Below the pieces are notes generated by a model. That model saw only the letters and a list, made by a program, of their open reading frames with translations. It did no database searches and was not told the DNA's origin. Shown piece by piece: positions 1 through 64,000 of a DNA stretch of 64,000 bases (the stretch's first letter is position 1; every line of letters begins with the position of its first letter). The DNA comes from Rhodobacter sp. (GTDB lineage Bacteria; Pseudomonadota; Alphaproteobacteria; Rhodobacterales; Rhodobacteraceae). The DNA is taken from assembly GCA_027484985.1 (NCBI GenBank), contig JAIXRW010000025.1:62001-126000 (forward strand), given 5' to 3'. Position numbers and translations under genes: made by a program.

Positions 1-45
1 GACGTTGCGGAAGGTGGAATCTGCCCTGAATGGGGGCAAAAGCCG

Positions 46-795
46 CTACGGCGCGACGGGTATGGGGATCGAAAGATAGGCTTCGGCAGGAATTCGCACG
101 ATGCTTTTCAGGCGCAAGGCGGCGCGTTCGGCCGGGTTTAGGCGGTCGATGGCGGCGGCGATGGCATCGAATATCGCGGCTGAATCCGCGCCCCGTGCGG
201 TGATATAGGGCAGGCCGGGTGTCGGGTCGGTCTGGCCGATGACCCGAACGGATGCGGCGGCAGGATCGTGTTCGGACAGAAGCGACCATGTAACGGCGTC
301 AAGCGCGGCAAGATCGGCCTTGCCATGGGCGACCGCGGCAAGCGAGGCGGAATGGGCGCCGGTGGCGGGGCCAGCGCGGAAGGCAAGGCCAAGGGCGGTG
401 GCGTAGTTTTGCGGGGCGGCCCAGCCGGATTGTGACAGCGCATCGTTATAGGCAAGGGTCGCGCCGTCAAATTCGGCAAGGCTGGTGCGCGGGTCGTCCG
501 TGCGGGCGATGAGGACCGAGCGGTAATATCCCGGCGGGCAGCCGTTCACGCCAAAATCGGGGGTGCCGACCAGTGCGACCTGACCGTGCAGACGTGCGCG
601 GAAGGGAAAGCCGCAGGTTTGCGACAGAAGAAGGTCGGGCGATGTCCATTGCGGCATCAGTTCGGCATCGCCACGGCGCAGGGTTTCGGGCGCCGGAATG
701 CCGCGGGTGGCAAGGCCTTGGCGGATCAGTTGCCAGTAACGGTCTGTCACCGCACGGATTTCCGGGCGGTCATACATAGGAAGGGCGGCGATCAT
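46..795 (-). CDS. PhnD-like / phosphate-phosphonate ABC transporter substrate-binding family protein
   Basis: ORF from MIAALPMYDRPEIRAVTDRYW; GTPDFGVNGCPPGYYRSVLIAR and AYNDALSQSGW motifs; 4-bp overlap with the upstream TerB-like gene. The longer ORF start at 921 is probably spurious. Confidence 0.7.
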   Translation of the reverse strand: MIAALPMYDRPEIRAVTDRYWQLIRQGLATRGIPAPETLRRGDAELMPQWTSPDLLLSQTCGFPFRARLHGQVALVGTPDFGVNGCPPGYYRSVLIARTDDPRTSLAEFDGATLAYNDALSQSGWAAPQNYATALGLAFRAGPATGAHSASLAAVAHGKADLAALDAVTWSLLSEHDPAAASVRVIGQTDPTPGLPYITARGADSAAIFDAIAAAIDRLNPAERAALRLKSIVRIPAEAYLSIPIPVAP

Positions 796-1235
796 TGGGT
801 GTCGGCCCTTTGGCGGGCGAGGTTCGATTCCACATCCGTCAGGCCCAGCAGCGAGGCGACCATACGGAGCAGGCGGTCTTCCTCGGCGTCGCGCAGGCCG
901 TCGGACAGGGCGACGGACCACATGGCCTGCATCAGGGCGGCGCGGTCTTCGGGGGCGGTGGCGGATTTCAGGGCGCGGGTGAAGCGGACGGTATCGGGGG
1001 CGGCGGTTTCCAGCTCTTCGGCCTCTGCCCGCAGGCGGGCGGCTTCGAAGGGGCCAAGCCCATGACGTTGCATCACAATCCGGTCGATGCGTTCCACCTC
1101 TTCGGCGGAATAAAGGCCATCGGTGCGGGCGATGCGGACCAGAAGCGCGGCAAGGGCAAGCCGCGCATCGGGTTCGGGCAGGCGGGTCGGGGCGGGGGCC
1201 AGAAGGCTGCGGAGAAGGTTCTCGAACATCACCAC
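792..1235 (-). CDS. TerB-like (tellurite resistance TerB family) protein
   Basis: 147-aa helical protein: ALAALLVRIARTDGLYSAEEVERIDRIV...MWSVALSDGLRDAEEDRLLRMVASLLGL. Confidence 0.75.
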   Translation of the reverse strand: MVMFENLLRSLLAPAPTRLPEPDARLALAALLVRIARTDGLYSAEEVERIDRIVMQRHGLGPFEAARLRAEAEELETAAPDTVRFTRALKSATAPEDRAALMQAMWSVALSDGLRDAEEDRLLRMVASLLGLTDVESNLARQRADTQ

Positions 1236-1289
1236 AGGATAATGCCGCGCGCCAAGGCGCGCAAGGCGCGGCGGGTCACGGCTGCGGGA

Positions 1290-2066
1290 TCACAGGTTTC
1301 TGTAAAGCAGATCAAGGCCTTGGGCTTCGGCTTCAATCCCGTAGGGCGGGTTCAGAAACCACATGCCGGTTCCGATCATCTTGTGGCCGTCGCGGACGGG
1401 GGGGAAGCGAAGTTCGTGGCGGAAGCTGTCGGGGAAGGTTTCGGTCAGGCTTCGCAGCATGGGGGCGTGGGGGCCGTCGATCAGGACGGGATACCAAAGC
1501 GCGATGGTGCCCACGTTCCATTTGCGGGCGATCTGGGCTATCACCTTGGGAATACTGGCATAATCCGACTTCACCTCGTAGCTGGGGTCGATCAGCATGA
1601 CGCCGCGGCGCGGGGTGGGGGGTGTCAGGGCGAGGGCCATTTCAAAGCCGTCGCGCTTTTGGATATCGAGCCCCCAGCGGCCCATGTTGGCGACAAGGGC
1701 CGTGTGTTCCTGGGGGTGCAGTTCGGCAAGGTGCAGCCTGTCGGTATCGCGCAGCGACAGGGCGGCGACCAGCGGCGAGCCGGGATAGGCGCGGGGGCCG
1801 AACAGGGCGCGGGTTTCGGCAAGCCGCCGCCGATAGGGATGGTCGGGCGGAAAGCCTTGTTCCAGAAGGGAAATTCCTGCCGCAGCTTCGCCGGTTTTGG
1901 CGGCTTCGGGGGCGTCGAGATCGTAAACCCCGCGGCCGGCATGGGTTTCGATATAGGTCAGCGGCTTGTCCTTGCGAGTCATGTATTCCAGCGCAAAGGC
2001 CAGAAGCGCGTGCTTTTGGACATCGGCCAGATTTCCGGCGTGGTAGATGTGTTGATAGGACAGCAT
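1290..2066 (-). CDS. rlmJ: 23S rRNA (adenine(2030)-N6)-methyltransferase RlmJ
   Basis: MLSYQHIYHAGNLADVQKHALLAFAL...YIETHAGRGVYDL...MLIDPSYEVKSDY, characteristic of RlmJ. Confidence 0.9.
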   Translation of the reverse strand: MLSYQHIYHAGNLADVQKHALLAFALEYMTRKDKPLTYIETHAGRGVYDLDAPEAAKTGEAAAGISLLEQGFPPDHPYRRRLAETRALFGPRAYPGSPLVAALSLRDTDRLHLAELHPQEHTALVANMGRWGLDIQKRDGFEMALALTPPTPRRGVMLIDPSYEVKSDYASIPKVIAQIARKWNVGTIALWYPVLIDGPHAPMLRSLTETFPDSFRHELRFPPVRDGHKMIGTGMWFLNPPYGIEAEAQGLDLLYRNL

Positions 2067-2306
2067 GGGCTTTGGCTACCCTTTCGGGGCAGGCGGATCA
2101 AGGCAAAGCGGGTGCTTGGGCAATGCACACCGGATGCACGGTTTTGCCAAAGCCGACCCGTGGCGCGGGGGCGAAGCCTTGCCGCAAACGGGCCGCGTGG
2201 CGGAACCGGACGGCATGCACAACCGATGCAGACAGAGTTCGCGCCGCATTGCCGAAATTTTAACACCAGAGTAGGCAGGGCACCGGATACGAGGGTTGGA
2301 GTCGTT

Positions 2307-2966
2307 ATGGAAATCTTTACCGCCGCCGGACTGACCGCGCTGATGCAGGTCATCGCCATCGATCTTGTGTTGGCGGGGGACAATGCGATTGTCATCGGGC
2401 TGGCGGCAGCGGGCCTGCCGCGCGAGTTGCGGACCCGCGCCATTCTGGTGGGGATCATCGCGGCGACGGTGCTTCGGATCATCTTTGCCACCGCGACGAC
2501 CTATCTGATGGCGCTGACCGGCCTGTTGCTGGCGGGGGGCATCCTGCTGCTGTGGGTGTGCTGGAAGATGTGGCGCGAGTTGCGCGAGGGGCATGGCGAC
2601 GACAACCGCGCCGAAGAGGCGCTGACCGATAGCGACCTGAATGCCGATGGCACGGTTGCGGGGGGCGGGGCGAAGAAAACCTTCCGTCAGGCGGCGATGC
2701 AGATCGTGATCGCGGATGTGTCGATGAGTCTGGACAATGTGCTGGCCGTGGCGGGGGCGGCGCGGGAACATCCCACGGTGCTGGTGGTGGGGCTGGTGCT
2801 GTCGATCGCGCTGATGGGGCTGGCGGCGAGTTTCGTGGCGCGGCTTTTGAACCGCCATCGCTGGATTGCCTATATCGGGCTTGCCATTATCGTCTATGTC
2901 GCCTTGAAGATGATCTGGGAAGGCTGGCATCAGGTGCAGCCCGCGCTGATGGCGGCGCTGGGCTAG
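2307..2966 (+). CDS. TerC family integral membrane protein
   Basis: MEIFTAAGLTALMQVIAIDLVLAGDNAIVIGLAA...DVSMSLDNVLAVAGAAREH, the two TerC signature motifs. Confidence 0.9.
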   Translation: MEIFTAAGLTALMQVIAIDLVLAGDNAIVIGLAAAGLPRELRTRAILVGIIAATVLRIIFATATTYLMALTGLLLAGGILLLWVCWKMWRELREGHGDDNRAEEALTDSDLNADGTVAGGGAKKTFRQAAMQIVIADVSMSLDNVLAVAGAAREHPTVLVVGLVLSIALMGLAASFVARLLNRHRWIAYIGLAIIVYVALKMIWEGWHQVQPALMAALG

Positions 2967-3004
2967 GTGGTGCGGCGGGACTGTGTGACTGGTAAGGATA
3001 TGTG

Positions 3005-3316
3005 ATGGTAACGGGTGTGAAACGGGTTCTGGTGGCGGCGCTGGCGGGCGCGGGTGTGGTTGTTGCGGGCGCCGGTTTGGTGCGGGCCGAGGCGCTGGAC
3101 CTTGGCGCGATGACCTGTGGCGAGGCGGCGGCGCTGGACGGCGAGACGCTGTCGGGCGTTCTGGTCTGGATGGACGGATTTACCGGCGGGCTGATGGGTG
3201 ATTCGACCTTTGACGCCGCGCGTCTGGCGGCAGATGTGGAAGCGGCGCGGGCGGCCTGTGCCGAGAACCCCGACAGGTCGCTGCTGGACGCGATGAAAGC
3301 GGCGCTGGGCGGGTGA
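3005..3316 (+). CDS. HdeA/HdeB-like small periplasmic protein (copy 1)
   Basis: Signal peptide plus MTCGEAAALDGETLSGVLVWMDGFTGG...AACAENPDRSLLDAM; two Cys. Confidence 0.65.
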   Translation: MVTGVKRVLVAALAGAGVVVAGAGLVRAEALDLGAMTCGEAAALDGETLSGVLVWMDGFTGGLMGDSTFDAARLAADVEAARAACAENPDRSLLDAMKAALGG

Positions 3317-3473
3317 AAACCGCTTGGGATGAAGGGAAACAGTCCTTTTCCACCGGCGGTCGCGTGAATTGAAAATCTGCGACGAATTGGGCTTGCCCGA
3401 CTGCGACCCACGCGGCACAACAGCGCCGCATCAGCCTGCGCAGGGCGGGCTGTTCAATCTTTCGTATGGAGTA

Positions 3474-3770
3474 ATGATGACCAAGTTTGCCAAGATCGCG
3501 CTTTGCGCCATGACGATGGGCTTTGCCGCACCCGCCTTTGCCGAGGCGATCGATATCGCCAATATCACCTGCACCTCGTTCGCGGAACTGGATGCGGATA
3601 CCAAGGGCGCGCTGATCATGTGGATGGACGGCTATACCGGTGGCGTGAACGCCGATAGCAGCTTTGATCTGGAGCGCCTGAAGGTGAATGCGGCCGATGC
3701 CGATGCGGCCTGCACCGCCGACCCGTCGCGGTCGCTGCTGGAAGTGATGAACGAAGTCGTCGCGCAGTAA
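3474..3770 (+). CDS. HdeA/HdeB-like small periplasmic protein (copy 2)
   Basis: MTKFAKIALCAMTMGFAAPAFAEA signal peptide; ITCTSFAELDADTKGALIMWMDGYTGG...AACTADPSRSLLEVM, paralogous to the preceding gene. Confidence 0.7.
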   Translation: MMTKFAKIALCAMTMGFAAPAFAEAIDIANITCTSFAELDADTKGALIMWMDGYTGGVNADSSFDLERLKVNAADADAACTADPSRSLLEVMNEVVAQ

Positions 3771-3807
3771 TTCCGGCGTGACGGTGCGCCCGCGGGGCGC
3801 ATCCGGT

Positions 3808-3836
3808 AGGGGGCGGTCTTCGGGCCGCCCTTTTTC
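3808..3836 (+). terminator. Rho-independent terminator after HdeA-like copy 2
   Basis: GGGCGG-tcttcggg-CCGCCC hairpin followed by TTTTTC. Confidence 0.75.
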
Positions 3837-3884
3837 TTTACGCAGCGTTAACCGGAAGGGGGGAATGTCGGGGGGCTTGATCGG

Positions 3885-3907
3885 TATAGCGTGTAGGGTA
3901 TATAGCG
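3885..3907 (+). promoter_or_regulatory. Possible operator: direct repeat TATAGCG, 16-bp period, just before the toxin start
   Basis: TATAGCG at 3885-3891 and 3901-3907 in a locally AT-rich stretch; toxin ATG at 3911. Confidence 0.35.
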
Positions 3908-3910
3908 GAT

Positions 3911-4239
3911 ATGCAATGGCGGGTGGAAACGCTTGACGCGCGTGTGGATCGCGAGATCGCGGCGCTGTCCGATGGACTGAGGGCGCGGATCATCCGGTTG
4001 CTGGAACTGGTGGCCGAGCGGGGGCCGCAGGCGCTGCACGAGCCGCATGCGAGCCATCTGGAGGGACCGCCTTGGGAATTGCGCGGTCCAAGGCGCAGGG
4101 GGGCATCGCGCGGGGAATTTATGTTGCGGTCAGGGGGCGGCGTGTGGTTGTCCCGCACGCCTTGGTGAAGAAGACACAAAAGACACCGGGGCGGGCGCTG
4201 GCCATCGCACGTGAGCGAATGGAGGAGGTGGAAGGGTGA
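3911..4239 (+). pseudogene. HigB/RelE-like (Gp49 family) toxin, frameshifted
   Basis: Frame 1 reads MQWRVETLDARVDREIAALSDGLRARIIRLLELVAERGPQALHEPHASHLEGPPWELR; shifting frame near 4082-4090 gives SKAQGGIARGIYVAVRGRRVVVPHALVKKTQKTPGRALAIARERMEEVEG*, whose TGA overlaps the antitoxin ATG. Confidence 0.8.
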
Positions 4240-4508
4240 TGGAACTTTCGGAGCTGAAACGCCAACTCATGGCTGATCCGGCCTTTGTCGCCGCCTATGA
4301 CGAGGCAGTGGAGGAATATGCGGCGCTGGAGGCGATGATAAAGGCGCGGGCGGGGGCGGGGGTGACGCAGGCCGAACTGGCCGAGCGGATGGGGACCACG
4401 CAATCGGCCATCGCGCGGCTGGAGAGCGGGCGGGTTTCGCCTTCGGTCGCGACCTTGCAGAAATATGCGCGGGCGCTGGGCAAGCGGTTGAAGATCGAGA
4501 TGGTGTGA
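4239..4508 (+). CDS. XRE-family HTH antitoxin (HigA-like)
   Basis: MELSELKRQLMADPAFVAAYDE...VTQAELAERMGTTQSAIARLESGRVSPSVATLQKYARALGKRLKI, an HTH_3 domain. Confidence 0.85.
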   Translation: MELSELKRQLMADPAFVAAYDEAVEEYAALEAMIKARAGAGVTQAELAERMGTTQSAIARLESGRVSPSVATLQKYARALGKRLKIEMV

Positions 4509-4544
4509 GGGCGGGTGCCGCGCGGCGCGCCACGTCTTGGCACG

Positions 4545-4657
4545 ACGATTTCTGACGCAGAAATCGTGGCGGAATTTGACGCAAATTCCGCCTGCCTCGA
4601 CGGACGGGCACCGTTTCCTGCGTCAGGAAACGGCGCGAAATCTGCGCCAGATTTCGC
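4545..4657. repeat. Cluster of four mini-hairpins with TGACGCA/TGCGTCA/TGCGCCA centres
   Basis: 4545-4567 ACGATTTC-TGACGCA-GAAATCGT; 4568-4592 GGCGGAATT-TGACGCA-AATTCCGCC; 4611-4633 CCGTTTCC-TGCGTCA-GGAAACGG; 4635-4657 GCGAAATC-TGCGCCA-GATTTCGC. Confidence 0.9.
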
Positions 4658-4658
4658 T

Positions 4659-6302
4659 TCAGACCAGACGGCTGACATCAACCGCCGCACGCACGAAATC
4701 GGCAAAAAGCGGGTGGGGGGCGAAGGGTTTCGATTTCAGTTCGGGGTGGAACTGGACGCCGATGAACCACGGGTGATCCTTGACCTCGACGATCTCGGGC
4801 AGGCGGCCATCGGGGGACATGCCCGAGAAGATGAGGCCGCATTTTTCAAGGCGGTCGCGGTATTTGATGTCCACCTCGTAGCGGTGGCGGTGGCGTTCCT
4901 CGATGGTGGTGGTGCCGTAAACCGCGGCCACTTTGGAGCCTTGGGCGAGGCTGGCGGTATAGGCGCCGAGGCGCATGGTGCCGCCCTTGTCATCGGTCAG
5001 TTTGCGGGCGACGACATGGTTGCCCTGCACCCATTCCTTGAGGTGGTAAACCACGGGCGTGAAACGCTTTTCGCCGGCTTCCACATCAAATTCCTCGGAG
5101 CCTGCGTTCTGCATGCCCACAAGGTTGCGGGCGCTTTCGATGACGGCCATCTGCATGCCGAGGCAGATGCCCAAATAGGGGATTTTCTTTTCGCGGGCGA
5201 ATTGCGCGGCCTTGATCTTGCCTTCGGTGCCGCGTTCGCCAAAGCCGCCGGGGACGAGGATGGCGTGGAAGTTTTCAAGGTAGGGGGCGGGGTCTTCGCG
5301 TTCGAAGATTTCAGCGTCGATCCATTCGGCGCGGACGCGGGTGCGGTTGGCCATGCCGCCATGGGTGAGCGCCTCGGCGATGGATTTATAGGCGTCTTCC
5401 AGTTGGGTGTATTTGCCGACGATGGCCACGCGCACCTCGCCCTCGGCATGGACCAGACGGTCCATCACATCTTCCCAGCGGGTGAGGTTGGGTTTGGGGG
5501 CGGGGGTGATGCCGAAGGCATCGAGCACGGCCTGGTCGAGGCCTGCGCGATGATAGGCGAGGGGGGCTTCGTAGATGGTTTTCAGGTCATAGGCGGGGAT
5601 GACGCTGTCTTTGCGGACGTTGCAGAAGAGGGCGATCTTTTCCCGTTCGCGGTCGGGGATCGGGTGTTCGCTGCGGCAGACCAGCACATCGGGGGCGAGG
5701 CCGATGGATTGCAGTTCCTTGACGCTGTGCTGGGTGGGTTTGGTTTTCAACTCGCCGCTGGCCGAAAGGTAGGGCAGGAGCGTGAGGTGCATCAGGATGC
5801 TTTGCCCGCGCGGGCGTTCGTGGATGAACTGGCGGATGGCTTCAAAGAAGGGCAGGCCTTCGATATCGCCCACGGTGCCGCCGATTTCGCACAGCATGAA
5901 ATCAACCTCGGAATCGCCGATGCGGAGGAAGTCTTTGATTTCATTGGTGACGTGGGGAATGACCTGAATGGTCTTGCCGAGGTAGTCGCCGCGGCGTTCC
6001 TTTTCCAGCACGTTGGAATAGATGCGGCCGGACGAGATGCTGTCGGTGGTGCGGGCCGAAACCCCCGTGAAGCGTTCGTAATGGCCAAGGTCGAGGTCGG
6101 TTTCGGCGCCGTCATCGGTGACGAACACCTCGCCATGTTCGAAGGGCGACATCGTGCCGGGATCGACGTTGAGATAGGGATCAAGCTTGCGCAGGCGGAC
6201 GGTGTAGCCGCGCGCCTGTAGCAGGGCGCCCAAGGCCGCCGAGGCAAGGCCCTTGCCCAGCGAGGACACCACGCCGCCTGTGATGAAGATGTAGCGTGCC
6301 AT
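4659..6302 (-). CDS. pyrG: CTP synthase
   Basis: [33 protein letters not shown]...; glutamine amidotransferase motif [12 protein letters not shown]. Confidence 0.98.
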
Positions 6303-6463
6303 GTGGTGCTCCCGTGGGTCAGGTCAATCGGTGCGATCGAGCGGCGATTCGGGCATGGGGAATCGCATCATCACGGGAATTAAGCTGTAACGCAGCTTTG
6401 GGCCGCGCGCAACCGGACCGCTAGATGCTGTCTGTGCCTTGAAGCCGCGCTCAAGCAGTGGTG

Positions 6464-6841
6464 TCAGTTATTGGTGGCCGGCGGCGGCGCAAGCGGGGCG
6501 TCGGCGGGTTGGGGCGGAAGAAGATCGCTGCCCTTGGGGGCATCGGCGGGCGCATCGGCCGGGGCGTCGGAGGCGGGGGCGCCGATCTGGTCGATCACCG
6601 AGGAGGAGCCTGCCTTTTGCGCGGCGAGCACGGTCAGCGTGATCGAGGTGCCGATGAAGCAGACCGCAAAAATCCATGTCAGTTTGGCCAGCGCCGTAGC
6701 CGCGCCGCGCCCGGTCATCACCGAATTGCCACCGCCGCCGCCGCCCATGCCCAGACCGCCACCTTCGGACCGCTGGAGCAGCACCACGCCCACGAGAAGC
6801 AGGGCGAGGATCAGGTGGATGGTGAGGATGACGTTTTCCAT
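6464..6841 (-). CDS. secG: Preprotein translocase subunit SecG
   Basis: MENVILTIHLILALLLVGVVLLQRSEGGGLGMGGGGG...FLTRATAxLTK-like region. Confidence 0.9.
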   Translation of the reverse strand: MENVILTIHLILALLLVGVVLLQRSEGGGLGMGGGGGGNSVMTGRGAATALAKLTWIFAVCFIGTSITLTVLAAQKAGSSSVIDQIGAPASDAPADAPADAPKGSDLLPPQPADAPLAPPPATNN

Positions 6842-7000
6842 AGGCGCGCTTTTATCGGGAACTGACGCGCCTATCTAGGCGCAAGGCTTGGGCCGCGCAA
6901 GGGCTAAGGCGGGGGTCGGGGTGCGGCGGCGCTTGACGCGCGGGGGGGCGGGCTGGCACGCTTTGTGCGGTTTCGGAGTAATTGGTGGAAAGGTATCGGC

Positions 7001-7984
7001 ATGACGGACACAACCGCGCGGCGCAGGCCGATTTCCTTTGGCCAGTTTGGCGAGAACTTCATCGACCTTGTGCTGAACGGCGAGGTGCTGGAGCGCGCGC
7101 TGGCGGCGAAGATTCCCCCCTCGATCGCGTGGAAGGGCAAGCTGGGCGCGACGGATGGCGAGGCCGAGGTCAAGATTGTCGTCGGTGACATCAAGCATGT
7201 CGGCGGCAAGGCGGGGGATCACAAGATATTCGAATGTCCCATCGAGCTTGGTCTTGTGGCTGTCGGAAAGGTCTGGACGTTGCCGGTGGGCGGGGCCATC
7301 GGCCATATCTCGGTCAAGTTGCGGTTGACGGGCTATTGCATCGCGCCGCTGGGCGTGAAGATCGATATCGGCAAATTCGACAAAAGCGATGTCACCGTGG
7401 TGTTGCAGGGCGAAGGCGTGCTTGGCCCCATCGTGCAGGCGGTGTTGGGCCTGTCGGTTGCCGCTTTCAAGGAGCGGGCGATCAGCTGGGTAGACGAGGC
7501 TTTCCGTGGCGCCCAGAACCGGGAGCTGTATTTCGATCTGGAAGATCAGGTGAAGGCTGCGGTTGCGGCGGCGACCACGGGCGCAGGCGGCGGCGCGGCG
7601 CCCGAGCCCGATGCCAAGGGCGGGGTTCCGATGACCTTTGGCGGAAGCGAGATCGCGGCGACGTTGAAGCCGGGGCAAAGCCTGCTGGGCAAATTGCCGC
7701 CCGATTGTGACGAGGTTTACCGGCTGATCGTTCTGGCCCGTCTGGATACCGGTGTCGCGGGCGAGGTGACCTTGATCGTGCGGGCCATCGACGAGGATGA
7801 TTCTTTGCGCGCGGAATACGAGTTGAGTTGTGACAGCACGGAAAGCTGGACCCGTCTGGACCAGTCTTTCTATTCCGAAACGGCCGGGGCCAAGCAGATC
7901 AGGTTCCAGGTGCTGTATCCGCCCGCCGATGCGGGGGCCGCGGGTGGCATGGTCGATACCAAGATGAAGATCGAACTGGTCTGA
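7001..7984 (+). CDS. Hypothetical protein, two-part architecture; partner of 8000-8464
   Basis: 327-aa ORF from ATG at 7001; no family recognised; 15-bp gap to the next gene. Confidence 0.7.
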   Translation: MTDTTARRRPISFGQFGENFIDLVLNGEVLERALAAKIPPSIAWKGKLGATDGEAEVKIVVGDIKHVGGKAGDHKIFECPIELGLVAVGKVWTLPVGGAIGHISVKLRLTGYCIAPLGVKIDIGKFDKSDVTVVLQGEGVLGPIVQAVLGLSVAAFKERAISWVDEAFRGAQNRELYFDLEDQVKAAVAAATTGAGGGAAPEPDAKGGVPMTFGGSEIAATLKPGQSLLGKLPPDCDEVYRLIVLARLDTGVAGEVTLIVRAIDEDDSLRAEYELSCDSTESWTRLDQSFYSETAGAKQIRFQVLYPPADAGAAGGMVDTKMKIELV

Positions 7985-7999
7985 GCGGGGGGCGGCGTT

Positions 8000-8464
8000 A
8001 TGGGCACGGGCTTTGTGTTTTTGCGGATTGACGGCGCGCCTGCGCCGGTGGGCAACCCCGGTTCGGCGCATTTTGGCCATGTGGGATGGGGGTTCGAACT
8101 GCTGGGCGGGCGCTGCGGGTTCGGTGCGACCGAGAATGGCAGCGGATCGGGTTTCGTGCCGCCGGGGGGCGACAACGGCGCTTGGTCGGACCAAGGCGAT
8201 GCCGCCGCGATGTATGCCGCGATGCGGGCGCGCGGCTATGATCTGGTGAAGGTCGTGCCGGTCGCGCGCCCCAACCCGGTGGCCGCGCTGGAAAAGGGCG
8301 AAGAGATGAAGCGGCTGGGATACCGGTTCATCGGATCGAACTGCGCGGATCACACCTATTGGGTGCTGGAGGCCTATGGCGCGCAGGGTTTGCCGCTGTT
8401 GCAGATGCACCCCGCCCCGAATGACTGGTTTGGCGAGGTGAACGGCGAGGCGCGCAGATTGTAG
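8000..8464 (+). CDS. Hypothetical protein with permuted papain/NlpC-P60-like His...Cys arrangement
   Basis: HFGHVGWGFELLGGRCGFGATENGSG (His region) followed by FIGSNCADHTYWVLEAYG (Cys region). Confidence 0.6.
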   Translation: MGTGFVFLRIDGAPAPVGNPGSAHFGHVGWGFELLGGRCGFGATENGSGSGFVPPGGDNGAWSDQGDAAAMYAAMRARGYDLVKVVPVARPNPVAALEKGEEMKRLGYRFIGSNCADHTYWVLEAYGAQGLPLLQMHPAPNDWFGEVNGEARRL

Positions 8465-8559
8465 GGGGCGGGTGCTGCCGCAGGTGCAATTACCGGTTTC
8501 GTCCGGAGTTGCGCACCGCTATAGAGCGTGCGGTTTCCCGGACCTGAAAGGACTCTGTC

Positions 8560-9852
8560 ATGGCCAATGTCGTCGTCGTGGGCGCCCAGTGGGGCGACGA
8601 GGGGAAGGGCAAGATCGTTGATTGGCTGTCGGAACGCGCCGATGTGATCGCGCGGTTTCAGGGCGGGCACAATGCGGGCCATACGCTGGTGATCGACGGG
8701 AATGTGTACAAGCTGTCGCTGTTGCCTTCGGGCATCGTGCGGGGCGGCAAGCTGAGCGTGATCGGCAACGGGGTGGTGCTGGACCCGTGGGCGCTGCTGG
8801 CCGAGATTGAAAAGCTGCGCGGGCAGGGGGTGACGGTTGATCCCGACAACCTGATGATCGCGGAAAACACGCCGCTGATCCTGCCTGTGCATGGCGAATT
8901 GGACCGTGCCCGCGAGGGGCAGGTGGGCGTGGCCAAGATCGGCACCACCGGGCGCGGCATCGGGCCGGCCTATGAGGACAAGGTGGGGCGGCGCACGGTG
9001 CGGGTGGCGGATCTTGCCGACGAGGCGACGCTGGATCTGCGGATCGGGCGGCTTTTGGGCCATCACAACGCGCTGCGGGCGGGGCTGGGGCTGGGGCCGG
9101 TCGATCCGGTCGCGCTGAAGGCGCAGTTGATGGAGGTGGCGCCGAAGATTTTGCCCTATGCCAAACCGGTCTGGAAGGTGATGCATGACGCCCGCCGCGC
9201 GGGAAAGCGCATCCTGTTCGAGGGGGCGCAGGGGTCGCTGCTGGATGTGGATTTCGGGACCTATCCCTATGTGACCAGTTCCAACACGCTGGCGGGGATG
9301 GCGGCCACCGGCACGGGGCTGGGGCCGACGGCGGTGGATTTCGTGCTGGGCATCGTGAAGGCCTATACCACCCGTGTGGGCGAGGGGCCGTTCCCGACCG
9401 AATTGTTCGACGCCGATGGCGAGCGGCTGGGGACGCGGGGGCATGAATTCGGCACGGTGACGGGGCGCAAGCGGCGCTGCGGCTGGTTCGACGCGGTGCT
9501 GGTGCGCCAGACCTGCGCGACAAGCGGGGTGTCGGGGATCGCCTTGACCAAGCTGGATGTGCTGGACGGGTTCGAGACGCTGAAAATCTGCGTGGGCTAT
9601 GAACTGGACGGGCAGAAGCTGGATTACCTGCCGACGGCGGCCAATTTGCAGGCGCGGGTCGTGCCGATCTATGAGGAAATGCCCGGTTGGTCGGAATCGA
9701 CCGCAGGGGCGCGGTCTTGGGCCGAATTGCCGGGCGCGGCGATCAAATATGTGCGCCGGATCGAAGAACTGATCCAGTGCCCCGTGGCCATGCTTTCGAC
9801 CAGCCCCGAGCGGGATGACACGATCCTTGTGACCGATCCTTTCGCGGATTGA
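8560..9852 (+). CDS. purA: Adenylosuccinate synthase
   Basis: [44 protein letters not shown]. Confidence 0.98.
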
Positions 9853-9902
9853 TCGGGGCGCGCGGCGGGCTAGATGGCGGCGGGCAGGAACGGGGGCAGA
9901 TC

Positions 9903-10124
9903 ATGGCTTTGGAATACAAGACACGCAAGCGGCTGGCGCTGTTGATCCTGCTGGTGGGGCTGCCGCTTTACATCGTGGTGGCGCTGACCGTGGTGGGCTG
10001 GTTCGAACGGCCGTCGATGCTGGTTGAGCTGATGGTCTATGTGGGTTTGGGCATCATCTGGGCGCTGCCGTTCCGCTTTGTGTTTCGCGGGATCGGGCAG
10101 CCCGATCCGGACGCGGGCGAGTGA
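9903..10124 (+). CDS. DUF2842 family small membrane protein
   Basis: MALEYKTRKRLALLILLVGLPLYIVVALTVVGWFERP; two TM helices. Confidence 0.75.
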   Translation: MALEYKTRKRLALLILLVGLPLYIVVALTVVGWFERPSMLVELMVYVGLGIIWALPFRFVFRGIGQPDPDAGE

Positions 10125-10129
10125 ATTGG

Positions 10130-10162
10130 AAAAGGCGGACAGGAAGCCTGTCCGCCTTTCCG
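10130..10162. terminator. Bidirectional Rho-independent terminator
   Basis: AAAGGCGGACAGG-aag-CCTGTCCGCCTTT, perfect 13-bp arms between convergent genes. Confidence 0.85.
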
Positions 10163-10184
10163 TTTCGGGCGTGAGTGGCAGCTC

Positions 10185-12359
10185 TCAGCCCGGATGGCGT
10201 GCGGCGCCCGTGTGATAGGGGGAGCGTTCGGTCAGCGTGAACAGGCCGCGCCGCACCTTGGCGATATGGCCGTCGCGCAACAGCGTGCCGAAGATGCGAA
10301 GCCCGTCTTCGCGCAGCGCATCGGTCGGCGGGATGACGATGGCGACATGGCGCATCAGTTGCGGGCGGGTGAAATGGGCGCGGCCCTGATCGCAGGTGAG
10401 CCATGCTGCGGCGGCCTCGATCATGTCGCGCAGGGATGAGGCGCCGAGGCTGTCGGCATAATCGCGAAAGCGCGTATCGGTGAGCGGCAGGTCGGCTTCG
10501 GATTCCGATTCGGGCGGGTCGGCGGCGAGATCGTCGTCATCTGCCAGCGCTTCGGCAAGCGAGCGGTCAATCTCGTCAAGCTCGGATTCTTCGGGGGCGA
10601 AGGCGGGGGTGGACTGCATGGCAAGACCGCCCTGACCGGCGGCGGTGACGCGGCGCGGGCGGAGCGGGGCTGCGGCGGCGCTGGCCGGAATGGGGCCGCC
10701 GAGTGCGGCGGTTTGCGCGGCGGCAGGGGGCGCGGTTGGCGGGGCGGGGCGTGACGGCCGGTCGATGCGCTGTTCCGACACAAGGACAAGGGGCGCGGGG
10801 CGGTCGGCCGGGGGCCGGGCGGCGGCGCCGGGAATGGCGGCGCGCACGACCATGGCAAGATCGTTGCGGTAGCGGGCGATGCGCGAGGGCTGGACGTCGG
10901 GCTTGGCTTCGCCCGCGCGGCGTTCAGCCTCGGTCTGGGCGACGGCGGCCTTGAGATGGGCGATGGCCGATTGGCGGCGCTTGGTTTCTTCGCCTTCCAT
11001 TTCGGAATCGGCCTGCGCCATGAGGCGGCTGACGGCATCTTCGGCCGAGGGATCGTCAACAAAGGGATGGGGCGCGGTGCGAAGCGGGGGCGCGGCGGCG
11101 GGTTCGGGTTGCGCTTCGGTTGCGGCGCCGGCTTCGGGTGCGGCGCCGTCGCTGCGGCGGATGCGGAAAACACGGGCGCGGGCGCGTTGCAGCTTTTCGG
11201 CGGCATCGGGGCGCAGTTCGGCAAGGGGTTCGGGCGGCAGATCGCCCATTTCGCCGAAAATCGTGTCGAGGCCGGAGACGGGGTCATCTTCGGGCGCGGG
11301 CTGGTCGAGCCCTTGGGTCAGGGCTTCGGTCAGGTCATCATCGCCGTCAAAGCCGGTATCGGACGCGGTGTCATCGTCGGAATCGGCCAGGGCGAGGTCG
11401 AGCGGATCGGGCTGGCGCGGTGGGCGCGACGGGGCGGGGGCTGCGGCGGGCAGGTCGGATTCGGCCAGTGCGGCGCGCAGGGTATCGGAGAATTGACCGG
11501 ATTCGGGCCGCGCTGCGGGGGCCGGACCCGGCAGGTCGTCGGCCAGCGCGGCGGGGGCGGGGTCGTCAAGCGGGTCGGCCAGCGCGGGGGCGGTGGTGAG
11601 CGGATCGGGCCAGTGGTCGGCCGCGAGGTCGTCAAGCGGGTCGGCCAAGGCGGGGGTGGCGGGCTGGTCAAGAGGGGCGGCCAGCGTATCGGCCAGCGCG
11701 GCCGGAATGGCGGCTGCTGCGGCATCTGCCGTGGCGGGCCGGTCATGGGGTTCGGCATCTTGCGGCAGGGGGGGCGCGATGTCGGTCGCAGGCGGGGCTG
11801 CGGTTTCCGGCGCGGGTGTCGCGGCGGGGGCGGGCGCAACGGGGGCTGCGGGGGCTGCGGCGCGCGGATCGGGCAGATCCTCGACATACCCGTCAAGCGG
11901 CAGGGTGACGGTGGGGGCGGTGTCGCTGCGGGTGGCGGCGGGCGCGGGTTGCGACTGGGCCGCAACTTCGGACCGGATGCGCAGAAGGCGTTCGGCAATG
12001 GTTTCGGCCGGATCGGCGGCAGCAGAGGCGACGGGGGCCAAAGCGGGGGCCATGGCGGGCGCAACGGCCGGGGCCACGGCAACCGGACCTTCGGGCGTGG
12101 CCACATCGGTGGCGCGCAGGTGGATGCCGTTGTCCTGCACCTTGGCATCGACGCGGCGCTGCACCTCGCGCTCGGCGATGCGGTGGAGCATGGCGGCATC
12201 GGGGGTGGGCGGTTCGGCGCCGAAGTAGCGGTCATCCGCGGCAAGGTCGCGGAAATATTCGGCAATGGCGCGCATGGTGTTGAAAGGGTCGTCAAACCCT
12301 TCCAGCGTACAAGAGAAGGTCCCGTAGGAGACCGTCAGGATCTTACTCGCACCGGTCAT
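10185..12359 (-). CDS. Ala/Pro-rich conserved hypothetical protein (family sometimes annotated as CheA-like)
   Basis: Conserved N-terminus MTGASKILTVSYGTFSCTLEGFDDPFNTMRAIAEYFRDLAADDRYFGAEPPTPDA; long acidic low-complexity middle; conserved C-terminus. Confidence 0.7.
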   Translation of the reverse strand: MTGASKILTVSYGTFSCTLEGFDDPFNTMRAIAEYFRDLAADDRYFGAEPPTPDAAMLHRIAEREVQRRVDAKVQDNGIHLRATDVATPEGPVAVAPAVAPAMAPALAPVASAAADPAETIAERLLRIRSEVAAQSQPAPAATRSDTAPTVTLPLDGYVEDLPDPRAAAPAAPVAPAPAATPAPETAAPPATDIAPPLPQDAEPHDRPATADAAAAAIPAALADTLAAPLDQPATPALADPLDDLAADHWPDPLTTAPALADPLDDPAPAALADDLPGPAPAARPESGQFSDTLRAALAESDLPAAAPAPSRPPRQPDPLDLALADSDDDTASDTGFDGDDDLTEALTQGLDQPAPEDDPVSGLDTIFGEMGDLPPEPLAELRPDAAEKLQRARARVFRIRRSDGAAPEAGAATEAQPEPAAAPPLRTAPHPFVDDPSAEDAVSRLMAQADSEMEGEETKRRQSAIAHLKAAVAQTEAERRAGEAKPDVQPSRIARYRNDLAMVVRAAIPGAAARPPADRPAPLVLVSEQRIDRPSRPAPPTAPPAAAQTAALGGPIPASAAAAPLRPRRVTAAGQGGLAMQSTPAFAPEESELDEIDRSLAEALADDDDLAADPPESESEADLPLTDTRFRDYADSLGASSLRDMIEAAAAWLTCDQGRAHFTRPQLMRHVAIVIPPTDALREDGLRIFGTLLRDGHIAKVRRGLFTLTERSPYHTGAARHPG

Positions 12360-12498
12360 CGGATGCTTGCCTTTTGCCAAAGTCCGCACTCTGTATCGTC
12401 GGGGGGTCGTTCCTTTTCATGGACAGACTGGGGTGATTTGAAGGATTGATTATGGCCCTGCCTGCCGGACCCTGCCGCAATTGGACATCAGTATCGAC

Positions 12499-13182
12499 AT
12501 GAATCGCCCCCTTGTCCAATCCCCTGACGGTGTGACTTTGGTCGGTGGAGGGCCGGTTTCAAGGGCGGAACTGGCGCTGTGCCTGCGATATGCGCCTAAG
12601 ATTTTAGCGGCCGATGGCGGGGCAGACCGTGTGCTGGCGGCAGGGCATTGCCCCGAGGCGGTGGTGGGCGATTTCGATTCGATCAGTGCGGCGGCGCGGG
12701 CGGCTATTCCGGTCGGGCGGCAATTCGTGATCGCCGAGCAGGCGACGACCGATTTCGACAAGGCGCTGCGGTCGGTTGAGGCGCCTTTCGTGCTGGCGGC
12801 GGGGTTCACGGGGGCGCGGGTCGATCACGGTCTGGCGGTGCTGAATGCGCTGGTGCGGCATGCCGACCGGTGCTGTGTGCTGGTGGGGGCGCGGGATGTG
12901 GTGTTCCACGCGCCCGCGCGGCTGGACCTTTCGTTGCGGGCGGGGGACCGGCTGTCGCTGTTTCCGATGGCGCCGGTGACGGGGCAAAGCGAGGGGCTGG
13001 AATGGCCGATCGGCGGCATCGGCTTTGCGCCGGACGGGATGATCGGCACCTCGAACCGCGTGGTGGCAGGGCGGGTGGTGCTGGCGATGGACGGGCCGGG
13101 GATGCTGGTGATCCTGCCGCGCGGGCGGCTGGCGGCGGCGATCAGGGCACTTCGACCGGAATGGCGGGGGCCTGCCGGTTGA
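12499..13182 (+). CDS. thiN: Thiamine diphosphokinase
   Basis: ILAADGGADRVLAAGHCPEAVVGDFDSISAAARA...TTDFDKALRSV...FTGARVDHGLAVLNAL; start 12481 or 12499. Confidence 0.88.
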   Translation: MNRPLVQSPDGVTLVGGGPVSRAELALCLRYAPKILAADGGADRVLAAGHCPEAVVGDFDSISAAARAAIPVGRQFVIAEQATTDFDKALRSVEAPFVLAAGFTGARVDHGLAVLNALVRHADRCCVLVGARDVVFHAPARLDLSLRAGDRLSLFPMAPVTGQSEGLEWPIGGIGFAPDGMIGTSNRVVAGRVVLAMDGPGMLVILPRGRLAAAIRALRPEWRGPAG

Positions 13183-14104
13183 TCCGGGCCCTGAGCCTTT
13201 CGCGGTAGATGATGTAAAGCCCCGACCCCGATATGGTGGCGATGCCCGCCCAGGTAAGCAGGTTCGGAAAATCGCCGAACACCAGATAGCCCAGGGCGAC
13301 GGCGGCGATGATCTCGGAATAATGCAGCGGGGCGAGCGTGGCCGAGGGGGCGAATTTCAGCGCATAGGTCATGCACATATGCGACAGGCAGGCCCAGAAG
13401 CCCACGCCGAACAGCCACAGCCAGTTCAGCCCCGAGGGCAGGACGGGATCAAGCGCCGCCAGCCCCGATCCGTCGAAGGCCAGCATCAGCGGCAGGCATA
13501 TGGCCATGCCGGCAAGCGAGGTGTGCAGCTGCATGGTCACGGGATGGATCAGCGGGGCCATGGCGCGGGTGACCAGCATGTAGAAGGCAAAGAAGAAGGC
13601 CGTGCCCAGCGGCCACAGCGCCACGGGGCCAAAGGCGGCAAGCGAGGGCTGGATCACCATCAGCGCGCCCAGAAAGCCCACCGCGCAAGCGGCGATGCGG
13701 CGGGGGCCAACCTCGTCCCCGAAGATCAGGCTGCCGAGGATGAGCAGCACGAAGGGTTCGACAAAGGCGATGGCAAGGGCATCGGCCACCGGCATGACGG
13801 CAATGCCCGAGACGAAGGAAAAGGTGGACAGGATCAGGAACACCGCCCTGAGCAGCAGCAGACCCGCCACATGGCGCGACACACGCCACGGCAGGCCCAT
13901 GATCCACAGCACCGGCAGCATCAGCGCGCCCTGCACCACGAAGCGGGCCGTGGTGATCTGGCCCACCGGAATGCCGCCCTGCGCGGCCAGTTTCGAGGCC
14001 ACATCCAGCAACGGGGCCAGCACGCAAAAGGCGAGCATGAGGGTGACACCGGGAAGGATGCGGTCACTGCTGCGGGCGGGGGCGGAAAGCGCTGTCATGC
14101 CCAA
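13142..14104 (-). CDS. EamA/DMT-family transporter
   Basis: 10-TM protein; FVVQGALMLPVLWIMGLPW...ADALAIAFVEPFVLLILGSLIFGDEVGPRR. Confidence 0.85.
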   Translation of the reverse strand: MGMTALSAPARSSDRILPGVTLMLAFCVLAPLLDVASKLAAQGGIPVGQITTARFVVQGALMLPVLWIMGLPWRVSRHVAGLLLLRAVFLILSTFSFVSGIAVMPVADALAIAFVEPFVLLILGSLIFGDEVGPRRIAACAVGFLGALMVIQPSLAAFGPVALWPLGTAFFFAFYMLVTRAMAPLIHPVTMQLHTSLAGMAICLPLMLAFDGSGLAALDPVLPSGLNWLWLFGVGFWACLSHMCMTYALKFAPSATLAPLHYSEIIAAVALGYLVFGDFPNLLTWAGIATISGSGLYIIYRERLRARINRQAPAIPVEVP

Positions 14105-14211
14105 GGGCTATCGGGGCGGCGCGGCGGCGTCCATTCCGAAAACGACAGGCAAAGGCGGGCTTTCCGCAGCGGGCGCTTTTCAAGCGGGCAAGGGGCCCCT
14201 AGATTTGGGCT

Positions 14212-14862
14212 GTGCAAGTGAAAGGGTCTGGCGTGCTGGTGATCGAGGCGTCGCGTCTGGTGTTTCTGGCCAATCCGAAAACGGCGACGCAATCGGTGCG
14301 GGCAATGCTGCGCAAACATGCGATGGCGGGGCCGTGGCAAGAGGATGGCGCAACCCGCCATGCCGGGATCGGCCCGTTCAACCGCAAGTGGCGCGCCGTG
14401 GTCGAGGACCGCGTGGGCGGGCGGGTCGAGGTGTTTGCCGTGGTGCGCGACCCGCTTGCGCGGCTGGACAGCTGGTATCGCTATCGCCAGAAGAACCCTG
14501 CGGGCGACAGCAAAAGCACCCAGGGGCTGGATTTCGCGGCCTTCGTCGCGGCGGTGCTGCGCGACGATCCGCCCGATTACGCCCGTGTGGGCGCGCAGGA
14601 CCGCTTTACCGGCTGGACCGGTGCGCGGGCGGGGATCGATGTGCTGTTCGACTATGCGCGGCTGGACCTGATGCGCGATTTTCTGGCCGACCGGCTGGGC
14701 CAGCGATTGTTCCTGCCGGTCAAGAATGTCTCGTCGGTGCCGGCATCGGGGGTGCCGGTCTTGCCGGATGAGCTGATGGCGGACCTGCGCGAAAAGCTGG
14801 CAGGCGATTTCGCGCTGCATCGGGCGGTGGCGGAAACCGGCGTGCTTTTCGCCGACGACTGA
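14212..14862 (+). CDS. Sulfotransferase-family-2 domain protein
   Basis: LVFLANPKTATQSVRAML...VFAVVRDPLARLDSWYRYRQK (PAPS-binding-like motifs). Confidence 0.75.
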   Translation: MQVKGSGVLVIEASRLVFLANPKTATQSVRAMLRKHAMAGPWQEDGATRHAGIGPFNRKWRAVVEDRVGGRVEVFAVVRDPLARLDSWYRYRQKNPAGDSKSTQGLDFAAFVAAVLRDDPPDYARVGAQDRFTGWTGARAGIDVLFDYARLDLMRDFLADRLGQRLFLPVKNVSSVPASGVPVLPDELMADLREKLAGDFALHRAVAETGVLFADD

Positions 14863-14876
14863 CCCGCCTTCCCCTG

Positions 14877-14920
14877 TTCATCCTTGTCCAAATACTCCGG
14901 GGTCCGGGGCAGGGCCCCGG
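14877..14920 (-). repeat. Hairpin + 22-nt tag element, copy a
   Basis: TTCATCCTTGTCCAAATACTCCGG tag (minus orientation) with hairpin CCGGGGC-agg-GCCCCGG at 14904-14920. Confidence 0.8.
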
Positions 14921-14941
14921 GGGGCTGCGTCTGACCCGCCG

Positions 14942-16321
14942 TCAGCAGTTGGGCACGTTCACCGCCAGCCCGCCAAGCGAGGTTTCCTTGTATTTTTCAT
15001 GCATGTCGCGGCCGGTCTGGCGCATGGTCTCGATGCAGACATCCAATGACACAAGGTGGATGCCATCACCGCGCAGGGCAAGGGATGCCGCCGAGACGGC
15101 CTTGATGGCACCAAGGCCGTTCCTTTCGATGCAGGGCACCTGAACAAGGCCCTTGACGGGGTCGCAGGTCATGCCGAGGTGATGTTCCAGGGCGATTTCG
15201 GCGGCGTTTTCCACCTGTTCGGGCGTGCCGCCGAGCACGGCGGCAAGGCCTGCGGCGGCCATGGCGGCGGCGCTGCCCACCTCGGCCTGACAGCCACATT
15301 CCGCGCCCGAGATGCTCGCATTGTGTTTCACCAGCCCGCCGATGGCGGCGGCGGTCAGCATGAATTCGCCCACGCGGCTGGCCGAGGCGCCGGGGACATG
15401 GTCAAGCCAGTAGCGGATAACGGCGGGCACCACCCCTGCCGCGCCGTTGGTGGGGGCGGTGACGACCTGCCCGCCTGCGGCGTTTTCCTCGTTCACGGCC
15501 ATGGCGTAAAGCGACATCCAGTCGTTGATCGTATGCGGCGCGGTCATGTTCAGCCCGCGTTCGGCGATCAGCGCGTCATGGATGCCCTTGGCGCGGCGGC
15601 GCACTTTCAGCCCGCCGGGAAGGATGCCGGTTCCGGCCATGCCGCGGGTGATGCAGTCGTTCATCACCTGCCATATCCGGTCGATCCCGCGGTCGAGGTC
15701 GGCGGCGCTGCGGAATTTCAACTCGTTTGCGCGTTTCATCTGGGCGATGGTCAGGCCCGACGCCTTGGCCATGGCAAGCATTTCATCGGCTTTTTCAAAG
15801 GGATAGGGCACATCGGCGCGGGCCTTGGCCTTTTTGCTGCCAGCTTCGGCCAGTTCGGCTTCGGTCAGCACGAAGCCGCCGCCGATGGAGTAATAGGTTT
15901 CCTGCAAGATCACATCGCCCTGCGCGTCGGTGGCTTTCAGGATCATGCCATTGGCATGGCCTGCAAGGGCGGGGCCGTAATCGAACAGCAGGTCGGCCGA
16001 GGGGTCGAAGCGCAGTTCGGGCAGACCCGGGGGGGTGATGGTCTTTGTGGCGCGGATGGCGGCAAGGGTGGTTTCGGCCTTTTCGGCATCATAGGTGGCG
16101 GGTTCGAACCCCGCGAGGCCAAGGATGGTGGCACGGTCGGTCGCATGGCCCACGCCGGTAAAGGCAAGCGAGCCGTGCAGCGAGGCGCGCAGCCCGTGGA
16201 AATGGAAGGGCGAGGCGCGCATGAGGTCAAGGAAGCGGGCCGCCGCGACCATGGGGCCCATGGTGTGGCTGGACGAGGGGCCGACGCCCACCTTGAACAT
16301 GTCAAAGACCGAAAGGAACAT
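14942..16321 (-). CDS. sdaA: L-serine ammonia-lyase
   Basis: [31 protein letters not shown]...[22 protein letters not shown]. Confidence 0.95.
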
Positions 16322-16494
16322 GGACCACTCCCCCAAACCGCCCCAGCGTGCGTTGGTGACAAGGTGGCGATGTGCCGCGGCAGGACAAGGGCGAAAAGCG
16401 ACGCGATCGGTGCGGAATATGTCACGGGGGCGCATTTACCGGCCGTTAACCCTGATCATGGCAGGCTGGGGCGCGGATTTTCGGAGGATGCGGG

Positions 16495-17079
16495 ATGGTG
16501 TGTCGGGGTTTGATGGCCGTGATGGTGGCGGCGGGGCTGGCGGGCGTGGCACTGGCGCCCGCGCGGGCCGAGGACGGGGCGGCGGCGGACGGGGCGGCGG
16601 CAGCGGCGCTGGCCGGCCTGCCCGAGGCGCAGGCCAAGCGGTTGCGCGCCGATCCCGACCGGTTCGCCGAGGCGGGGTTGCGGCTGGTCTATGGCCACGG
16701 TCAGGACGGGGCGGTCACGCGCGCGGCGGTAGAGGCGGCGGGACGGATCGAGATGGCCGAGCGGCGGGTGCGGGCCTTGCGGCCGTTTCTGGAAAGCGAT
16801 CTCGACAATGACGGGGCGGTGACGATGGCCGAGGCGGAAACGCGGGGCGCGACGCTGTCGGCCGAGGCGCGGGCGCGGCTGATGCTGGCCTTTGCCGAGG
16901 CCGATGCCGATGCCGACGGGGCGGTGACGGCTGCCGAATTGCGCGCCATGGCCGAGCGGCAGGCCGCGCTGCGCGGCAGGCCGGGGCCGGAGGTGCTGTT
17001 CGCCTTTGACACCGATGCGGACGGGCGGCTGACGCTGGCCGAGATCGAGGCGGCGCGGGCGGCCTTGGCCGGTCCGTGA
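16495..17079 (+). CDS. EF-hand domain-containing secreted protein
   Basis: Signal peptide; ESDLDNDGAVTMAEAE, AEADADADGAVTAAEL, FDTDADGRLTLAEIE loops. Confidence 0.85.
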   Translation: MVCRGLMAVMVAAGLAGVALAPARAEDGAAADGAAAAALAGLPEAQAKRLRADPDRFAEAGLRLVYGHGQDGAVTRAAVEAAGRIEMAERRVRALRPFLESDLDNDGAVTMAEAETRGATLSAEARARLMLAFAEADADADGAVTAAELRAMAERQAALRGRPGPEVLFAFDTDADGRLTLAEIEAARAALAGP

Positions 17080-17134
17080 CGGCCTTTGGGCATGGAAAAC
17101 CGGTTGCCGTTGGGCCGCAGGCGGGCGTGCGGTT

Positions 17135-17160
17135 GAGTATTTGGGCAAGGGTGAAGGGGG
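17135..17160 (+). repeat. 22-nt tag element, copy b (no hairpin found nearby)
   Basis: GAGTATTTGGGCAAGGGTGAAGGGGG. Confidence 0.75.
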
Positions 17161-17330
17161 GGCTTTTCGGGTTTGGACGGGTTTTAGGTTGGATTTGTGG
17201 CGCGGGGTTGGCCGGGGGTGGTGAAAGGGCTGGGCGGGGTGGGCTGACAGGCGGGCGGTCGGGGGCAATTCCTGCTTACACCCTGCTGCGGCTTTGCCTA
17301 TAAGGGGGCAGCACCGATGAAGGAGCCGCC

Positions 17331-18116
17331 ATGCCCGCCGATCTGAACCCCATCGACAAGGCCAAGTTCGTGGCCGCCAAGCGCGCGACCGAGTTCGTCG
17401 AGACCGGCATGAAGGTGGGGCTGGGCACGGGATCGACCGCCGCATGGATGGTGCGCTGTCTGGGCGAGCGCATCCGCGACGAGGGGCTGCGCGTGGTGGG
17501 GGTGCCGACATCGACCCGCACGGCCGAGCTTGCGCGGCAGGTGGGGGTGCCGATCACCAGTCTGGATGATGCCAAATGGCTGGACCTGACGATTGACGGC
17601 GCGGACGAGTTCGACCCCAACCTTGCGCTGATCAAGGGGGGCGGGGCGGCGCTGTTGCAGGAAAAGATCGTGGCGACGGCAAGTGACCAGATGATCGTGA
17701 TTGCGGATGCGGCCAAGGAAGTGGCGCAACTGGGTGCCTTTCCGCTGCCGGTCGAGGTTATTCCCTTTGGCTGGCAGACGACCAAGGCGCTGATCGAGGA
17801 AACGCTGGTCAGTCTGGATGTGCTGAACCGCGACTGTTCGCTGCGGATGAATGGCGCCAAGCCGTTGATGACGGATGAAAGCAATTACATCATCGACCTG
17901 CATCTGAAGCGGATCGGCAATCCGCGGCAATTGGCGCTGGTGCTGAACCAGATTCCGGGTGTGGTCGAGAACGGGCTGTTCATCGACATCTGCGACATCG
18001 TGGTGATCGGGCATGGCGACGGGCGGGTGACGGTGCGCGACATCAACAACGGGTCGGAATCGGACGATTTCGTCGAGTTCAAGCCCAGCGACAACATCTT
18101 TGCGGATATGGAATGA
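17331..18116 (+). CDS. rpiA: Ribose-5-phosphate isomerase A
   Basis: VGLGTGSTAAWMVRCLGER...DLTIDGADEFDPNLALIKGGGAALLQEKIVA. Confidence 0.97.
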   Translation: MPADLNPIDKAKFVAAKRATEFVETGMKVGLGTGSTAAWMVRCLGERIRDEGLRVVGVPTSTRTAELARQVGVPITSLDDAKWLDLTIDGADEFDPNLALIKGGGAALLQEKIVATASDQMIVIADAAKEVAQLGAFPLPVEVIPFGWQTTKALIEETLVSLDVLNRDCSLRMNGAKPLMTDESNYIIDLHLKRIGNPRQLALVLNQIPGVVENGLFIDICDIVVIGHGDGRVTVRDINNGSESDDFVEFKPSDNIFADME

Positions 18117-19471
18117 GCTTCGATTACGATCTTTTCGTCATTGGTGGCGGGTCGGGCGGGGTTCGGGCGGCGCGCGTGGCCAGTGGCGACTGGGGGGCGC
18201 GGGTCGGGCTGGCTGAGGAAAGCCGCATGGGCGGCACCTGTGTGATCCGGGGCTGCGTGCCCAAGAAGCTGATGGTCTTTGCCAGCGGCTTTCCCGAAGC
18301 GATCGAGGATGCCCGCGCCTATGGCTGGGATGTGCAGGCGGGGCAGTTCGACTGGGGGCGGTTCCGCGCGTCTTTGGCGAAAGAATTGGACCGGCTGGAA
18401 GGGGCCTATCGCAACACGCTGAAGAATGCGGGTGTGGTGGTGCATGATGCCCGCGCGCGGGTGGTGGATGCGCATACGCTCGAGCTGGCGGACGGGACGC
18501 GGTTTTCTGCCAAGCATATCCTGATTGCCACGGGGGGATGGCCTTTCGTTCCCGATATTCCGGGGCGGGAACTGGCGATCACCTCGAACGAGATGTTCGA
18601 CCTGCCCGCGTTGCCCAAGCGGGCGCTGGTGGTGGGGGGCGGGTATATCGCATCCGAATTCGCCTGCATCTTGCACGGGCTGGGGGTGCAGGTTTCGCAA
18701 TATTACCGTGGCGCGCAGATCTTGCGCGGGTTCGATGACGAGGCGCGGGGGCATGTGGCCAATGCCATGCAGGCGCGGGGCATCGCGGTGCATTGCGGGA
18801 CCGATGTGATCGGGCTGGAGAAAAGCGCGGGCGGGATCGTTGCCGTGGCGACCGATGGCAGCGAGGCCGAGTTCGATCTGGTGCTGTATGCCACGGGGCG
18901 CAGGCCCAATGCGGCGGGCTTGGGCCTTGAGGCGTTGGGCGTGGCCTTCGGGCGGCAGGGCGAGATTGTGGTGGATGAGTGGTCGCAGACGGCGGTGCCG
19001 TCGATCTTTGCCGTGGGCGATGTGACCAACCGCGTGAACCTGACGCCGGTCGCCATTCGCGAGGGGCATGCCTTTGCCGATACGGTGTTTGGCGGGCGGG
19101 CGACGCGGTTTGACCATGACATGGTGCCTTCGGCGGTGTTCACGCAGCCCGAACTGGGTTCGGTGGGGCTGGGCGAGGAAGCGGCGCGGGCGCAGGAACC
19201 CATCGAGGTTTACGCAACCGCCTTTCGCCCGATGAAAAGCCTGTTTGCCGGACGGCAGGACCGCGTGATGATGAAGCTGGTGGTCAGTCAGGCCACGCGG
19301 CGGGTGCTTGGTTGTCATATCGTCGCACCCGAGGCGGGCGAGTTGATCCAGCTGGCGGCGATTGCGGTGCGGATGGGCGCCACGAAAGAGGATTTCGACC
19401 GCACGGTGGCGGTGCATCCGACCATGGCGGAAGAATTGGTGACGATGCGAAAGCCCGTGCGGCAGGCATGA
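18113..19471 (+). CDS. gor: Glutathione-disulfide reductase
   Basis: FVIGGGSGGVRAARVAS...GGTCVIRGCVPKKLMVFAS, class-I pyridine nucleotide-disulfide oxidoreductase. Confidence 0.95.
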   Translation: MSFDYDLFVIGGGSGGVRAARVASGDWGARVGLAEESRMGGTCVIRGCVPKKLMVFASGFPEAIEDARAYGWDVQAGQFDWGRFRASLAKELDRLEGAYRNTLKNAGVVVHDARARVVDAHTLELADGTRFSAKHILIATGGWPFVPDIPGRELAITSNEMFDLPALPKRALVVGGGYIASEFACILHGLGVQVSQYYRGAQILRGFDDEARGHVANAMQARGIAVHCGTDVIGLEKSAGGIVAVATDGSEAEFDLVLYATGRRPNAAGLGLEALGVAFGRQGEIVVDEWSQTAVPSIFAVGDVTNRVNLTPVAIREGHAFADTVFGGRATRFDHDMVPSAVFTQPELGSVGLGEEAARAQEPIEVYATAFRPMKSLFAGRQDRVMMKLVVSQATRRVLGCHIVAPEAGELIQLAAIAVRMGATKEDFDRTVAVHPTMAEELVTMRKPVRQA

Positions 19472-19543
19472 CGCCACAGGCTTCTTGAATTTCGGGCGGG
19501 CATGACCAGTTTAATCCCGACGACAGAAAAAGGGTAAAGATCG

Positions 19544-20746
19544 ATGGCAGGTAGCGGAGGCCCCTGGGGCGGCGGTGGCGGCCCGGGTGACGACGATCGG
19601 AACGGGGACCGGAATGGCGGGCGCGGGGATGATCGCAGGAATGGCGGTCGCCGGCCCGAGGGCGGACCGCAGATACCCGAAATCGAAGACATCATGAAAA
19701 AGGGGCAGGAGCAGCTGCGCGTGCTGATGGGCGGGCGTGGCCGTGGCGGCTTTGGCGGTGGTGGCGGGCGCGGGCCTGTCGGCGGCGGGCCGCTGGTTTC
19801 GCGGCAGGGCGTGGCGCTGGGTGTGCTGGGTGCTGCGGTGCTTTGGGCGTTCATGTCGTTCTACACGGTCAAGCCCGAAGAACGGTCGGTCGAGCTGTTC
19901 CTTGGCAAGTTTTCGGGGATCGGAGAGTCGGGGCTGAACTTTGCGCCCTGGCCTTTCGTGACGGCCGAAATCGTGCAGGTCACGGGCGAGCGGCAGACGG
20001 AAGTGGGCACGGGGGCGGCGGATGCCCAAGCGTCGGGGCTGATGCTGACGCGGGACCAGAATATCGTCGATATCGGGTTTCAGGTGGTGTGGAACATTTC
20101 GGACCCCTCGGCCTATCTGTTCAACCTTGCCGATCCGGATGACACGATCAGGGCGGTGTCGGAATCGGCCATGCGCGATATCATCGCGCGGTCGGAACTG
20201 TCGCCCATTCTGAACCGCGACCGCGGCGCGATTGCCGCCGATCTGCGGCAGGCGGTGCAAAAGACGCTAGACAGCTATGACGCGGGCATCAACGTGATCC
20301 GCGTGAACTTGCAGCAAGCGGCCCCGCCGGGCGAGGTGATCGACGCCTTCCGCGCCGTGCAGGCGGCCCAGCAGGAACGCGACCGGCTGGAGAAAGAGGC
20401 CGATGCCTATGCCAACAAGGTGACGGCGGGCGCGCGCGGCGAGGCGGCGCGGCTGGTCGAAAACTCGGAAGCTTACCGCGCCGAGGTGGTGAACAACGCG
20501 CAGGGTGAGGCGAGCCGGTTCACGTCGGTCTATGACGAATATGTCAAGGCGCCCGAGGTGACGCGCAAGCGCATGTATCTGGAAACGATGGAAAAGGTGC
20601 TGGGCGGCATGAACAAGGTGATCCTTGACGGGGTCGGTTCGGGCGAGGCGGGCGGAAATGGCGTGGTGCCCTTCCTGCCGTTGAACGAATTGAACCGTCC
20701 GGCGGGCCCGCCCGCTGCGGCTGTGAACAGCACGGGGAGCAACTGA
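19544..20746 (+). CDS. hflK: FtsH protease activity modulator HflK
   Basis: Gly-rich N-terminus, one TM, SPFH domain; GFQVVWNISDPSAYLFNLADPD. Confidence 0.95.
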   Translation: MAGSGGPWGGGGGPGDDDRNGDRNGGRGDDRRNGGRRPEGGPQIPEIEDIMKKGQEQLRVLMGGRGRGGFGGGGGRGPVGGGPLVSRQGVALGVLGAAVLWAFMSFYTVKPEERSVELFLGKFSGIGESGLNFAPWPFVTAEIVQVTGERQTEVGTGAADAQASGLMLTRDQNIVDIGFQVVWNISDPSAYLFNLADPDDTIRAVSESAMRDIIARSELSPILNRDRGAIAADLRQAVQKTLDSYDAGINVIRVNLQQAAPPGEVIDAFRAVQAAQQERDRLEKEADAYANKVTAGARGEAARLVENSEAYRAEVVNNAQGEASRFTSVYDEYVKAPEVTRKRMYLETMEKVLGGMNKVILDGVGSGEAGGNGVVPFLPLNELNRPAGPPAAAVNSTGSN

Positions 20747-21645
20747 TGAAAGCTGCATTCATTCTTCCGGGGGTGGCGATTGTCGCGGCCTTGGCGCTGT
20801 CGTCGGTGTTTATCGTGGACGAGCGCGAAAAGGTGCTGGTGCTGCAATTCGGGCAGGTCAAGCAGGTGCGGGACGAACCGGGCGTGGGGTTCAAGCTGCC
20901 GCTCATTCAGGACGTGGTGCGCTATGACGACCGCATCCTTTCCCTGCCGACGCGGCCCATCGAAGTGACGATGAGCGATGACCGCCGCCTGGTGGTTGAT
21001 GCCTTTGCCCGCTGGCGGGTGACCGACCCCGTGCGCTTCCGCGAAGCGGTGGGGCCGAATGGCGTGGCGCAGGCGATGAGCCGGCTTGAGGGTATTCTGA
21101 ACGACGCGATCCCGCAGGTTCTGGGTTCGGTCGATTCGGGGCGCGTGCTGTCGGAGGACCGCAATTCGCTGATGAACCAGATCCGCGATATCGCGCGGCG
21201 CGAGGGGGCCTCGCTCGGGATCGATGTGGTCGATGTGCGGCTGACGCGCACCGACCTGCCCGAACAGAACCTTGAGGCGACCTTTGCCCGTATGCGGGCC
21301 GAGCGCGAACGCGAGGCGGCGGACGAGATCGCGCGCGGCGGCGAAGCGGCGAGCCGTGTGCGGGCGGCGGCGGACCGGACGGTGGTCGAGCTGACCTCGG
21401 ACGCGCGGCGGCAGGCGGAAGTCGTGCGCGGCGAGGCGGATGCCGAAAGGAACCGTATCTATGCCGAGGCTTTCGGAAAAGACCCCGAATTCTTTGCCTT
21501 TACCCGGTCGCTGACCAGCTATGAGCGGGCCTTGCAGGCAAGCAATTCGTCGATCGTGATGAGCCCGGATAGCGAGTTCTTCGATTATCTGCGGTCTGAC
21601 AAGGGGCGCGTTTTGCCCCCCGCAGACGCGGCGCAAGGGCAATGA
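20746..21645 (+). CDS. hflC: Protease modulator HflC
   Basis: SPFH protein directly after hflK; ATG overlaps the hflK stop. Confidence 0.95.
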   Translation: MKAAFILPGVAIVAALALSSVFIVDEREKVLVLQFGQVKQVRDEPGVGFKLPLIQDVVRYDDRILSLPTRPIEVTMSDDRRLVVDAFARWRVTDPVRFREAVGPNGVAQAMSRLEGILNDAIPQVLGSVDSGRVLSEDRNSLMNQIRDIARREGASLGIDVVDVRLTRTDLPEQNLEATFARMRAEREREAADEIARGGEAASRVRAAADRTVVELTSDARRQAEVVRGEADAERNRIYAEAFGKDPEFFAFTRSLTSYERALQASNSSIVMSPDSEFFDYLRSDKGRVLPPADAAQGQ

Positions 21646-21833
21646 ACACGGTTCTGCACGGTTTGGGGATCGTGCTTGCGGTAGAGGGGCTGGCCATCGC
21701 GCTGGCCCCTTTGCGACTGGAACAGGCGTTGCAGGCGCTGGCCGGGCTGTCGCGCGACGGGCGGCGGGCGCTGGGGCTGGCGGTGCTGGCGGCCGGGGTG
21801 GCGGTGATCTGGGCCGCGGGGCGGATGGGCTAA
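21642..21833 (+). CDS. DUF2065 family protein
   Basis: 63-aa two-TM protein after hflC: GLGIVLAVEGLAIALAPLRLEQALQ. Confidence 0.8.
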   Translation: MNTVLHGLGIVLAVEGLAIALAPLRLEQALQALAGLSRDGRRALGLAVLAAGVAVIWAAGRMG

Positions 21834-21993
21834 GCCTGCGCGGTTGTAACAATCGGCGCAAAACCATCACAGGGCTTTGACGGGGCGCGATTGGGTTTGC
21901 ATTGCCTTTGCCGGTGCAAGGCGGATGATCAGGGCCATGCAGGACGCCGCCACGTTCGGTTCGCGGCGTCATCGAAACGAGAAGGAGTTCGAG

Positions 21994-23496
21994 GTGCAGT
22001 CTCTGGCCAAATCAAGTTTCCACGGGGCACAGGGTGCCCGCGCCCTGACGCAGGGCCTGTCGCGCGTTGCGCTTGCGGCGGCCTTGGGGCTTTCGCTCGG
22101 CCTTGGGCAGGTCGGGCCGGCAGCGGCGCGGGGGGCGCCGGAAAGCTTTGCCGATCTTGCCGAGCAGATCAGCCCCTCGGTGGTGAACATCACCACCATG
22201 TCCACGGTCGCGGCCCCCGCCGAGGACGGGCCGATGGTGCCCGAAGGATCGCCCTTCGAGGACTTTTTCAAGGAATTCCAGGACCGCAATGGCGGTGGTG
22301 GTGCGCCGGAACCGCGCCGTTCCGAGGCGCTGGGGTCGGGTTTCGTGATTTCCGAGGACGGCTATATCGTCACCAACAACCATGTGATCGAAGGGGCTGA
22401 CGACATCTCGATCGAGTTCTTTTCGGGCGAGAAGCTAAAGGCCGAGCTGGTGGGCACCGACCCCAAGACCGATATCGCGCTGCTGAAGGTCAAGGCCGAC
22501 AAGCCGCTGCCTTTCGTGCAGTTCGGCAACAGCGACCTTATGCGCGTGGGCGATTGGGTCGTGGCGATGGGCAACCCGCTGGGGCAGGGTTTCTCGGTTT
22601 CGGCAGGGATCGTGTCGGCGCGCAACCGCGAGCTTTCGGGGACCTATGACGATTACATCCAGACCGATGCGGCGATCAACCGTGGCAATTCGGGCGGGCC
22701 GTTGTTCAACATGGACGGGCAGGTGATCGGGGTGAACACCGCGATCCTGTCGCCCAATGGCGGGTCGATCGGGATCGGGTTTTCGATGGCGTCGAATGTG
22801 GTGGATAAGGTGGTGGCGCAGCTCAAGCAATTCGGGGAAACCCGGCGCGGCTGGCTGGGCGTGCGGATCCAGGACGTGACGCCCGACGTGGCCGAGGCCA
22901 TGGGGCTGGCGGCATCGAAAGGGGCCCTGGTCACGGATGTGCCCGATGGTCCGGCCAAGGACGCGGGGCTGAAGGCGGGGGATGTGATCACCACCTTCGA
23001 CGGCAAGGAGATCGGCACGGTGCGTGACCTGACGCGGCAGGTGGCCGACAGCCCCGTAGGGTCGGCAGTGCCGGTGGTGGTGATGCGCGACGGCAAGACC
23101 GAGACGCTGTCGGTCACGCTGGGCCGCCGCGAAGAGGCCGAGAAGGAAGAAACCGTGCCCGCCGCCGCGCAAAAGCCCGCAGCGCCCGAACAGGCCGAAG
23201 TGCTGGGCCTGACGCTTGAGCCGGTGACGCAGGACATGATCGACCAGTTGAACCTGCCTGCCGGGACCGAAGGGTTGATCGTGGCCAAGGTGGACGAGGA
23301 GTCGGAAGCCTTTACCAAGGGGTTGCGGCAGGGCGATGTGATCACCGAAGCCGGACAGCAAAAGGTGACGCGGCTGGAAGACCTGCAAGACCGGCTAAAG
23401 GAAGCCAAGGATGCGGGGCGCAAGTCGCTGCTGTTGCTGGTGCGGCGTGGCGGTGATCCGCGCTTTGTGGCGCTGGCCGTGGACGAGACGAAATAA
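21994..23496 (+). CDS. Do/DegP-family periplasmic serine endopeptidase, two PDZ domains
   Basis: GSGFVISEDGYIVTNNHVIEGAD...INRGNSGGPLFNMDG; GTG start with upstream GAAGGAG preferred over the longer TTG ORF (21877). Confidence 0.93.
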   Translation: MQSLAKSSFHGAQGARALTQGLSRVALAAALGLSLGLGQVGPAAARGAPESFADLAEQISPSVVNITTMSTVAAPAEDGPMVPEGSPFEDFFKEFQDRNGGGGAPEPRRSEALGSGFVISEDGYIVTNNHVIEGADDISIEFFSGEKLKAELVGTDPKTDIALLKVKADKPLPFVQFGNSDLMRVGDWVVAMGNPLGQGFSVSAGIVSARNRELSGTYDDYIQTDAAINRGNSGGPLFNMDGQVIGVNTAILSPNGGSIGIGFSMASNVVDKVVAQLKQFGETRRGWLGVRIQDVTPDVAEAMGLAASKGALVTDVPDGPAKDAGLKAGDVITTFDGKEIGTVRDLTRQVADSPVGSAVPVVVMRDGKTETLSVTLGRREEAEKEETVPAAAQKPAAPEQAEVLGLTLEPVTQDMIDQLNLPAGTEGLIVAKVDEESEAFTKGLRQGDVITEAGQQKVTRLEDLQDRLKEAKDAGRKSLLLLVRRGGDPRFVALAVDETK

Positions 23497-23516
23497 GGCT
23501 TGGGCATTAATCAAAC

Positions 23517-23545
23517 GGGGCGGCGGGGAAACCTGCCGCCCCTTT
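23517..23545 (+). terminator. Rho-independent terminator after the DegP-type gene
   Basis: GGGGCGGC-ggggaaacct-GCCGCCCC-TTT. Confidence 0.65.
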
Positions 23546-23595
23546 GCCATGCGCTTCCGTCAGACGGGCGCGCAGGGTGCGGATGGGGGAAAGAC

Positions 23596-23679
23596 GAGTA
23601 TTTGGGCAAAGGTGAAGGGGATCGGTCATGCCTTTCACCTTTGCCCAAATACTCCGGGGGAATCGGCCCTTGGGCCGAT
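23596..23679. repeat. Hairpin + tag element, copy c (tag as perfect 21-bp inverted pair)
   Basis: GAGTATTTGGGCAAAGGTGAA 23596-23616 and its reverse complement 23634-23654; hairpin ATCGGCCC-tt-GGGCCGAT 23662-23679. Confidence 0.9.
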
Positions 23680-23731
23680 GGGGGCTGGCCCCCCCCTTTG
23701 TTGCCGGTGCGGGATGGTTCCGGCAAAAATC

Positions 23732-24373
23732 CTAGCCGATTTCGGACAGAAGCCGCGTGCGGAAGCTTTCCATCCATTCCAGCCGTTCGGCCGCCATGGC
23801 GCGGCCGGTGGCGGTTTGCATCCTGTCTGCGATGCGGACGAGTTTGACCTGGATATGGTCGAGCGCGAAGCGGCGGTCGTCGAGCGGGCGGCCGAGCGCC
23901 ATGGGATCGGCGGCATCGAACAGGCTGCCGCCCATCTGGCCCGCGATCAGGAACATCCGCGCGATGCCGATGGCGCCGAGGGCTTCGAGCCGGTCGGCAT
24001 CTTGCAGGATGCGGGCTTCGGGGGTTTCGGGGGCGATGCCTGCGGAAAAGCTGTGGGCAAGGATGGCGTGGTGCAGGGCGGGCCGTTTTTCGGGCGGATA
24101 GCCCATCGCGGCCAGTTCTGCGATGGCCAGATCGGCGCTGCGGCGCGAGGCTTGGGCGCGGTCGGGCGCATCTTTCGGCAGGTTCACGGCATCGTGGAAA
24201 TAGGCGGCGGGGCCAAGGATGGCCGGATCGGCGGGTTCGTCCATCGCGATCAGGCGGCAGGATTTCCAGACGCGGTCAAGATGGCCCAGATCATGCGCGC
24301 CATCGGTGGCATCGGCCCAAAGGGCTGCGATGCGGGCGCGGGCGCGGGCGGTCCAGTCGGGCGCGGCGGTCAT
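23732..24373 (-). CDS. HD-domain phosphohydrolase
   Basis: DGAHDLGHLDRVWKSC...ILGPAAYFHDAVNLPKDAPDRAQASRRSADLA. Confidence 0.85.
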   Translation of the reverse strand: MTAAPDWTARARARIAALWADATDGAHDLGHLDRVWKSCRLIAMDEPADPAILGPAAYFHDAVNLPKDAPDRAQASRRSADLAIAELAAMGYPPEKRPALHHAILAHSFSAGIAPETPEARILQDADRLEALGAIGIARMFLIAGQMGGSLFDAADPMALGRPLDDRRFALDHIQVKLVRIADRMQTATGRAMAAERLEWMESFRTRLLSEIG

Positions 24374-24909
24374 AGCGCGGAAAGGTCGGTTGCGACGAGG
24401 CCGAGGTCGCGGGCCGCGCCGAGGGAAAGCTGGCGGCTGTCAAGGCCGCGTTCGGTCTGGTAGCGGCGCAGGGCATCGGTGGTGGCGGCGTCCATCTGGC
24501 CGGTGAGCGGGGCGAGGAAATAGCCACGCGCCTTGAGCGCCCGTTGCAGGCTGGCGATGAAGTCGGGGGTCATCTCGGCCGGGCAGGGGGCGCGGAACCA
24601 TACGGTTTCGCGGTCGCGCACCATGCGGGTGGCGGTTTTGGTGCGGTAGGTGGCGGGGTTGACAAGGGTGCCGTCGGGGCTGCGGGTTTCGGGGGTGATC
24701 TGCACCTGTTCGGTGACGGTTTCGATCACGGCGGGGCTGGAATCTTGCGCCCAGCAGGCGCCTTCGGGGCCCTTTGGCGGTTCATCGCCCCGGCTGCGGA
24801 GGATTTCGGCGCCTAGATCGGCCTGTGCGGGCACGGCGGGCAGCGGGACCGACGGGGTGCAGGCGGCCAGAAGCAATGCTGTGGCAAGCCATGCGTGTTG
24901 TGCGGTCAT
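24370..24909 (-). CDS. Peptidoglycan-binding domain lipoprotein-like protein
   Basis: Lipobox-like ALLLAACTPS; ASLQRALKARGYFLAPLTGQMDAATTDALRRYQTERGL (PG_binding_1). Confidence 0.75.
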   Translation of the reverse strand: MTAQHAWLATALLLAACTPSVPLPAVPAQADLGAEILRSRGDEPPKGPEGACWAQDSSPAVIETVTEQVQITPETRSPDGTLVNPATYRTKTATRMVRDRETVWFRAPCPAEMTPDFIASLQRALKARGYFLAPLTGQMDAATTDALRRYQTERGLDSRQLSLGAARDLGLVATDLSAL

Positions 24910-24992
24910 CTGCGATCCCTGCCTGTCTTGCCCTTTGGCGGGCTTGGGGCCGAGGATAGCCGCAAGTGGCGGCTTTCGCCAGAGCGGGGCGT

Positions 24993-25427
24993 TCAGGGCT
25001 GGTCGCCCGCCCGCGTGCCGTCATGGCGGAAGTCGGGGCGCAGGAGGGCGTCGAGCATGTGCGAGATATCCTCGATCCGTTCGGCGACGATATGGACCAC
25101 CCCTGCCTCGCGCTGCAAACGTCCGGTGACGCGCAGCATGCGGCCGGCGATGACGGCGCGGCGGTTGGCTTCGTAAAGCTTGGCCCAGACCACCACGTTG
25201 CAGGTGCCGGTTTCATCTTCGAGCGTAAGGAAGATCACGCCCTTGGCGGTGCCGGGGCGCTGGCGGACAAGGACAAGCCCCGCCACGCAGACCCGCGCGC
25301 CCACGGGCGGTTCATCCAGCCGTTCGGCCACAAGGGCGGCGGGCGGGCGCGGCCATGTGCCGGGCGGCGGCGTGGGCGTGGACCAGATTTCGGTGACGCT
25401 GCGGAAGCGGGGGGCGATGTCGGGCAT
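24993..25427 (-). pseudogene. C-terminal OB-fold fragment of error-prone DNA polymerase DnaE2/ImuC
   Basis: VGARVCVAGLVLVRQRPGTAKGVIFLTLEDETGTCNVVVWAKLYEANRRAVIAGRMLRVTGRLQREAGVVHIVAERIEDIS matches the DnaE2 C-terminus; polymerase domains absent. Confidence 0.8.
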
Positions 25428-25429
25428 GG

Positions 25430-25444
25430 GAACGAATGTAGAAC
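25430..25444 (-). promoter_or_regulatory. Alphaproteobacterial LexA (SOS) box
   Basis: GAAC-gaatgta-GAAC (GTTCN7GTTC on minus), 2 nt before the ATG of the DnaE2 fragment. Confidence 0.7.
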
Positions 25445-25531
25445 ATTTGCGGCGCAGCGCAAGTTTTTCCGACATGGGGGAAGGGTGCGGCAAGCTGCCC
25501 GTCAGGAGCCTGCGGCTTTCCTGCGCCATAA

Positions 25532-26646
<1,115 letters not shown>

Positions 26647-26781
26647 CTGGTCACCTGTTCTACCGGGGGCTGCCGATAGAGACAGGAATCACCCGCAAAG
26701 GTGGCGGGATTGGGGCGGTGCCGTATCAATCTTGCGTTGAATGGTTAACGGATTGCGGCAATCGGGGGGCAGTTCGCGGGG

Positions 26782-27231
26782 CTAGTTCGTGCGGCGGGCG
26801 GGCAGAAAGGGCAGCGGGGCCACGGGCACGCCGTCATCCAGCAGCTTCCGCGCTTCGTCGATGCGGGCTTCGCCATAGATGGCGCGTTCGGGGGCTTGGC
26901 CTTCGTGGATGCGGCGGGCTTCGGTCACGAAATCGAGCCCGACATATTCGGAATTTTCTTCGACCTTGCGGCGCAGTTCGGCGATGGCCCGCTCCACATC
27001 GGAGGCCGGTGCGGCAAGGTCGGGGCGGGGTGGTTGCAGCGCGGGCGGCGGGGTGGCCGCATCGCGGGCGGGGCGCACGCTGGGGGCCATGAGCGATTTC
27101 TCGACCCCGGTATCGCCGCAGACGGGGCAGGCGACATGGCCCGCCGCCGACAGGCTATCGAAGGCGGCACCGGACTGGAACCAGCTGTCGAAGGCATGGT
27201 CGGCGCGGCATTTGAGCGAGAAACGGATCAT
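26782..27231 (-). CDS. DUF1178 family protein
   Basis: MIRFSLKCRADHAFDSWFQSGAAFDSL...CPVCGDTGVEKSLMAP. Confidence 0.88.
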   Translation of the reverse strand: MIRFSLKCRADHAFDSWFQSGAAFDSLSAAGHVACPVCGDTGVEKSLMAPSVRPARDAATPPPALQPPRPDLAAPASDVERAIAELRRKVEENSEYVGLDFVTEARRIHEGQAPERAIYGEARIDEARKLLDDGVPVAPLPFLPARRTN

Positions 27232-27288
27232 GGGTTGGAACCGTCGGGACATGGGGTCTGCACTGAGCTAGGCAGAATGGCGGCAAAT

Positions 27289-27810
27289 TCAATCGGGGGC
27301 AACAGGCGCACCCAATCTGTCGGGCGCTTCGGCGAGCGACTGGAACAGGGCGCGCAGGTCGGGTTCGGCCACCTTGCGCGAGGCTTTGGCGGCGCTGAAC
27401 CATTTGCGGCGCCGTTGCTTGCGTTCGGGGAATTTGGGGGCAAGTTCGGCCACGCGCAGCGCATAGACCGATACCGCGCAGGGCACCGAGGCCGTGGGGC
27501 CAAGCGCCTTGTCATAACCGTAAAGGCCGATCGGGTCGGCCAGAAGATGGCCGCGCACGCCTGCTTCTTCCCATGCCTCGCGTTCGGCCGAGGCGGCGAG
27601 GTCGAGACCGTCGATGGGCCAGCCCTTGGGAATGACCCAGCGGCCGGTATCGCGGCTGGTGATCAGCAGCACCTCGATATGGCCGCGATGCATGCGCCAG
27701 CAAACCGCGCCGCATTGGGTGCGGGCAGGCGCGGTGGCCACAAGGAAATCTGCGCTGTCCATCCGTTTCATCGGCCCCGTTCCGGTCTTTTGACCTGTTG
27801 CAAAGGGCAT
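27289..27810 (-). CDS. NUDIX hydrolase
   Basis: VIPKGWPIDGLDLAASAEREAWEEAGVRG Nudix-type box. Confidence 0.85.
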   Translation of the reverse strand: MPFATGQKTGTGPMKRMDSADFLVATAPARTQCGAVCWRMHRGHIEVLLITSRDTGRWVIPKGWPIDGLDLAASAEREAWEEAGVRGHLLADPIGLYGYDKALGPTASVPCAVSVYALRVAELAPKFPERKQRRRKWFSAAKASRKVAEPDLRALFQSLAEAPDRLGAPVAPD

Positions 27811-28028
27811 GCCTGCTCTGCCCGTCTATCATGCGCGAAAGTCGGGGCGAATGACCAGACGCTATACGTTCCGGGGCGCGGTTTATTGCCGCACTGCGCC
27901 CCGTTTCAGCCGGATGCGGCACAAAGCGCCGTCTTTTGCGGCACTGTGCGCTTGGCTGGCGGGTGGCGCGGTTTGACGGCGCGACCTTGCGGGCTAGGTT
28001 ACAGCCTGAAGTTTAACGGAGAATTTTC

Positions 28029-28550
28029 ATGCACCGCTTCTTTCGCCTTGTGCTGGTCGGCGCGGCAAGCCTGCTTCCGGTTCCGGCCTTTGCCGGGTTT
28101 TCCTTTGCCTCGATCGATGGCGGGACGATCGACCTTGATGCGTTCAAGGGCAAGCCCGTGCTGGTGGTGAATACCGCGTCGCTGTGCGGGTTCGCGTCGC
28201 AGTTCAAGGATTTGCAAAGCTTGCAGGACGAATATGGCCCCAAGGGGCTGGTCGTGCTGGCGGTGCCGTCGAACGATTTCGACCAAGAGCTTGAGGACGG
28301 CAAGAAGGTGAAGGATTATTGCACCGCCAATTTCGACATTTCCTTGCCGATGACCGATATAACCCATGTGGTCGGGCCCGAGGCGCATCCGTTCTATGCC
28401 ATGCTGAAGGCGGATTACGGGTTTGAGCCGGGATGGAACTTCAACAAGGTGCTGCTGGACGGGCAGGGCGATGTGGTGGCGACATGGGGCAGCCTGACGG
28501 TGCCGACGGCGGGCGCGGTGACGAAGAAGATCGAGGCGCTGCTGCCCTGA
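28029..28550 (+). CDS. Glutathione peroxidase (secreted)
   Basis: Signal peptide; KPVLVVNTASLCGFASQFKDLQSLQDEYGPKGLVVLAVPSNDF. Confidence 0.9.
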   Translation: MHRFFRLVLVGAASLLPVPAFAGFSFASIDGGTIDLDAFKGKPVLVVNTASLCGFASQFKDLQSLQDEYGPKGLVVLAVPSNDFDQELEDGKKVKDYCTANFDISLPMTDITHVVGPEAHPFYAMLKADYGFEPGWNFNKVLLDGQGDVVATWGSLTVPTAGAVTKKIEALLP

Positions 28551-28555
28551 CGGGG

Positions 28556-29677
28556 TTGGCTGACGGGGCGGCTGCGGGGGCGGTTTTCATCGGGTCGCGG
28601 GTTTATCGCGGGTCGTCCTATGGTGCGGGGCATCCGTTGCGGATACCGCGTGTGCCGGTGGTGACGGACCTGTGCGCGGCGCTGGGCTGGCTGGAGGGGC
28701 GGTTCGTGACCAGCCCCAAGGCCAAGCCCGCCGCGCTGACGGGGTTCCATACGGTGGACTATATCGACGCGCTGCGGCGGGCCGAAGAGACGGGGACGGT
28801 GGATGCGGAAACGCGGGCGCGTCACCAGATCGGGACGCTGTCGAACCCGGTTTTTCCGCAGATCTATTCGCGGCCTGCCACGGGGGCGGGGGGCGTGATG
28901 CTGGCGGCCGAGATGCTGGCGAACGGGGCGGGGCGGGTCTATGTGCCCGGCGGGGGCACGCATCACGGCATGCCCGACCGCGCCAACGGTTTCTGCTATC
29001 TGAACGATCCGGTTCTGGCGATACAGGCCTTGCGGCGGGCGGGCTTTGGCCGTGTGGCCTATGTCGATATCGACGCGCATCATTGCGACGGGGTCGAGGC
29101 GGCTTTTGCCGGTGAGGCGGGCGTGCGGATGATTTCGGTGCATGAAGAGGGGCGCTGGCCGTTCACGGGCGGCTTGGGCGATGATGCGGGGGGCGCGGCG
29201 TTCAACCTGCCGGTGCCGCGCGGGTTCAATGATACCGAGATGCGGGCGGTGGTGGCGCGGTTGATCGTGCCGCGTGTGGCCGCGTTTGCGCCCGATGTGA
29301 TCGTGTTGCAGGCGGGGGCGGATAGCCTGACCGAAGACCCGCTGTCGCGGTTGTGCCTGTCGAACCGGGCTTATGTGGAGTGCCTGCGGGCGCTGTTGCC
29401 GCTGGCGGACAGGTTTTTGCTTTTGGGCGGGGGTGGCTATAACCCGTGGTCGGTGGGGCGCTGCTGGGCGGCGCTGTGGGCGGCGTTTGCGGGTTTTGCG
29501 GTGCCCGAGCGGTTGCCGGCGGCGGCCGAGGCGGTGTTGCGGGCGTTGGATTGGGGCGGGGGCGGGCGGCCCTTGCCCGAGGAGGCGATGATGGTGACGC
29601 TGCTCGATGCGTCGCGCGAGGGGCCGGTGCGGGCCGAGGTGTCGGAGCGGTTGGCGGTGCTGGAGGCGCGGGGATGA
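28556..29677 (+). CDS. Histone deacetylase family protein
   Basis: GGTHHGMPDRANGFCYLNDPVLAI...VAYVDIDAHHCDGVEAAF; TTG start proposed just after the gpx stop. Confidence 0.88.
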   Translation: MADGAAAGAVFIGSRVYRGSSYGAGHPLRIPRVPVVTDLCAALGWLEGRFVTSPKAKPAALTGFHTVDYIDALRRAEETGTVDAETRARHQIGTLSNPVFPQIYSRPATGAGGVMLAAEMLANGAGRVYVPGGGTHHGMPDRANGFCYLNDPVLAIQALRRAGFGRVAYVDIDAHHCDGVEAAFAGEAGVRMISVHEEGRWPFTGGLGDDAGGAAFNLPVPRGFNDTEMRAVVARLIVPRVAAFAPDVIVLQAGADSLTEDPLSRLCLSNRAYVECLRALLPLADRFLLLGGGGYNPWSVGRCWAALWAAFAGFAVPERLPAAAEAVLRALDWGGGGRPLPEEAMMVTLLDASREGPVRAEVSERLAVLEARG

Positions 29678-30213
29678 GGCGGGTGTTTCTGGCGCTGCCC
29701 TTGCCCGAGGGGGTGATGTCATCCTTGCGGGTGCAGCAGTTTCTGCTGCCGTTGCCGAAGGCCGTGGAGCCGGAGAACTTCCACCTGACGTTGGTGTTTC
29801 TGGGCGAGGTGCAGGACTGGGTGCTTGAGGCCGCGCATGAGCGGTTTCTTGACGTGCGGGTTGCGCCCTTTGATCTGGGTTTGCAGGGAATGGGGATGTT
29901 TGGCGGGGCCAAGCCGAGGGCGGTTTGGGCGGGGGTCGCGCCGTCGGAACCCTTGGCGCGGTTGCAGGGCAAGCTTGCCCATGCGGCGCGGGCTGCGGGG
30001 ATTGCGGTCGAGGGGCGGAAGTTCCAGCCGCATGTGACGCTGGGCATGTTCCACCCCCCCGCGCCAGAGGAAGCGATGCGGATCGAGCGGGCCGTGGCGC
30101 AGGGCGCGGGTTTCGCGGCGGGGCCTTGGGAGGTGGACCACTTCTGCCTGTACGAATCGCATCTGTCGCCCAAGGGGGCGCGGTATGATGAGTTGTTCCG
30201 CTACGACCTATAG
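29674..30213 (+). CDS. thpR: RNA 2',3'-cyclic phosphodiesterase
   Basis: Two HxTL/V motifs: ENFHLTLVFLGEV and FQPHVTLGMF. Confidence 0.9.
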   Translation: MRRVFLALPLPEGVMSSLRVQQFLLPLPKAVEPENFHLTLVFLGEVQDWVLEAAHERFLDVRVAPFDLGLQGMGMFGGAKPRAVWAGVAPSEPLARLQGKLAHAARAAGIAVEGRKFQPHVTLGMFHPPAPEEAMRIERAVAQGAGFAAGPWEVDHFCLYESHLSPKGARYDELFRYDL

Positions 30214-31617
30214 CGGTGGTGGGCGTTTGGCGGGCCAGTCGGTCGCCAAGTGGTATTGCTGGCCGAGGGCAAGGCAGGCCGCATCGGTGCCGAAGCGGGT
30301 GACAAGTTGCATGCCCATCGGCAGGCCGTTCGGGCCGAAGCCTGCGGGGATGTTCAGCGCGGGCAGGCCGATCAGGCTGACGGGGACCACGATTTCCATC
30401 CAGCGGTGATAGGTGTCCATCGGGTGGCCGTTGATCGCCTGTGGCCAGCGCCATTCGGTCGGGAAGGGCCAGACCTGGGCCGAGGGAAGGATCAGCGCGT
30501 CATATTGGTCGAACAGTCGGGCGGCGCGGGCATACCAGCGCGAGCGGATTTCGGATGCGGCATAGACGGCATCGGCGGAGAGGGTCAGGCCCTGTTCGAT
30601 TTCCCATACGGTTTCGGGTTTGAGTTGGGCGCGCTTGGTTGGGTCGTCATAAACGCCGCGTTTGGCGTTGGAATTGAGCATGGCGCGCAGGGTCGTCCAT
30701 GACTGCCAAAGCTGTTCGGCGGGGAAGGGCGGGGGCAGCGCCTCGACCGTGGCGCCGAGGTCGGTGAAGGTTTGCAGGGCGGTTTCGCAGGTGGAAAGGA
30801 TGCCCGCCTCGGTGGGGTAGGCACCGCCCCAATCGGCCAGCCAGCCGATGCGCTTGCCGCGCAGGTCGGTGGTCAGGCGATCCGCGAAGGGTTCGGAGGG
30901 GCGGCCAAAGGGGGTCGCGGGGTTTTCGCCCGCCTGAACGGTGAGGAGGTTGGCGATATCCTCGACCGTGCGGGACATGGGGCCTTCGGTGGCGAGGGTG
31001 GCGAGGAAGGCATCGCCCACGGCATCGGACGGGACGAGGCCGAAGCTGGGGCGGAAGCCATAGACATTGCAAAAGGCGGCGGGGTTGCGGAGCGAACCCA
31101 TCATGTCGGAGCCGTCGGCCACGGCCACCATGCGGGCGGCAAGGGCTGCTGCCGCCCCGCCCGACGATCCGCCCGCCGTGCGGTTGGGGTCATACGGGTT
31201 GCGCGTGACGCCGAAGACGGGGTTGAAGCTGTGCGAGCCGTGGCCCCATTCGGGGGTGTTGGTCTTGCCGATGAAGATCGCCCCTGCGGCGCGCATGCGG
31301 GCGGCGAGGAGGTCGTCTTTGGCGGGCATGTGGTTTGCGTAGAGGGGTGAGCCCCATGTGGTGCGGATGCCTGCGGTGGCGACGAGGTCTTTGACCGCAA
31401 GGGGGATGCCGTGCAGCCAGCCCTTGCGCGGGGCATCGTCGGCGGCGCGGGCGGCCTGCATCAGCCTATCGGGATCGGGCATCGAGACCACGGCGTTGAG
31501 CGCGGGGTTGAGGCGTTCGATGCGGGCCAGCGTTTCGGCCATGAGGTCGGAGGGCGCGAGTTTGCGGGCGGCGATGGCGCGCGAGAGGTCGGAGGCGGAA
31601 AGGTCGGTGAGCGCCAT
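30208..31617 (-). CDS. Amidase signature family protein (copy 1)
   Basis: GIPLAVKDLVATAGIRTTWGSPLY...NRTAGGSSGGAAAALAARMVAVADGSDMMGSLR. Confidence 0.92.
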   Translation of the reverse strand: MALTDLSASDLSRAIAARKLAPSDLMAETLARIERLNPALNAVVSMPDPDRLMQAARAADDAPRKGWLHGIPLAVKDLVATAGIRTTWGSPLYANHMPAKDDLLAARMRAAGAIFIGKTNTPEWGHGSHSFNPVFGVTRNPYDPNRTAGGSSGGAAAALAARMVAVADGSDMMGSLRNPAAFCNVYGFRPSFGLVPSDAVGDAFLATLATEGPMSRTVEDIANLLTVQAGENPATPFGRPSEPFADRLTTDLRGKRIGWLADWGGAYPTEAGILSTCETALQTFTDLGATVEALPPPFPAEQLWQSWTTLRAMLNSNAKRGVYDDPTKRAQLKPETVWEIEQGLTLSADAVYAASEIRSRWYARAARLFDQYDALILPSAQVWPFPTEWRWPQAINGHPMDTYHRWMEIVVPVSLIGLPALNIPAGFGPNGLPMGMQLVTRFGTDAACLALGQQYHLATDWPAKRPPPL

Positions 31618-31619
31618 GG

Positions 31620-33056
31620 TCAGCCTGCCATCGGGGCGCGGCGGGCGGCCCATGGGGCGGCGCGTTCCAGTTCGGCGCAGAGGGAGATCAGGGTTTCATC
31701 GGCCCCGAAGGGGGCGGCGAGGTGGATGCCGATGGGCAGGCCGGTGGAGGATTGGCCCAAGGGAACCGAGGCTGCGGGTTGGCCGCTGGCGTTGAATACG
31801 GCGCAGAAGGGGGAATAGGGGAACACGCCTTCGGGGCCCATGCGGTAGGCGAGGTAATCTTCGGTCGTATGGGCGAAGCGGCCGACAAGGGCGGGGGGTT
31901 CGGCCAAGGTGGCCGACAGGATGATATCGGTTCCGGTATCTTCGAAGGCATGGGCCATCTGGCGGCCGAAGGCATGGATTTCGCCCACGGCTTCAAGATA
32001 GCGGGTGGGGTGCAGGGTTTCGGCATAGGCCATGGCCCCGCGAGAGACGCCCTCGACCAGGGTTTCGGGGTCGCGGCCTTTCAGCGCCGAGCGGACCGAC
32101 AGGGCGGTGCCGATGCCGACGATATCGGTCCATGCGCGCATCATCATGGGCACATCGGCCTTTGGGCAGCCGGTTGTGACGTGGTGGCCGAGGGATTCGA
32201 GCAATTGGCCCGCATCGCGCACGGCGGCGGCGACCTCGGGGTCAATCGGGGTGCCGGTGAAGGTGGTGTCGCAAAGCATGACGCGCAGGCGGCGGGGCGG
32301 GCGGCTGATGGCGTCGGCGTGTGAGCGGTGAAGGGGCGGGGCGACATAGGGCGCGCCAAGGTCGGGGCCCATGCAGGCGTCGAGCATGGTGGCGGTGTCG
32401 CGGACCGAACGGGTGAGGAAGCCGTCGATCGCCATGCCGGCCCAGCCTTCGCCGGCATAGGGGCCATCGGGCAGGCGGGCGCGGGTGGGTTTGAAGCCGA
32501 AGAGCCCGCAGCTTGAGGCGGGGATGCGGACCGAGCCGCCGCCATCGGAGCCATGGGCGAAGGCGACGATGCCCGCCGCCACCGCTGCCCCCGCGCCGCC
32601 GGATGAGCCGCCCGAGGTGTGGTCGAGATTCCACGGGTTGCGGGTGGGGCCGCCATAGACGGCGGATTCGGTTGCGGCGCCGATGCCGCCTTCGGGGCTG
32701 GTCGTGCGGCCGAAGGTGACGACTCCGGTCGCGGCGATGCGGTCGAAGATGGCCGAGTTCTGCTTGTAGCGCGTGTTGGCGAAAAGGCGCGAGCCGTTGT
32801 GGCTGGGAAAGTCGATCGCCTCGGCCCCGAGGTCTTTCAGAAGGAAGGGCAGGCCACGGAAGGGGCCATGGGGCAGGCCGCGTTCGATGGCGCGGCGGGC
32901 GGCCTCTTCCTGCACCAGCACCAGGGCGTTGAGGGCGGGGTTGCGTTTGGCCACCGCGGCAAGGGCGGCGTCGAGCAGTTCGGTGGGGGTGATATCGCCC
33001 CGTGCGACCCATTGGGCCAGTTCGGTTGCGTCTTCCGCGCCAAGGTCGCCGATCAT
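31620..33056 (-). CDS. Amidase signature family protein (copy 2)
   Basis: [13 protein letters not shown]...[38 protein letters not shown]. Confidence 0.92.
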
Positions 33057-33152
33057 GGGATGCTCCTGTCTTTGGGGCAGGGTGGCGGGGGAATGCGGGG
33101 CGGGCATGCCCCCGCGCGGCGCGGGGTGTCGGTTTTGGGCCTTGCCGTCGGA

Positions 33153-33210
33153 CCGGGGGGCGTGCGCCGCCCCCCGGCCCCCCCTGCGGAGTATTTGGGC
33201 AAAGGTGAAG
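33153..33210 (+). repeat. Hairpin + tag element, copy d
   Basis: CCGGGGGGCG-tgcgc-CGCCCCCCGG (33153-33177) then GAGTATTTGGGCAAAGGTGAAG (33189-33210). Confidence 0.85.
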
Positions 33211-33279
33211 GGGGAAGGGCCATCGCGGATGGGGCGCGGCCACCCCTGGTGGCGGGCGCGGGGCAATCATTGCTTTGGC

Positions 33280-33576
33280 TTAGTCGAGCCGCATGTCCTT
33301 GCGGAAGGTGCCGTCGCGGGAAAAGACGAGGATGCGGCGGTCGGTGGTGGTGATGACGATGTAATCGGGGCCGAGGGTGAAGGACTGGGCCACGGCGCCA
33401 TCGGGCAGGGTCAGGTTTTCGGGCAGGGGAATGGCGTTGCCATCGGGCATGCGGGTGACAATCACCGCCACGATGGTTATGACGGCGGCGATCATCGTGA
33501 CCAGAAGCACGATCACGAGAGTTTTGAGCAATTTCAGACCCGGCGGCAGTGCCTGGGGTTCGGGAGCGTCGTCCAT
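33280..33576 (-). CDS. DUF6476-like small membrane protein
   Basis: MDDAPEPQALPPGLKLLKTLVIVLLVTMIAAVITIVAVIVTRMP, one TM plus a beta-rich C-terminus. Confidence 0.65.
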   Translation of the reverse strand: MDDAPEPQALPPGLKLLKTLVIVLLVTMIAAVITIVAVIVTRMPDGNAIPLPENLTLPDGAVAQSFTLGPDYIVITTTDRRILVFSRDGTFRKDMRLD

Positions 33577-34633
33577 GCCAGCCCTTTCCGAGACGGATGC
33601 CCTGCTGACCGTGGTGATCGGGCAGGATCCGCCTGACCGGCTTGATAAGGCCTTGGCGCGCGAGGTGCCAGAGGAAGCGGCGCTGTCCCGGTCGCGGTTG
33701 ATGAAGATGATCGCGGAAGGCGACGTGCTGCGGGACGGGGTGGCGGTGACGGACCCCAAGACCCGGGTGGCCGAGGGCGAGGTTTACGCGCTGGTTCTGG
33801 CACCGGCCGAGGATTATGACGCCCGTCCGCAGGATATTCCGCTGGTCGTGGTTTACGAGGATGACGCGCTGATCGTGATCGACAAGCCTGCGGGGATGGT
33901 GGTGCATCCCGCCCCCGGCACGCCGGAGGGCACGCTGGTGAATGCGCTGCTGCATCATTGCGGTGATACGCTGTCGGGGATCGGCGGGGAAAAGCGCCCC
34001 GGGATCGTGCACCGGATCGACAAGGATACGACGGGGCTTCTGGTCGTGGCCAAGACCGACCGCGCCCATCACGGGCTGGCGGCGCAGTTCGAGGCGCATA
34101 CGGTCAACCGCCATTACATCGCCCTTGTCCATGGCACGCCCGATGCCGCCGATCCGCGCCTGCGCGGGATGAAGGGGGTGAGCTTCGAGGCGGGCGGGAT
34201 CGTCAAGATCGTCACCGGCCTTGCGCGGCACAAGACCGACCGGCAGCGGCAGGCGGTGGTGTGGGATGGCGCGGGGCGGCATGCGGTGACGCGGGCGCGG
34301 GTCTTGGAAAGCTATGGTGGCGGGCAGGCAGCGGGCGGGGCCGCGCTGGTGGAATGCTGGCTGGAAACCGGGCGGACGCACCAGATACGGGTGCATATGG
34401 CCCATGCGGGGCACGGGCTGCTGGGTGATCAGACCTATGGCGGCAAGCGGCGGCTGTCGCCGAAAGTGGTGGGTGACGGGGCGGCGGCTTTGGGCAACGG
34501 CTTTGCCCGGCAGGCGCTGCATGCGGCCTCGCTTGGGTTCGTGCATCCGGTGACGGGGGAAGAGATGCTGTTCGAGGCGGAATTGCCGCCCGACATGGCC
34601 GCGCTGATTGCTGCTTTGCAGGCGGGGGCCTGA
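33575..34633 (+). CDS. RluA-family pseudouridine synthase
   Basis: GIVHRIDKDTTGLLVVAKTDRAHHGL...LETGRTHQIRVHMAHAGHGLLGD. Confidence 0.93.
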   Translation: MPALSETDALLTVVIGQDPPDRLDKALAREVPEEAALSRSRLMKMIAEGDVLRDGVAVTDPKTRVAEGEVYALVLAPAEDYDARPQDIPLVVVYEDDALIVIDKPAGMVVHPAPGTPEGTLVNALLHHCGDTLSGIGGEKRPGIVHRIDKDTTGLLVVAKTDRAHHGLAAQFEAHTVNRHYIALVHGTPDAADPRLRGMKGVSFEAGGIVKIVTGLARHKTDRQRQAVVWDGAGRHAVTRARVLESYGGGQAAGGAALVECWLETGRTHQIRVHMAHAGHGLLGDQTYGGKRRLSPKVVGDGAAALGNGFARQALHAASLGFVHPVTGEEMLFEAELPPDMAALIAALQAGA

Positions 34634-34886
34634 CGGGGCGTTCGGGGAACGGCACGGGGGCGGGCGCGTTCTGGCGGAGTATTGGGCGGGCTTTGGGGCG
34701 CCGGACGCGGTGAAACAATGGCTGACATCTGCGTGAGCGCAGCCAAGCGGTCCTTGGGCAGCAACGGAATCGTAACCATGTGACGTTAAAGGTATGAGGC
34801 GGCGGGTTGAAAGCGCAGCCGACCATATCTAGATTTGCCGATCCTGCCGGGGCTGCAACCAGACCGGAGGAGAGAGAGGGGGCGAG

Positions 34887-35783
34887 ATGAGCACCTATAC
34901 CAACCTTCCCGCGCCAAGCCCGGAACAGGGCTTGAACCGGTATCTTCAGGAAATCCGAAAGTTCCCGCTGCTGGAACCCGAGGAAGAATACATGCTGGCC
35001 AAACGCTGGGTGGACCACGAGGATGCGGGGGCCGCGCACCAGTTGGTCACCAGCCATCTGCGGTTGGCGGCCAAGATCGCCATGGGATATCGCGGCTATG
35101 GCCTGCCGCAGGCCGAGGTGATTTCCGAGGCGAATGTGGGCCTGATGCAGGCCGTGAAGCGGTTCGATCCCGAAAAGGGGTTCCGCCTTGCGACCTATGC
35201 GATGTGGTGGATCAGGGCGTCGATCCAGGAATATATCCTGCGGTCGTGGTCGCTGGTGAAGCTGGGCACCACCAGCGCGCAGAAGAAGCTGTTCTTCAAC
35301 CTGCGCAAGGCCAAGGCCAAGCTGGGCGCGCTGGAAGAGGGCGACCTGCGCCCCGAGAATGTGGCCCAGATCGCCAAAGACCTGTCGGTGACGGAAGAAG
35401 AAGTCATCGACATGAACCGCCGCATGTCGGGGGCGGACGCGTCGCTGAACGCCACGGTGGGCGGCGACGGCGAGGGGGCCACCCAATGGCAGGACTGGCT
35501 TGAGGACGAGGACAGCGATCAGGCCGGCGCCTATGCCGAACGCGACGAGCTGGAATTGCGGCGTGGGCTGCTGGCACAGGCCATGGCGGTGCTGAACGAG
35601 CGTGAGCGCGATATCCTGATGCAGCGCCGGTTGGCCGAAACGCCGGTGACGCTGGAAGAACTGTCGGAAAGCTATGGCGTCAGCCGGGAACGTATCCGCC
35701 AGATCGAGGTGCGCGCCTTTGAAAAGTTGCAGGCGCGGATGCGCGATCTGGCCAAGGTCAAGGGCATGGTCGTACCGGCCTGA
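34887..35783 (+). CDS. rpoH: RNA polymerase sigma factor RpoH (sigma-32)
   Basis: NLPAPSPEQGLNRYLQEIRKFPLL...RLATYAMWWIRASIQEYILRSWSLVKLGTTSAQKKLFFNLRK. Confidence 0.96.
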   Translation: MSTYTNLPAPSPEQGLNRYLQEIRKFPLLEPEEEYMLAKRWVDHEDAGAAHQLVTSHLRLAAKIAMGYRGYGLPQAEVISEANVGLMQAVKRFDPEKGFRLATYAMWWIRASIQEYILRSWSLVKLGTTSAQKKLFFNLRKAKAKLGALEEGDLRPENVAQIAKDLSVTEEEVIDMNRRMSGADASLNATVGGDGEGATQWQDWLEDEDSDQAGAYAERDELELRRGLLAQAMAVLNERERDILMQRRLAETPVTLEELSESYGVSRERIRQIEVRAFEKLQARMRDLAKVKGMVVPA

Positions 35784-35886
35784 TTGGCGCGCGGCACGGG
35801 CATTCCTGCGCAAGCGGGGTGCCCGGCTGCTGCGGGCGGGCGAGGCGGTTCCGGGCTTTGCTTGGCTGGATTTCATCGGGCTGTCA

Positions 35887-35910
35887 CCTCCGCGAAAGCG
35901 GGGGTTTTTT
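35887..35910 (+). terminator. rpoH terminator built from a REP-like half-element
   Basis: CCTCCGC-gaaa-GCGGGGG followed by TTTTTT. Confidence 0.75.
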
Positions 35911-35914
35911 CTTG

Positions 35915-36027
35915 CTGTCATGGCCGCGAAAGCGGTGATCTTTGTCGGTTAGCGTTCTGCGCGCTTAGCGGCTGGGGTTGGTGACGGGTTGTGCTGTGGG
36001 AGATCCCCGCTTGCGCGGGGATGACAG
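35915..36027. repeat. MITE/REP-like element A, ~113 bp with ~27-bp terminal inverted repeats
   Basis: Begins CTGTCATGGCCGCGAAAGCGGTGATCT, ends AGATCCCCGCTTGCGCGGGGATGACAG. Confidence 0.8.
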
Positions 36028-36048
36028 GGGGGTGGGGATTCTGTCCAG

Positions 36049-36160
36049 CTGTCATCCCCGCGAACGCGGGGATCTTTGTCAGTTTGGGTCATGCGCGCTT
36101 TGCGGCTGGGGGTGTGGCGGGTTGGGCTGTGGGAGATCCCCGCTTGCGCTGGGATGGCAG
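36049..36160. repeat. MITE/REP-like element B, ~112 bp, direct repeat of A
   Basis: Begins CTGTCATCCCCGCGAACGCGGGGATCT, ends AGATCCCCGCTTGCGCTGGGATGGCAG; interior closely matches A. Confidence 0.8.
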
Positions 36161-36380
36161 GGGGGCGTGGTCTTTCGGCGCGGGTATTGTCGGGCTGTCA
36201 TCCCGGCGCAGGGGGAGGCGGGACATATCGGCGCGGGAGGGTGGCTGTGGCGAACGGATTGCGGTATCTAGCCTTTCGACCGCGCGGCGCCGTTCCGTGC
36301 CCGAGGCTTTTTGATGATCCGTCTTGGCCGGTTGACCGTTCGGGCCAGCCGCCAGGACGCCCCGACCGGGAGTGCTGCCG

Positions 36381-37073
36381 ATGACGATGCTTGAGACCTT
36401 CCTCAAACCGATGCACCGCGAGGGCTATCCTTTTGTGGCCGCTTTTGCCGTGGCGACGCTGGTGCTGTTCTGGATATGGGAGCCGCTCGGCTGGGCCGGT
36501 GTGGGGCTGACCGTCTGGTGCTATTACTTCTTCCGCGATCCCAAGCGAGCGGTGCCGTTAAATACGGGGCTGATGGTTTCGCCGGCCGACGGGGTGGTTT
36601 CCTTGATCGAACGCGCCGTCCCGCCCGAGGAACTGGGCATGGGCCCGGACGCCCTGATGCGGGTGTCGGTGTTCATGTCGGTCTTCAACTGCCATGTGAA
36701 CCGCGCCCCCATTGCGGGCCGCGTGGCCGAAATCGCCTATCGGCCCGGCAAGTTCTTCAATGCCGCGATGGACAAGGCCTCGATCGACAACGAGCGCAAT
36801 TCGCTGCGGATCGACATGGCCGATGGCCGGTCGATCGCGGTGGTGCAGATCGCGGGGCTGGTGGCGCGGCGGATCGTCTGCTTTGCCGTCAAGGGGCAGG
36901 AACTGCGGACGGGCGAGCGGTTCGGGCTGATCCGCTTTGGATCGCGGCTGGATATCTATCTGCCTGACGGGGTCGAACCGCAGGTGGCGCTGGGGCAGAA
37001 CTGCGTGGCGGGCGAGACGGTGATCGCGGTGCTGGGGCAGGCGGCCCCGCAGCGCATGGCGCGGATGGAGTGA
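36381..37073 (+). CDS. psd: Phosphatidylserine decarboxylase
   Basis: [19 protein letters not shown]...[13 protein letters not shown] (GS-S pyruvoyl cleavage region). Confidence 0.93.
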
Positions 37074-37078
37074 CGGGC

Positions 37079-37840
37079 ATGGACGCGCCCCACAACGTGG
37101 CCCCGCCGCCGCGCCGCAAGCTGCATATCCTGCATCTGCTGCCCAACCTCGTCTCGATCCTTGGCTTGTGTTCGGGGCTGACGGCCATCCGCTTTGCAGT
37201 GGACGGGCGCTACGCCACGGCGATTGCGCTGATCGGGCTGGCGGCGGCGCTGGATGCGCTGGACGGGCGGCTGGCGCGGATGCTGAAATCGGAAAGCGCG
37301 ATCGGGGCCGAACTGGACAGTCTGGGTGATTTCGTCAATTTCGGCGTCACGCCCGCGCTGGTGCTGTTCTTCTGGGGGCTTGATGGCGAGGCGTCGCTGG
37401 GCTGGATTGCGGCGTTGATCTATGCGGTGTGCTGCATGTTGCGGCTGGCGCGGTTCAACGTGGGCAACAAGGTGGCGGCGGGGCAGGAACCTGCGGAACG
37501 CACCACCTTTATCGGCGTGCCAAGCCCGGCGGGGGCCATGCTGGTGCTGGCGCCGATGTATCTTTCCTTTTGCTGGCAGGGCGGGTTGAAGGTGCCGGGG
37601 CCGGCCATTGCGCTGTGGATGGTGGCGATGGGCGCGCTGATGATCAGCCGGATCAGGACACCCTCGCTCAAACGGGTGACGGTCTATGCAGAGAATGCCA
37701 AATACATCCTTGTGGGCGGGGCGGCGGTGGTGGCGGCCCTGCTGACCTATCCTTGGGTCACGCTTCTGGGGCTGGTCGGGGCCTATCTGGTGGCGATCCT
37801 GCTGGTGTGGCGACGCGGGGGCGGGGCCGGGCAATCGTGA
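37079..37840 (+). CDS. pssA: CDP-diacylglycerol--serine O-phosphatidyltransferase
   Basis: ALDALDGRLARMLKSESAIGAELDSLGDFVNFGVTPAL (CDP-alcohol phosphotransferase motif). Confidence 0.94.
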   Translation: MDAPHNVAPPPRRKLHILHLLPNLVSILGLCSGLTAIRFAVDGRYATAIALIGLAAALDALDGRLARMLKSESAIGAELDSLGDFVNFGVTPALVLFFWGLDGEASLGWIAALIYAVCCMLRLARFNVGNKVAAGQEPAERTTFIGVPSPAGAMLVLAPMYLSFCWQGGLKVPGPAIALWMVAMGALMISRIRTPSLKRVTVYAENAKYILVGGAAVVAALLTYPWVTLLGLVGAYLVAILLVWRRGGGAGQS

Positions 37841-37929
37841 CGCGGGGCGTGATGCGGGGCGTGCCAAGGCTTGCCACCGGGGCGCGGTTTCCCTAGCGTC
37901 GGCGCGGAATGTTCTGAAAGGATACCACG

Positions 37930-38913
37930 ATGAAAACCGTCCGCTGGGGCGTGCTTGGCAATGCCAAATTCGCGCGCGAACAGATGGCCCCCGCCATTCA
38001 CATGGCCGAACATGCCGAGCTGGTCGCGCTGGGCACTTCGGCCCCCGGGGCGGCGACGGGGTGGGATTTCTGCCCGTCGCTGAAACAGGTGAGTTACGAG
38101 GCGCTGCTGGCCGATCCGACGATCGACGCGGTCTATATTCCGCTGCCGAACCATGTGCATGTGGAATGGACACTGAAGGCGGTGGCGGCGGGCAAGCACG
38201 TGCTGACCGAAAAGCCGATTTCGATGACCGCGGCCGAGATCGACACGCTGATCGCGGCGCGCGACAAGGCGGGGCTTCTGGTGGCCGAGGCCTATATGAT
38301 CGTGCACCATCCGCAGTGGATCAGGGCGCGCGAACTGGTGCAGGGCGGGGCCATCGGGCGGCTGCGCCATGTGGATGCGTTTTTCAGCTACAACAACGCG
38401 GATGAACCCGAAAACATCCGCAACCGCCCCGATACGGGCGGCGGCGGTATCCGGGACATCGGGGTTTACACTTATGGCTCGGCGCGGTTCGTGACGGGGG
38501 CCGAGGCGGTGGACCTGTCCTGCCGGATGATCCGCGAGAATGGCGTCGATGTCTGGGCCGAGGTGGATGCCATCCTTGAGGGGCCGCTGGGGCGGGCGAC
38601 CTATACCGCCATGACCTCGATGCGGATGCAGAACCGGCAGGAAGTGACGTTCCACGGCGACAAGGGCTTGCTGAAAGTGGCCAACGGGCCGTTCAACGCC
38701 AACCTGTTTGCCGAGGCGCGGATCGAATTGCATAACGGCCAGACGGTGACGAGCGAGCGTTGGCCGAGCGCGAACCATTACAAGTTGCAGGTCGAGAATT
38801 TCGGGCGCAGCATCCGCACGGGTGCCGCCTATCCCTGCCCGCTGGAGTTTACCCGCGGGACACAGGCGATGATCGACGCGGCCTTTGCCACGGCGCGCGA
38901 GATTTCGCTTTAG
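37930..38913 (+). CDS. Gfo/Idh/MocA family oxidoreductase
   Basis: RWGVLGNAKFAREQ...DAVYIPLPNHVHVEWTLKAVAAGKHVLTEKPISMT. Confidence 0.93.
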   Translation: MKTVRWGVLGNAKFAREQMAPAIHMAEHAELVALGTSAPGAATGWDFCPSLKQVSYEALLADPTIDAVYIPLPNHVHVEWTLKAVAAGKHVLTEKPISMTAAEIDTLIAARDKAGLLVAEAYMIVHHPQWIRARELVQGGAIGRLRHVDAFFSYNNADEPENIRNRPDTGGGGIRDIGVYTYGSARFVTGAEAVDLSCRMIRENGVDVWAEVDAILEGPLGRATYTAMTSMRMQNRQEVTFHGDKGLLKVANGPFNANLFAEARIELHNGQTVTSERWPSANHYKLQVENFGRSIRTGAAYPCPLEFTRGTQAMIDAAFATAREISL

Positions 38914-38951
38914 GCGCCATTCCGGCAGGGGTGGTTTTGGCTGAGGCGGCG

Positions 38952-39118
38952 CGGGGGGCCAGCCCCCCGTCTGCCTGCGGCAGACTCCCCCCGGGATATT
39001 TGGGCCAGTGTGAAAGGGAAAGGGCGCGGGGTGAACCCTCTGCGCCCTTTTCACATTCGTTCAAATATCCTCGGGGGAGGACGCGCCCGAAGGCGCGGCC
39101 CGGGGGGCGAGCCCCCCG
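38952..39118. repeat. Hairpin + tag element, copy e (inverted pair, both outer hairpins present)
   Basis: CGGGGGGC-ca-GCCCCCCG 38952-38969; GGATATTTGGGCCAGTGTGAAA 38994-39015; TTTTCACATTCGTTCAAATATCC 39048-39070; CGGGGGGC-ga-GCCCCCCG 39101-39118. Confidence 0.88.
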
Positions 39119-39126
39119 CCCTGCGG

Positions 39127-40953
39127 TCAGTCTTCCATCGCTTCAAGCTCGTCGATGAAGCCTGCGATCATCGACAGGCCCTTGTCCCAGAATTTGGGAT
39201 CGGAGGCGTCGAGGCCGAAGGGGGCGAGCAGGTCCTTGTGGTGTTTCGAGCCGCCCGCCTTGAGCATGTCGAAATACTTGGTCTGGAAGTCGGGCAGGCC
39301 GCTTTCATAGGCGGCGTAAAGCGCGTTCACGAGGCCGTCGCCGAAGGCGTAGGCATAGACGTAGAAGGGCGAGTGGACGAAATGGGGGATATAGGCCCAG
39401 AAGGTTTCATACCCGTCCATGAAGTCGAACGCATCGCCCAGCGATTGCGCCTGAACCGACATCCACAGCGCGTTGATGTCGTCGGGGGTCAGTTCCCCTT
39501 CGCGCCGCGCGGCGTGGAGTTTACATTCGAAATCGTAAAAGGCGATCTGGCGGACGACCGTGTTGATCATATCCTCGACCTTGCCGGCGAGCAGGGTCTT
39601 TCGTTCGGCCTTGGTCTTGGCGCCGTCGAGCAGTTTGCGGAAGGTGAGCATCTCGCCAAAGACGCTGGCGGTTTCGGCGAGGGTGAGGGGGGTGGAGGAG
39701 AGAAGCTCGCCCTGGCCTGCGGCCAGCACCTGATGGACGCCGTGGCCGAGTTCATGGGCCAGCGTCATCACATCGCGCGGTTTGCCAAGGTAGTTGAGCA
39801 TGACGTAAGGATGCACGGTGGTGACGGTGGGGTGGGCAAAGGCGCCCGGCGCCTTGCCGGGTTTGACGTCTGCGTCGATCCAGCCCTTTTCGAAGAAGGG
39901 TTTGGCAAGGTTGGCCATTTCGGGGGCAAAGGCGCCATAGGCATCCATCACCATGGCCTTGGCGCTGTCCCAATCGACGGTCTTGGGGGTGTCGATCGGC
40001 AGGGGGGCGTTGCGGTCCCAGATTTGCAGTTTTTCCAGCCCCATCCATTTGGCTTTCAGCCGGTAGTAGCGGTGCGACAGCTTGGGGTAGGCCGCGACCA
40101 CGGCGTTGCGCAGCGCCTCGACCACTTCGGGTTCGACATGGTTTGACAGGTGCCGCCCCGTCTGGGGGGTAGGCATCTTGCGCCAGCGGTCCTCGATTTC
40201 CTTTTCCTTGGCCAGCGTGTTGTGGACGCGGGCGAAGAGTTTGATGTTCTTGTCGAAAACGGCGGCCAGCGCGCGGGCGGCGGCTTCGCGTTTCGTGCGG
40301 TCAGCATCGGTAAGCAGGTTGAGCGTGGCCTCGAGGTTCAGGTCATCTTCTTCGCCTGCGACCTTGAACATCAGGCCGGCCATGGTTTCGTCGAACAGGC
40401 GGTTCCATGCGGCGCTGCCCACCGAGGACTGGTCGTGCAGGAATTTTTCCAGCTCGTCCGAAAGCTGGTAGGGGCGCATGGCGCGCATGCGGTCGAAGAC
40501 GGGTTTGTAACGGGCAAGGGCGGCGTTCTGGGCGAGGAGGTTTGCGAGGTGGGTTTCATCCAGGCGGTTGAATTCGAGGGTGAAGAACACGAGCGGCGTG
40601 GTGAAGGTGGTGATGCTGTCCTGCGCGTCGGCCATGAACTTGGCGCGGTCGCTGTCCATCGTGTTCTGGTAATAGCGCAGGCCCGCATAGGACATGATGC
40701 GCCCCGCGATCACGTCGATCTGTTCGTATTGCTGCACGCAGGCCAGCAGGGCGCTTGCATCAAGACTGCCGAGTTTGCCTTCGTAGGTGGTGGCAAAGGT
40801 GGCGCAGGCGGTTTCGAGCCATGCCATATCGCGGGTGAATTCGGGCGCATCGGGGGCGGGGTAAAGGTCGGTCAGGTCCCAGTCGGGCAGGTTGCCGAAA
40901 GCGCCCGAGGTGGCGTTGGCGTCGAAGACGGGACGGGGCAGCGGGAGCGTCAT
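39127..40953 (-). CDS. M3-family oligoendopeptidase (PepF type)
   Basis: DVMTLAHELGHGVHQVLA (HExxH); ETASVFGEMLTF. Confidence 0.94.
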   Translation of the reverse strand: MTLPLPRPVFDANATSGAFGNLPDWDLTDLYPAPDAPEFTRDMAWLETACATFATTYEGKLGSLDASALLACVQQYEQIDVIAGRIMSYAGLRYYQNTMDSDRAKFMADAQDSITTFTTPLVFFTLEFNRLDETHLANLLAQNAALARYKPVFDRMRAMRPYQLSDELEKFLHDQSSVGSAAWNRLFDETMAGLMFKVAGEEDDLNLEATLNLLTDADRTKREAAARALAAVFDKNIKLFARVHNTLAKEKEIEDRWRKMPTPQTGRHLSNHVEPEVVEALRNAVVAAYPKLSHRYYRLKAKWMGLEKLQIWDRNAPLPIDTPKTVDWDSAKAMVMDAYGAFAPEMANLAKPFFEKGWIDADVKPGKAPGAFAHPTVTTVHPYVMLNYLGKPRDVMTLAHELGHGVHQVLAAGQGELLSSTPLTLAETASVFGEMLTFRKLLDGAKTKAERKTLLAGKVEDMINTVVRQIAFYDFECKLHAARREGELTPDDINALWMSVQAQSLGDAFDFMDGYETFWAYIPHFVHSPFYVYAYAFGDGLVNALYAAYESGLPDFQTKYFDMLKAGGSKHHKDLLAPFGLDASDPKFWDKGLSMIAGFIDELEAMED

Positions 40954-41050
40954 GGGATACCCTTCATACGGTTGGTTGGCATCATCTAGGGCTGCGGGGG
41001 GGATGGGTGCAAGGTGGGGCCACGGACAAGGCGGTAAACTTCCTGCGGCT

Positions 41051-41104
41051 TTCATGCTCGTACAAATATCCCACGGGGGGTGCGGGGGGTGTGAAACCCC
41101 CCGC
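41051..41104 (-). repeat. Hairpin + tag element, copy f
   Basis: TTCATGCTCGTACAAATATCCC (minus-oriented tag) then GCGGGGGGT-gtgaa-ACCCCCCGC 41082-41104. Confidence 0.8.
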
Positions 41105-41114
41105 TTGCAGCGGG

Positions 41115-42710
41115 TCAGCCCTGCGCCGCGTTTAAGAGGGCGCGGAGGGTTTCGATCGTGTCGATTTCGTCCACCCCCTTGTCACGCCGCCAGCGGGCCA
41201 TGCGGGGGAAGCGCAGCGCCAGCCCCGATTTGTGGCGGGGGCTGGGCTGGATGCCTTCGAAGGCGATTTCGAACACCAGATCGGGCACCACGCGGCGGAC
41301 GGGGCCGAAGCGTTCGAGCGTGTGTTTGCCGACCCAGCGGGTGATTTCGGCGAATTCGGCGTCGGTCAGGCCGGAATAGGCCTTGGTGAAGGGGACAAGG
41401 TCGTTGCCGTCCCTGACCGCGAAGGTGAAGTCGGTGAACAGGTTGGCGCGGCGGCCGTGGCCGGATTGGGCATAGATCATCACCGCGTCGATGGACCACG
41501 GGTCGAGCTTCCATTTCCACCAGTCGCCGCGTTTACGGCCGACATGATAGGGCGATGACCCGCGTTTGAGCATCAGCCCTTCGGCCATTTCGGCGCGGGC
41601 GGTGGCGCGGGTGGCGGTGATGTCTGCCCATGAGGCGAAGGGAAGGGTGGGAGAGATTGCAAGCGGAAGATCGGGCGGAAGGCTGGCGAGAAGGGCCGCA
41701 AGGCGGGCGCGGCGGGTATCATAGGGTTGGGCGCGCAGGTCTTGGCCGTTTTCCTCCAAGAGGTCATAGGCCAGCAGGCGCGCGGGGGATTGGGCCAGCA
41801 GTTTCTTTGGCACGGTCTTGCGGTTGATGCGGCCTTGCAGCGCGGCGAAGGGCTGCGGGCGGTCCGCGCCCCATGCCACGACCTCGGCGTCGATCACGGT
41901 GCCTTGGGGCAGGAAATCGGCCAAGGGGGCAAATTCGGGGAAGCGGTCGGTTACCAGTTCCTCGCCCCGCGACCAGAGGGCGAAGATGCCCGCACGGTGG
42001 ATCAGTTGGCCGCGGATGCCGTCCCATTTCCATTCGGCGCGCCAGTCGGCGGGGTCGCCAAGGCTTTCGGGACCGCCTTCCAGCTGGGCGGCAAGGGCGA
42101 AGGGGTAGGGGCGAGAGCCGGGGCCATCGTGATCGGTGCCGCCGGTCAGCGCCTCGAAGCTGGTTGTCTGGGGGGACCAGTCGCCCATCAGGCGGTGGGC
42201 GAGGGTGGCTTCGTCCTGCCCTGTTGCCGTGGCCAGCGCGCGGGTCATCAGGCCTTGGCTCACACCCATGCGGAAGCCGCCGGTGATGAGCTTGTTGAAC
42301 AGGAAGCGCTGGTCGGCGGGCAGTTCGTCCCAGAGGGCGAGGATCGCCGCCTTGCGGGTTTCGGGCGGGCGGCCCGTCAGGGCCATCAGGGTGGCGATTG
42401 TGTCGGTGAGGCTGCGGTCGGTCGTGCCGCTGGCGGGGGGCAGGATCAGGGCGATGGTTTCGGCAAGGTCGCCGACGATGGCGTAGGAGTCCTCGAAGAG
42501 CCAGAGGGGAAGGCCTGCCGCCTCGGCCGCCCATTCGCGCAGTTCGGTCGCGGTCACGCTGCGTTTGGGGCGGCGGCCCGAGAGGAGGGCGATGGTCCAG
42601 AGGCGGTCAGGTTCTGGCGCGGTCTGGAAATACTGGGTCAGGGCCGCGAGTTTGGCGGTGGTTTTCGTCGTGCCGTCGAGGGCGGCGAAGAGGGTGGCGA
42701 AGGCTTTCAT
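41115..42710 (-). CDS. ATP-dependent DNA ligase (ligase of the ligase-associated repair cluster)
   Basis: DWRAEWKWDGIRGQLIHRAG (adenylation lysine KWDG.R), EGLMLKRGSSPYHVGRKRGDWWKWKL. Confidence 0.93.
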   Translation of the reverse strand: MKAFATLFAALDGTTKTTAKLAALTQYFQTAPEPDRLWTIALLSGRRPKRSVTATELREWAAEAAGLPLWLFEDSYAIVGDLAETIALILPPASGTTDRSLTDTIATLMALTGRPPETRKAAILALWDELPADQRFLFNKLITGGFRMGVSQGLMTRALATATGQDEATLAHRLMGDWSPQTTSFEALTGGTDHDGPGSRPYPFALAAQLEGGPESLGDPADWRAEWKWDGIRGQLIHRAGIFALWSRGEELVTDRFPEFAPLADFLPQGTVIDAEVVAWGADRPQPFAALQGRINRKTVPKKLLAQSPARLLAYDLLEENGQDLRAQPYDTRRARLAALLASLPPDLPLAISPTLPFASWADITATRATARAEMAEGLMLKRGSSPYHVGRKRGDWWKWKLDPWSIDAVMIYAQSGHGRRANLFTDFTFAVRDGNDLVPFTKAYSGLTDAEFAEITRWVGKHTLERFGPVRRVVPDLVFEIAFEGIQPSPRHKSGLALRFPRMARWRRDKGVDEIDTIETLRALLNAAQG

Positions 42711-42731
42711 GGGGCGCGCCTGTGGCTGGCG

Positions 42732-42796
42732 CCGGGGAGGGCTGTCTGCCCTCCCCGGACCCCACCCGAGGATATTTGGGGGCAGAAAATGGGGGG
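42732..42796 (+). repeat. Hairpin + tag element, copy g
   Basis: CCGGGGAGGGC-tgtct-GCCCTCCCCGG 42732-42758 then GAGGATATTTGGGGGCAGAAAATGGGG. Confidence 0.75.
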
Positions 42797-42843
42797 ACGG
42801 GCAGGGCGGGCCGTTGAGCGGCGGAAGGCGGGGTGGGGGTGGG

Positions 42844-43875
42844 TCATGGGGTGGCCACCTGTCCGGCGGTTTCGGTCGTGTCTTCGTCGTCGTCTTGCCC
42901 ATAGGCGGTTTCGACGATGCCTGCGTCATAGCCTTGGCTTTCGAGCCAGCGGCGGAAGGGGGCGGTGTAGCCGTGAGTGACAAAAACCCGTTCGCAGCCC
43001 GTGGCGCGGATGGCGGTGTTGAGGCCGTCCCAATCGGCATGGTCGGACAGCACGAAGCCGGTGCCGAGCGCGCGGCGGCGGCGGATGCCGCGGACGGCCA
43101 TCCAGCCCGAGGCGAAGGCTTCCTCTGCCGCGGTGAAGCGGCGGGCCCAGGGGGTGCCGAGGGCGGAAGGGGGCGCGATGACGAGGGCGGTGGGGTGGGA
43201 TTTGGCGTCGATGCCTGCGGTGACGCGGGTGGTTTCGGGCAGGGGGTAGCCCTGGTCGCGCAGGATGCGCGTGACCTCTTCCACCGCGCCATGGGTCAGG
43301 ATGGGGCCCGAGGGGGTGATGCCCGCCATGAGGCGCTGGGCCTTGCCGAAGCTGTAGGCGCCGATGATCGAGGGGCGGCCGAGGGCGGCGTTGCGCGCCC
43401 ACCATGCCGAGATGTCGGCCATGGTTTCGGGCTGGGGGCGCCAGCGGAACACGGGCAGGCCGAAGGTACATTCGGTGATGAAGGCGTGGCAGGGGACGGG
43501 GGCGAAGGCTTCGGCCAATCCGTCGGGTTCGGTCTTGTAATCGCCCGAGACGACCCAGACCTCGCCCCCCCGTTCGACGCGGATCTGGGCCGAGCCCGGC
43601 ACATGGCCTGCGGGGTAGAAGGAGACGGTGACGGCACCGATGCGGAGCGGTTCGCCATAGGCGATGCCGGTGGCGGTGATGTCGCCCAGGCGGTGGCGGA
43701 TGACGGGCAGGGCCTGACGGGTGCAGAGGTATTCGCCGTGGCCCCAGCGGGCATGGTCGGAATGGCCGTGGGTGATGAGGGCGCGGGGGACGGGGCGCCA
43801 AGGGTCGATGTGGAAATCGCCCTCGGGGCAGTAGATGCCGTAGTCGGTGAAGGTGAGAAGATCGGTGCGCGCCAT
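42844..43875 (-). CDS. Ligase-associated DNA exonuclease (metallo-beta-lactamase / CPSF-exonuclease-like)
   Basis: DPWRPVPRALITHGHSDHARWGH (HxHxDH), VLSDHADWDGL. Confidence 0.93.
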   Translation of the reverse strand: MARTDLLTFTDYGIYCPEGDFHIDPWRPVPRALITHGHSDHARWGHGEYLCTRQALPVIRHRLGDITATGIAYGEPLRIGAVTVSFYPAGHVPGSAQIRVERGGEVWVVSGDYKTEPDGLAEAFAPVPCHAFITECTFGLPVFRWRPQPETMADISAWWARNAALGRPSIIGAYSFGKAQRLMAGITPSGPILTHGAVEEVTRILRDQGYPLPETTRVTAGIDAKSHPTALVIAPPSALGTPWARRFTAAEEAFASGWMAVRGIRRRRALGTGFVLSDHADWDGLNTAIRATGCERVFVTHGYTAPFRRWLESQGYDAGIVETAYGQDDDEDTTETAGQVATP

Positions 43876-43957
43876 GGGTGGAGTATAGGGCGCGGTGCGG
43901 GTTTGGCCAAACGCAGCGGGCTGAAGTTTGGAGGGCGTTTTGGCGGCTGGCGTGGCA

Positions 43958-44008
43958 GCGGGGGCCAGCCCCCGCGCCCCCGGAGTATTTATCGCAAAGA
44001 TGAAGGGG
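43958..44008 (+). repeat. Hairpin + tag element, copy h
   Basis: GCGGGGGC-ca-GCCCCCGC 43958-43975 then CGGAGTATTTATCGCAAAGATGAAGGGG. Confidence 0.8.
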
Positions 44009-44148
44009 TGGGGTTCGGGGAGGGTGGGCAGGCATGGGGGTTGCTGCGGGCATCCTGTTTCGGGTCGCAGTCAGAGATCAGGGTGCGGATGGGCTTTTTC
44101 GGTGGAGGGCGTTTCCCCTCGACAGGAATGTTGTCGTAGCGTTGGTTT

Positions 44149-44631
44149 GTGGGAGACTTACCTTTTGGGGAGGCTTTTGCTGTGTTGCGGCCACCGGCTC
44201 GGGTTGTTGTTAGGGCATTGGGTCCTTGCCGTAGGGATGGGTGTTTGTTGGTCGTTCCGGTTCCGGACGACACGGGAGGCGTGGTTGGGGTGCGCCCGCC
44301 CGGCGGTGAGGTGGAGTTCGGCGAGCGGGCGGAAGATGCCGTGCGGCGGGAGTTCCGCGAAGAACTGGGCGCGGATGTTTCGGTACTGGGTCAGATTGGC
44401 GTCATGGAAAACCTTTTCCTCCATGAGGGCGCGCGCGGGCATGAGGTGGTGTTCCTGTTCCTTGTCGCTTTGCCGGACGGTTACGGTCCGTGCTTCGGGC
44501 CGGTGCCGGTGCGAGAGGAAGGAGTGGTGTTAGGGGGGGAGTGGGTTGCATTGGAGGGTGTGGGGCGCAGCGGTGGGCCGGTGTTGTTGCCCGAGGGGCT
44601 GGCCGGTTTTTTGACGGGGTCGCTGGAGTGA
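44149..44631 (+). CDS. NUDIX hydrolase
   Basis: GEVEFGERAEDAVRREFREELGAD fits GX5EX7REUXEEXGU; GTG start; codon use looks atypical for the window. Confidence 0.82.
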   Translation: MGDLPFGEAFAVLRPPARVVVRALGPCRRDGCLLVVPVPDDTGGVVGVRPPGGEVEFGERAEDAVRREFREELGADVSVLGQIGVMENLFLHEGARGHEVVFLFLVALPDGYGPCFGPVPVREEGVVLGGEWVALEGVGRSGGPVLLPEGLAGFLTGSLE

Positions 44632-44791
44632 TCCGGACGGATTGCTGTTTGGTGGCGCGGTCGGGGTGGATGGGTGGTTGCACAAAAAACGGGCATTTGA
44701 CGCCAGCGCAGCGGAACGTGACCGTCTGGCGCTTCCCACTGGCGTGGCGCGCTGATTAGATCGGGGTCAGGCGTGGCGCGGGGGCTGGCGG

Positions 44792-46204
44792 GTGACGGAT
44801 TATTTCAACGAGATGTATCACGGCGGGGCTGTACGTGCGCCCTATGCGCGGCTTGAGGATTGGATGCGGGCGATGCCCGCCGAGCTTCGCAGCCTGAAAC
44901 AGGCCGAGGCCGAGCAGTTGTTCCGCAGGATCGGCATCACATTTGCCGTCTATGGCGAGGGGGGCGACCCGGACAGGCTGATTCCGTTCGACATGTTTCC
45001 GCGCGTGTTCACCGCCGCCGAATGGGCCAGGCTGGAGAAAGGCATCAAGCAGCGGGCGCGGGCGCTGAACGCCTTTCTGGTCGATGTCTATGGGCGGGGC
45101 GAGATCGTGCGGGCGGGGCGGATGCCGTCGAAGCTGGTCTATCAGAACGAGGCCTATGAAAAGGCGGTGGCGGGGATCAAGCCGCCGAAGGGGGTTTATT
45201 CCCATATCGTCGGCGTCGATCTGGTGCGGACGGGGCCGGACGAGTTTTTCGTGCTGGAGGACAATTGCCGGACGCCGAGCGGGGTTTCCTACATGCTGGA
45301 AAACCGCGAGATCATGATGCGGATGTTCCCCGATTTGTTCCGCGAGAACCGGATCGAACCCGTGGATGGCTACCCCGCGCTGCTGCGGCGCACGCTGGCG
45401 AGTGTCGCGCCCGAGAAATGCGCGGGCGAGCCGACCGTGGTGTTGCTGACGCCCGGGCATTTCAACAGCGCCTATTACGAACATTCCTTTCTGGCCGATC
45501 TGATGGGGATCGAACTGGTCGAGGGGCAGGACCTGTTTGTGGAAGGGGCGTTTCTTTACATGCGCACGACCGAGGGGCCGCGGCGGGTGGATGTGGTTTA
45601 CCGCCGCATCGACGATGCCTTTATCGACCCGTTGTGTTTCAGGCCGGACAGTATGCTGGGCGTGCCGGGGTTGATGGATGTCTATCGTTCGGGAGGGGTC
45701 AGCATCTGTTCCGCGCCGGGGGCGGGGGTGGCCGATGACAAGGCGGTTTACACCTTTGTGCCCGAGATGATCCGGTTCTATCTGGGCGAGGAGCCTTTGC
45801 TGAACAACGTGCCCACATGGCAATGCGGGCGCGAGGATGACCTGAAATACGTGCTGGCTAACCTTGGTGATCTTGTCGTCAAGGAGGTGCACGGGTCGGG
45901 CGGATACGGGATGCTGGTGGGGCCCAAATCGAGCAAGGAGCAGATCGAGAATTTCCGTCACCGCATCGTGGCGGACCCAGGCAATTACATTGCCCAGCCG
46001 ACGCTGGCGCTTTCGACCACGCCGACCTTTGTGGCCGAGGGGGTTGCCCCGCGGCATGTGGATTTGCGGCCCTATTGTCTGGTGGGCGAGCGGATCGAAC
46101 TGGTGCCCGGCGGGCTGACGCGGGTGGCGTTGAAGGAGGGGTCTTTGGTGGTGAACTCGTCACAGGGCGGGGGCGTCAAGGACACATGGGTGCTGGCGGA
46201 GTGA
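44792..46204 (+). CDS. Circularly permuted ATP-grasp protein (DUF404/DUF407 type)
   Basis: MTDYFNEMYHGGAVRAPYARLEDWMRAMP...EDDLKYVLANLGDLVVKEVHGSGGYGMLVGP. Confidence 0.92.
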   Translation: MTDYFNEMYHGGAVRAPYARLEDWMRAMPAELRSLKQAEAEQLFRRIGITFAVYGEGGDPDRLIPFDMFPRVFTAAEWARLEKGIKQRARALNAFLVDVYGRGEIVRAGRMPSKLVYQNEAYEKAVAGIKPPKGVYSHIVGVDLVRTGPDEFFVLEDNCRTPSGVSYMLENREIMMRMFPDLFRENRIEPVDGYPALLRRTLASVAPEKCAGEPTVVLLTPGHFNSAYYEHSFLADLMGIELVEGQDLFVEGAFLYMRTTEGPRRVDVVYRRIDDAFIDPLCFRPDSMLGVPGLMDVYRSGGVSICSAPGAGVADDKAVYTFVPEMIRFYLGEEPLLNNVPTWQCGREDDLKYVLANLGDLVVKEVHGSGGYGMLVGPKSSKEQIENFRHRIVADPGNYIAQPTLALSTTPTFVAEGVAPRHVDLRPYCLVGERIELVPGGLTRVALKEGSLVVNSSQGGGVKDTWVLAE

Positions 46205-46208
46205 TGCG

Positions 46209-47159
46209 ATGCTGAGCCGGACCGCTGACAACCTGTATTGGATCGCCCGTTCGATGGAGCGGGCGGAAACCGCCGCGCGGCTTTTGGAGGTGGGGGCGCG
46301 GATCGCGCTGCTGCCATCGGCGGCCGGATACCGCAACGAATGGGACAGCCTGCTGCGGGCGGGCGGTAATGCCGATGCCTTTGCCCTGAAATATGGCGAG
46401 GCGGTGCAGAGGAATATCGAAAGCTTCCTGTTTTTTGACCAGGACAACCCGTCTTCGGTGGCGTCCTGCATCACGCAGGCGCGGGAAAACGGGCGTATCG
46501 TGCGCACCGCGCTGACCGCGCAGGTCTGGGACGCGCTGAACACCGCGTTTCAGGAATTGCGCCAGTTGGAGCGCACGCCGCGCAGCGAATTGGAGTTGAG
46601 CCGCCTGACCGAATGGACCATGCGTCATGCGGCCATGGTGCGGGGGGCTATTGACGCCACGCTGCTGCGCAATGACGGGTGGGATTTCCTGAATATCGGC
46701 TACCATCTGGAACGGGCCGACAACACGGCGCGGCTGATGGATGTGAAGTATTATGTGCTGCTGCCGCGGGTCGATTTCGTGGGATCGGGGTTCGACAATT
46801 ACCAGTGGAGCACGCTGTTGCGCGCCATGTCGGCGCATCGGGCGTTCCACTGGGCCTATGGCGGCGAGGTGACGGCGGCGAAGATCGCGGATTTCCTGAT
46901 CCTCAACACGCAATGCCCGCGGTCGCTGATGACCTGCGCCGAGGGTATGGCCGCGCATCTGGACCGGGTGGCCAAGCTTTATGGCAGCGTGACCGGGGCG
47001 CAGGTGCAGGCGCGCGCCATCGTGGCGGAATTGGCGGTGACGAAGGTGGATGATATCTTTGACGAGGGGCTGCACGATTTCCTGTCGCGTTTCATCCGGC
47101 GGACGGCCGAGCTGGGATCGGTGATCCACGAGACCTATCTGAGCGGGGATATGCGCTGA
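46209..47159 (+). CDS. Alpha-E (DUF403) domain protein
   Basis: MLSRTADNLYWIARSMERAETAARLLEVGAR...NIGYHLERADNTARLMDVKYYVLL. Confidence 0.93.
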   Translation: MLSRTADNLYWIARSMERAETAARLLEVGARIALLPSAAGYRNEWDSLLRAGGNADAFALKYGEAVQRNIESFLFFDQDNPSSVASCITQARENGRIVRTALTAQVWDALNTAFQELRQLERTPRSELELSRLTEWTMRHAAMVRGAIDATLLRNDGWDFLNIGYHLERADNTARLMDVKYYVLLPRVDFVGSGFDNYQWSTLLRAMSAHRAFHWAYGGEVTAAKIADFLILNTQCPRSLMTCAEGMAAHLDRVAKLYGSVTGAQVQARAIVAELAVTKVDDIFDEGLHDFLSRFIRRTAELGSVIHETYLSGDMR

Positions 47160-47965
47160 TGCTGCTGTCGGTCGATCATGTGACGCGATACATCTATGAC
47201 CGCCCCGTGCGCGGCGTGGTGCAGAGCCACCGGCTTTCGCCTTCGGTGTTTGACGGGCAGGCCGTGCGGGACTGGACGGTCGAGGTGAGCGATGGCATCG
47301 CGGGCGGCATGTTCCGCGACGGCGCGGGAGACCGCGTGCAGGGCTGGACCGTGAAGGGGCCGGTGCGCGAGATCGAGGTCAGGGTGACGGGCACGGTCGA
47401 GACGGTCGATCTGGCGGGCGTGCTGCGCGGGCACCGCGAAACCGTGCCGGCCGAGGTGTATCTGTGCGAGACGGCGGCGACGCGGGCCGATGCGGCGCTG
47501 GCAACGCTGGCCGATGCCGCGCGCGAGGCGGACGGGCCGCTTGCGATGGCGCACCGGCTGTCGGCGCTGGTGTCAGAGGCGATTGCCTATCGTCCGGGGA
47601 CGACCACGGCGCGCACCACCGCGGCCGAGGCGTTGGCCCAGGGCCAAGGGGTGTGTCAGGATCAGGCGCAGGCGCTGATTGCCTGTGCGCGCCATGTGGG
47701 GATGCCCGCGCGCTATGTGTCGGGCTATCTGTTCGCCAGCGATGGCGATGCCCCCGAGGCGGCCCATGCCTGGGCCGAGCTGTGGGTGGCGGGCTTGGGC
47801 TGGGTGGGGTTCGATGCCGCCAACCGCTGTTGCCCCGATGACCGTTACATCCGGCTTGGATCGGGGTTTGATGCGGTGGATGCAGCCCCCATCCGGGGCA
47901 CGGCGCGCGGAAACGGGCAGGAACGGCTGGATGTGGCGGTTGCGGTCCGGCAGGTGCAGCAATAG
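47159..47965 (+). CDS. Transglutaminase-like cysteine peptidase family protein
   Basis: QGVCQDQAQALIACARHVGMPARYVSGYL...AAHAWAELWVAGLGWVGFDAANR (Cys-His-Asp triad motifs). Confidence 0.92.
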   Translation: MLLSVDHVTRYIYDRPVRGVVQSHRLSPSVFDGQAVRDWTVEVSDGIAGGMFRDGAGDRVQGWTVKGPVREIEVRVTGTVETVDLAGVLRGHRETVPAEVYLCETAATRADAALATLADAAREADGPLAMAHRLSALVSEAIAYRPGTTTARTTAAEALAQGQGVCQDQAQALIACARHVGMPARYVSGYLFASDGDAPEAAHAWAELWVAGLGWVGFDAANRCCPDDRYIRLGSGFDAVDAAPIRGTARGNGQERLDVAVAVRQVQQ

Positions 47966-47998
47966 GGTCGGGCTCGGCTGAGTGGGGAAGGGACGGGG

Positions 47999-48724
47999 AT
48001 GACCTATTGCGTGGGGCTTTTGTTGAACGAGGGCATGGTGCTGTTGTCGGATACGCGCACCAATGCGGGGCTCGACAATATCTCGACCTATCGCAAGATG
48101 TTCACCTTTGAAGACCCGGGCGAGCGGGTGATCGCCATCATGACGGCGGGCAGCCTTTCGGTGACGCAGACCACCATCGCGCGGCTGCGCGAGGCGGTCG
48201 ATGACCCCGAGGCGAGCGAGGAAAGTTCGATCCTGAAGGCGCCGACAATGCTGAAAGTGGCCGATATGGTGGGCAACATGCTGTCGAAGGTGCGCGGCGA
48301 GATCGACACCAAGCTTGCGGCGATGGAACAGGGCGCGTCGGCATCGATGATCGTGGCGGGGCAGCGGCGGGGCGGCGCGATGCGGCTGTTCCTGATCTAC
48401 CCCGAGGGGAATTTCATCGAGGCGACCGAGGACACGCCGTTCTTGCAGATTGGCGAGCATAAATACGGCAAGCCGATTCTGGACCGTGTGGTGAAGCCCA
48501 CGACCAGTCTGGCAGACGCGCAGAAGGCGGTGCTGTTGTCGATGGATTCGACGCTGCGGTCGAACCTGTCGGTGGGTATGCCGCTGGATCTGGCGGTGAT
48601 CGAGCGCGATGCGCTGAAAGTTGGCGTCAAGCGGCGGATCGAGGCGGGGGACGCGCAGTTCCGCGCCATGTCGGAGGCGTGGTCAAAGGCGCTGCGCGAC
48701 GGGTTCCAGCAGATCAACATCTGA
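47999..48724 (+). CDS. Proteasome-like Ntn-hydrolase, Anbu type
   Basis: MTYCVGLLLNEGMVLLSDTRTNAGLDNISTYRKMFTF; Thr directly after Met1; genomic context of CP-ATP-grasp / alpha-E / transglutaminase. Confidence 0.9.
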   Translation: MTYCVGLLLNEGMVLLSDTRTNAGLDNISTYRKMFTFEDPGERVIAIMTAGSLSVTQTTIARLREAVDDPEASEESSILKAPTMLKVADMVGNMLSKVRGEIDTKLAAMEQGASASMIVAGQRRGGAMRLFLIYPEGNFIEATEDTPFLQIGEHKYGKPILDRVVKPTTSLADAQKAVLLSMDSTLRSNLSVGMPLDLAVIERDALKVGVKRRIEAGDAQFRAMSEAWSKALRDGFQQINI

Positions 48725-48730
48725 GGGCGG

Positions 48731-48891
48731 CGAAAGATCTTTTGAAGATTTTTCGCAAATTCCTCTTGAAGGAATTTGGGAGCGAAATCTGACGCAGATT
48801 TCGCGCCGGAATTTGACGCAAATTCCGGGGGCTGGCTGCGGGGTACGGAATTTGCGTCAAATTCCGTTGCGTTTTCTGCGTCAGAAAACGC
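48731..48891. repeat. Cluster of six mini-hairpins, four with TGACGCA/TGCGTCA centres
   Basis: 48731-48755 CGAAAGATCTT-TTG-AAGATTTTTCG (1 mismatch); 48756-48778 CAAATTCCT-CTTGA-AGGAATTTG; 48782-48804 GCGAAATC-TGACGCA-GATTTCGC; 48806-48828 CCGGAATT-TGACGCA-AATTCCGG; 48845-48867 ACGGAATT-TGCGTCA-AATTCCGT; 48869-48891 GCGTTTTC-TGCGTCA-GAAAACGC. Confidence 0.92.
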
Positions 48892-48892
48892 C

Positions 48893-49858
48893 CTAGCGAT
48901 GCGCGTCGAACAGCGTGGCCGCCGAGTCGAAGAAGCGGCGGCGGTGGGCTGCGGTTTCCATCATGATCTCGTGCTCGGCCCCTTGGTACAGGTCGAGGCG
49001 GCCGGTTTTCCAGCCTGCCATGCGCAGGTGGATCGGAATGGTATCGACCACCTTTTCGGCGGTGCCGAGGGCGGTCAGGCAGGGTGTGTCGGGGGCGGGA
49101 AGGGTTGACAGCGCGCCGCATTCGTTCAGGGCCGCCTTGACCCAGCCAAGGCTGGGGCCGCCAAGGCAGAGGTCGCGATGGGCGGCGACCTGGCGGCGCA
49201 TGTAGTCCCAGACCGTGTGATCGGTGGTCAGCACATTGCCCTGCGCGGGGCTGGTCAGCACATAGCTTTGTCCCGTTGTGCCGGGCGCATAGCGGAAGGT
49301 CTGGCGCAGGGGGCCGATCAGCGCCCCCATCGCGCCGGTGAAGGGGCGCAGCCAAGGCGCGAGGTGGATGCCCCACATCGGGGCCGAGAAGGCCACCGCC
49401 TTGACCGGAAAGCCGCGCATGAGGGCGCGCAAGCCGATGGCGCCGCCCATCGAATGGCACAAAAGGTAAAGCGGACGCGGCAGGTCGCTGTTTTCGGCCA
49501 CCGACACAAGGGCGGCAAGGTCGCGCTGGTATTCGTCGAAATGGCCGACATGGCCGATCATGCGGTCGGGATGGGCGCGCGCGGCGAGGCCCTGACCGCG
49601 AAAGTCGATGGCAAGGGTTGCATAGCCGCGCGCGCCCAATTCGGCGGCGGCGCGGCCGTATTTCTCGATATATTCGGTGCGGCCGGGAAGCAGCAGGACG
49701 GTGCCCTTGCTGCCTTGCGGCCAAAGGCCGATGCGGACCTGCACGCCGTCGGAGGTGGTGGCCCAGACCGCATGGCCCCCTGCCGGACCTTCGGCCACTT
49801 CGGCAAAGAAGGGCGCGGGTGGCAGGGCGGCGGTTGCGGTGCGGGCGGTCGCGGTCAT
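48893..49858 (-). CDS. Alpha/beta hydrolase (monoacylglycerol lipase / lysophospholipase-like)
   Basis: LLPGRTEYIEKYGRAAAELGARGYATLAIDFRGQGLA...YLLCHSMGGAIGLRALM. Confidence 0.92.
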   Translation of the reverse strand: MTATARTATAALPPAPFFAEVAEGPAGGHAVWATTSDGVQVRIGLWPQGSKGTVLLLPGRTEYIEKYGRAAAELGARGYATLAIDFRGQGLAARAHPDRMIGHVGHFDEYQRDLAALVSVAENSDLPRPLYLLCHSMGGAIGLRALMRGFPVKAVAFSAPMWGIHLAPWLRPFTGAMGALIGPLRQTFRYAPGTTGQSYVLTSPAQGNVLTTDHTVWDYMRRQVAAHRDLCLGGPSLGWVKAALNECGALSTLPAPDTPCLTALGTAEKVVDTIPIHLRMAGWKTGRLDLYQGAEHEIMMETAAHRRRFFDSAATLFDAHR

Positions 49859-50142
49859 CCGAGGACGGAGCCGAGTTTCATGGCCAGCCCCATGCTGCCA
49901 TCGACCGACAGCCTGCCGGTCATGAAGGCAGTGGTGGGGTTCAGATCGCCGTCGAGGATGGCGCGGAAGGTTTCGGTATTGGCGGTCAGCGTCACATCGG
50001 CGGGGTCATCGCCCGCGCGGACGGTTTCGCCGTCGATCATCACGGCGCCTTCGCCTTCGATCACGAATTTCGCCACCCCGCCCAGAGGGCCGGTCAGCTT
50101 GGCGGCAAGGGCCGCGACGGCTGCGTCTATCACCTGGCTCAT
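49855..50142 (-). CDS. SCP2 sterol-binding domain protein
   Basis: GVAKFVIEGEGAVMIDGETVRAGDDPADVTLTANTETFRAILDGDLNPTTAFMTGRLSVDGSMGLAMKL. Confidence 0.9.
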   Translation of the reverse strand: MSQVIDAAVAALAAKLTGPLGGVAKFVIEGEGAVMIDGETVRAGDDPADVTLTANTETFRAILDGDLNPTTAFMTGRLSVDGSMGLAMKLGSVLG

Positions 50143-50214
50143 GGTTTTGTCCTTATCGCTATGTCGTGACCCGAGACCGCTGGCGTTTCACGGCGGTTGC
50201 GTTACCTTTCCCTT

Positions 50215-50775
50215 ATGAAACCGCGCTTGCCATTTCACAATCATGTCGTTGCGGCATTTGTCGCGCTTTTTGCCTGTCTTGCGCCCGCATGGGCCGACGG
50301 GGCCAAGCTGGACGCGCTGTTTGACGAGTTGAAGGCGGCCGATGCGGCGGGGTCGCAGCGGATCGAGCAGGAAATCTGGAACGAATGGTCCAAATCGGGG
50401 TCGGCGGCGATGGACCTGCTTTTGGAGCGCGGGCGCGCGGCGATGGAGGCGGGGGATTATGCGGCGGCGGTCGAACACCTGACCGCGCTGACCGACCATG
50501 CGCCGGATTTTGCCGAAGGCTGGAATGCGCGGGCGACGGCCTATTTCCAGATGGGCGAATTGGGGCCTGCGGTGCAGGATATTGCCCATGTGCTGACGCT
50601 GAACCCGCGCCATTTCGGGGCTTTGGCAGGGCTGGGCATGATTTTCGAGCAGCTGGACCAGCCGGACAAGGCGCTTGAGGTGTATAAGGCGGCCTTGGCT
50701 ATACATCCCCACATGACTGAGGTATTGGCCTCGGTCGAGCGGCTGACCAAGGCGACGGCCGGTCAAGACCTTTGA
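50215..50775 (+). CDS. Secreted tetratricopeptide repeat protein
   Basis: Signal peptide; GDYAAAVEHLTALTDHAPDFAEGWNARATAYFQMGELGPAVQDIAHVLTLNPRHFGALAGLG. Confidence 0.88.
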   Translation: MKPRLPFHNHVVAAFVALFACLAPAWADGAKLDALFDELKAADAAGSQRIEQEIWNEWSKSGSAAMDLLLERGRAAMEAGDYAAAVEHLTALTDHAPDFAEGWNARATAYFQMGELGPAVQDIAHVLTLNPRHFGALAGLGMIFEQLDQPDKALEVYKAALAIHPHMTEVLASVERLTKATAGQDL

Positions 50776-50787
50776 CAGTGGGTGGAC

Positions 50788-53691
50788 ATGACGACTGCAA
50801 GGGTCACGGCGGTCCTCGGGCCGACCAATACCGGCAAGACGCATTATGCGATCGAGCGGATGCTGGCGCATCGGACGGGGGTGATCGGCCTGCCGCTGCG
50901 GCTGCTTGCGCGCGAGGTCTATGACCGCTGCGTGGCGCAGCGCGGGCCTTCGGTCGTGGCGCTGGTGACGGGCGAAGAGCGGATCGTGCCGGAACGGACG
51001 CAATACTGGGTCTGCACGGTCGAGGCGATGCCCTTGGAGATCGGCGCCGATTTCGTGGCGGTGGACGAGATCCAGCTCTGCGCCGACCCCGAGCGGGGGC
51101 ATGTGTTCACCGACCGTCTGCTGCGCGCGCGGGGGCTGCACGAGACGCTGTTCATGGGGTCCGACACGATGCGGCAGGCAATTGCCGCACTGGTGCCCGG
51201 CGTGCAGTTCATGAAGCGCGAGCGGTTTTCGACGCTGACCTATACGGGGTCGAAAAAGATCAGCCGGATGCCGCCGCGCAGTGCCATCGTCGGGTTCTCG
51301 GTCGAGAATGTCTATGCGATTGCCGAATTGATCCGGCGGCAAAAGGGCGGTTGCGCCGTGGTGATGGGGGCGCTGAGCCCCCGCACGCGGAACGCGCAGG
51401 TGGCGCTTTATCAGAATGGCGATGTGGATTATCTGGTGGCGACCGATGCCATCGGGATGGGGTTGAACCTTGATATCCGGCATGTGGCCTTTTCCAGCAC
51501 AGCGAAGTTCGACGGGCGGCGGATGCGGGCGCTTTATCCGCAGGAACTGGCGCAGATCGCGGGGCGGGCGGGGCGCCATACCGAGAACGGCACCTTTGGC
51601 GTGACGGGCGAGGCGCGGCCATTGGATGACGAGTTGATCGAGGCGATCGAAAACCACCGTTTCCAGCCGGTGAAAAAGCTGCATTGGCGCAATGAGCGGC
51701 TGGAATTCGGCACGGTCGAGCGGCTGATCCGGTCGCTGGAGGAGCCGACGAACAACGAATGGCTGACGCGGGCGCGGGATTCGGACGACCTGACCGCGCT
51801 GAAGGTGCTGGCCGAGATGCCCGAGGTGCGCGACCGCTTGCGTTCCCCAGCCGATGTGCGGCTGCTTTGGGATGTGTGCCGCGTGCCCGATTTCCGGTCA
51901 TCTTCGGGGATGGAACATGCCAGCCTGTTGCAACGCTTGTTCGAGTTCCTCAAGACCGGACGGGTGCCGAGCGATTGGCTTGCCAAGGCCGTCGAACGCA
52001 TCGACAAGACGGAAGGCGATATCGACGCCATCTCGAAACGGTTGGCGTATATCCGCACCTGGACCTATGTGGCGCAGCGCAAAGGATGGGTGGATGACGA
52101 AATACATTGGCGCGAGGAGACGCGCGCTGTAGAAGACCGCCTGTCAGATGCGCTGCATGCGCGGCTGACGCAAAGATTTGTTGATCGGCGCACGAGTGTA
52201 TTGATGCGGCGGTTGAAGCAGAAGGAGACCCTCGTGGCCGAGGTGAATGACAAGGGTGAAGTGACGGTGGAAGGCGAATTCGTCGGCCGTCTGGACGGGT
52301 TCCGCTTCCATCAGGATGCGTCCTCGTCGCCCGATGAAGCCCGCACGCTGCGGCAGGCGGCAGTGCAGGCGCTGCGCCCCGAGTTCCATCTGCGCGCGGA
52401 CCGCTTCTATAACGCGCCCGATACCGAGATGGATTTCACCGAGCAGGGCGGGCTGATGTGGGGAACCACGGCTGTCGGCAAGCTGGTGAAGGGCCCCGAG
52501 GTGCTGCGCGCCAGTGTCGAGGCCTTTGTCGATGACGAGGCGGGGCCGGATGTGGCCGAAAAGGTCAAGCGCCGCTTGCAGCATTTCATCGACCGCAAGA
52601 CGGCCGCGCTGTTCGAGCCCTTGGCCGCGATGGCCCGCGACGAGGCGCTGACGGGGCTGGCGCGGGGCTTTGCCTTCCGTCTGGTCGAGGCGCTGGGGGT
52701 TCTGCCGCGCGATGCGGTGAACGAGGAAGTCAAACAGCTGGATCAGGATGCCCGCGGCGCGCTGCGCAAGCATGGCGTGCGGTTCGGCCAGTTCACGGTG
52801 TTTCTGCCCGCGCTGCTGAAGCCCGCGCCGACACGGTTGCGGCTGGTCCTTTGGTCGCTGTGGAACGGGCTGGACGAGTTTCCCGAAAGCCCGCCGCCCG
52901 GTCTGGTGACGATTCCGAACATTTCCGAGGTGCCAAAGCAGCATTACACGCTGTCGGGCTATCACCCTGCGGGAACGCGTGCGATCCGCATCGACATGCT
53001 GGAACGGCTGGCCGATCTGCTGCGCGCGAAAGACAGCCGCGCGGGGTTCGAGGCCGCGCCCGAGATGCTGTCGATCACCGGCATGACGCTGGAGCAGTTC
53101 GCGGACCTGATGGCAGGGCTTGGCTACAAGGGCGAAAAGGGCGAGCGGCCCAAGGCCAAGGTGGTCGAACCGCCAAAGCCCGCCGAGCCGCAATCGACCG
53201 CGCCCATTCCGGAAGAGGTTTCGGTGCTGGCCCCGCCGCCCGAACCCGAGCCTGAACCCGCGCCCGAGGGCGAGGCGGCGCCAGTCGAGATGGAGGCGTT
53301 CTATACCTTTACCTGGGCGCCCAAGCCGCGCTTCCAGCGGCCCGAACGCGGCCCCCGCCCCGAACGGGGTGCGCCGCGGGGCGAGCGTGCGCCAAAGCCC
53401 GAAGGGCAGCCTGCCGAGGCGGGGGCCGCCACGGGCGAGCGCCCGCAGGGCGAGCGCCGCGACCGGGGCGAAAAGGGTGGCTACAAGGGCAACCGCGATG
53501 CGAACAAGGGCGGCAAGGGCGGCAAGCCCGAGCGGCGCGAGGATCGCGGGGGCGAGCGGGGCGACAGGGGAGAGCGGGGCGGCAAGCCGCAGGGGGCCAA
53601 AACCTTCGAGGCCCGTCCGCCGCGCGCTGAAAAGCCCATCGATCCCGATAACCCCTTTGCCGTGCTGGCGGCGCTGAAGAACCGGACCTGA
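50788..53691 (+). CDS. SUV3-like superfamily-2 RNA helicase with long charged C-terminal tail
   Basis: VLGPTNTGKTHYAIERM (Walker A), FVAVDEIQLCADPERGHVFTDRLL, YPQELAQIAGRAGRHTENGTFG. Confidence 0.93.
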   Translation: MTTARVTAVLGPTNTGKTHYAIERMLAHRTGVIGLPLRLLAREVYDRCVAQRGPSVVALVTGEERIVPERTQYWVCTVEAMPLEIGADFVAVDEIQLCADPERGHVFTDRLLRARGLHETLFMGSDTMRQAIAALVPGVQFMKRERFSTLTYTGSKKISRMPPRSAIVGFSVENVYAIAELIRRQKGGCAVVMGALSPRTRNAQVALYQNGDVDYLVATDAIGMGLNLDIRHVAFSSTAKFDGRRMRALYPQELAQIAGRAGRHTENGTFGVTGEARPLDDELIEAIENHRFQPVKKLHWRNERLEFGTVERLIRSLEEPTNNEWLTRARDSDDLTALKVLAEMPEVRDRLRSPADVRLLWDVCRVPDFRSSSGMEHASLLQRLFEFLKTGRVPSDWLAKAVERIDKTEGDIDAISKRLAYIRTWTYVAQRKGWVDDEIHWREETRAVEDRLSDALHARLTQRFVDRRTSVLMRRLKQKETLVAEVNDKGEVTVEGEFVGRLDGFRFHQDASSSPDEARTLRQAAVQALRPEFHLRADRFYNAPDTEMDFTEQGGLMWGTTAVGKLVKGPEVLRASVEAFVDDEAGPDVAEKVKRRLQHFIDRKTAALFEPLAAMARDEALTGLARGFAFRLVEALGVLPRDAVNEEVKQLDQDARGALRKHGVRFGQFTVFLPALLKPAPTRLRLVLWSLWNGLDEFPESPPPGLVTIPNISEVPKQHYTLSGYHPAGTRAIRIDMLERLADLLRAKDSRAGFEAAPEMLSITGMTLEQFADLMAGLGYKGEKGERPKAKVVEPPKPAEPQSTAPIPEEVSVLAPPPEPEPEPAPEGEAAPVEMEAFYTFTWAPKPRFQRPERGPRPERGAPRGERAPKPEGQPAEAGAATGERPQGERRDRGEKGGYKGNRDANKGGKGGKPERREDRGGERGDRGERGGKPQGAKTFEARPPRAEKPIDPDNPFAVLAALKNRT

Positions 53692-53692
53692 T

Positions 53693-54025
53693 TTGGCGGG
53701 GCCGTCCGGAAAATCCGGAACGGTTCAGCGCCCGACCTTGCGTCTGGACAAATGGCTTTGGCAGGCGCGGTTCTTGAAAAGCCGCGCCCTTGCTGCCGAA
53801 CTTGCCGCAGACGGGCATCTGCGGATCAACGGCCAGCCCACGCGCAAGCCGGGCCATGCGGTGGGGGTGGGCGATGTGCTGACCTTTCCGCTGGGCGGCG
53901 CGATCCGGGTGGTGCGGATCGTGGCGCTGGGCTACCGGCGCGGGCCAGCGAGCGAGGCGGAACTGCTTTATGACGATCTTGACGCAGCCGATCGGACGCA
54001 AAGGCGCATCCCGCCGCTTGAATGA
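53693..54025 (+). CDS. S4-domain RNA-binding protein (Hsp15-like)
   Basis: LRLDKWLWQARFLKSRALAAELAADGHLRINGQPTRKPGHAVGVGDVLTF. Confidence 0.9.
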   Translation: MAGPSGKSGTVQRPTLRLDKWLWQARFLKSRALAAELAADGHLRINGQPTRKPGHAVGVGDVLTFPLGGAIRVVRIVALGYRRGPASEAELLYDDLDAADRTQRRIPPLE

Positions 54026-54073
54026 TCCGGCAAAGCGGCTTAGTCAGACCACCGATATTCTAGGGAGACCCCG

Positions 54074-54412
54074 ATGACCTATGTCGTGATCGACAATTGC
54101 ATCGCCTGCAAATACACCGATTGCGTGGAAGTGTGTCCGGTGGACTGCTTTTACGAAGGCGAGAACATGCTGGTCATCCATCCGGATGAATGCATCGATT
54201 GCGGCGTGTGCGAACCGGAATGCCCCGCTGATGCGATCCGCCCCGATACCGAACCGGATATGGATGCATGGGTCGCGTTCAACCGCAAATATTCGGAAAT
54301 GTGGCCGGTGATCACGGTCAAGAAAGACCCCCTGCCCGAGGCGACCGAGCGGGATGGCGAAACCGGCAAGCTGGCGAAATACTTCTCGGAAGCGCCGGGC
54401 GAAGGGAACTGA
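54074..54412 (+). CDS. fdxA: Ferredoxin FdxA (7Fe type)
   Basis: [55 protein letters not shown]. Confidence 0.96.
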
Positions 54413-54436
54413 TCCCGTCTGTCGGGGGTTCTTCTG

Positions 54437-54463
54437 TGCCGAATCGCGTTAACTGATTCGGCA
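54437..54463 (+). other. Palindrome downstream of fdxA
   Basis: TGCCGAATC-gcgttaact-GATTCGGCA, perfect 9-bp arms. Confidence 0.6.
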
Positions 54464-54727
54464 AAGCTGCCATGTTTCTGTGACATGACTGGGGATAAGT
54501 GTTCAAAATCAAGGCATCCGGCACGGGGCGCCCGTGTCGGCATGGTTGGAATCACGACGTTTTTGTGATATGACTTGCCATACATGAAAGCACGGAAGCC
54601 CGATGCCTGTCTCAGCGCTGCTCGCCTGGGTGGGTTCTTCTTGTGACAATAAGGCCTGCATGACGTGTCCCTTGGGGTGCGCGTGGTTTTGTTGTTGCGG
54701 GGCGGGTGTCCCTTCGAGGAACGTTGA

Positions 54728-55237
54728 ATGACCAAGACCAAGAAGCCCGATTTTCGTCCCAACGAGTTCGTCGTTTACCCCGCCCATGGTGTGGGGCGGA
54801 TCATCTCGATTGAAGAACAAGAGATTGCGGGGCTGCATCTCGAGCTGTTCGTGATTTCGTTCGAGAAGGACAAGATGACGCTGCGGGTTCCCACCCACAA
54901 GGCGACCGAAATCGGGATGCGCCAGCTTTCGACGCCCGATGTGGTGACCAAGGCGCTGGACACGCTGAAGGGCAAGGCGCGGGTCAAGCGGGCGATGTGG
55001 TCGCGCCGCGCGCAGGAATATGAACAGAAGATCAACTCGGGCGATTTGCTGTCGATTGCCGAAGTGGTGCGCGACCTGCACCGCACCGACGACCAGCGCG
55101 AGCAAAGCTATTCCGAGCGGCAGCTTTACGAAGCCGCGCTTGAGCGTCTGACCCGCGAGGTTGCCGCCGTTTCGGGTGTGGACGAAGCGGGCGCGCAAAA
55201 GACCGTGGGGTCGGTGCTGACGGGCCGCGCGGCCTGA
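54728..55237 (+). CDS. carD: CarD-family transcriptional regulator
   Basis: NEFVVYPAHGVGRIISIEEQEIAGLHLELFVISFEKDKMTLRVPTHKATEIGMRQLS. Confidence 0.95.
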   Translation: MTKTKKPDFRPNEFVVYPAHGVGRIISIEEQEIAGLHLELFVISFEKDKMTLRVPTHKATEIGMRQLSTPDVVTKALDTLKGKARVKRAMWSRRAQEYEQKINSGDLLSIAEVVRDLHRTDDQREQSYSERQLYEAALERLTREVAAVSGVDEAGAQKTVGSVLTGRAA

Positions 55238-55310
55238 TACAGGCGCATAACGGATTGCAAGGGGCTGCGGGGGCGATCCTGTGGCCCTTTTCATTTCGGG
55301 GGGCGGCGAA

Positions 55311-55383
55311 AAGGGGGGCCGTCTGCCCCCCTTGGCGCGTGCCGCGCCTTACCCCCCGAGAGTATTTTCGCCAAGGTGAAGCA
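55311..55383 (+). repeat. Hairpin + tag element, copy i
   Basis: AAGGGGGGC-cgtct-GCCCCCCTT 55311-55333 then GAGAGTATTTTCGCCAAGGTGAAG. Confidence 0.75.
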
Positions 55384-55385
55384 GA

Positions 55386-56159
55386 TCAGGCAAGCAGCGC
55401 CGCCGCCGCTGCCAGGGCTGCGGTTTCGGCCAAGGCTTGGCTTGCGCCGAGGATGTCGCCGGTCTGGCCGCCGATGCGGGCGCGGGCCAGCAGGGCCACG
55501 CCAAGGGCAGCGATTGCGGCCAGCGGAACAAGGGCAAGGGTGGCGGCGCCCGTGCTGAAAAAGGCCAGAAGGGCGGCGATCACGCAGGCGGCGGCGGCGC
55601 GGCGGGCATCGGGGCGGCCGACCGATCTGGACAGGCCGCCGTCGCGGGCATTGGGCAGGGCAAAGATCGTCACGGCCATGGCGGCGCGTCCGGTGGCGGC
55701 GGCGGCGACAAGGGCGGCCCAATGGGCGCCCGTGGCCATCAGCGCGGCAAGGGCAGACCAGCGGGCCAGCGTGGTGAAGACAAGCGCCAGCGTGCCATAG
55801 CTGCCGATGGCGCTGTCTTTCATGATTTCGAGCCTGCGTTCCCTGGTCCAGCCGCCGAACAGGCCATCGGCGGTGTCGGCAAGGCCGTCTTCGTGCATGG
55901 CGCCCGTGACCATGGCGAGGGTTGCCAGCGTGACGGCGGCCGCCACGCCCGCGGGCATGCCGATGGCAAGGGCGAGCGATCCGGTGGCTGCCCCGATCAG
56001 GGCCACGACCAGACCGATGATCGGCCAGGCCCAGGCCGAGGCGGCGCCGCGCATCGGCCAGCCCTGCGGCACGGGCAGGCGGGTGAGCAGGCCGAAGGCC
56101 GAGACGATATCGGCAAGGGCTATTCCTGCGGGGTCATTCTGTGTGTCGGTGGGTCGCAT
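55386..56159 (-). CDS. cobS: Adenosylcobinamide-GDP ribazoletransferase
   Basis: AFGLLTRLPVPQG...VTGAMHEDGLADTADGLFGGWTRERRLEIMKDSAIGSYG. Confidence 0.95.
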   Translation of the reverse strand: MRPTDTQNDPAGIALADIVSAFGLLTRLPVPQGWPMRGAASAWAWPIIGLVVALIGAATGSLALAIGMPAGVAAAVTLATLAMVTGAMHEDGLADTADGLFGGWTRERRLEIMKDSAIGSYGTLALVFTTLARWSALAALMATGAHWAALVAAAATGRAAMAVTIFALPNARDGGLSRSVGRPDARRAAAACVIAALLAFFSTGAATLALVPLAAIAALGVALLARARIGGQTGDILGASQALAETAALAAAAALLA

Positions 56160-56242
56160 GGAAGTGTCCTTTCCCGACTGGCCTTTGCGGATGCTTCTAG
56201 GTAGCGAAGGGCAGGCCTTGCTTCAATGAAAGAGATCGTCCC

Positions 56243-57262
56243 ATGACTGCTGCGCCCTTTGCCTCGCTTTCCGAATTTGCCGCGCTGCTGGGCGCGATGC
56301 CTGCGGCGGATGCGGGCGCGGTTCAGGCGGCAGGCGCGCGAAACGGGCAGTTGACCAAGCCGCCGGGCGCTTTGGGGCGGCTGGAGGATGTGGCGATCTG
56401 GGTTGCGGGCTGGCAGGGGACGGAAAAGCCCCATTGTGACCGGCCGCAGGTGATTGTCTTTGCGGGCAATCACGGGGTGGTGGCGCAGGGGGTTTCGGCC
56501 TTTCCGCCGGAAGTGACGGTGCAGATGGTGGGCAATTTCCGCGCGGGCGGGGCGGCGATCAACCAACTGGCCAAGGCCTTTGGTGCCACGATGTCGGTCC
56601 ATGCGCTGGAACTGGACCGGCCCACGGCGGATTTCACCCAAGCCCCCGCGATGAGCGAGGCCGAGGTTGTGGCCGCATTGGCCACGGGCTGGAACGCGGT
56701 GGATGCGGGGGCGGATCTGCTGGTGGTGGGCGAGATGGGGATCGGCAACACCACGCCTGCCGCGGCGCTGGCGGCGGCATTGTTCGGCGGCACGGGGGCC
56801 GACTGGGTGGGGCGCGGCACGGGCGTGGATGATGCGGGGCTGGCGCGCAAGGCGCGGGCGGTCGATGCGGGGTTCGCGCTGCATGCGGACCGCTTGGGCG
56901 ATGCCTTGCAGGTGTTGCGCTGCCTTGGCGGGCGTGAATTGGCGGCGATGGCCGGGGCTATCGCACGGGCGCGGGCCTTGCGCGTACCGGTCATTCTGGA
57001 CGGGTTCATCTGCACCGCTTCGGCGGCGGTGCTGGAAAAGGCGGTGGCGGGGTCGCTTGACCATTGCATCGCGGGCCATGTGAGCGCCGAGGGCGCGCAT
57101 GGCAAGCTGCTGGCGGCGCTGGGCAAGGCGCCTTTGCTGAACCTTGGGCTGCGGCTGGGCGAGGGGTCGGGGGCGGCGCTGGCCATCGGCATCGTGAAGG
57201 GGGCTTTGGCCTGCCATTCGGGCATGGCCACATTTGCCGAAGCGGGCGTGTCAGGCGCCTGA
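56243..57262 (+). CDS. cobT: Nicotinate-nucleotide--dimethylbenzimidazole phosphoribosyltransferase
   Basis: [23 protein letters not shown]...[19 protein letters not shown]...[14 protein letters not shown]. Confidence 0.95.
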
Positions 57263-59212
57263 GGCGGGCGGGGCCTTCGTTTCCGGGGATGGGGCGGTTT
57301 CGTCGGCAGGGTCGGCCCGCATGGGGTTGACCTCGTAGAGTTGGTCGATGAGGGCGGTTTCCAGATCGCGGTCAAGCTGCTTGGCGCGTTCGATATAGGC
57401 CGCGTTCAGGTGGACGGGTTGGCCGGGCACCCAGACCTCGGCAAGATCGCGCATGGCGGCGCGGTCAACGCGGAAATAGGTTTGCGACAGGGTGGCGGCT
57501 TCGTATTCGGTAAAGCCCATGTTTTCGAGCACATAGCGGCCTGCGCGGATCGAGCTGTCGAAGGTTTCGCGCACGATGTCGGAGGCGCCGGCCTGATAGA
57601 GTTCATAGACATGCACGCGGTCGCGCGCGCGGGCGACGATGTGCAGGTCGGGGCGCTGGCTGCGGGCGAAGCGGACGATCTTGGTTGCGTTTTCCTTGTC
57701 ATCCACCGCGACGACAAGCACCGATGCCGTGGCAAGGCCTGCCGCTTCGAGCAGTTCGGGGCGGGTGGGATCACCGAAGAAGCCCTTGACGCCGAAGCGG
57801 CGCATCGTCTCGATCGTGCCTGCATCGGCGTCAAGGACCACGGTGGACAGGCCCGACATGCGGACAATGCGGTTGACCACCTGTCCGAAGCGGCCGATGC
57901 CTGCGATGATGACGCGGCCCTTTTCGTCGATCTCATCGGGTTGTTGTTCGGGGATGCGGGCGCGCAGGCGGCGTGACAGCTGGTCGTATCCAAGGAACAG
58001 AAGCGGCGTGAGCAGCATCGACAGGCTGATGACCAGAAGGGCAAGTTCGCCCTTGCTGGCCGACAGGATGCCCTGCTGGCGGGCGAAAGAGACGAGGACG
58101 AAGCCGAATTCCCCCGCCTGCGCAAGGCCGAGGGTGAACAGGATGCGGTCTTGCCCGCGCAGGCGGAACACCAGCGCCAGCCCGAACAGCACCAAGGCCT
58201 TGACCGCGATCAGCCCCAAGGTCAGGCCCAGCACGGTGACGGGTTCGCCCAGCAGGGTGCGCGTGTCGATGCCGATGCCGACGGTCATGAAGAACAGGCC
58301 CAGAAGCAGGCCCTTGAAGGGTTTGATGTCGGCCTCGATCTGGTGGCGGAATTCCGAGTTGGCCAGAACGACGCCCGCGACAAAGGTTCCCAGCGCCGGG
58401 GACAGGCCGACCAGCATCATTGAAAAGGCGATGCCAAAGACCAGCAGCAGCGAGATGAAGGTGGACATCTCGGGCAGGCGCGAGGCGTGGACGAAGCGGA
58501 ATACGGGGCGCGTCAGGAAATGGCCGGCCAGCACGATGCCCGCGACGATGGCAAGGGTCAGGCCGGTTGCGGCCCAGTTTGGCAGTTGGTCCACCAGCGT
58601 GAGCAGCGGTTCGGCGGCGTTTTCGGGCGCCTTGGTGGCGGCATCGGCGGCGTTGGTGACGCCGAACTGCGCGGCGGTGGGGCCGGTGGTGACGATGGCG
58701 GGCAGGGCCAGCAGCGGCAGGAAGGCCAGCATCGGCACCACCGCGATATCCTGCGTCAGCAAAACGGAAAACGATGACCGGCCGCCCGCTGTACGCATCA
58801 GGCTCTTTTCCGTCAGGGTTTGCAGCACGATGGCGGTCGAGGATAGCGACATGATCAGGCCCAGCGTCAGCGCCACCTGCCAGACCTGACCCGCCATGAC
58901 CAGAAGCCCCGCGATGGCCAATGTGGTCAGCCCCACCTGCGCCCCGCCAAGGCCAAGCAGGCGGTGGCGCATGTCCCACAGGGTTTTGGGTTCAAGTTCG
59001 AGCCCGATCAGGAACAGCATCAAGACCACGCCGAATTCGGCAAAATGCTGGAGGTCTTTCGTTTCGGCCCCGGCAAGGCCAAGAACGGGGCCGACAAGGA
59101 TGCCCGCCGCCAGATAGCCGAGGACCGAGCCGAGGCCGAAGCGCACCGCCAGCGGCACGATCAGGACGGCGGCCCCGAGATACATGCTGGCTTGAAGCAG
59201 AAGGCCTTCCAT
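57251..59212 (-). CDS. CPA2-family monovalent cation:proton antiporter with TrkA-N domain (KefB/KefC-like)
   Basis: [15 protein letters not shown]...[43 protein letters not shown]. Confidence 0.93.
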
Positions 59213-59291
59213 TCACCCTATCCGGTCAGACATCGTTACTGTGGCGCCCGATGGGGCGGGTCTTTGCGCCACCGCGGCGGGCGGGGGCGGA

Positions 59292-62192
59292 TCAGCCGCG
59301 CGGCATGGCCAGAACGACCAGCTTGCCCCGCTTTTCGTAGCGCACTTCATCATCCGTCACGGCGGCGACGCGGCCCCCGTCAAGCGTGTCGCCGGTGCTG
59401 ACGCGGACGATGCGGCCATTGGGTTGGCGCACAAGGGCGTAACGGTTCGATTGCGTGCCATAGACGCCGATCAGGTTGATCTTGCCAAGGTTGATCACGT
59501 TCTTGACCGTGGCTTCCTTGGCCACATTGGCACGGGTGGGAACCGCGGGGGCGACAAAGCTGGAATCGGGTTCGATTTCGGTTTCGGGGGTGACGTTGCC
59601 GTCATCGATGACAGCCGCTTCGGGGGCCGCTTCGGGGGCCGCTTCGGGGGCCGGTTCGGCCGGGGCATCGGGCAGGCGGGCGGCTGCGGCAACGGCAGCC
59701 TCGACCGCGCTGGCCAGAACGGTGGGGCGGGCAACGGGGCGGGGCGACAGGGCAAGCCCCCCCAGGGCCGCCGTGCCGCCATCGGGTTGCAGCAGTGCGA
59801 GCGAGGTGTCAGGCGCAGCATCGGCGGGGGCGATCGAGCCGGGGCGCGGCAGCGGGCGGATCGCGGCAAGGCGGCTGTCGGCGGCGGGGGCGAGGCTGGC
59901 TTCGTCCGTGGCGGTGGGCGGGGCAGGTTCGGCGGCGGCAAGGGCGGCGGGGCGGGGCGCGGGGCGCTTGCCCCGCAGGGCCGGATCGGCGGGGAAGGCC
60001 TGCGTCTGGTCGGCCGGATCGGCGCCCGGTGCGGGTGCTTCGGGCGTGGCCGGAGCGGGCGGGGCAAGGGCGGCGGGGCGTTCGGGCGGCCGGACGGGCG
60101 GTTTGCCCGCGATCAGGCGGATGCCTTCGGGGGTGACGATGCCTTCGGGCGTGGGGATGATCCGTCCTTGGGCGTCGAATTTATACACCGTGCCGAAGGC
60201 GGGGGGCGGCAGCGGCGCGCCGGGCGGCGGGTCGCCGCGCGCATCGGGCAGCGGCAGGGCCGCGGCATCAACCGCTTGCGGCGCGGTATCGGGGGCGGGC
60301 AGGTAGATTTCGTCGCCCCGTGCGGCCTCGGCCTGAATGGCGGGGGCCGAGGTGCTGGCATCGGGGGCGGGGCCTGCCGGTGGTTCGGCTGCCGGTGCGG
60401 GGGCTGCGGTGGCCTGGGGCGCGGTGCTGTCGGGGGCGGGGTCGGGAACATCTTGCCCGTCTGCCAGCATTTCATCGGTGACGCTGGGCAAGTCGCCGGT
60501 CGTGGCTGTTTGCGCGTCAGCTGCGGCGGGAACCGTGGCGGCATCGGGGGCGTTGGCCGTTTCGCTGGGGGCAGGATCGGCGGCAGGATCGGGGGTTGCG
60601 GCGATGGCCGTGGGTTCGGGGCTGTCGGTCTGGACCGAATAGTATTGCGACAGGGCCGCCGCCGCCGCGAGGGCGACGAGCAAAAGCCCCGTCAGGATCA
60701 GGCCGATATAGCGCGGCTTGCCCCCGACCGGACGCTGCGCGGCGGCAAGGCCGCGCGGGGGCCGTGGCGTGCCTGCCGTGGCGGGGCGCGACGGGCGCGC
60801 CGTGGCAGGTGCGGCGGTTGCGGGTGGTTTTGGCGGCGGTGTGGCGGCCAAGGCGGGGCCGGGCACGCCGGGTTCGGGGGCGGCTGTCGCTGCAACGGGT
60901 GGTGGTGCCGCGTTGGGTTTCGGTGCAGCGGGGACGGCCAGCACGGGTTCGCGGCGCGGCGGGGGCGGCGCGGCGGGTAGGGTCGGCGTCAGGCGCGGGG
61001 TCGCGCCAAGGCGGCGGATCATGCTTTGCGCGGCGGCAGCGGTGGCGCCCGCCAATGCCGGAGCGCGGCGGCTGCTGAAGGCGGGGAGCGCGCTGTCATC
61101 GGGCGCAAGGGCGAGCGTGGGTTCGGTCACGCCGATAGCGGGCGAGGCGGCATCCGCTGCCTTGGGCGGCAGGCTTGCGGGGGGCGGTGGGTCAAGACTG
61201 TCGGGGTCTTCGACATCAAGGGCGATGGGGGCTTCGTCAGGTTCGGCCAATTCGGACGGTGCCGGAGTGGCGGGCAGGGGGGCCTGTGGCTGCGCCATCG
61301 TCACCGGTTCGTCTATGGGATCGAAGCCCGGAAACGGCACGGGTTCGTCGGGCCCTTCGGGCGGGTCTGGGGGCGTTTGGGGCTGCGGGATGGGCAGCGG
61401 TTCCGGCGTGGGCTGTTCCGGCGCGGGCTGTTCCGGCGCGGGCGGCGGATCGTCGGCGGGAACCGGCGGCGGAACCGGTTCGGGTTCGGGCGCGGGCAGC
61501 GGATCGGGCGCGGGGGCTGGCGGCGGGACCGGTTCGGGTTGCGGGGCAGGCTGGGCCGCTGCGGGTTGCGCGGCCACGGGTTGGGGGGCGGCTTCGGGCA
61601 AGGGAAGCGCCGCCTGCGCGGCCGCCTCGCGCCGGGCAAGGCGGCGGGTCAGGATCGTGATCGCCTCGCCGTCGCGTTCCACCGTTTGCTCTCCGCCGGG
61701 AAGGGCGGCCGCGTGCCCCGTGGGTCCAAACCACGGCTCGCCGGCAAAGGTTCCGTCAGGCGGCGCAAGGGCCACGAACGAGACGGGGTTGAAGCGATGT
61801 TCCAGGGCGAAGGCCTCGGCCTCGGCCAGGGTTTCGCGGGCGACGACGGCGACAGTCACGACCGGACCATCCCCCGACCAGTCGAAGGCCAGTTCATCGA
61901 CCCGATAGGCGGTGCGGCCCTCCAGTTCGGCGGCGATCTGGGCGCGGCGGTCGGCATCGGACGGGCCGGGTGCCGCGATCTGGAAATAGCGCATCTGCGA
62001 GGCCGGAATGACGAGTTTCGTCGTCACGCCCTGCGGCGACAGGGCCAGCGCGGTGGTGCGCAGATAGGCCATCGCATCGGCAAGGTCAGGTCTGTCATAG
62101 GCGCTGCGCCCGACCTCGAGCCAGCCGCGCTTTGCCCTGTGAAGAAGCGAGACGCTGTCATCGGTGAAGTTCAGGGCAAAGCTGGGTTTCAT
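59292..62192 (-). CDS. 966-aa protein: GspL/PilM-like N-domain, Ala/Pro-rich linker, TM helix, PilP/GspC-like C-domain
   Basis: N-term MKPSFALNFTDDSVSLLHRAKRGWLEVG...LVIPASQMRYFQIAAPG; TM PRYIGLILTGLLLVALAAAAAL; C-term INLIGVYGTQSNRYALVRQPNGRIVRVSTGDTLDGGRVAAVTDDEVRYEKRGKLVVLAMPRG. Confidence 0.75.
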   Translation of the reverse strand: MKPSFALNFTDDSVSLLHRAKRGWLEVGRSAYDRPDLADAMAYLRTTALALSPQGVTTKLVIPASQMRYFQIAAPGPSDADRRAQIAAELEGRTAYRVDELAFDWSGDGPVVTVAVVARETLAEAEAFALEHRFNPVSFVALAPPDGTFAGEPWFGPTGHAAALPGGEQTVERDGEAITILTRRLARREAAAQAALPLPEAAPQPVAAQPAAAQPAPQPEPVPPPAPAPDPLPAPEPEPVPPPVPADDPPPAPEQPAPEQPTPEPLPIPQPQTPPDPPEGPDEPVPFPGFDPIDEPVTMAQPQAPLPATPAPSELAEPDEAPIALDVEDPDSLDPPPPASLPPKAADAASPAIGVTEPTLALAPDDSALPAFSSRRAPALAGATAAAAQSMIRRLGATPRLTPTLPAAPPPPRREPVLAVPAAPKPNAAPPPVAATAAPEPGVPGPALAATPPPKPPATAAPATARPSRPATAGTPRPPRGLAAAQRPVGGKPRYIGLILTGLLLVALAAAAALSQYYSVQTDSPEPTAIAATPDPAADPAPSETANAPDAATVPAAADAQTATTGDLPSVTDEMLADGQDVPDPAPDSTAPQATAAPAPAAEPPAGPAPDASTSAPAIQAEAARGDEIYLPAPDTAPQAVDAAALPLPDARGDPPPGAPLPPPAFGTVYKFDAQGRIIPTPEGIVTPEGIRLIAGKPPVRPPERPAALAPPAPATPEAPAPGADPADQTQAFPADPALRGKRPAPRPAALAAAEPAPPTATDEASLAPAADSRLAAIRPLPRPGSIAPADAAPDTSLALLQPDGGTAALGGLALSPRPVARPTVLASAVEAAVAAAARLPDAPAEPAPEAAPEAAPEAAVIDDGNVTPETEIEPDSSFVAPAVPTRANVAKEATVKNVINLGKINLIGVYGTQSNRYALVRQPNGRIVRVSTGDTLDGGRVAAVTDDEVRYEKRGKLVVLAMPRG
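59615..59650. repeat. 12-bp tandem repeat, 3 copies (EAAP repeat in the 966-aa protein)
   Basis: CCGCTTCGGGGG x3, with a partial fourth copy. Confidence 0.85.
61411..61440. repeat. 15-bp tandem repeat, 2 exact copies (PAPEQ repeats)
   Basis: GGCTGTTCCGGCGCG x2 with degenerate flanking copies. Confidence 0.8.
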
Positions 62193-62352
62193 TCTATGGA
62201 TCTAGCACATGAGGCAAAGCTGCGGAAACGGACCACAGATGGTGTTCAACCTGTTACAGCAGCTTTTCGCCTAAGGGAAGGAAAAGGCGGCTGTCCGGCT
62301 TGCTTGCGGTTGTCGGCTGACCCTTTATGGGCAAAGCAGAGGAGTATCCGGA

Positions 62353-63066
62353 ATGCGTGATCTGTCCCGACGTATCGGCCTTTTGGCCCTGTCTTTCGCG
62401 CTGGCCGTGGCGGCGCCGGTTCTGGCCGCAGATGGCCCCGCCGCCACGATTACCGTAACGGGGGAAGGGCATGTCGAAGCGGCGCCCGATCTGGCCACGC
62501 TGTCGCTGGGCGTGACCACGCAGGGCGAGACGGCAAGTGCCGCGATGGAGGCCAATTCGGCCGCGCTGGCCACGGTGGTGGCGCGGATGAAGGCGGCAGG
62601 AATTGCCGACCGCGACGTGCAGACTTCCAACCTGTCGCTGAACCCGAACTGGCAGCAGGCGGAAGGGTCGGACACGCCCAAGATCGTGGGATATGTGGCC
62701 ACGAATGTGCTGACGGTGCGGGTGCGCAAGCTGGCCACGATCGGATCGGTGCTGGATGCGGCGATCACTGACGGGGCCAATACGCTGAACGGGATAAGCT
62801 TCGGGCTGGATGATCCCGAACCCGCGCTGGACAAGGCGCGGGTGGCGGCGGTCAAGGCGGCGCGGGCGCGGGCCGAGATGCTGGTGACGGCGGCGGGCGG
62901 CACGCTTGGGCGGATCGTGTCGATCAACGAAAGCGGCAGCACGATGCCGCCGATGCCGATGCCGATGTACCGGATGGAGGCGGCGATGGCCGATGCCGTG
63001 CCGGTCGAAGGCGGCGAGGTGGGCATGACGGCCAGCGTAACCATCGTGTTCGAGATCGAACAGTAG
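62353..63066 (+). CDS. SIMPL (DUF541) domain secreted protein
   Basis: Signal peptide; ATITVTGEGHVEAAPDLATLSLGVTTQGETASAAMEANSAALATVVARMKAAGIADRDVQTSNLSLNP. Confidence 0.93.
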   Translation: MRDLSRRIGLLALSFALAVAAPVLAADGPAATITVTGEGHVEAAPDLATLSLGVTTQGETASAAMEANSAALATVVARMKAAGIADRDVQTSNLSLNPNWQQAEGSDTPKIVGYVATNVLTVRVRKLATIGSVLDAAITDGANTLNGISFGLDDPEPALDKARVAAVKAARARAEMLVTAAGGTLGRIVSINESGSTMPPMPMPMYRMEAAMADAVPVEGGEVGMTASVTIVFEIEQ

Positions 63067-63181
63067 CGGCCCGCCAAAGGCAGGGGGGCGACCTGCCCCC
63101 CCCCCGATGGCCTTGCAAGGCATCTTGCAAAAGTGCCCCCTGCCCCGGGCCGCAACCGCCGCGCGGGGCAGGGGCGGGCTG

Positions 63182-64000
63182 TCAGACCTGTGCCAAAGCC
63201 TGTTCAAGATCGGCGATGATGTCGGCCACATCCTCGATCCCGATCGAGACGCGGACCACATCGGGGGCGGCGCCAGCCTTGATCTGCTGGTCCGGCGTCA
63301 GCTGGCGGTGGGTGGTCGAGGCCGAGTGGATGACAAGGCTGCGCGTATCGCCAAGGTTTGCCACATGGCTGAACAGTTTCAGGCTGTCGATCAGCTTGAC
63401 GCAGGCATCATACCCGCCCTTGAGCGCAAAGGTGAACAGCGCCCCCGCCCCCTTGGGCGTGATGCGCGGCACGCGGTCGGCATAGGGCGATGAGGGCAGA
63501 CCCGCATAGGTGACGGCCGCCACCTTGGGGTGTTTTTCCAGCCATTCCGCGACCTTGCCCGCATTTTCCACATGGCGCTGCATCCGCAGGCCTAGGGTTT
63601 CGATCCCCATCAACGTGTAATGCGCGCCTTGGGGGTTCATGGTCATGCCAAGGTCGCGCAGGCCGATGGCGATGGAGTGGAAGGTAAAGGCCATTCCGCC
63701 CAGCGTGGGGTGGAAGGTCAGTCCGTGATAGGCGGGTTCGGGCTGGCTGAGCGAAGGGAACTTGTCCGAGGCGGACCAGTCGAAGGTGCCGCTATCGACC
63801 ACCACACCGCCCGTTACCGTGCCGTTGCCGGTAAGGTATTTGGTCGCGGAATGGACGACGAGGGTCGCGCCATGCTCGATCGGGCGGCAGAGGTAGGGGG
63901 TGGCGGTGGTGTTATCGACGATCAGCGGGATGCCCGCCTTGTCGGCCACCTTGGCCACGGCGTCGAGATCGGTGATGTAGCCGCCCGGATTGGCGATGGT
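63182..64000 (-). CDS. O-acetylhomoserine aminocarboxypropyltransferase / Cys-Met metabolism PLP enzyme (runs off window)
   Basis: LIVDNTTATPYLCRPIEHGATLVVHSATKYLTGNGTVTGGVVVDSG (PLP lysine SATKY); reading frame open to the window end. Confidence 0.93.
   Translation of the reverse strand, partial: TIANPGGYITDLDAVAKVADKAGIPLIVDNTTATPYLCRPIEHGATLVVHSATKYLTGNGTVTGGVVVDSGTFDWSASDKFPSLSQPEPAYHGLTFHPTLGGMAFTFHSIAIGLRDLGMTMNPQGAHYTLMGIETLGLRMQRHVENAGKVAEWLEKHPKVAAVTYAGLPSSPYADRVPRITPKGAGALFTFALKGGYDACVKLIDSLKLFSHVANLGDTRSLVIHSASTTHRQLTPDQQIKAGAAPDVVRVSIGIEDVADIIADLEQALAQV

Follow-up and report, generated by a model that had tools for sequence, protein, structure and literature searches.

The window analysed here, i.e. 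a stretch of 64,000 nt, contains pyrG (CTP synthase; 4659..6302, minus strand) and, convergent to it, an HTH_3 antitoxin gene (4239..4508, plus strand). An array of hairpins (4545-4657) nearly fills the gap between them, taking up 113 of the 150 nt that separate the antitoxin stop (4508) from pyrG. The four hairpins reported here by the first-pass annotation were borne out; each is a triloop closed by a perfect stem, of 10, 11, 10 and 10 bp in turn. Hairpin 1 (ACGATTTC-TGACGCA-GAAATCGT; 4545..4567, stem 10 bp) and hairpin 2 (GGCGGAATT-TGACGCA-AATTCCGCC; 4568..4592, stem 11 bp) lie on the plus strand, are of type F and share the triloop ACG, F denoting the TGACGCA centre and R its reverse complement (TGCGTCA). 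A spacer (4593..4610), which shows no kinship with the spacers of the other arrays of this genome, separates them from hairpin 3 (CCGTTTCC-TGCGTCA-GGAAACGG; 4611..4633, minus strand, stem 10 bp, triloop CGT), which is of type R on the plus strand and of type F for pyrG, and from hairpin 4 (GCGAAATC-TGCGCCA-GATTTCGC; 4635..4657, minus strand, stem 10 bp, triloop CGC), likewise of type R on the plus strand and the first hairpin past the pyrG stop. As had also been annotated, the array ends 1 nt from the stop codon of its owner gene pyrG (the complement of 4659-4661); the antitoxin stop is 36 nt away. Upstream of the antitoxin gene, a Gp49-like (HigB-type) toxin gene (3911-4239) is split over two reading frames, both of which match PF05973, so that the toxin appears to be frameshifted while the antitoxin is intact.

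A second array of the same kind, again in the order FFRR (48782..48891), lies 1 nt from the stop of an alpha/beta hydrolase gene (48893-49858, minus strand) and is flanked on its other side by a proteasome-fold gene (47999-48724, plus strand). Between the stop of the latter and the array there is a hairpin with a different loop (CAAATTCCTCTTGAAGGAATTTG; 48756..48778), preceded by an imperfect hairpin, GCGAAAGATCTTTTGAAGATTTTTCGC. The region past this stop (48722-48778) holds a hairpin twin with the tips TTTTGAA/TCTTGA, a type found in other genera, which adjoins the FFRR array of the opposite gene; a similar TTCGAA twin is found at L050:14565-14610. A second family of palindromes (GAGTATTTGGGCAAAGGTGAA ... 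TTCACCTTTGCCCAAATACTC, and likewise GAGGATATTTG) is dispersed over the window, at 14889, 17135, 23596-23654, 33189, 39062 and 42768; its sequence CAAATACTC occurs five times against 0.11 expected.

The first-pass annotation would have been contradicted by a family restricted to two clusters and not conserved in relatives, or by arms no more complementary than in shuffled sequence. Neither is the case. The genome (G000; 3.64 Mb, 91% complete) carries 29 multi-hairpin arrays or more; since a motif search was used to collect arrays, whose neighbourhoods were then fetched, the array counts given here are lower bounds. It contains TTCTGACGCAGAA 20 times and WWYTGACGCARWW 74 times, against 0 and 1 for the respective reversed controls. 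Arm complementarity goes far beyond chance: in 772 kb of fetched DNA, a scan making no assumption on the centre yielded 154 hairpins with a stem of at least 8 bp and a triloop, compared with 27 in shuffled sequence. A centre of the TG-RCR-CA type was present in 109 of the 154, and every other centre occurred at most three times.

The canonical unit is the palindrome F-F-spacer-R-R, seen in 76 arrays from this genome and public genomes, and most of the remaining arrays (FRR, FFR, FF, RR or FR) fit truncations of it. Within a half, the linker is almost always a single base, usually G, giving a pitch of 24 bp, and the spacer between the halves measures 2-58 nt. Spacers of different arrays are unrelated to one another, which argues against recent copying of the whole unit. 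The outer hairpin starts with G in 87% of cases, the usual foot being GCG, and the arm positions past the foot are filled by five-base words from a small vocabulary (AAATC, GAATT, ATTTC, TTTTC, AAGTC and others), position -4 being mostly T and position -3 a pyrimidine; the stems are A/T-rich below the loop. The centre had been described as fixed, and it is indeed mostly constant, with the F-strand loop ACG counted 352 times by a detector that demanded TG and CA on either side; however, GCG (64), ACA (20) and CACG (16) also occur. At three loci, half arrays are repeated in tandem with periods near 102-112 bp (L120:7205-7659, L020:9536-9868 and L078:3848-4114), indicating that the family can amplify locally.

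Adjacent hairpins avoid sharing an arm word. Hairpins 1 and 2 never do so (8.5 expected), nor do hairpins 3 and 4 (6.9 expected), and hairpins 2 and 3 share one in only 3 cases against 18.8 expected, while sharing between the non-adjacent hairpins 1 and 3 exceeds expectation (16 versus 7.5). In this genome alone there is one such adjacent pair versus 13.1 expected, and the exclusion holds in each species set taken separately. The second array of the window is an exception, as both inner hairpins carry GAATT, and an RNA folding program merges its hairpins 2 and 3 into one long helix. Neighbour exclusion is expected if each hairpin must fold alone, and deletion between identical adjacent repeats could also contribute to it.

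The stems change in matched pairs. Across 28 diverse half arrays, 97.9% of the cells pair, changes on both sides are found at 15 of the 20 pairs, double-change cells number 125 versus 34 in shuffles, and there are hardly any G-U pairs. Among 1484 base pairs compared at orthologous sites, 137 were altered on both sides yet remained Watson-Crick, versus 36 other changes. The pyrG array itself is present in about 11 species of the genus, including this one, despite differing downstream genes. In the first hairpin past the pyrG stop (hairpin 4 here), the arm word AAATC is found in all 11 species, with one copy mutated beside the loop. Four-fold sites of pyrG diverge by 25-58% among the carriers, yet the arms of the first hairpin are kept; the spacer changes freely among species. 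Together with the exclusion of identical neighbouring arms, the family-wide and orthologous-site compensation gives good support to the selection on structure proposed earlier. The arrays also preserve a natural archive of compensatory changes at many orthologous sites, which helps to separate structural selection from palindrome-correcting mutation. A strand-specific RNA constraint, sought through the direction of single G-U type imperfections, was not found, as these showed no preference for the sense strand of the owner (about 6 sense versus 9 antisense). The near-absence of G-U pairs fits use of both strands, since a G-U pair becomes an A-C mismatch when read on the opposite strand, and is equally compatible with a DNA-level process.

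The arrays abut stop codons. For 76 of 104 arrays the facing stop codon lies within 8 nt. Placement has one peak at -11, the stop codon then being the TGA of the hairpin centre itself, and another at -1, with the G of a TAG stop doubling as the first base of the stem; start codons are mostly at least 50 nt away. In this genome alone, a stop falls within -11 to +9 for 22 of 29 arrays. Within codirectional gaps, the array is no more than 9 nt from the stop side in 36 of 52 cases and from the start side in 4 of 52 (KS p 2e-18). Of 118 arrays, 50 sit in convergent gaps, which make up 15% of gene pairs overall and 18% of those with gaps over 100 bp, i.e. a 2.5-3-fold enrichment (p 2e-11 to 3e-8), and in many convergent gaps the array is the entire intergenic sequence; divergent gaps are depleted, with 13 arrays located there. 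These counts rely on gene ends from a simple codon-usage finder and on arrays of related species that are only partly independent. The owners are diverse chromosomal genes (e.g. dnaJ and genes for a P450, a pirin and an aminotransferase) and form no regulon. Single-owner arrays are FFRR in 45 of 80 cases, so that the un-owned half is usually kept, and 16 FFRR arrays have no facing stop nearby. Where a half has been lost from a single-owner array, it is more often the far one (FFR 12 and FF 8 versus FRR 5), a count which is suggestive but biased by the definition of ownership.

The motif is enriched in nearly all 19 sampled genomes of the genus, apparently Paragemmobacter (Rhodobacterales), whose members include Paragemmobacter straminiformis, P. 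amnigenus, P. ruber and P. kunshanensis. Copies per congener range from about 10 to 135, and the lowest counts come close to the background level in other genera. With a covariance model built on the half array, relatives were detected in 24 of 298 genomes and 23 of 297 genera of the family, and at 1e-5 there was no match in any sampled genome outside it, i.e. in other alphaproteobacterial families. In the other genera the unit is often a single twin, the arm words recur and many copies again lie past stop codons, with loops such as CG-ACG-CG (G198), RCG (G228), T-GCGC-A (G336) and TT-CGA-AA (G020). In two genera, the same gene even bears a twin with the same arm words and different loops (L188, L201). 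The twin-hairpin design, an arm vocabulary and the position after a stop codon are what is kept across genera. The idea of twin hairpins at every gene end in the family did not hold, as scans of 200 kb each in five other genera and one genome of another family gave one pair in total, and twins are therefore sparse. The centre-recognising factor suggested by the first-pass annotation has become a weaker proposition: among 212 comparisons of orthologous hairpins, 84 show different loops, so that the centre is not the most constant part, and other genera use different loops with the same arm words.

Array presence or absence varies at orthologous sites. ALTERNATIVES at the same sites: pyrG ends without an array carry a GC-rich or terminator-like hairpin in L054, L060 and L070, a single hairpin in L061 and no obvious hairpin in L067, and at some orthologous gene ends the second dispersed palindrome family stands in for the array. 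A genuine separate ordinary terminator was found at 1 of 115 array-owned ends versus 59 of 419 other ends (p 7e-6). The raw count at array-owned ends is 9 of 115 (p 0.08) and includes array hairpins that precede T-rich sequence; the depletion is thus significant only when the array's own hairpins are excluded. The first hairpin is followed not by a U tract but by a one-base linker, usually G, and then the next hairpin. At one locus from another genus (L277), a twin has an ordinary terminator behind it as a separate element.

Our preferred explanation, which we would put at about an even chance, is that the array acts as a bidirectional mRNA 3'-end element free of U tracts, which would fold in the transcript of either flanking gene and set or protect its end. 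We infer that RNA is the working form, each strand offering, directly past a stop codon, two 10-bp hairpins that are independent of each other and carry a small RCR loop. The hairpins of the nascent RNA would fold one after another, and a terminating ribosome would presumably melt the first and leave the second standing. By blocking 3'-to-5' exonucleases, the pair would fix or protect the 3' end of the transcript after Rho-dependent or unassisted release; it might also slow the polymerase, and would take the place of an ordinary intrinsic terminator. Because the FFRR palindrome serves both strands, it would be favoured between convergent genes. More tentatively, it is tempting to speculate on a wider class in the Rhodobacteraceae, i.e. 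bidirectional transcript-end elements made of serial mini-hairpins with neighbour exclusion, which would possibly replace U-tract terminators at many genes and be read by a dedicated factor. To our knowledge, transcript ending in high-GC alphaproteobacteria that lack obvious terminators has been poorly described, and a two-way end signal which needs no U tract and has a built-in rule against mispairing of adjacent hairpins would, if true, be of interest in this respect. Three further ideas on the mechanism found no support: kissing between the loops of F and R hairpins (within an array, the loop variants show no covariation), a C-rich spacer as a Rho-loading site (there is no clear skew of C over G) and a structured spacer (its stability is hardly above that of shuffles).

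The uneven copy number from one congener to another (about 10 to 135 motif matches) would also be explained by a non-autonomous palindromic repeat, BIME/REPIN or MITE-like, which spreads in the genome and survives mainly just after genes, where it is least harmful, any effect on RNA being secondary. Presence and absence at orthologous sites, arrays in divergent gaps, the whole FFRR unit retained with a single facing gene and half units in tandem at three loci (L120, L020 and L078) point the same way, and such a view may be partly true. As the full explanation we regard it as somewhat unlikely, since the surplus of arrays 0-8 nt from stops is sharper than tolerance alone would give, the copies are not near-identical and differ by paired changes, and the spacers are unrelated. 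Nor do the arrays appear to travel on mobile elements, as no match was found in viral contigs or in phage and plasmid collections, and no Y1/RAYT transposase scored above the cut-off in the genus (0 of 19 genomes). A MITE would be expected to show copies of the whole unit with target-site duplications, and a related transposase; here, the spacers are unrelated between copies, no precise empty sites were seen and the transposase comparison covered only Y1.

A role at the level of DNA appears less probable still. Here, the inverted repeats would extrude as cruciforms or single-strand hairpins and a protein would read the TG-RCR-CA tip, e.g. in chromosome organisation or in absorbing supercoils between convergent genes. 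The scarcity of G-U pairs, the imperfections without strand preference and the convergent-gap enrichment are all consistent with it, but it offers no obvious reason for the tight abutment to stop codons in codirectional gaps, the outward-reading order of the loops matches the direction of transcription, and the loops differ among orthologues and genera. It is very improbable that the perfect arms are kept mainly by mutation, i.e. by template switching that corrects imperfect palindromes, rather than by selection for pairing; such correction would indeed yield perfect Watson-Crick arms in which one-sided changes are few, yet it predicts neither the neighbour exclusion, the FFRR order and the 24-bp pitch nor the placement and the conserved arm words at pyrG. 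Ordinary intrinsic terminators in tandem would suit the post-stop position and bidirectional use between convergent genes, but are hardly credible given the lack of a U tract, the A/T-rich stems below the loop and the separate terminator behind the twin at L277.

REP and BIME palindromes are a known class of repeats. Like REP, BIME and REPIN elements, the arrays are dispersed intergenic palindromes in spaced inverted pairs, often 3' of genes and reiterated in tandem. In contrast to them, the arms vary with compensation instead of conserving a sequence, and the stop-codon abutment is far tighter. Membership of REP/REPIN-RAYT does not hold: the search for RAYT (Y1 transposase, PF01797), above cut-off in 0 of 19 congeners, was positive in 5 of 14 control genomes. 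Inverted pairs are present (FFRR in 76 arrays); the arms are not one sequence. REP/REPIN hairpins have a 5' GTAG/GTGG tetranucleotide at their foot (PMC2817692), which is absent here, the array hairpins beginning with SCG after a stop codon or one-base linker. Rfam gave no match above the gathering score in the window, and no description of a matching family was found in the open-access literature searched.

In the puf mRNA of Rhodobacter, intercistronic and 3'-UTR tandem stem-loops past the stop codon stabilise the transcript and have been proposed to act as an exonuclease barrier. The likeness to the array lies in this arrangement and in the related genus; the array is in contrast a repeated palindromic element at dozens of genes and not a single locus. 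The uptake sequences of Neisseria (DUS) and Haemophilus (USS) form inverted pairs that serve as terminators, and they too combine a short genus-specific word with hairpins after genes. There the fixed word makes up the arms, whereas in the array it is the tip and the arms vary.

Inverted repeats past stop codons are a known class in Escherichia coli and mostly terminators (PMC6060812), and bidirectional terminators after stop codons or between convergent genes are known for E. coli and Zymomonas (PMC7566282, PMC6060812). Position, hairpins and two-way layout are shared with the array. However, an intrinsic terminator has a G/C-rich stem and then a U tract; the array has two or four hairpins in series, joined by one-base linkers, without U or A tracts. 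The array stands between post-stop inverted-repeat terminators and REP/BIME palindromes. At dozens of genes in the genus, a four-hairpin palindrome sits right past the stop codon and its stems evolve by matched changes; this has the look of a hitherto undescribed two-way 'end of message' signal.
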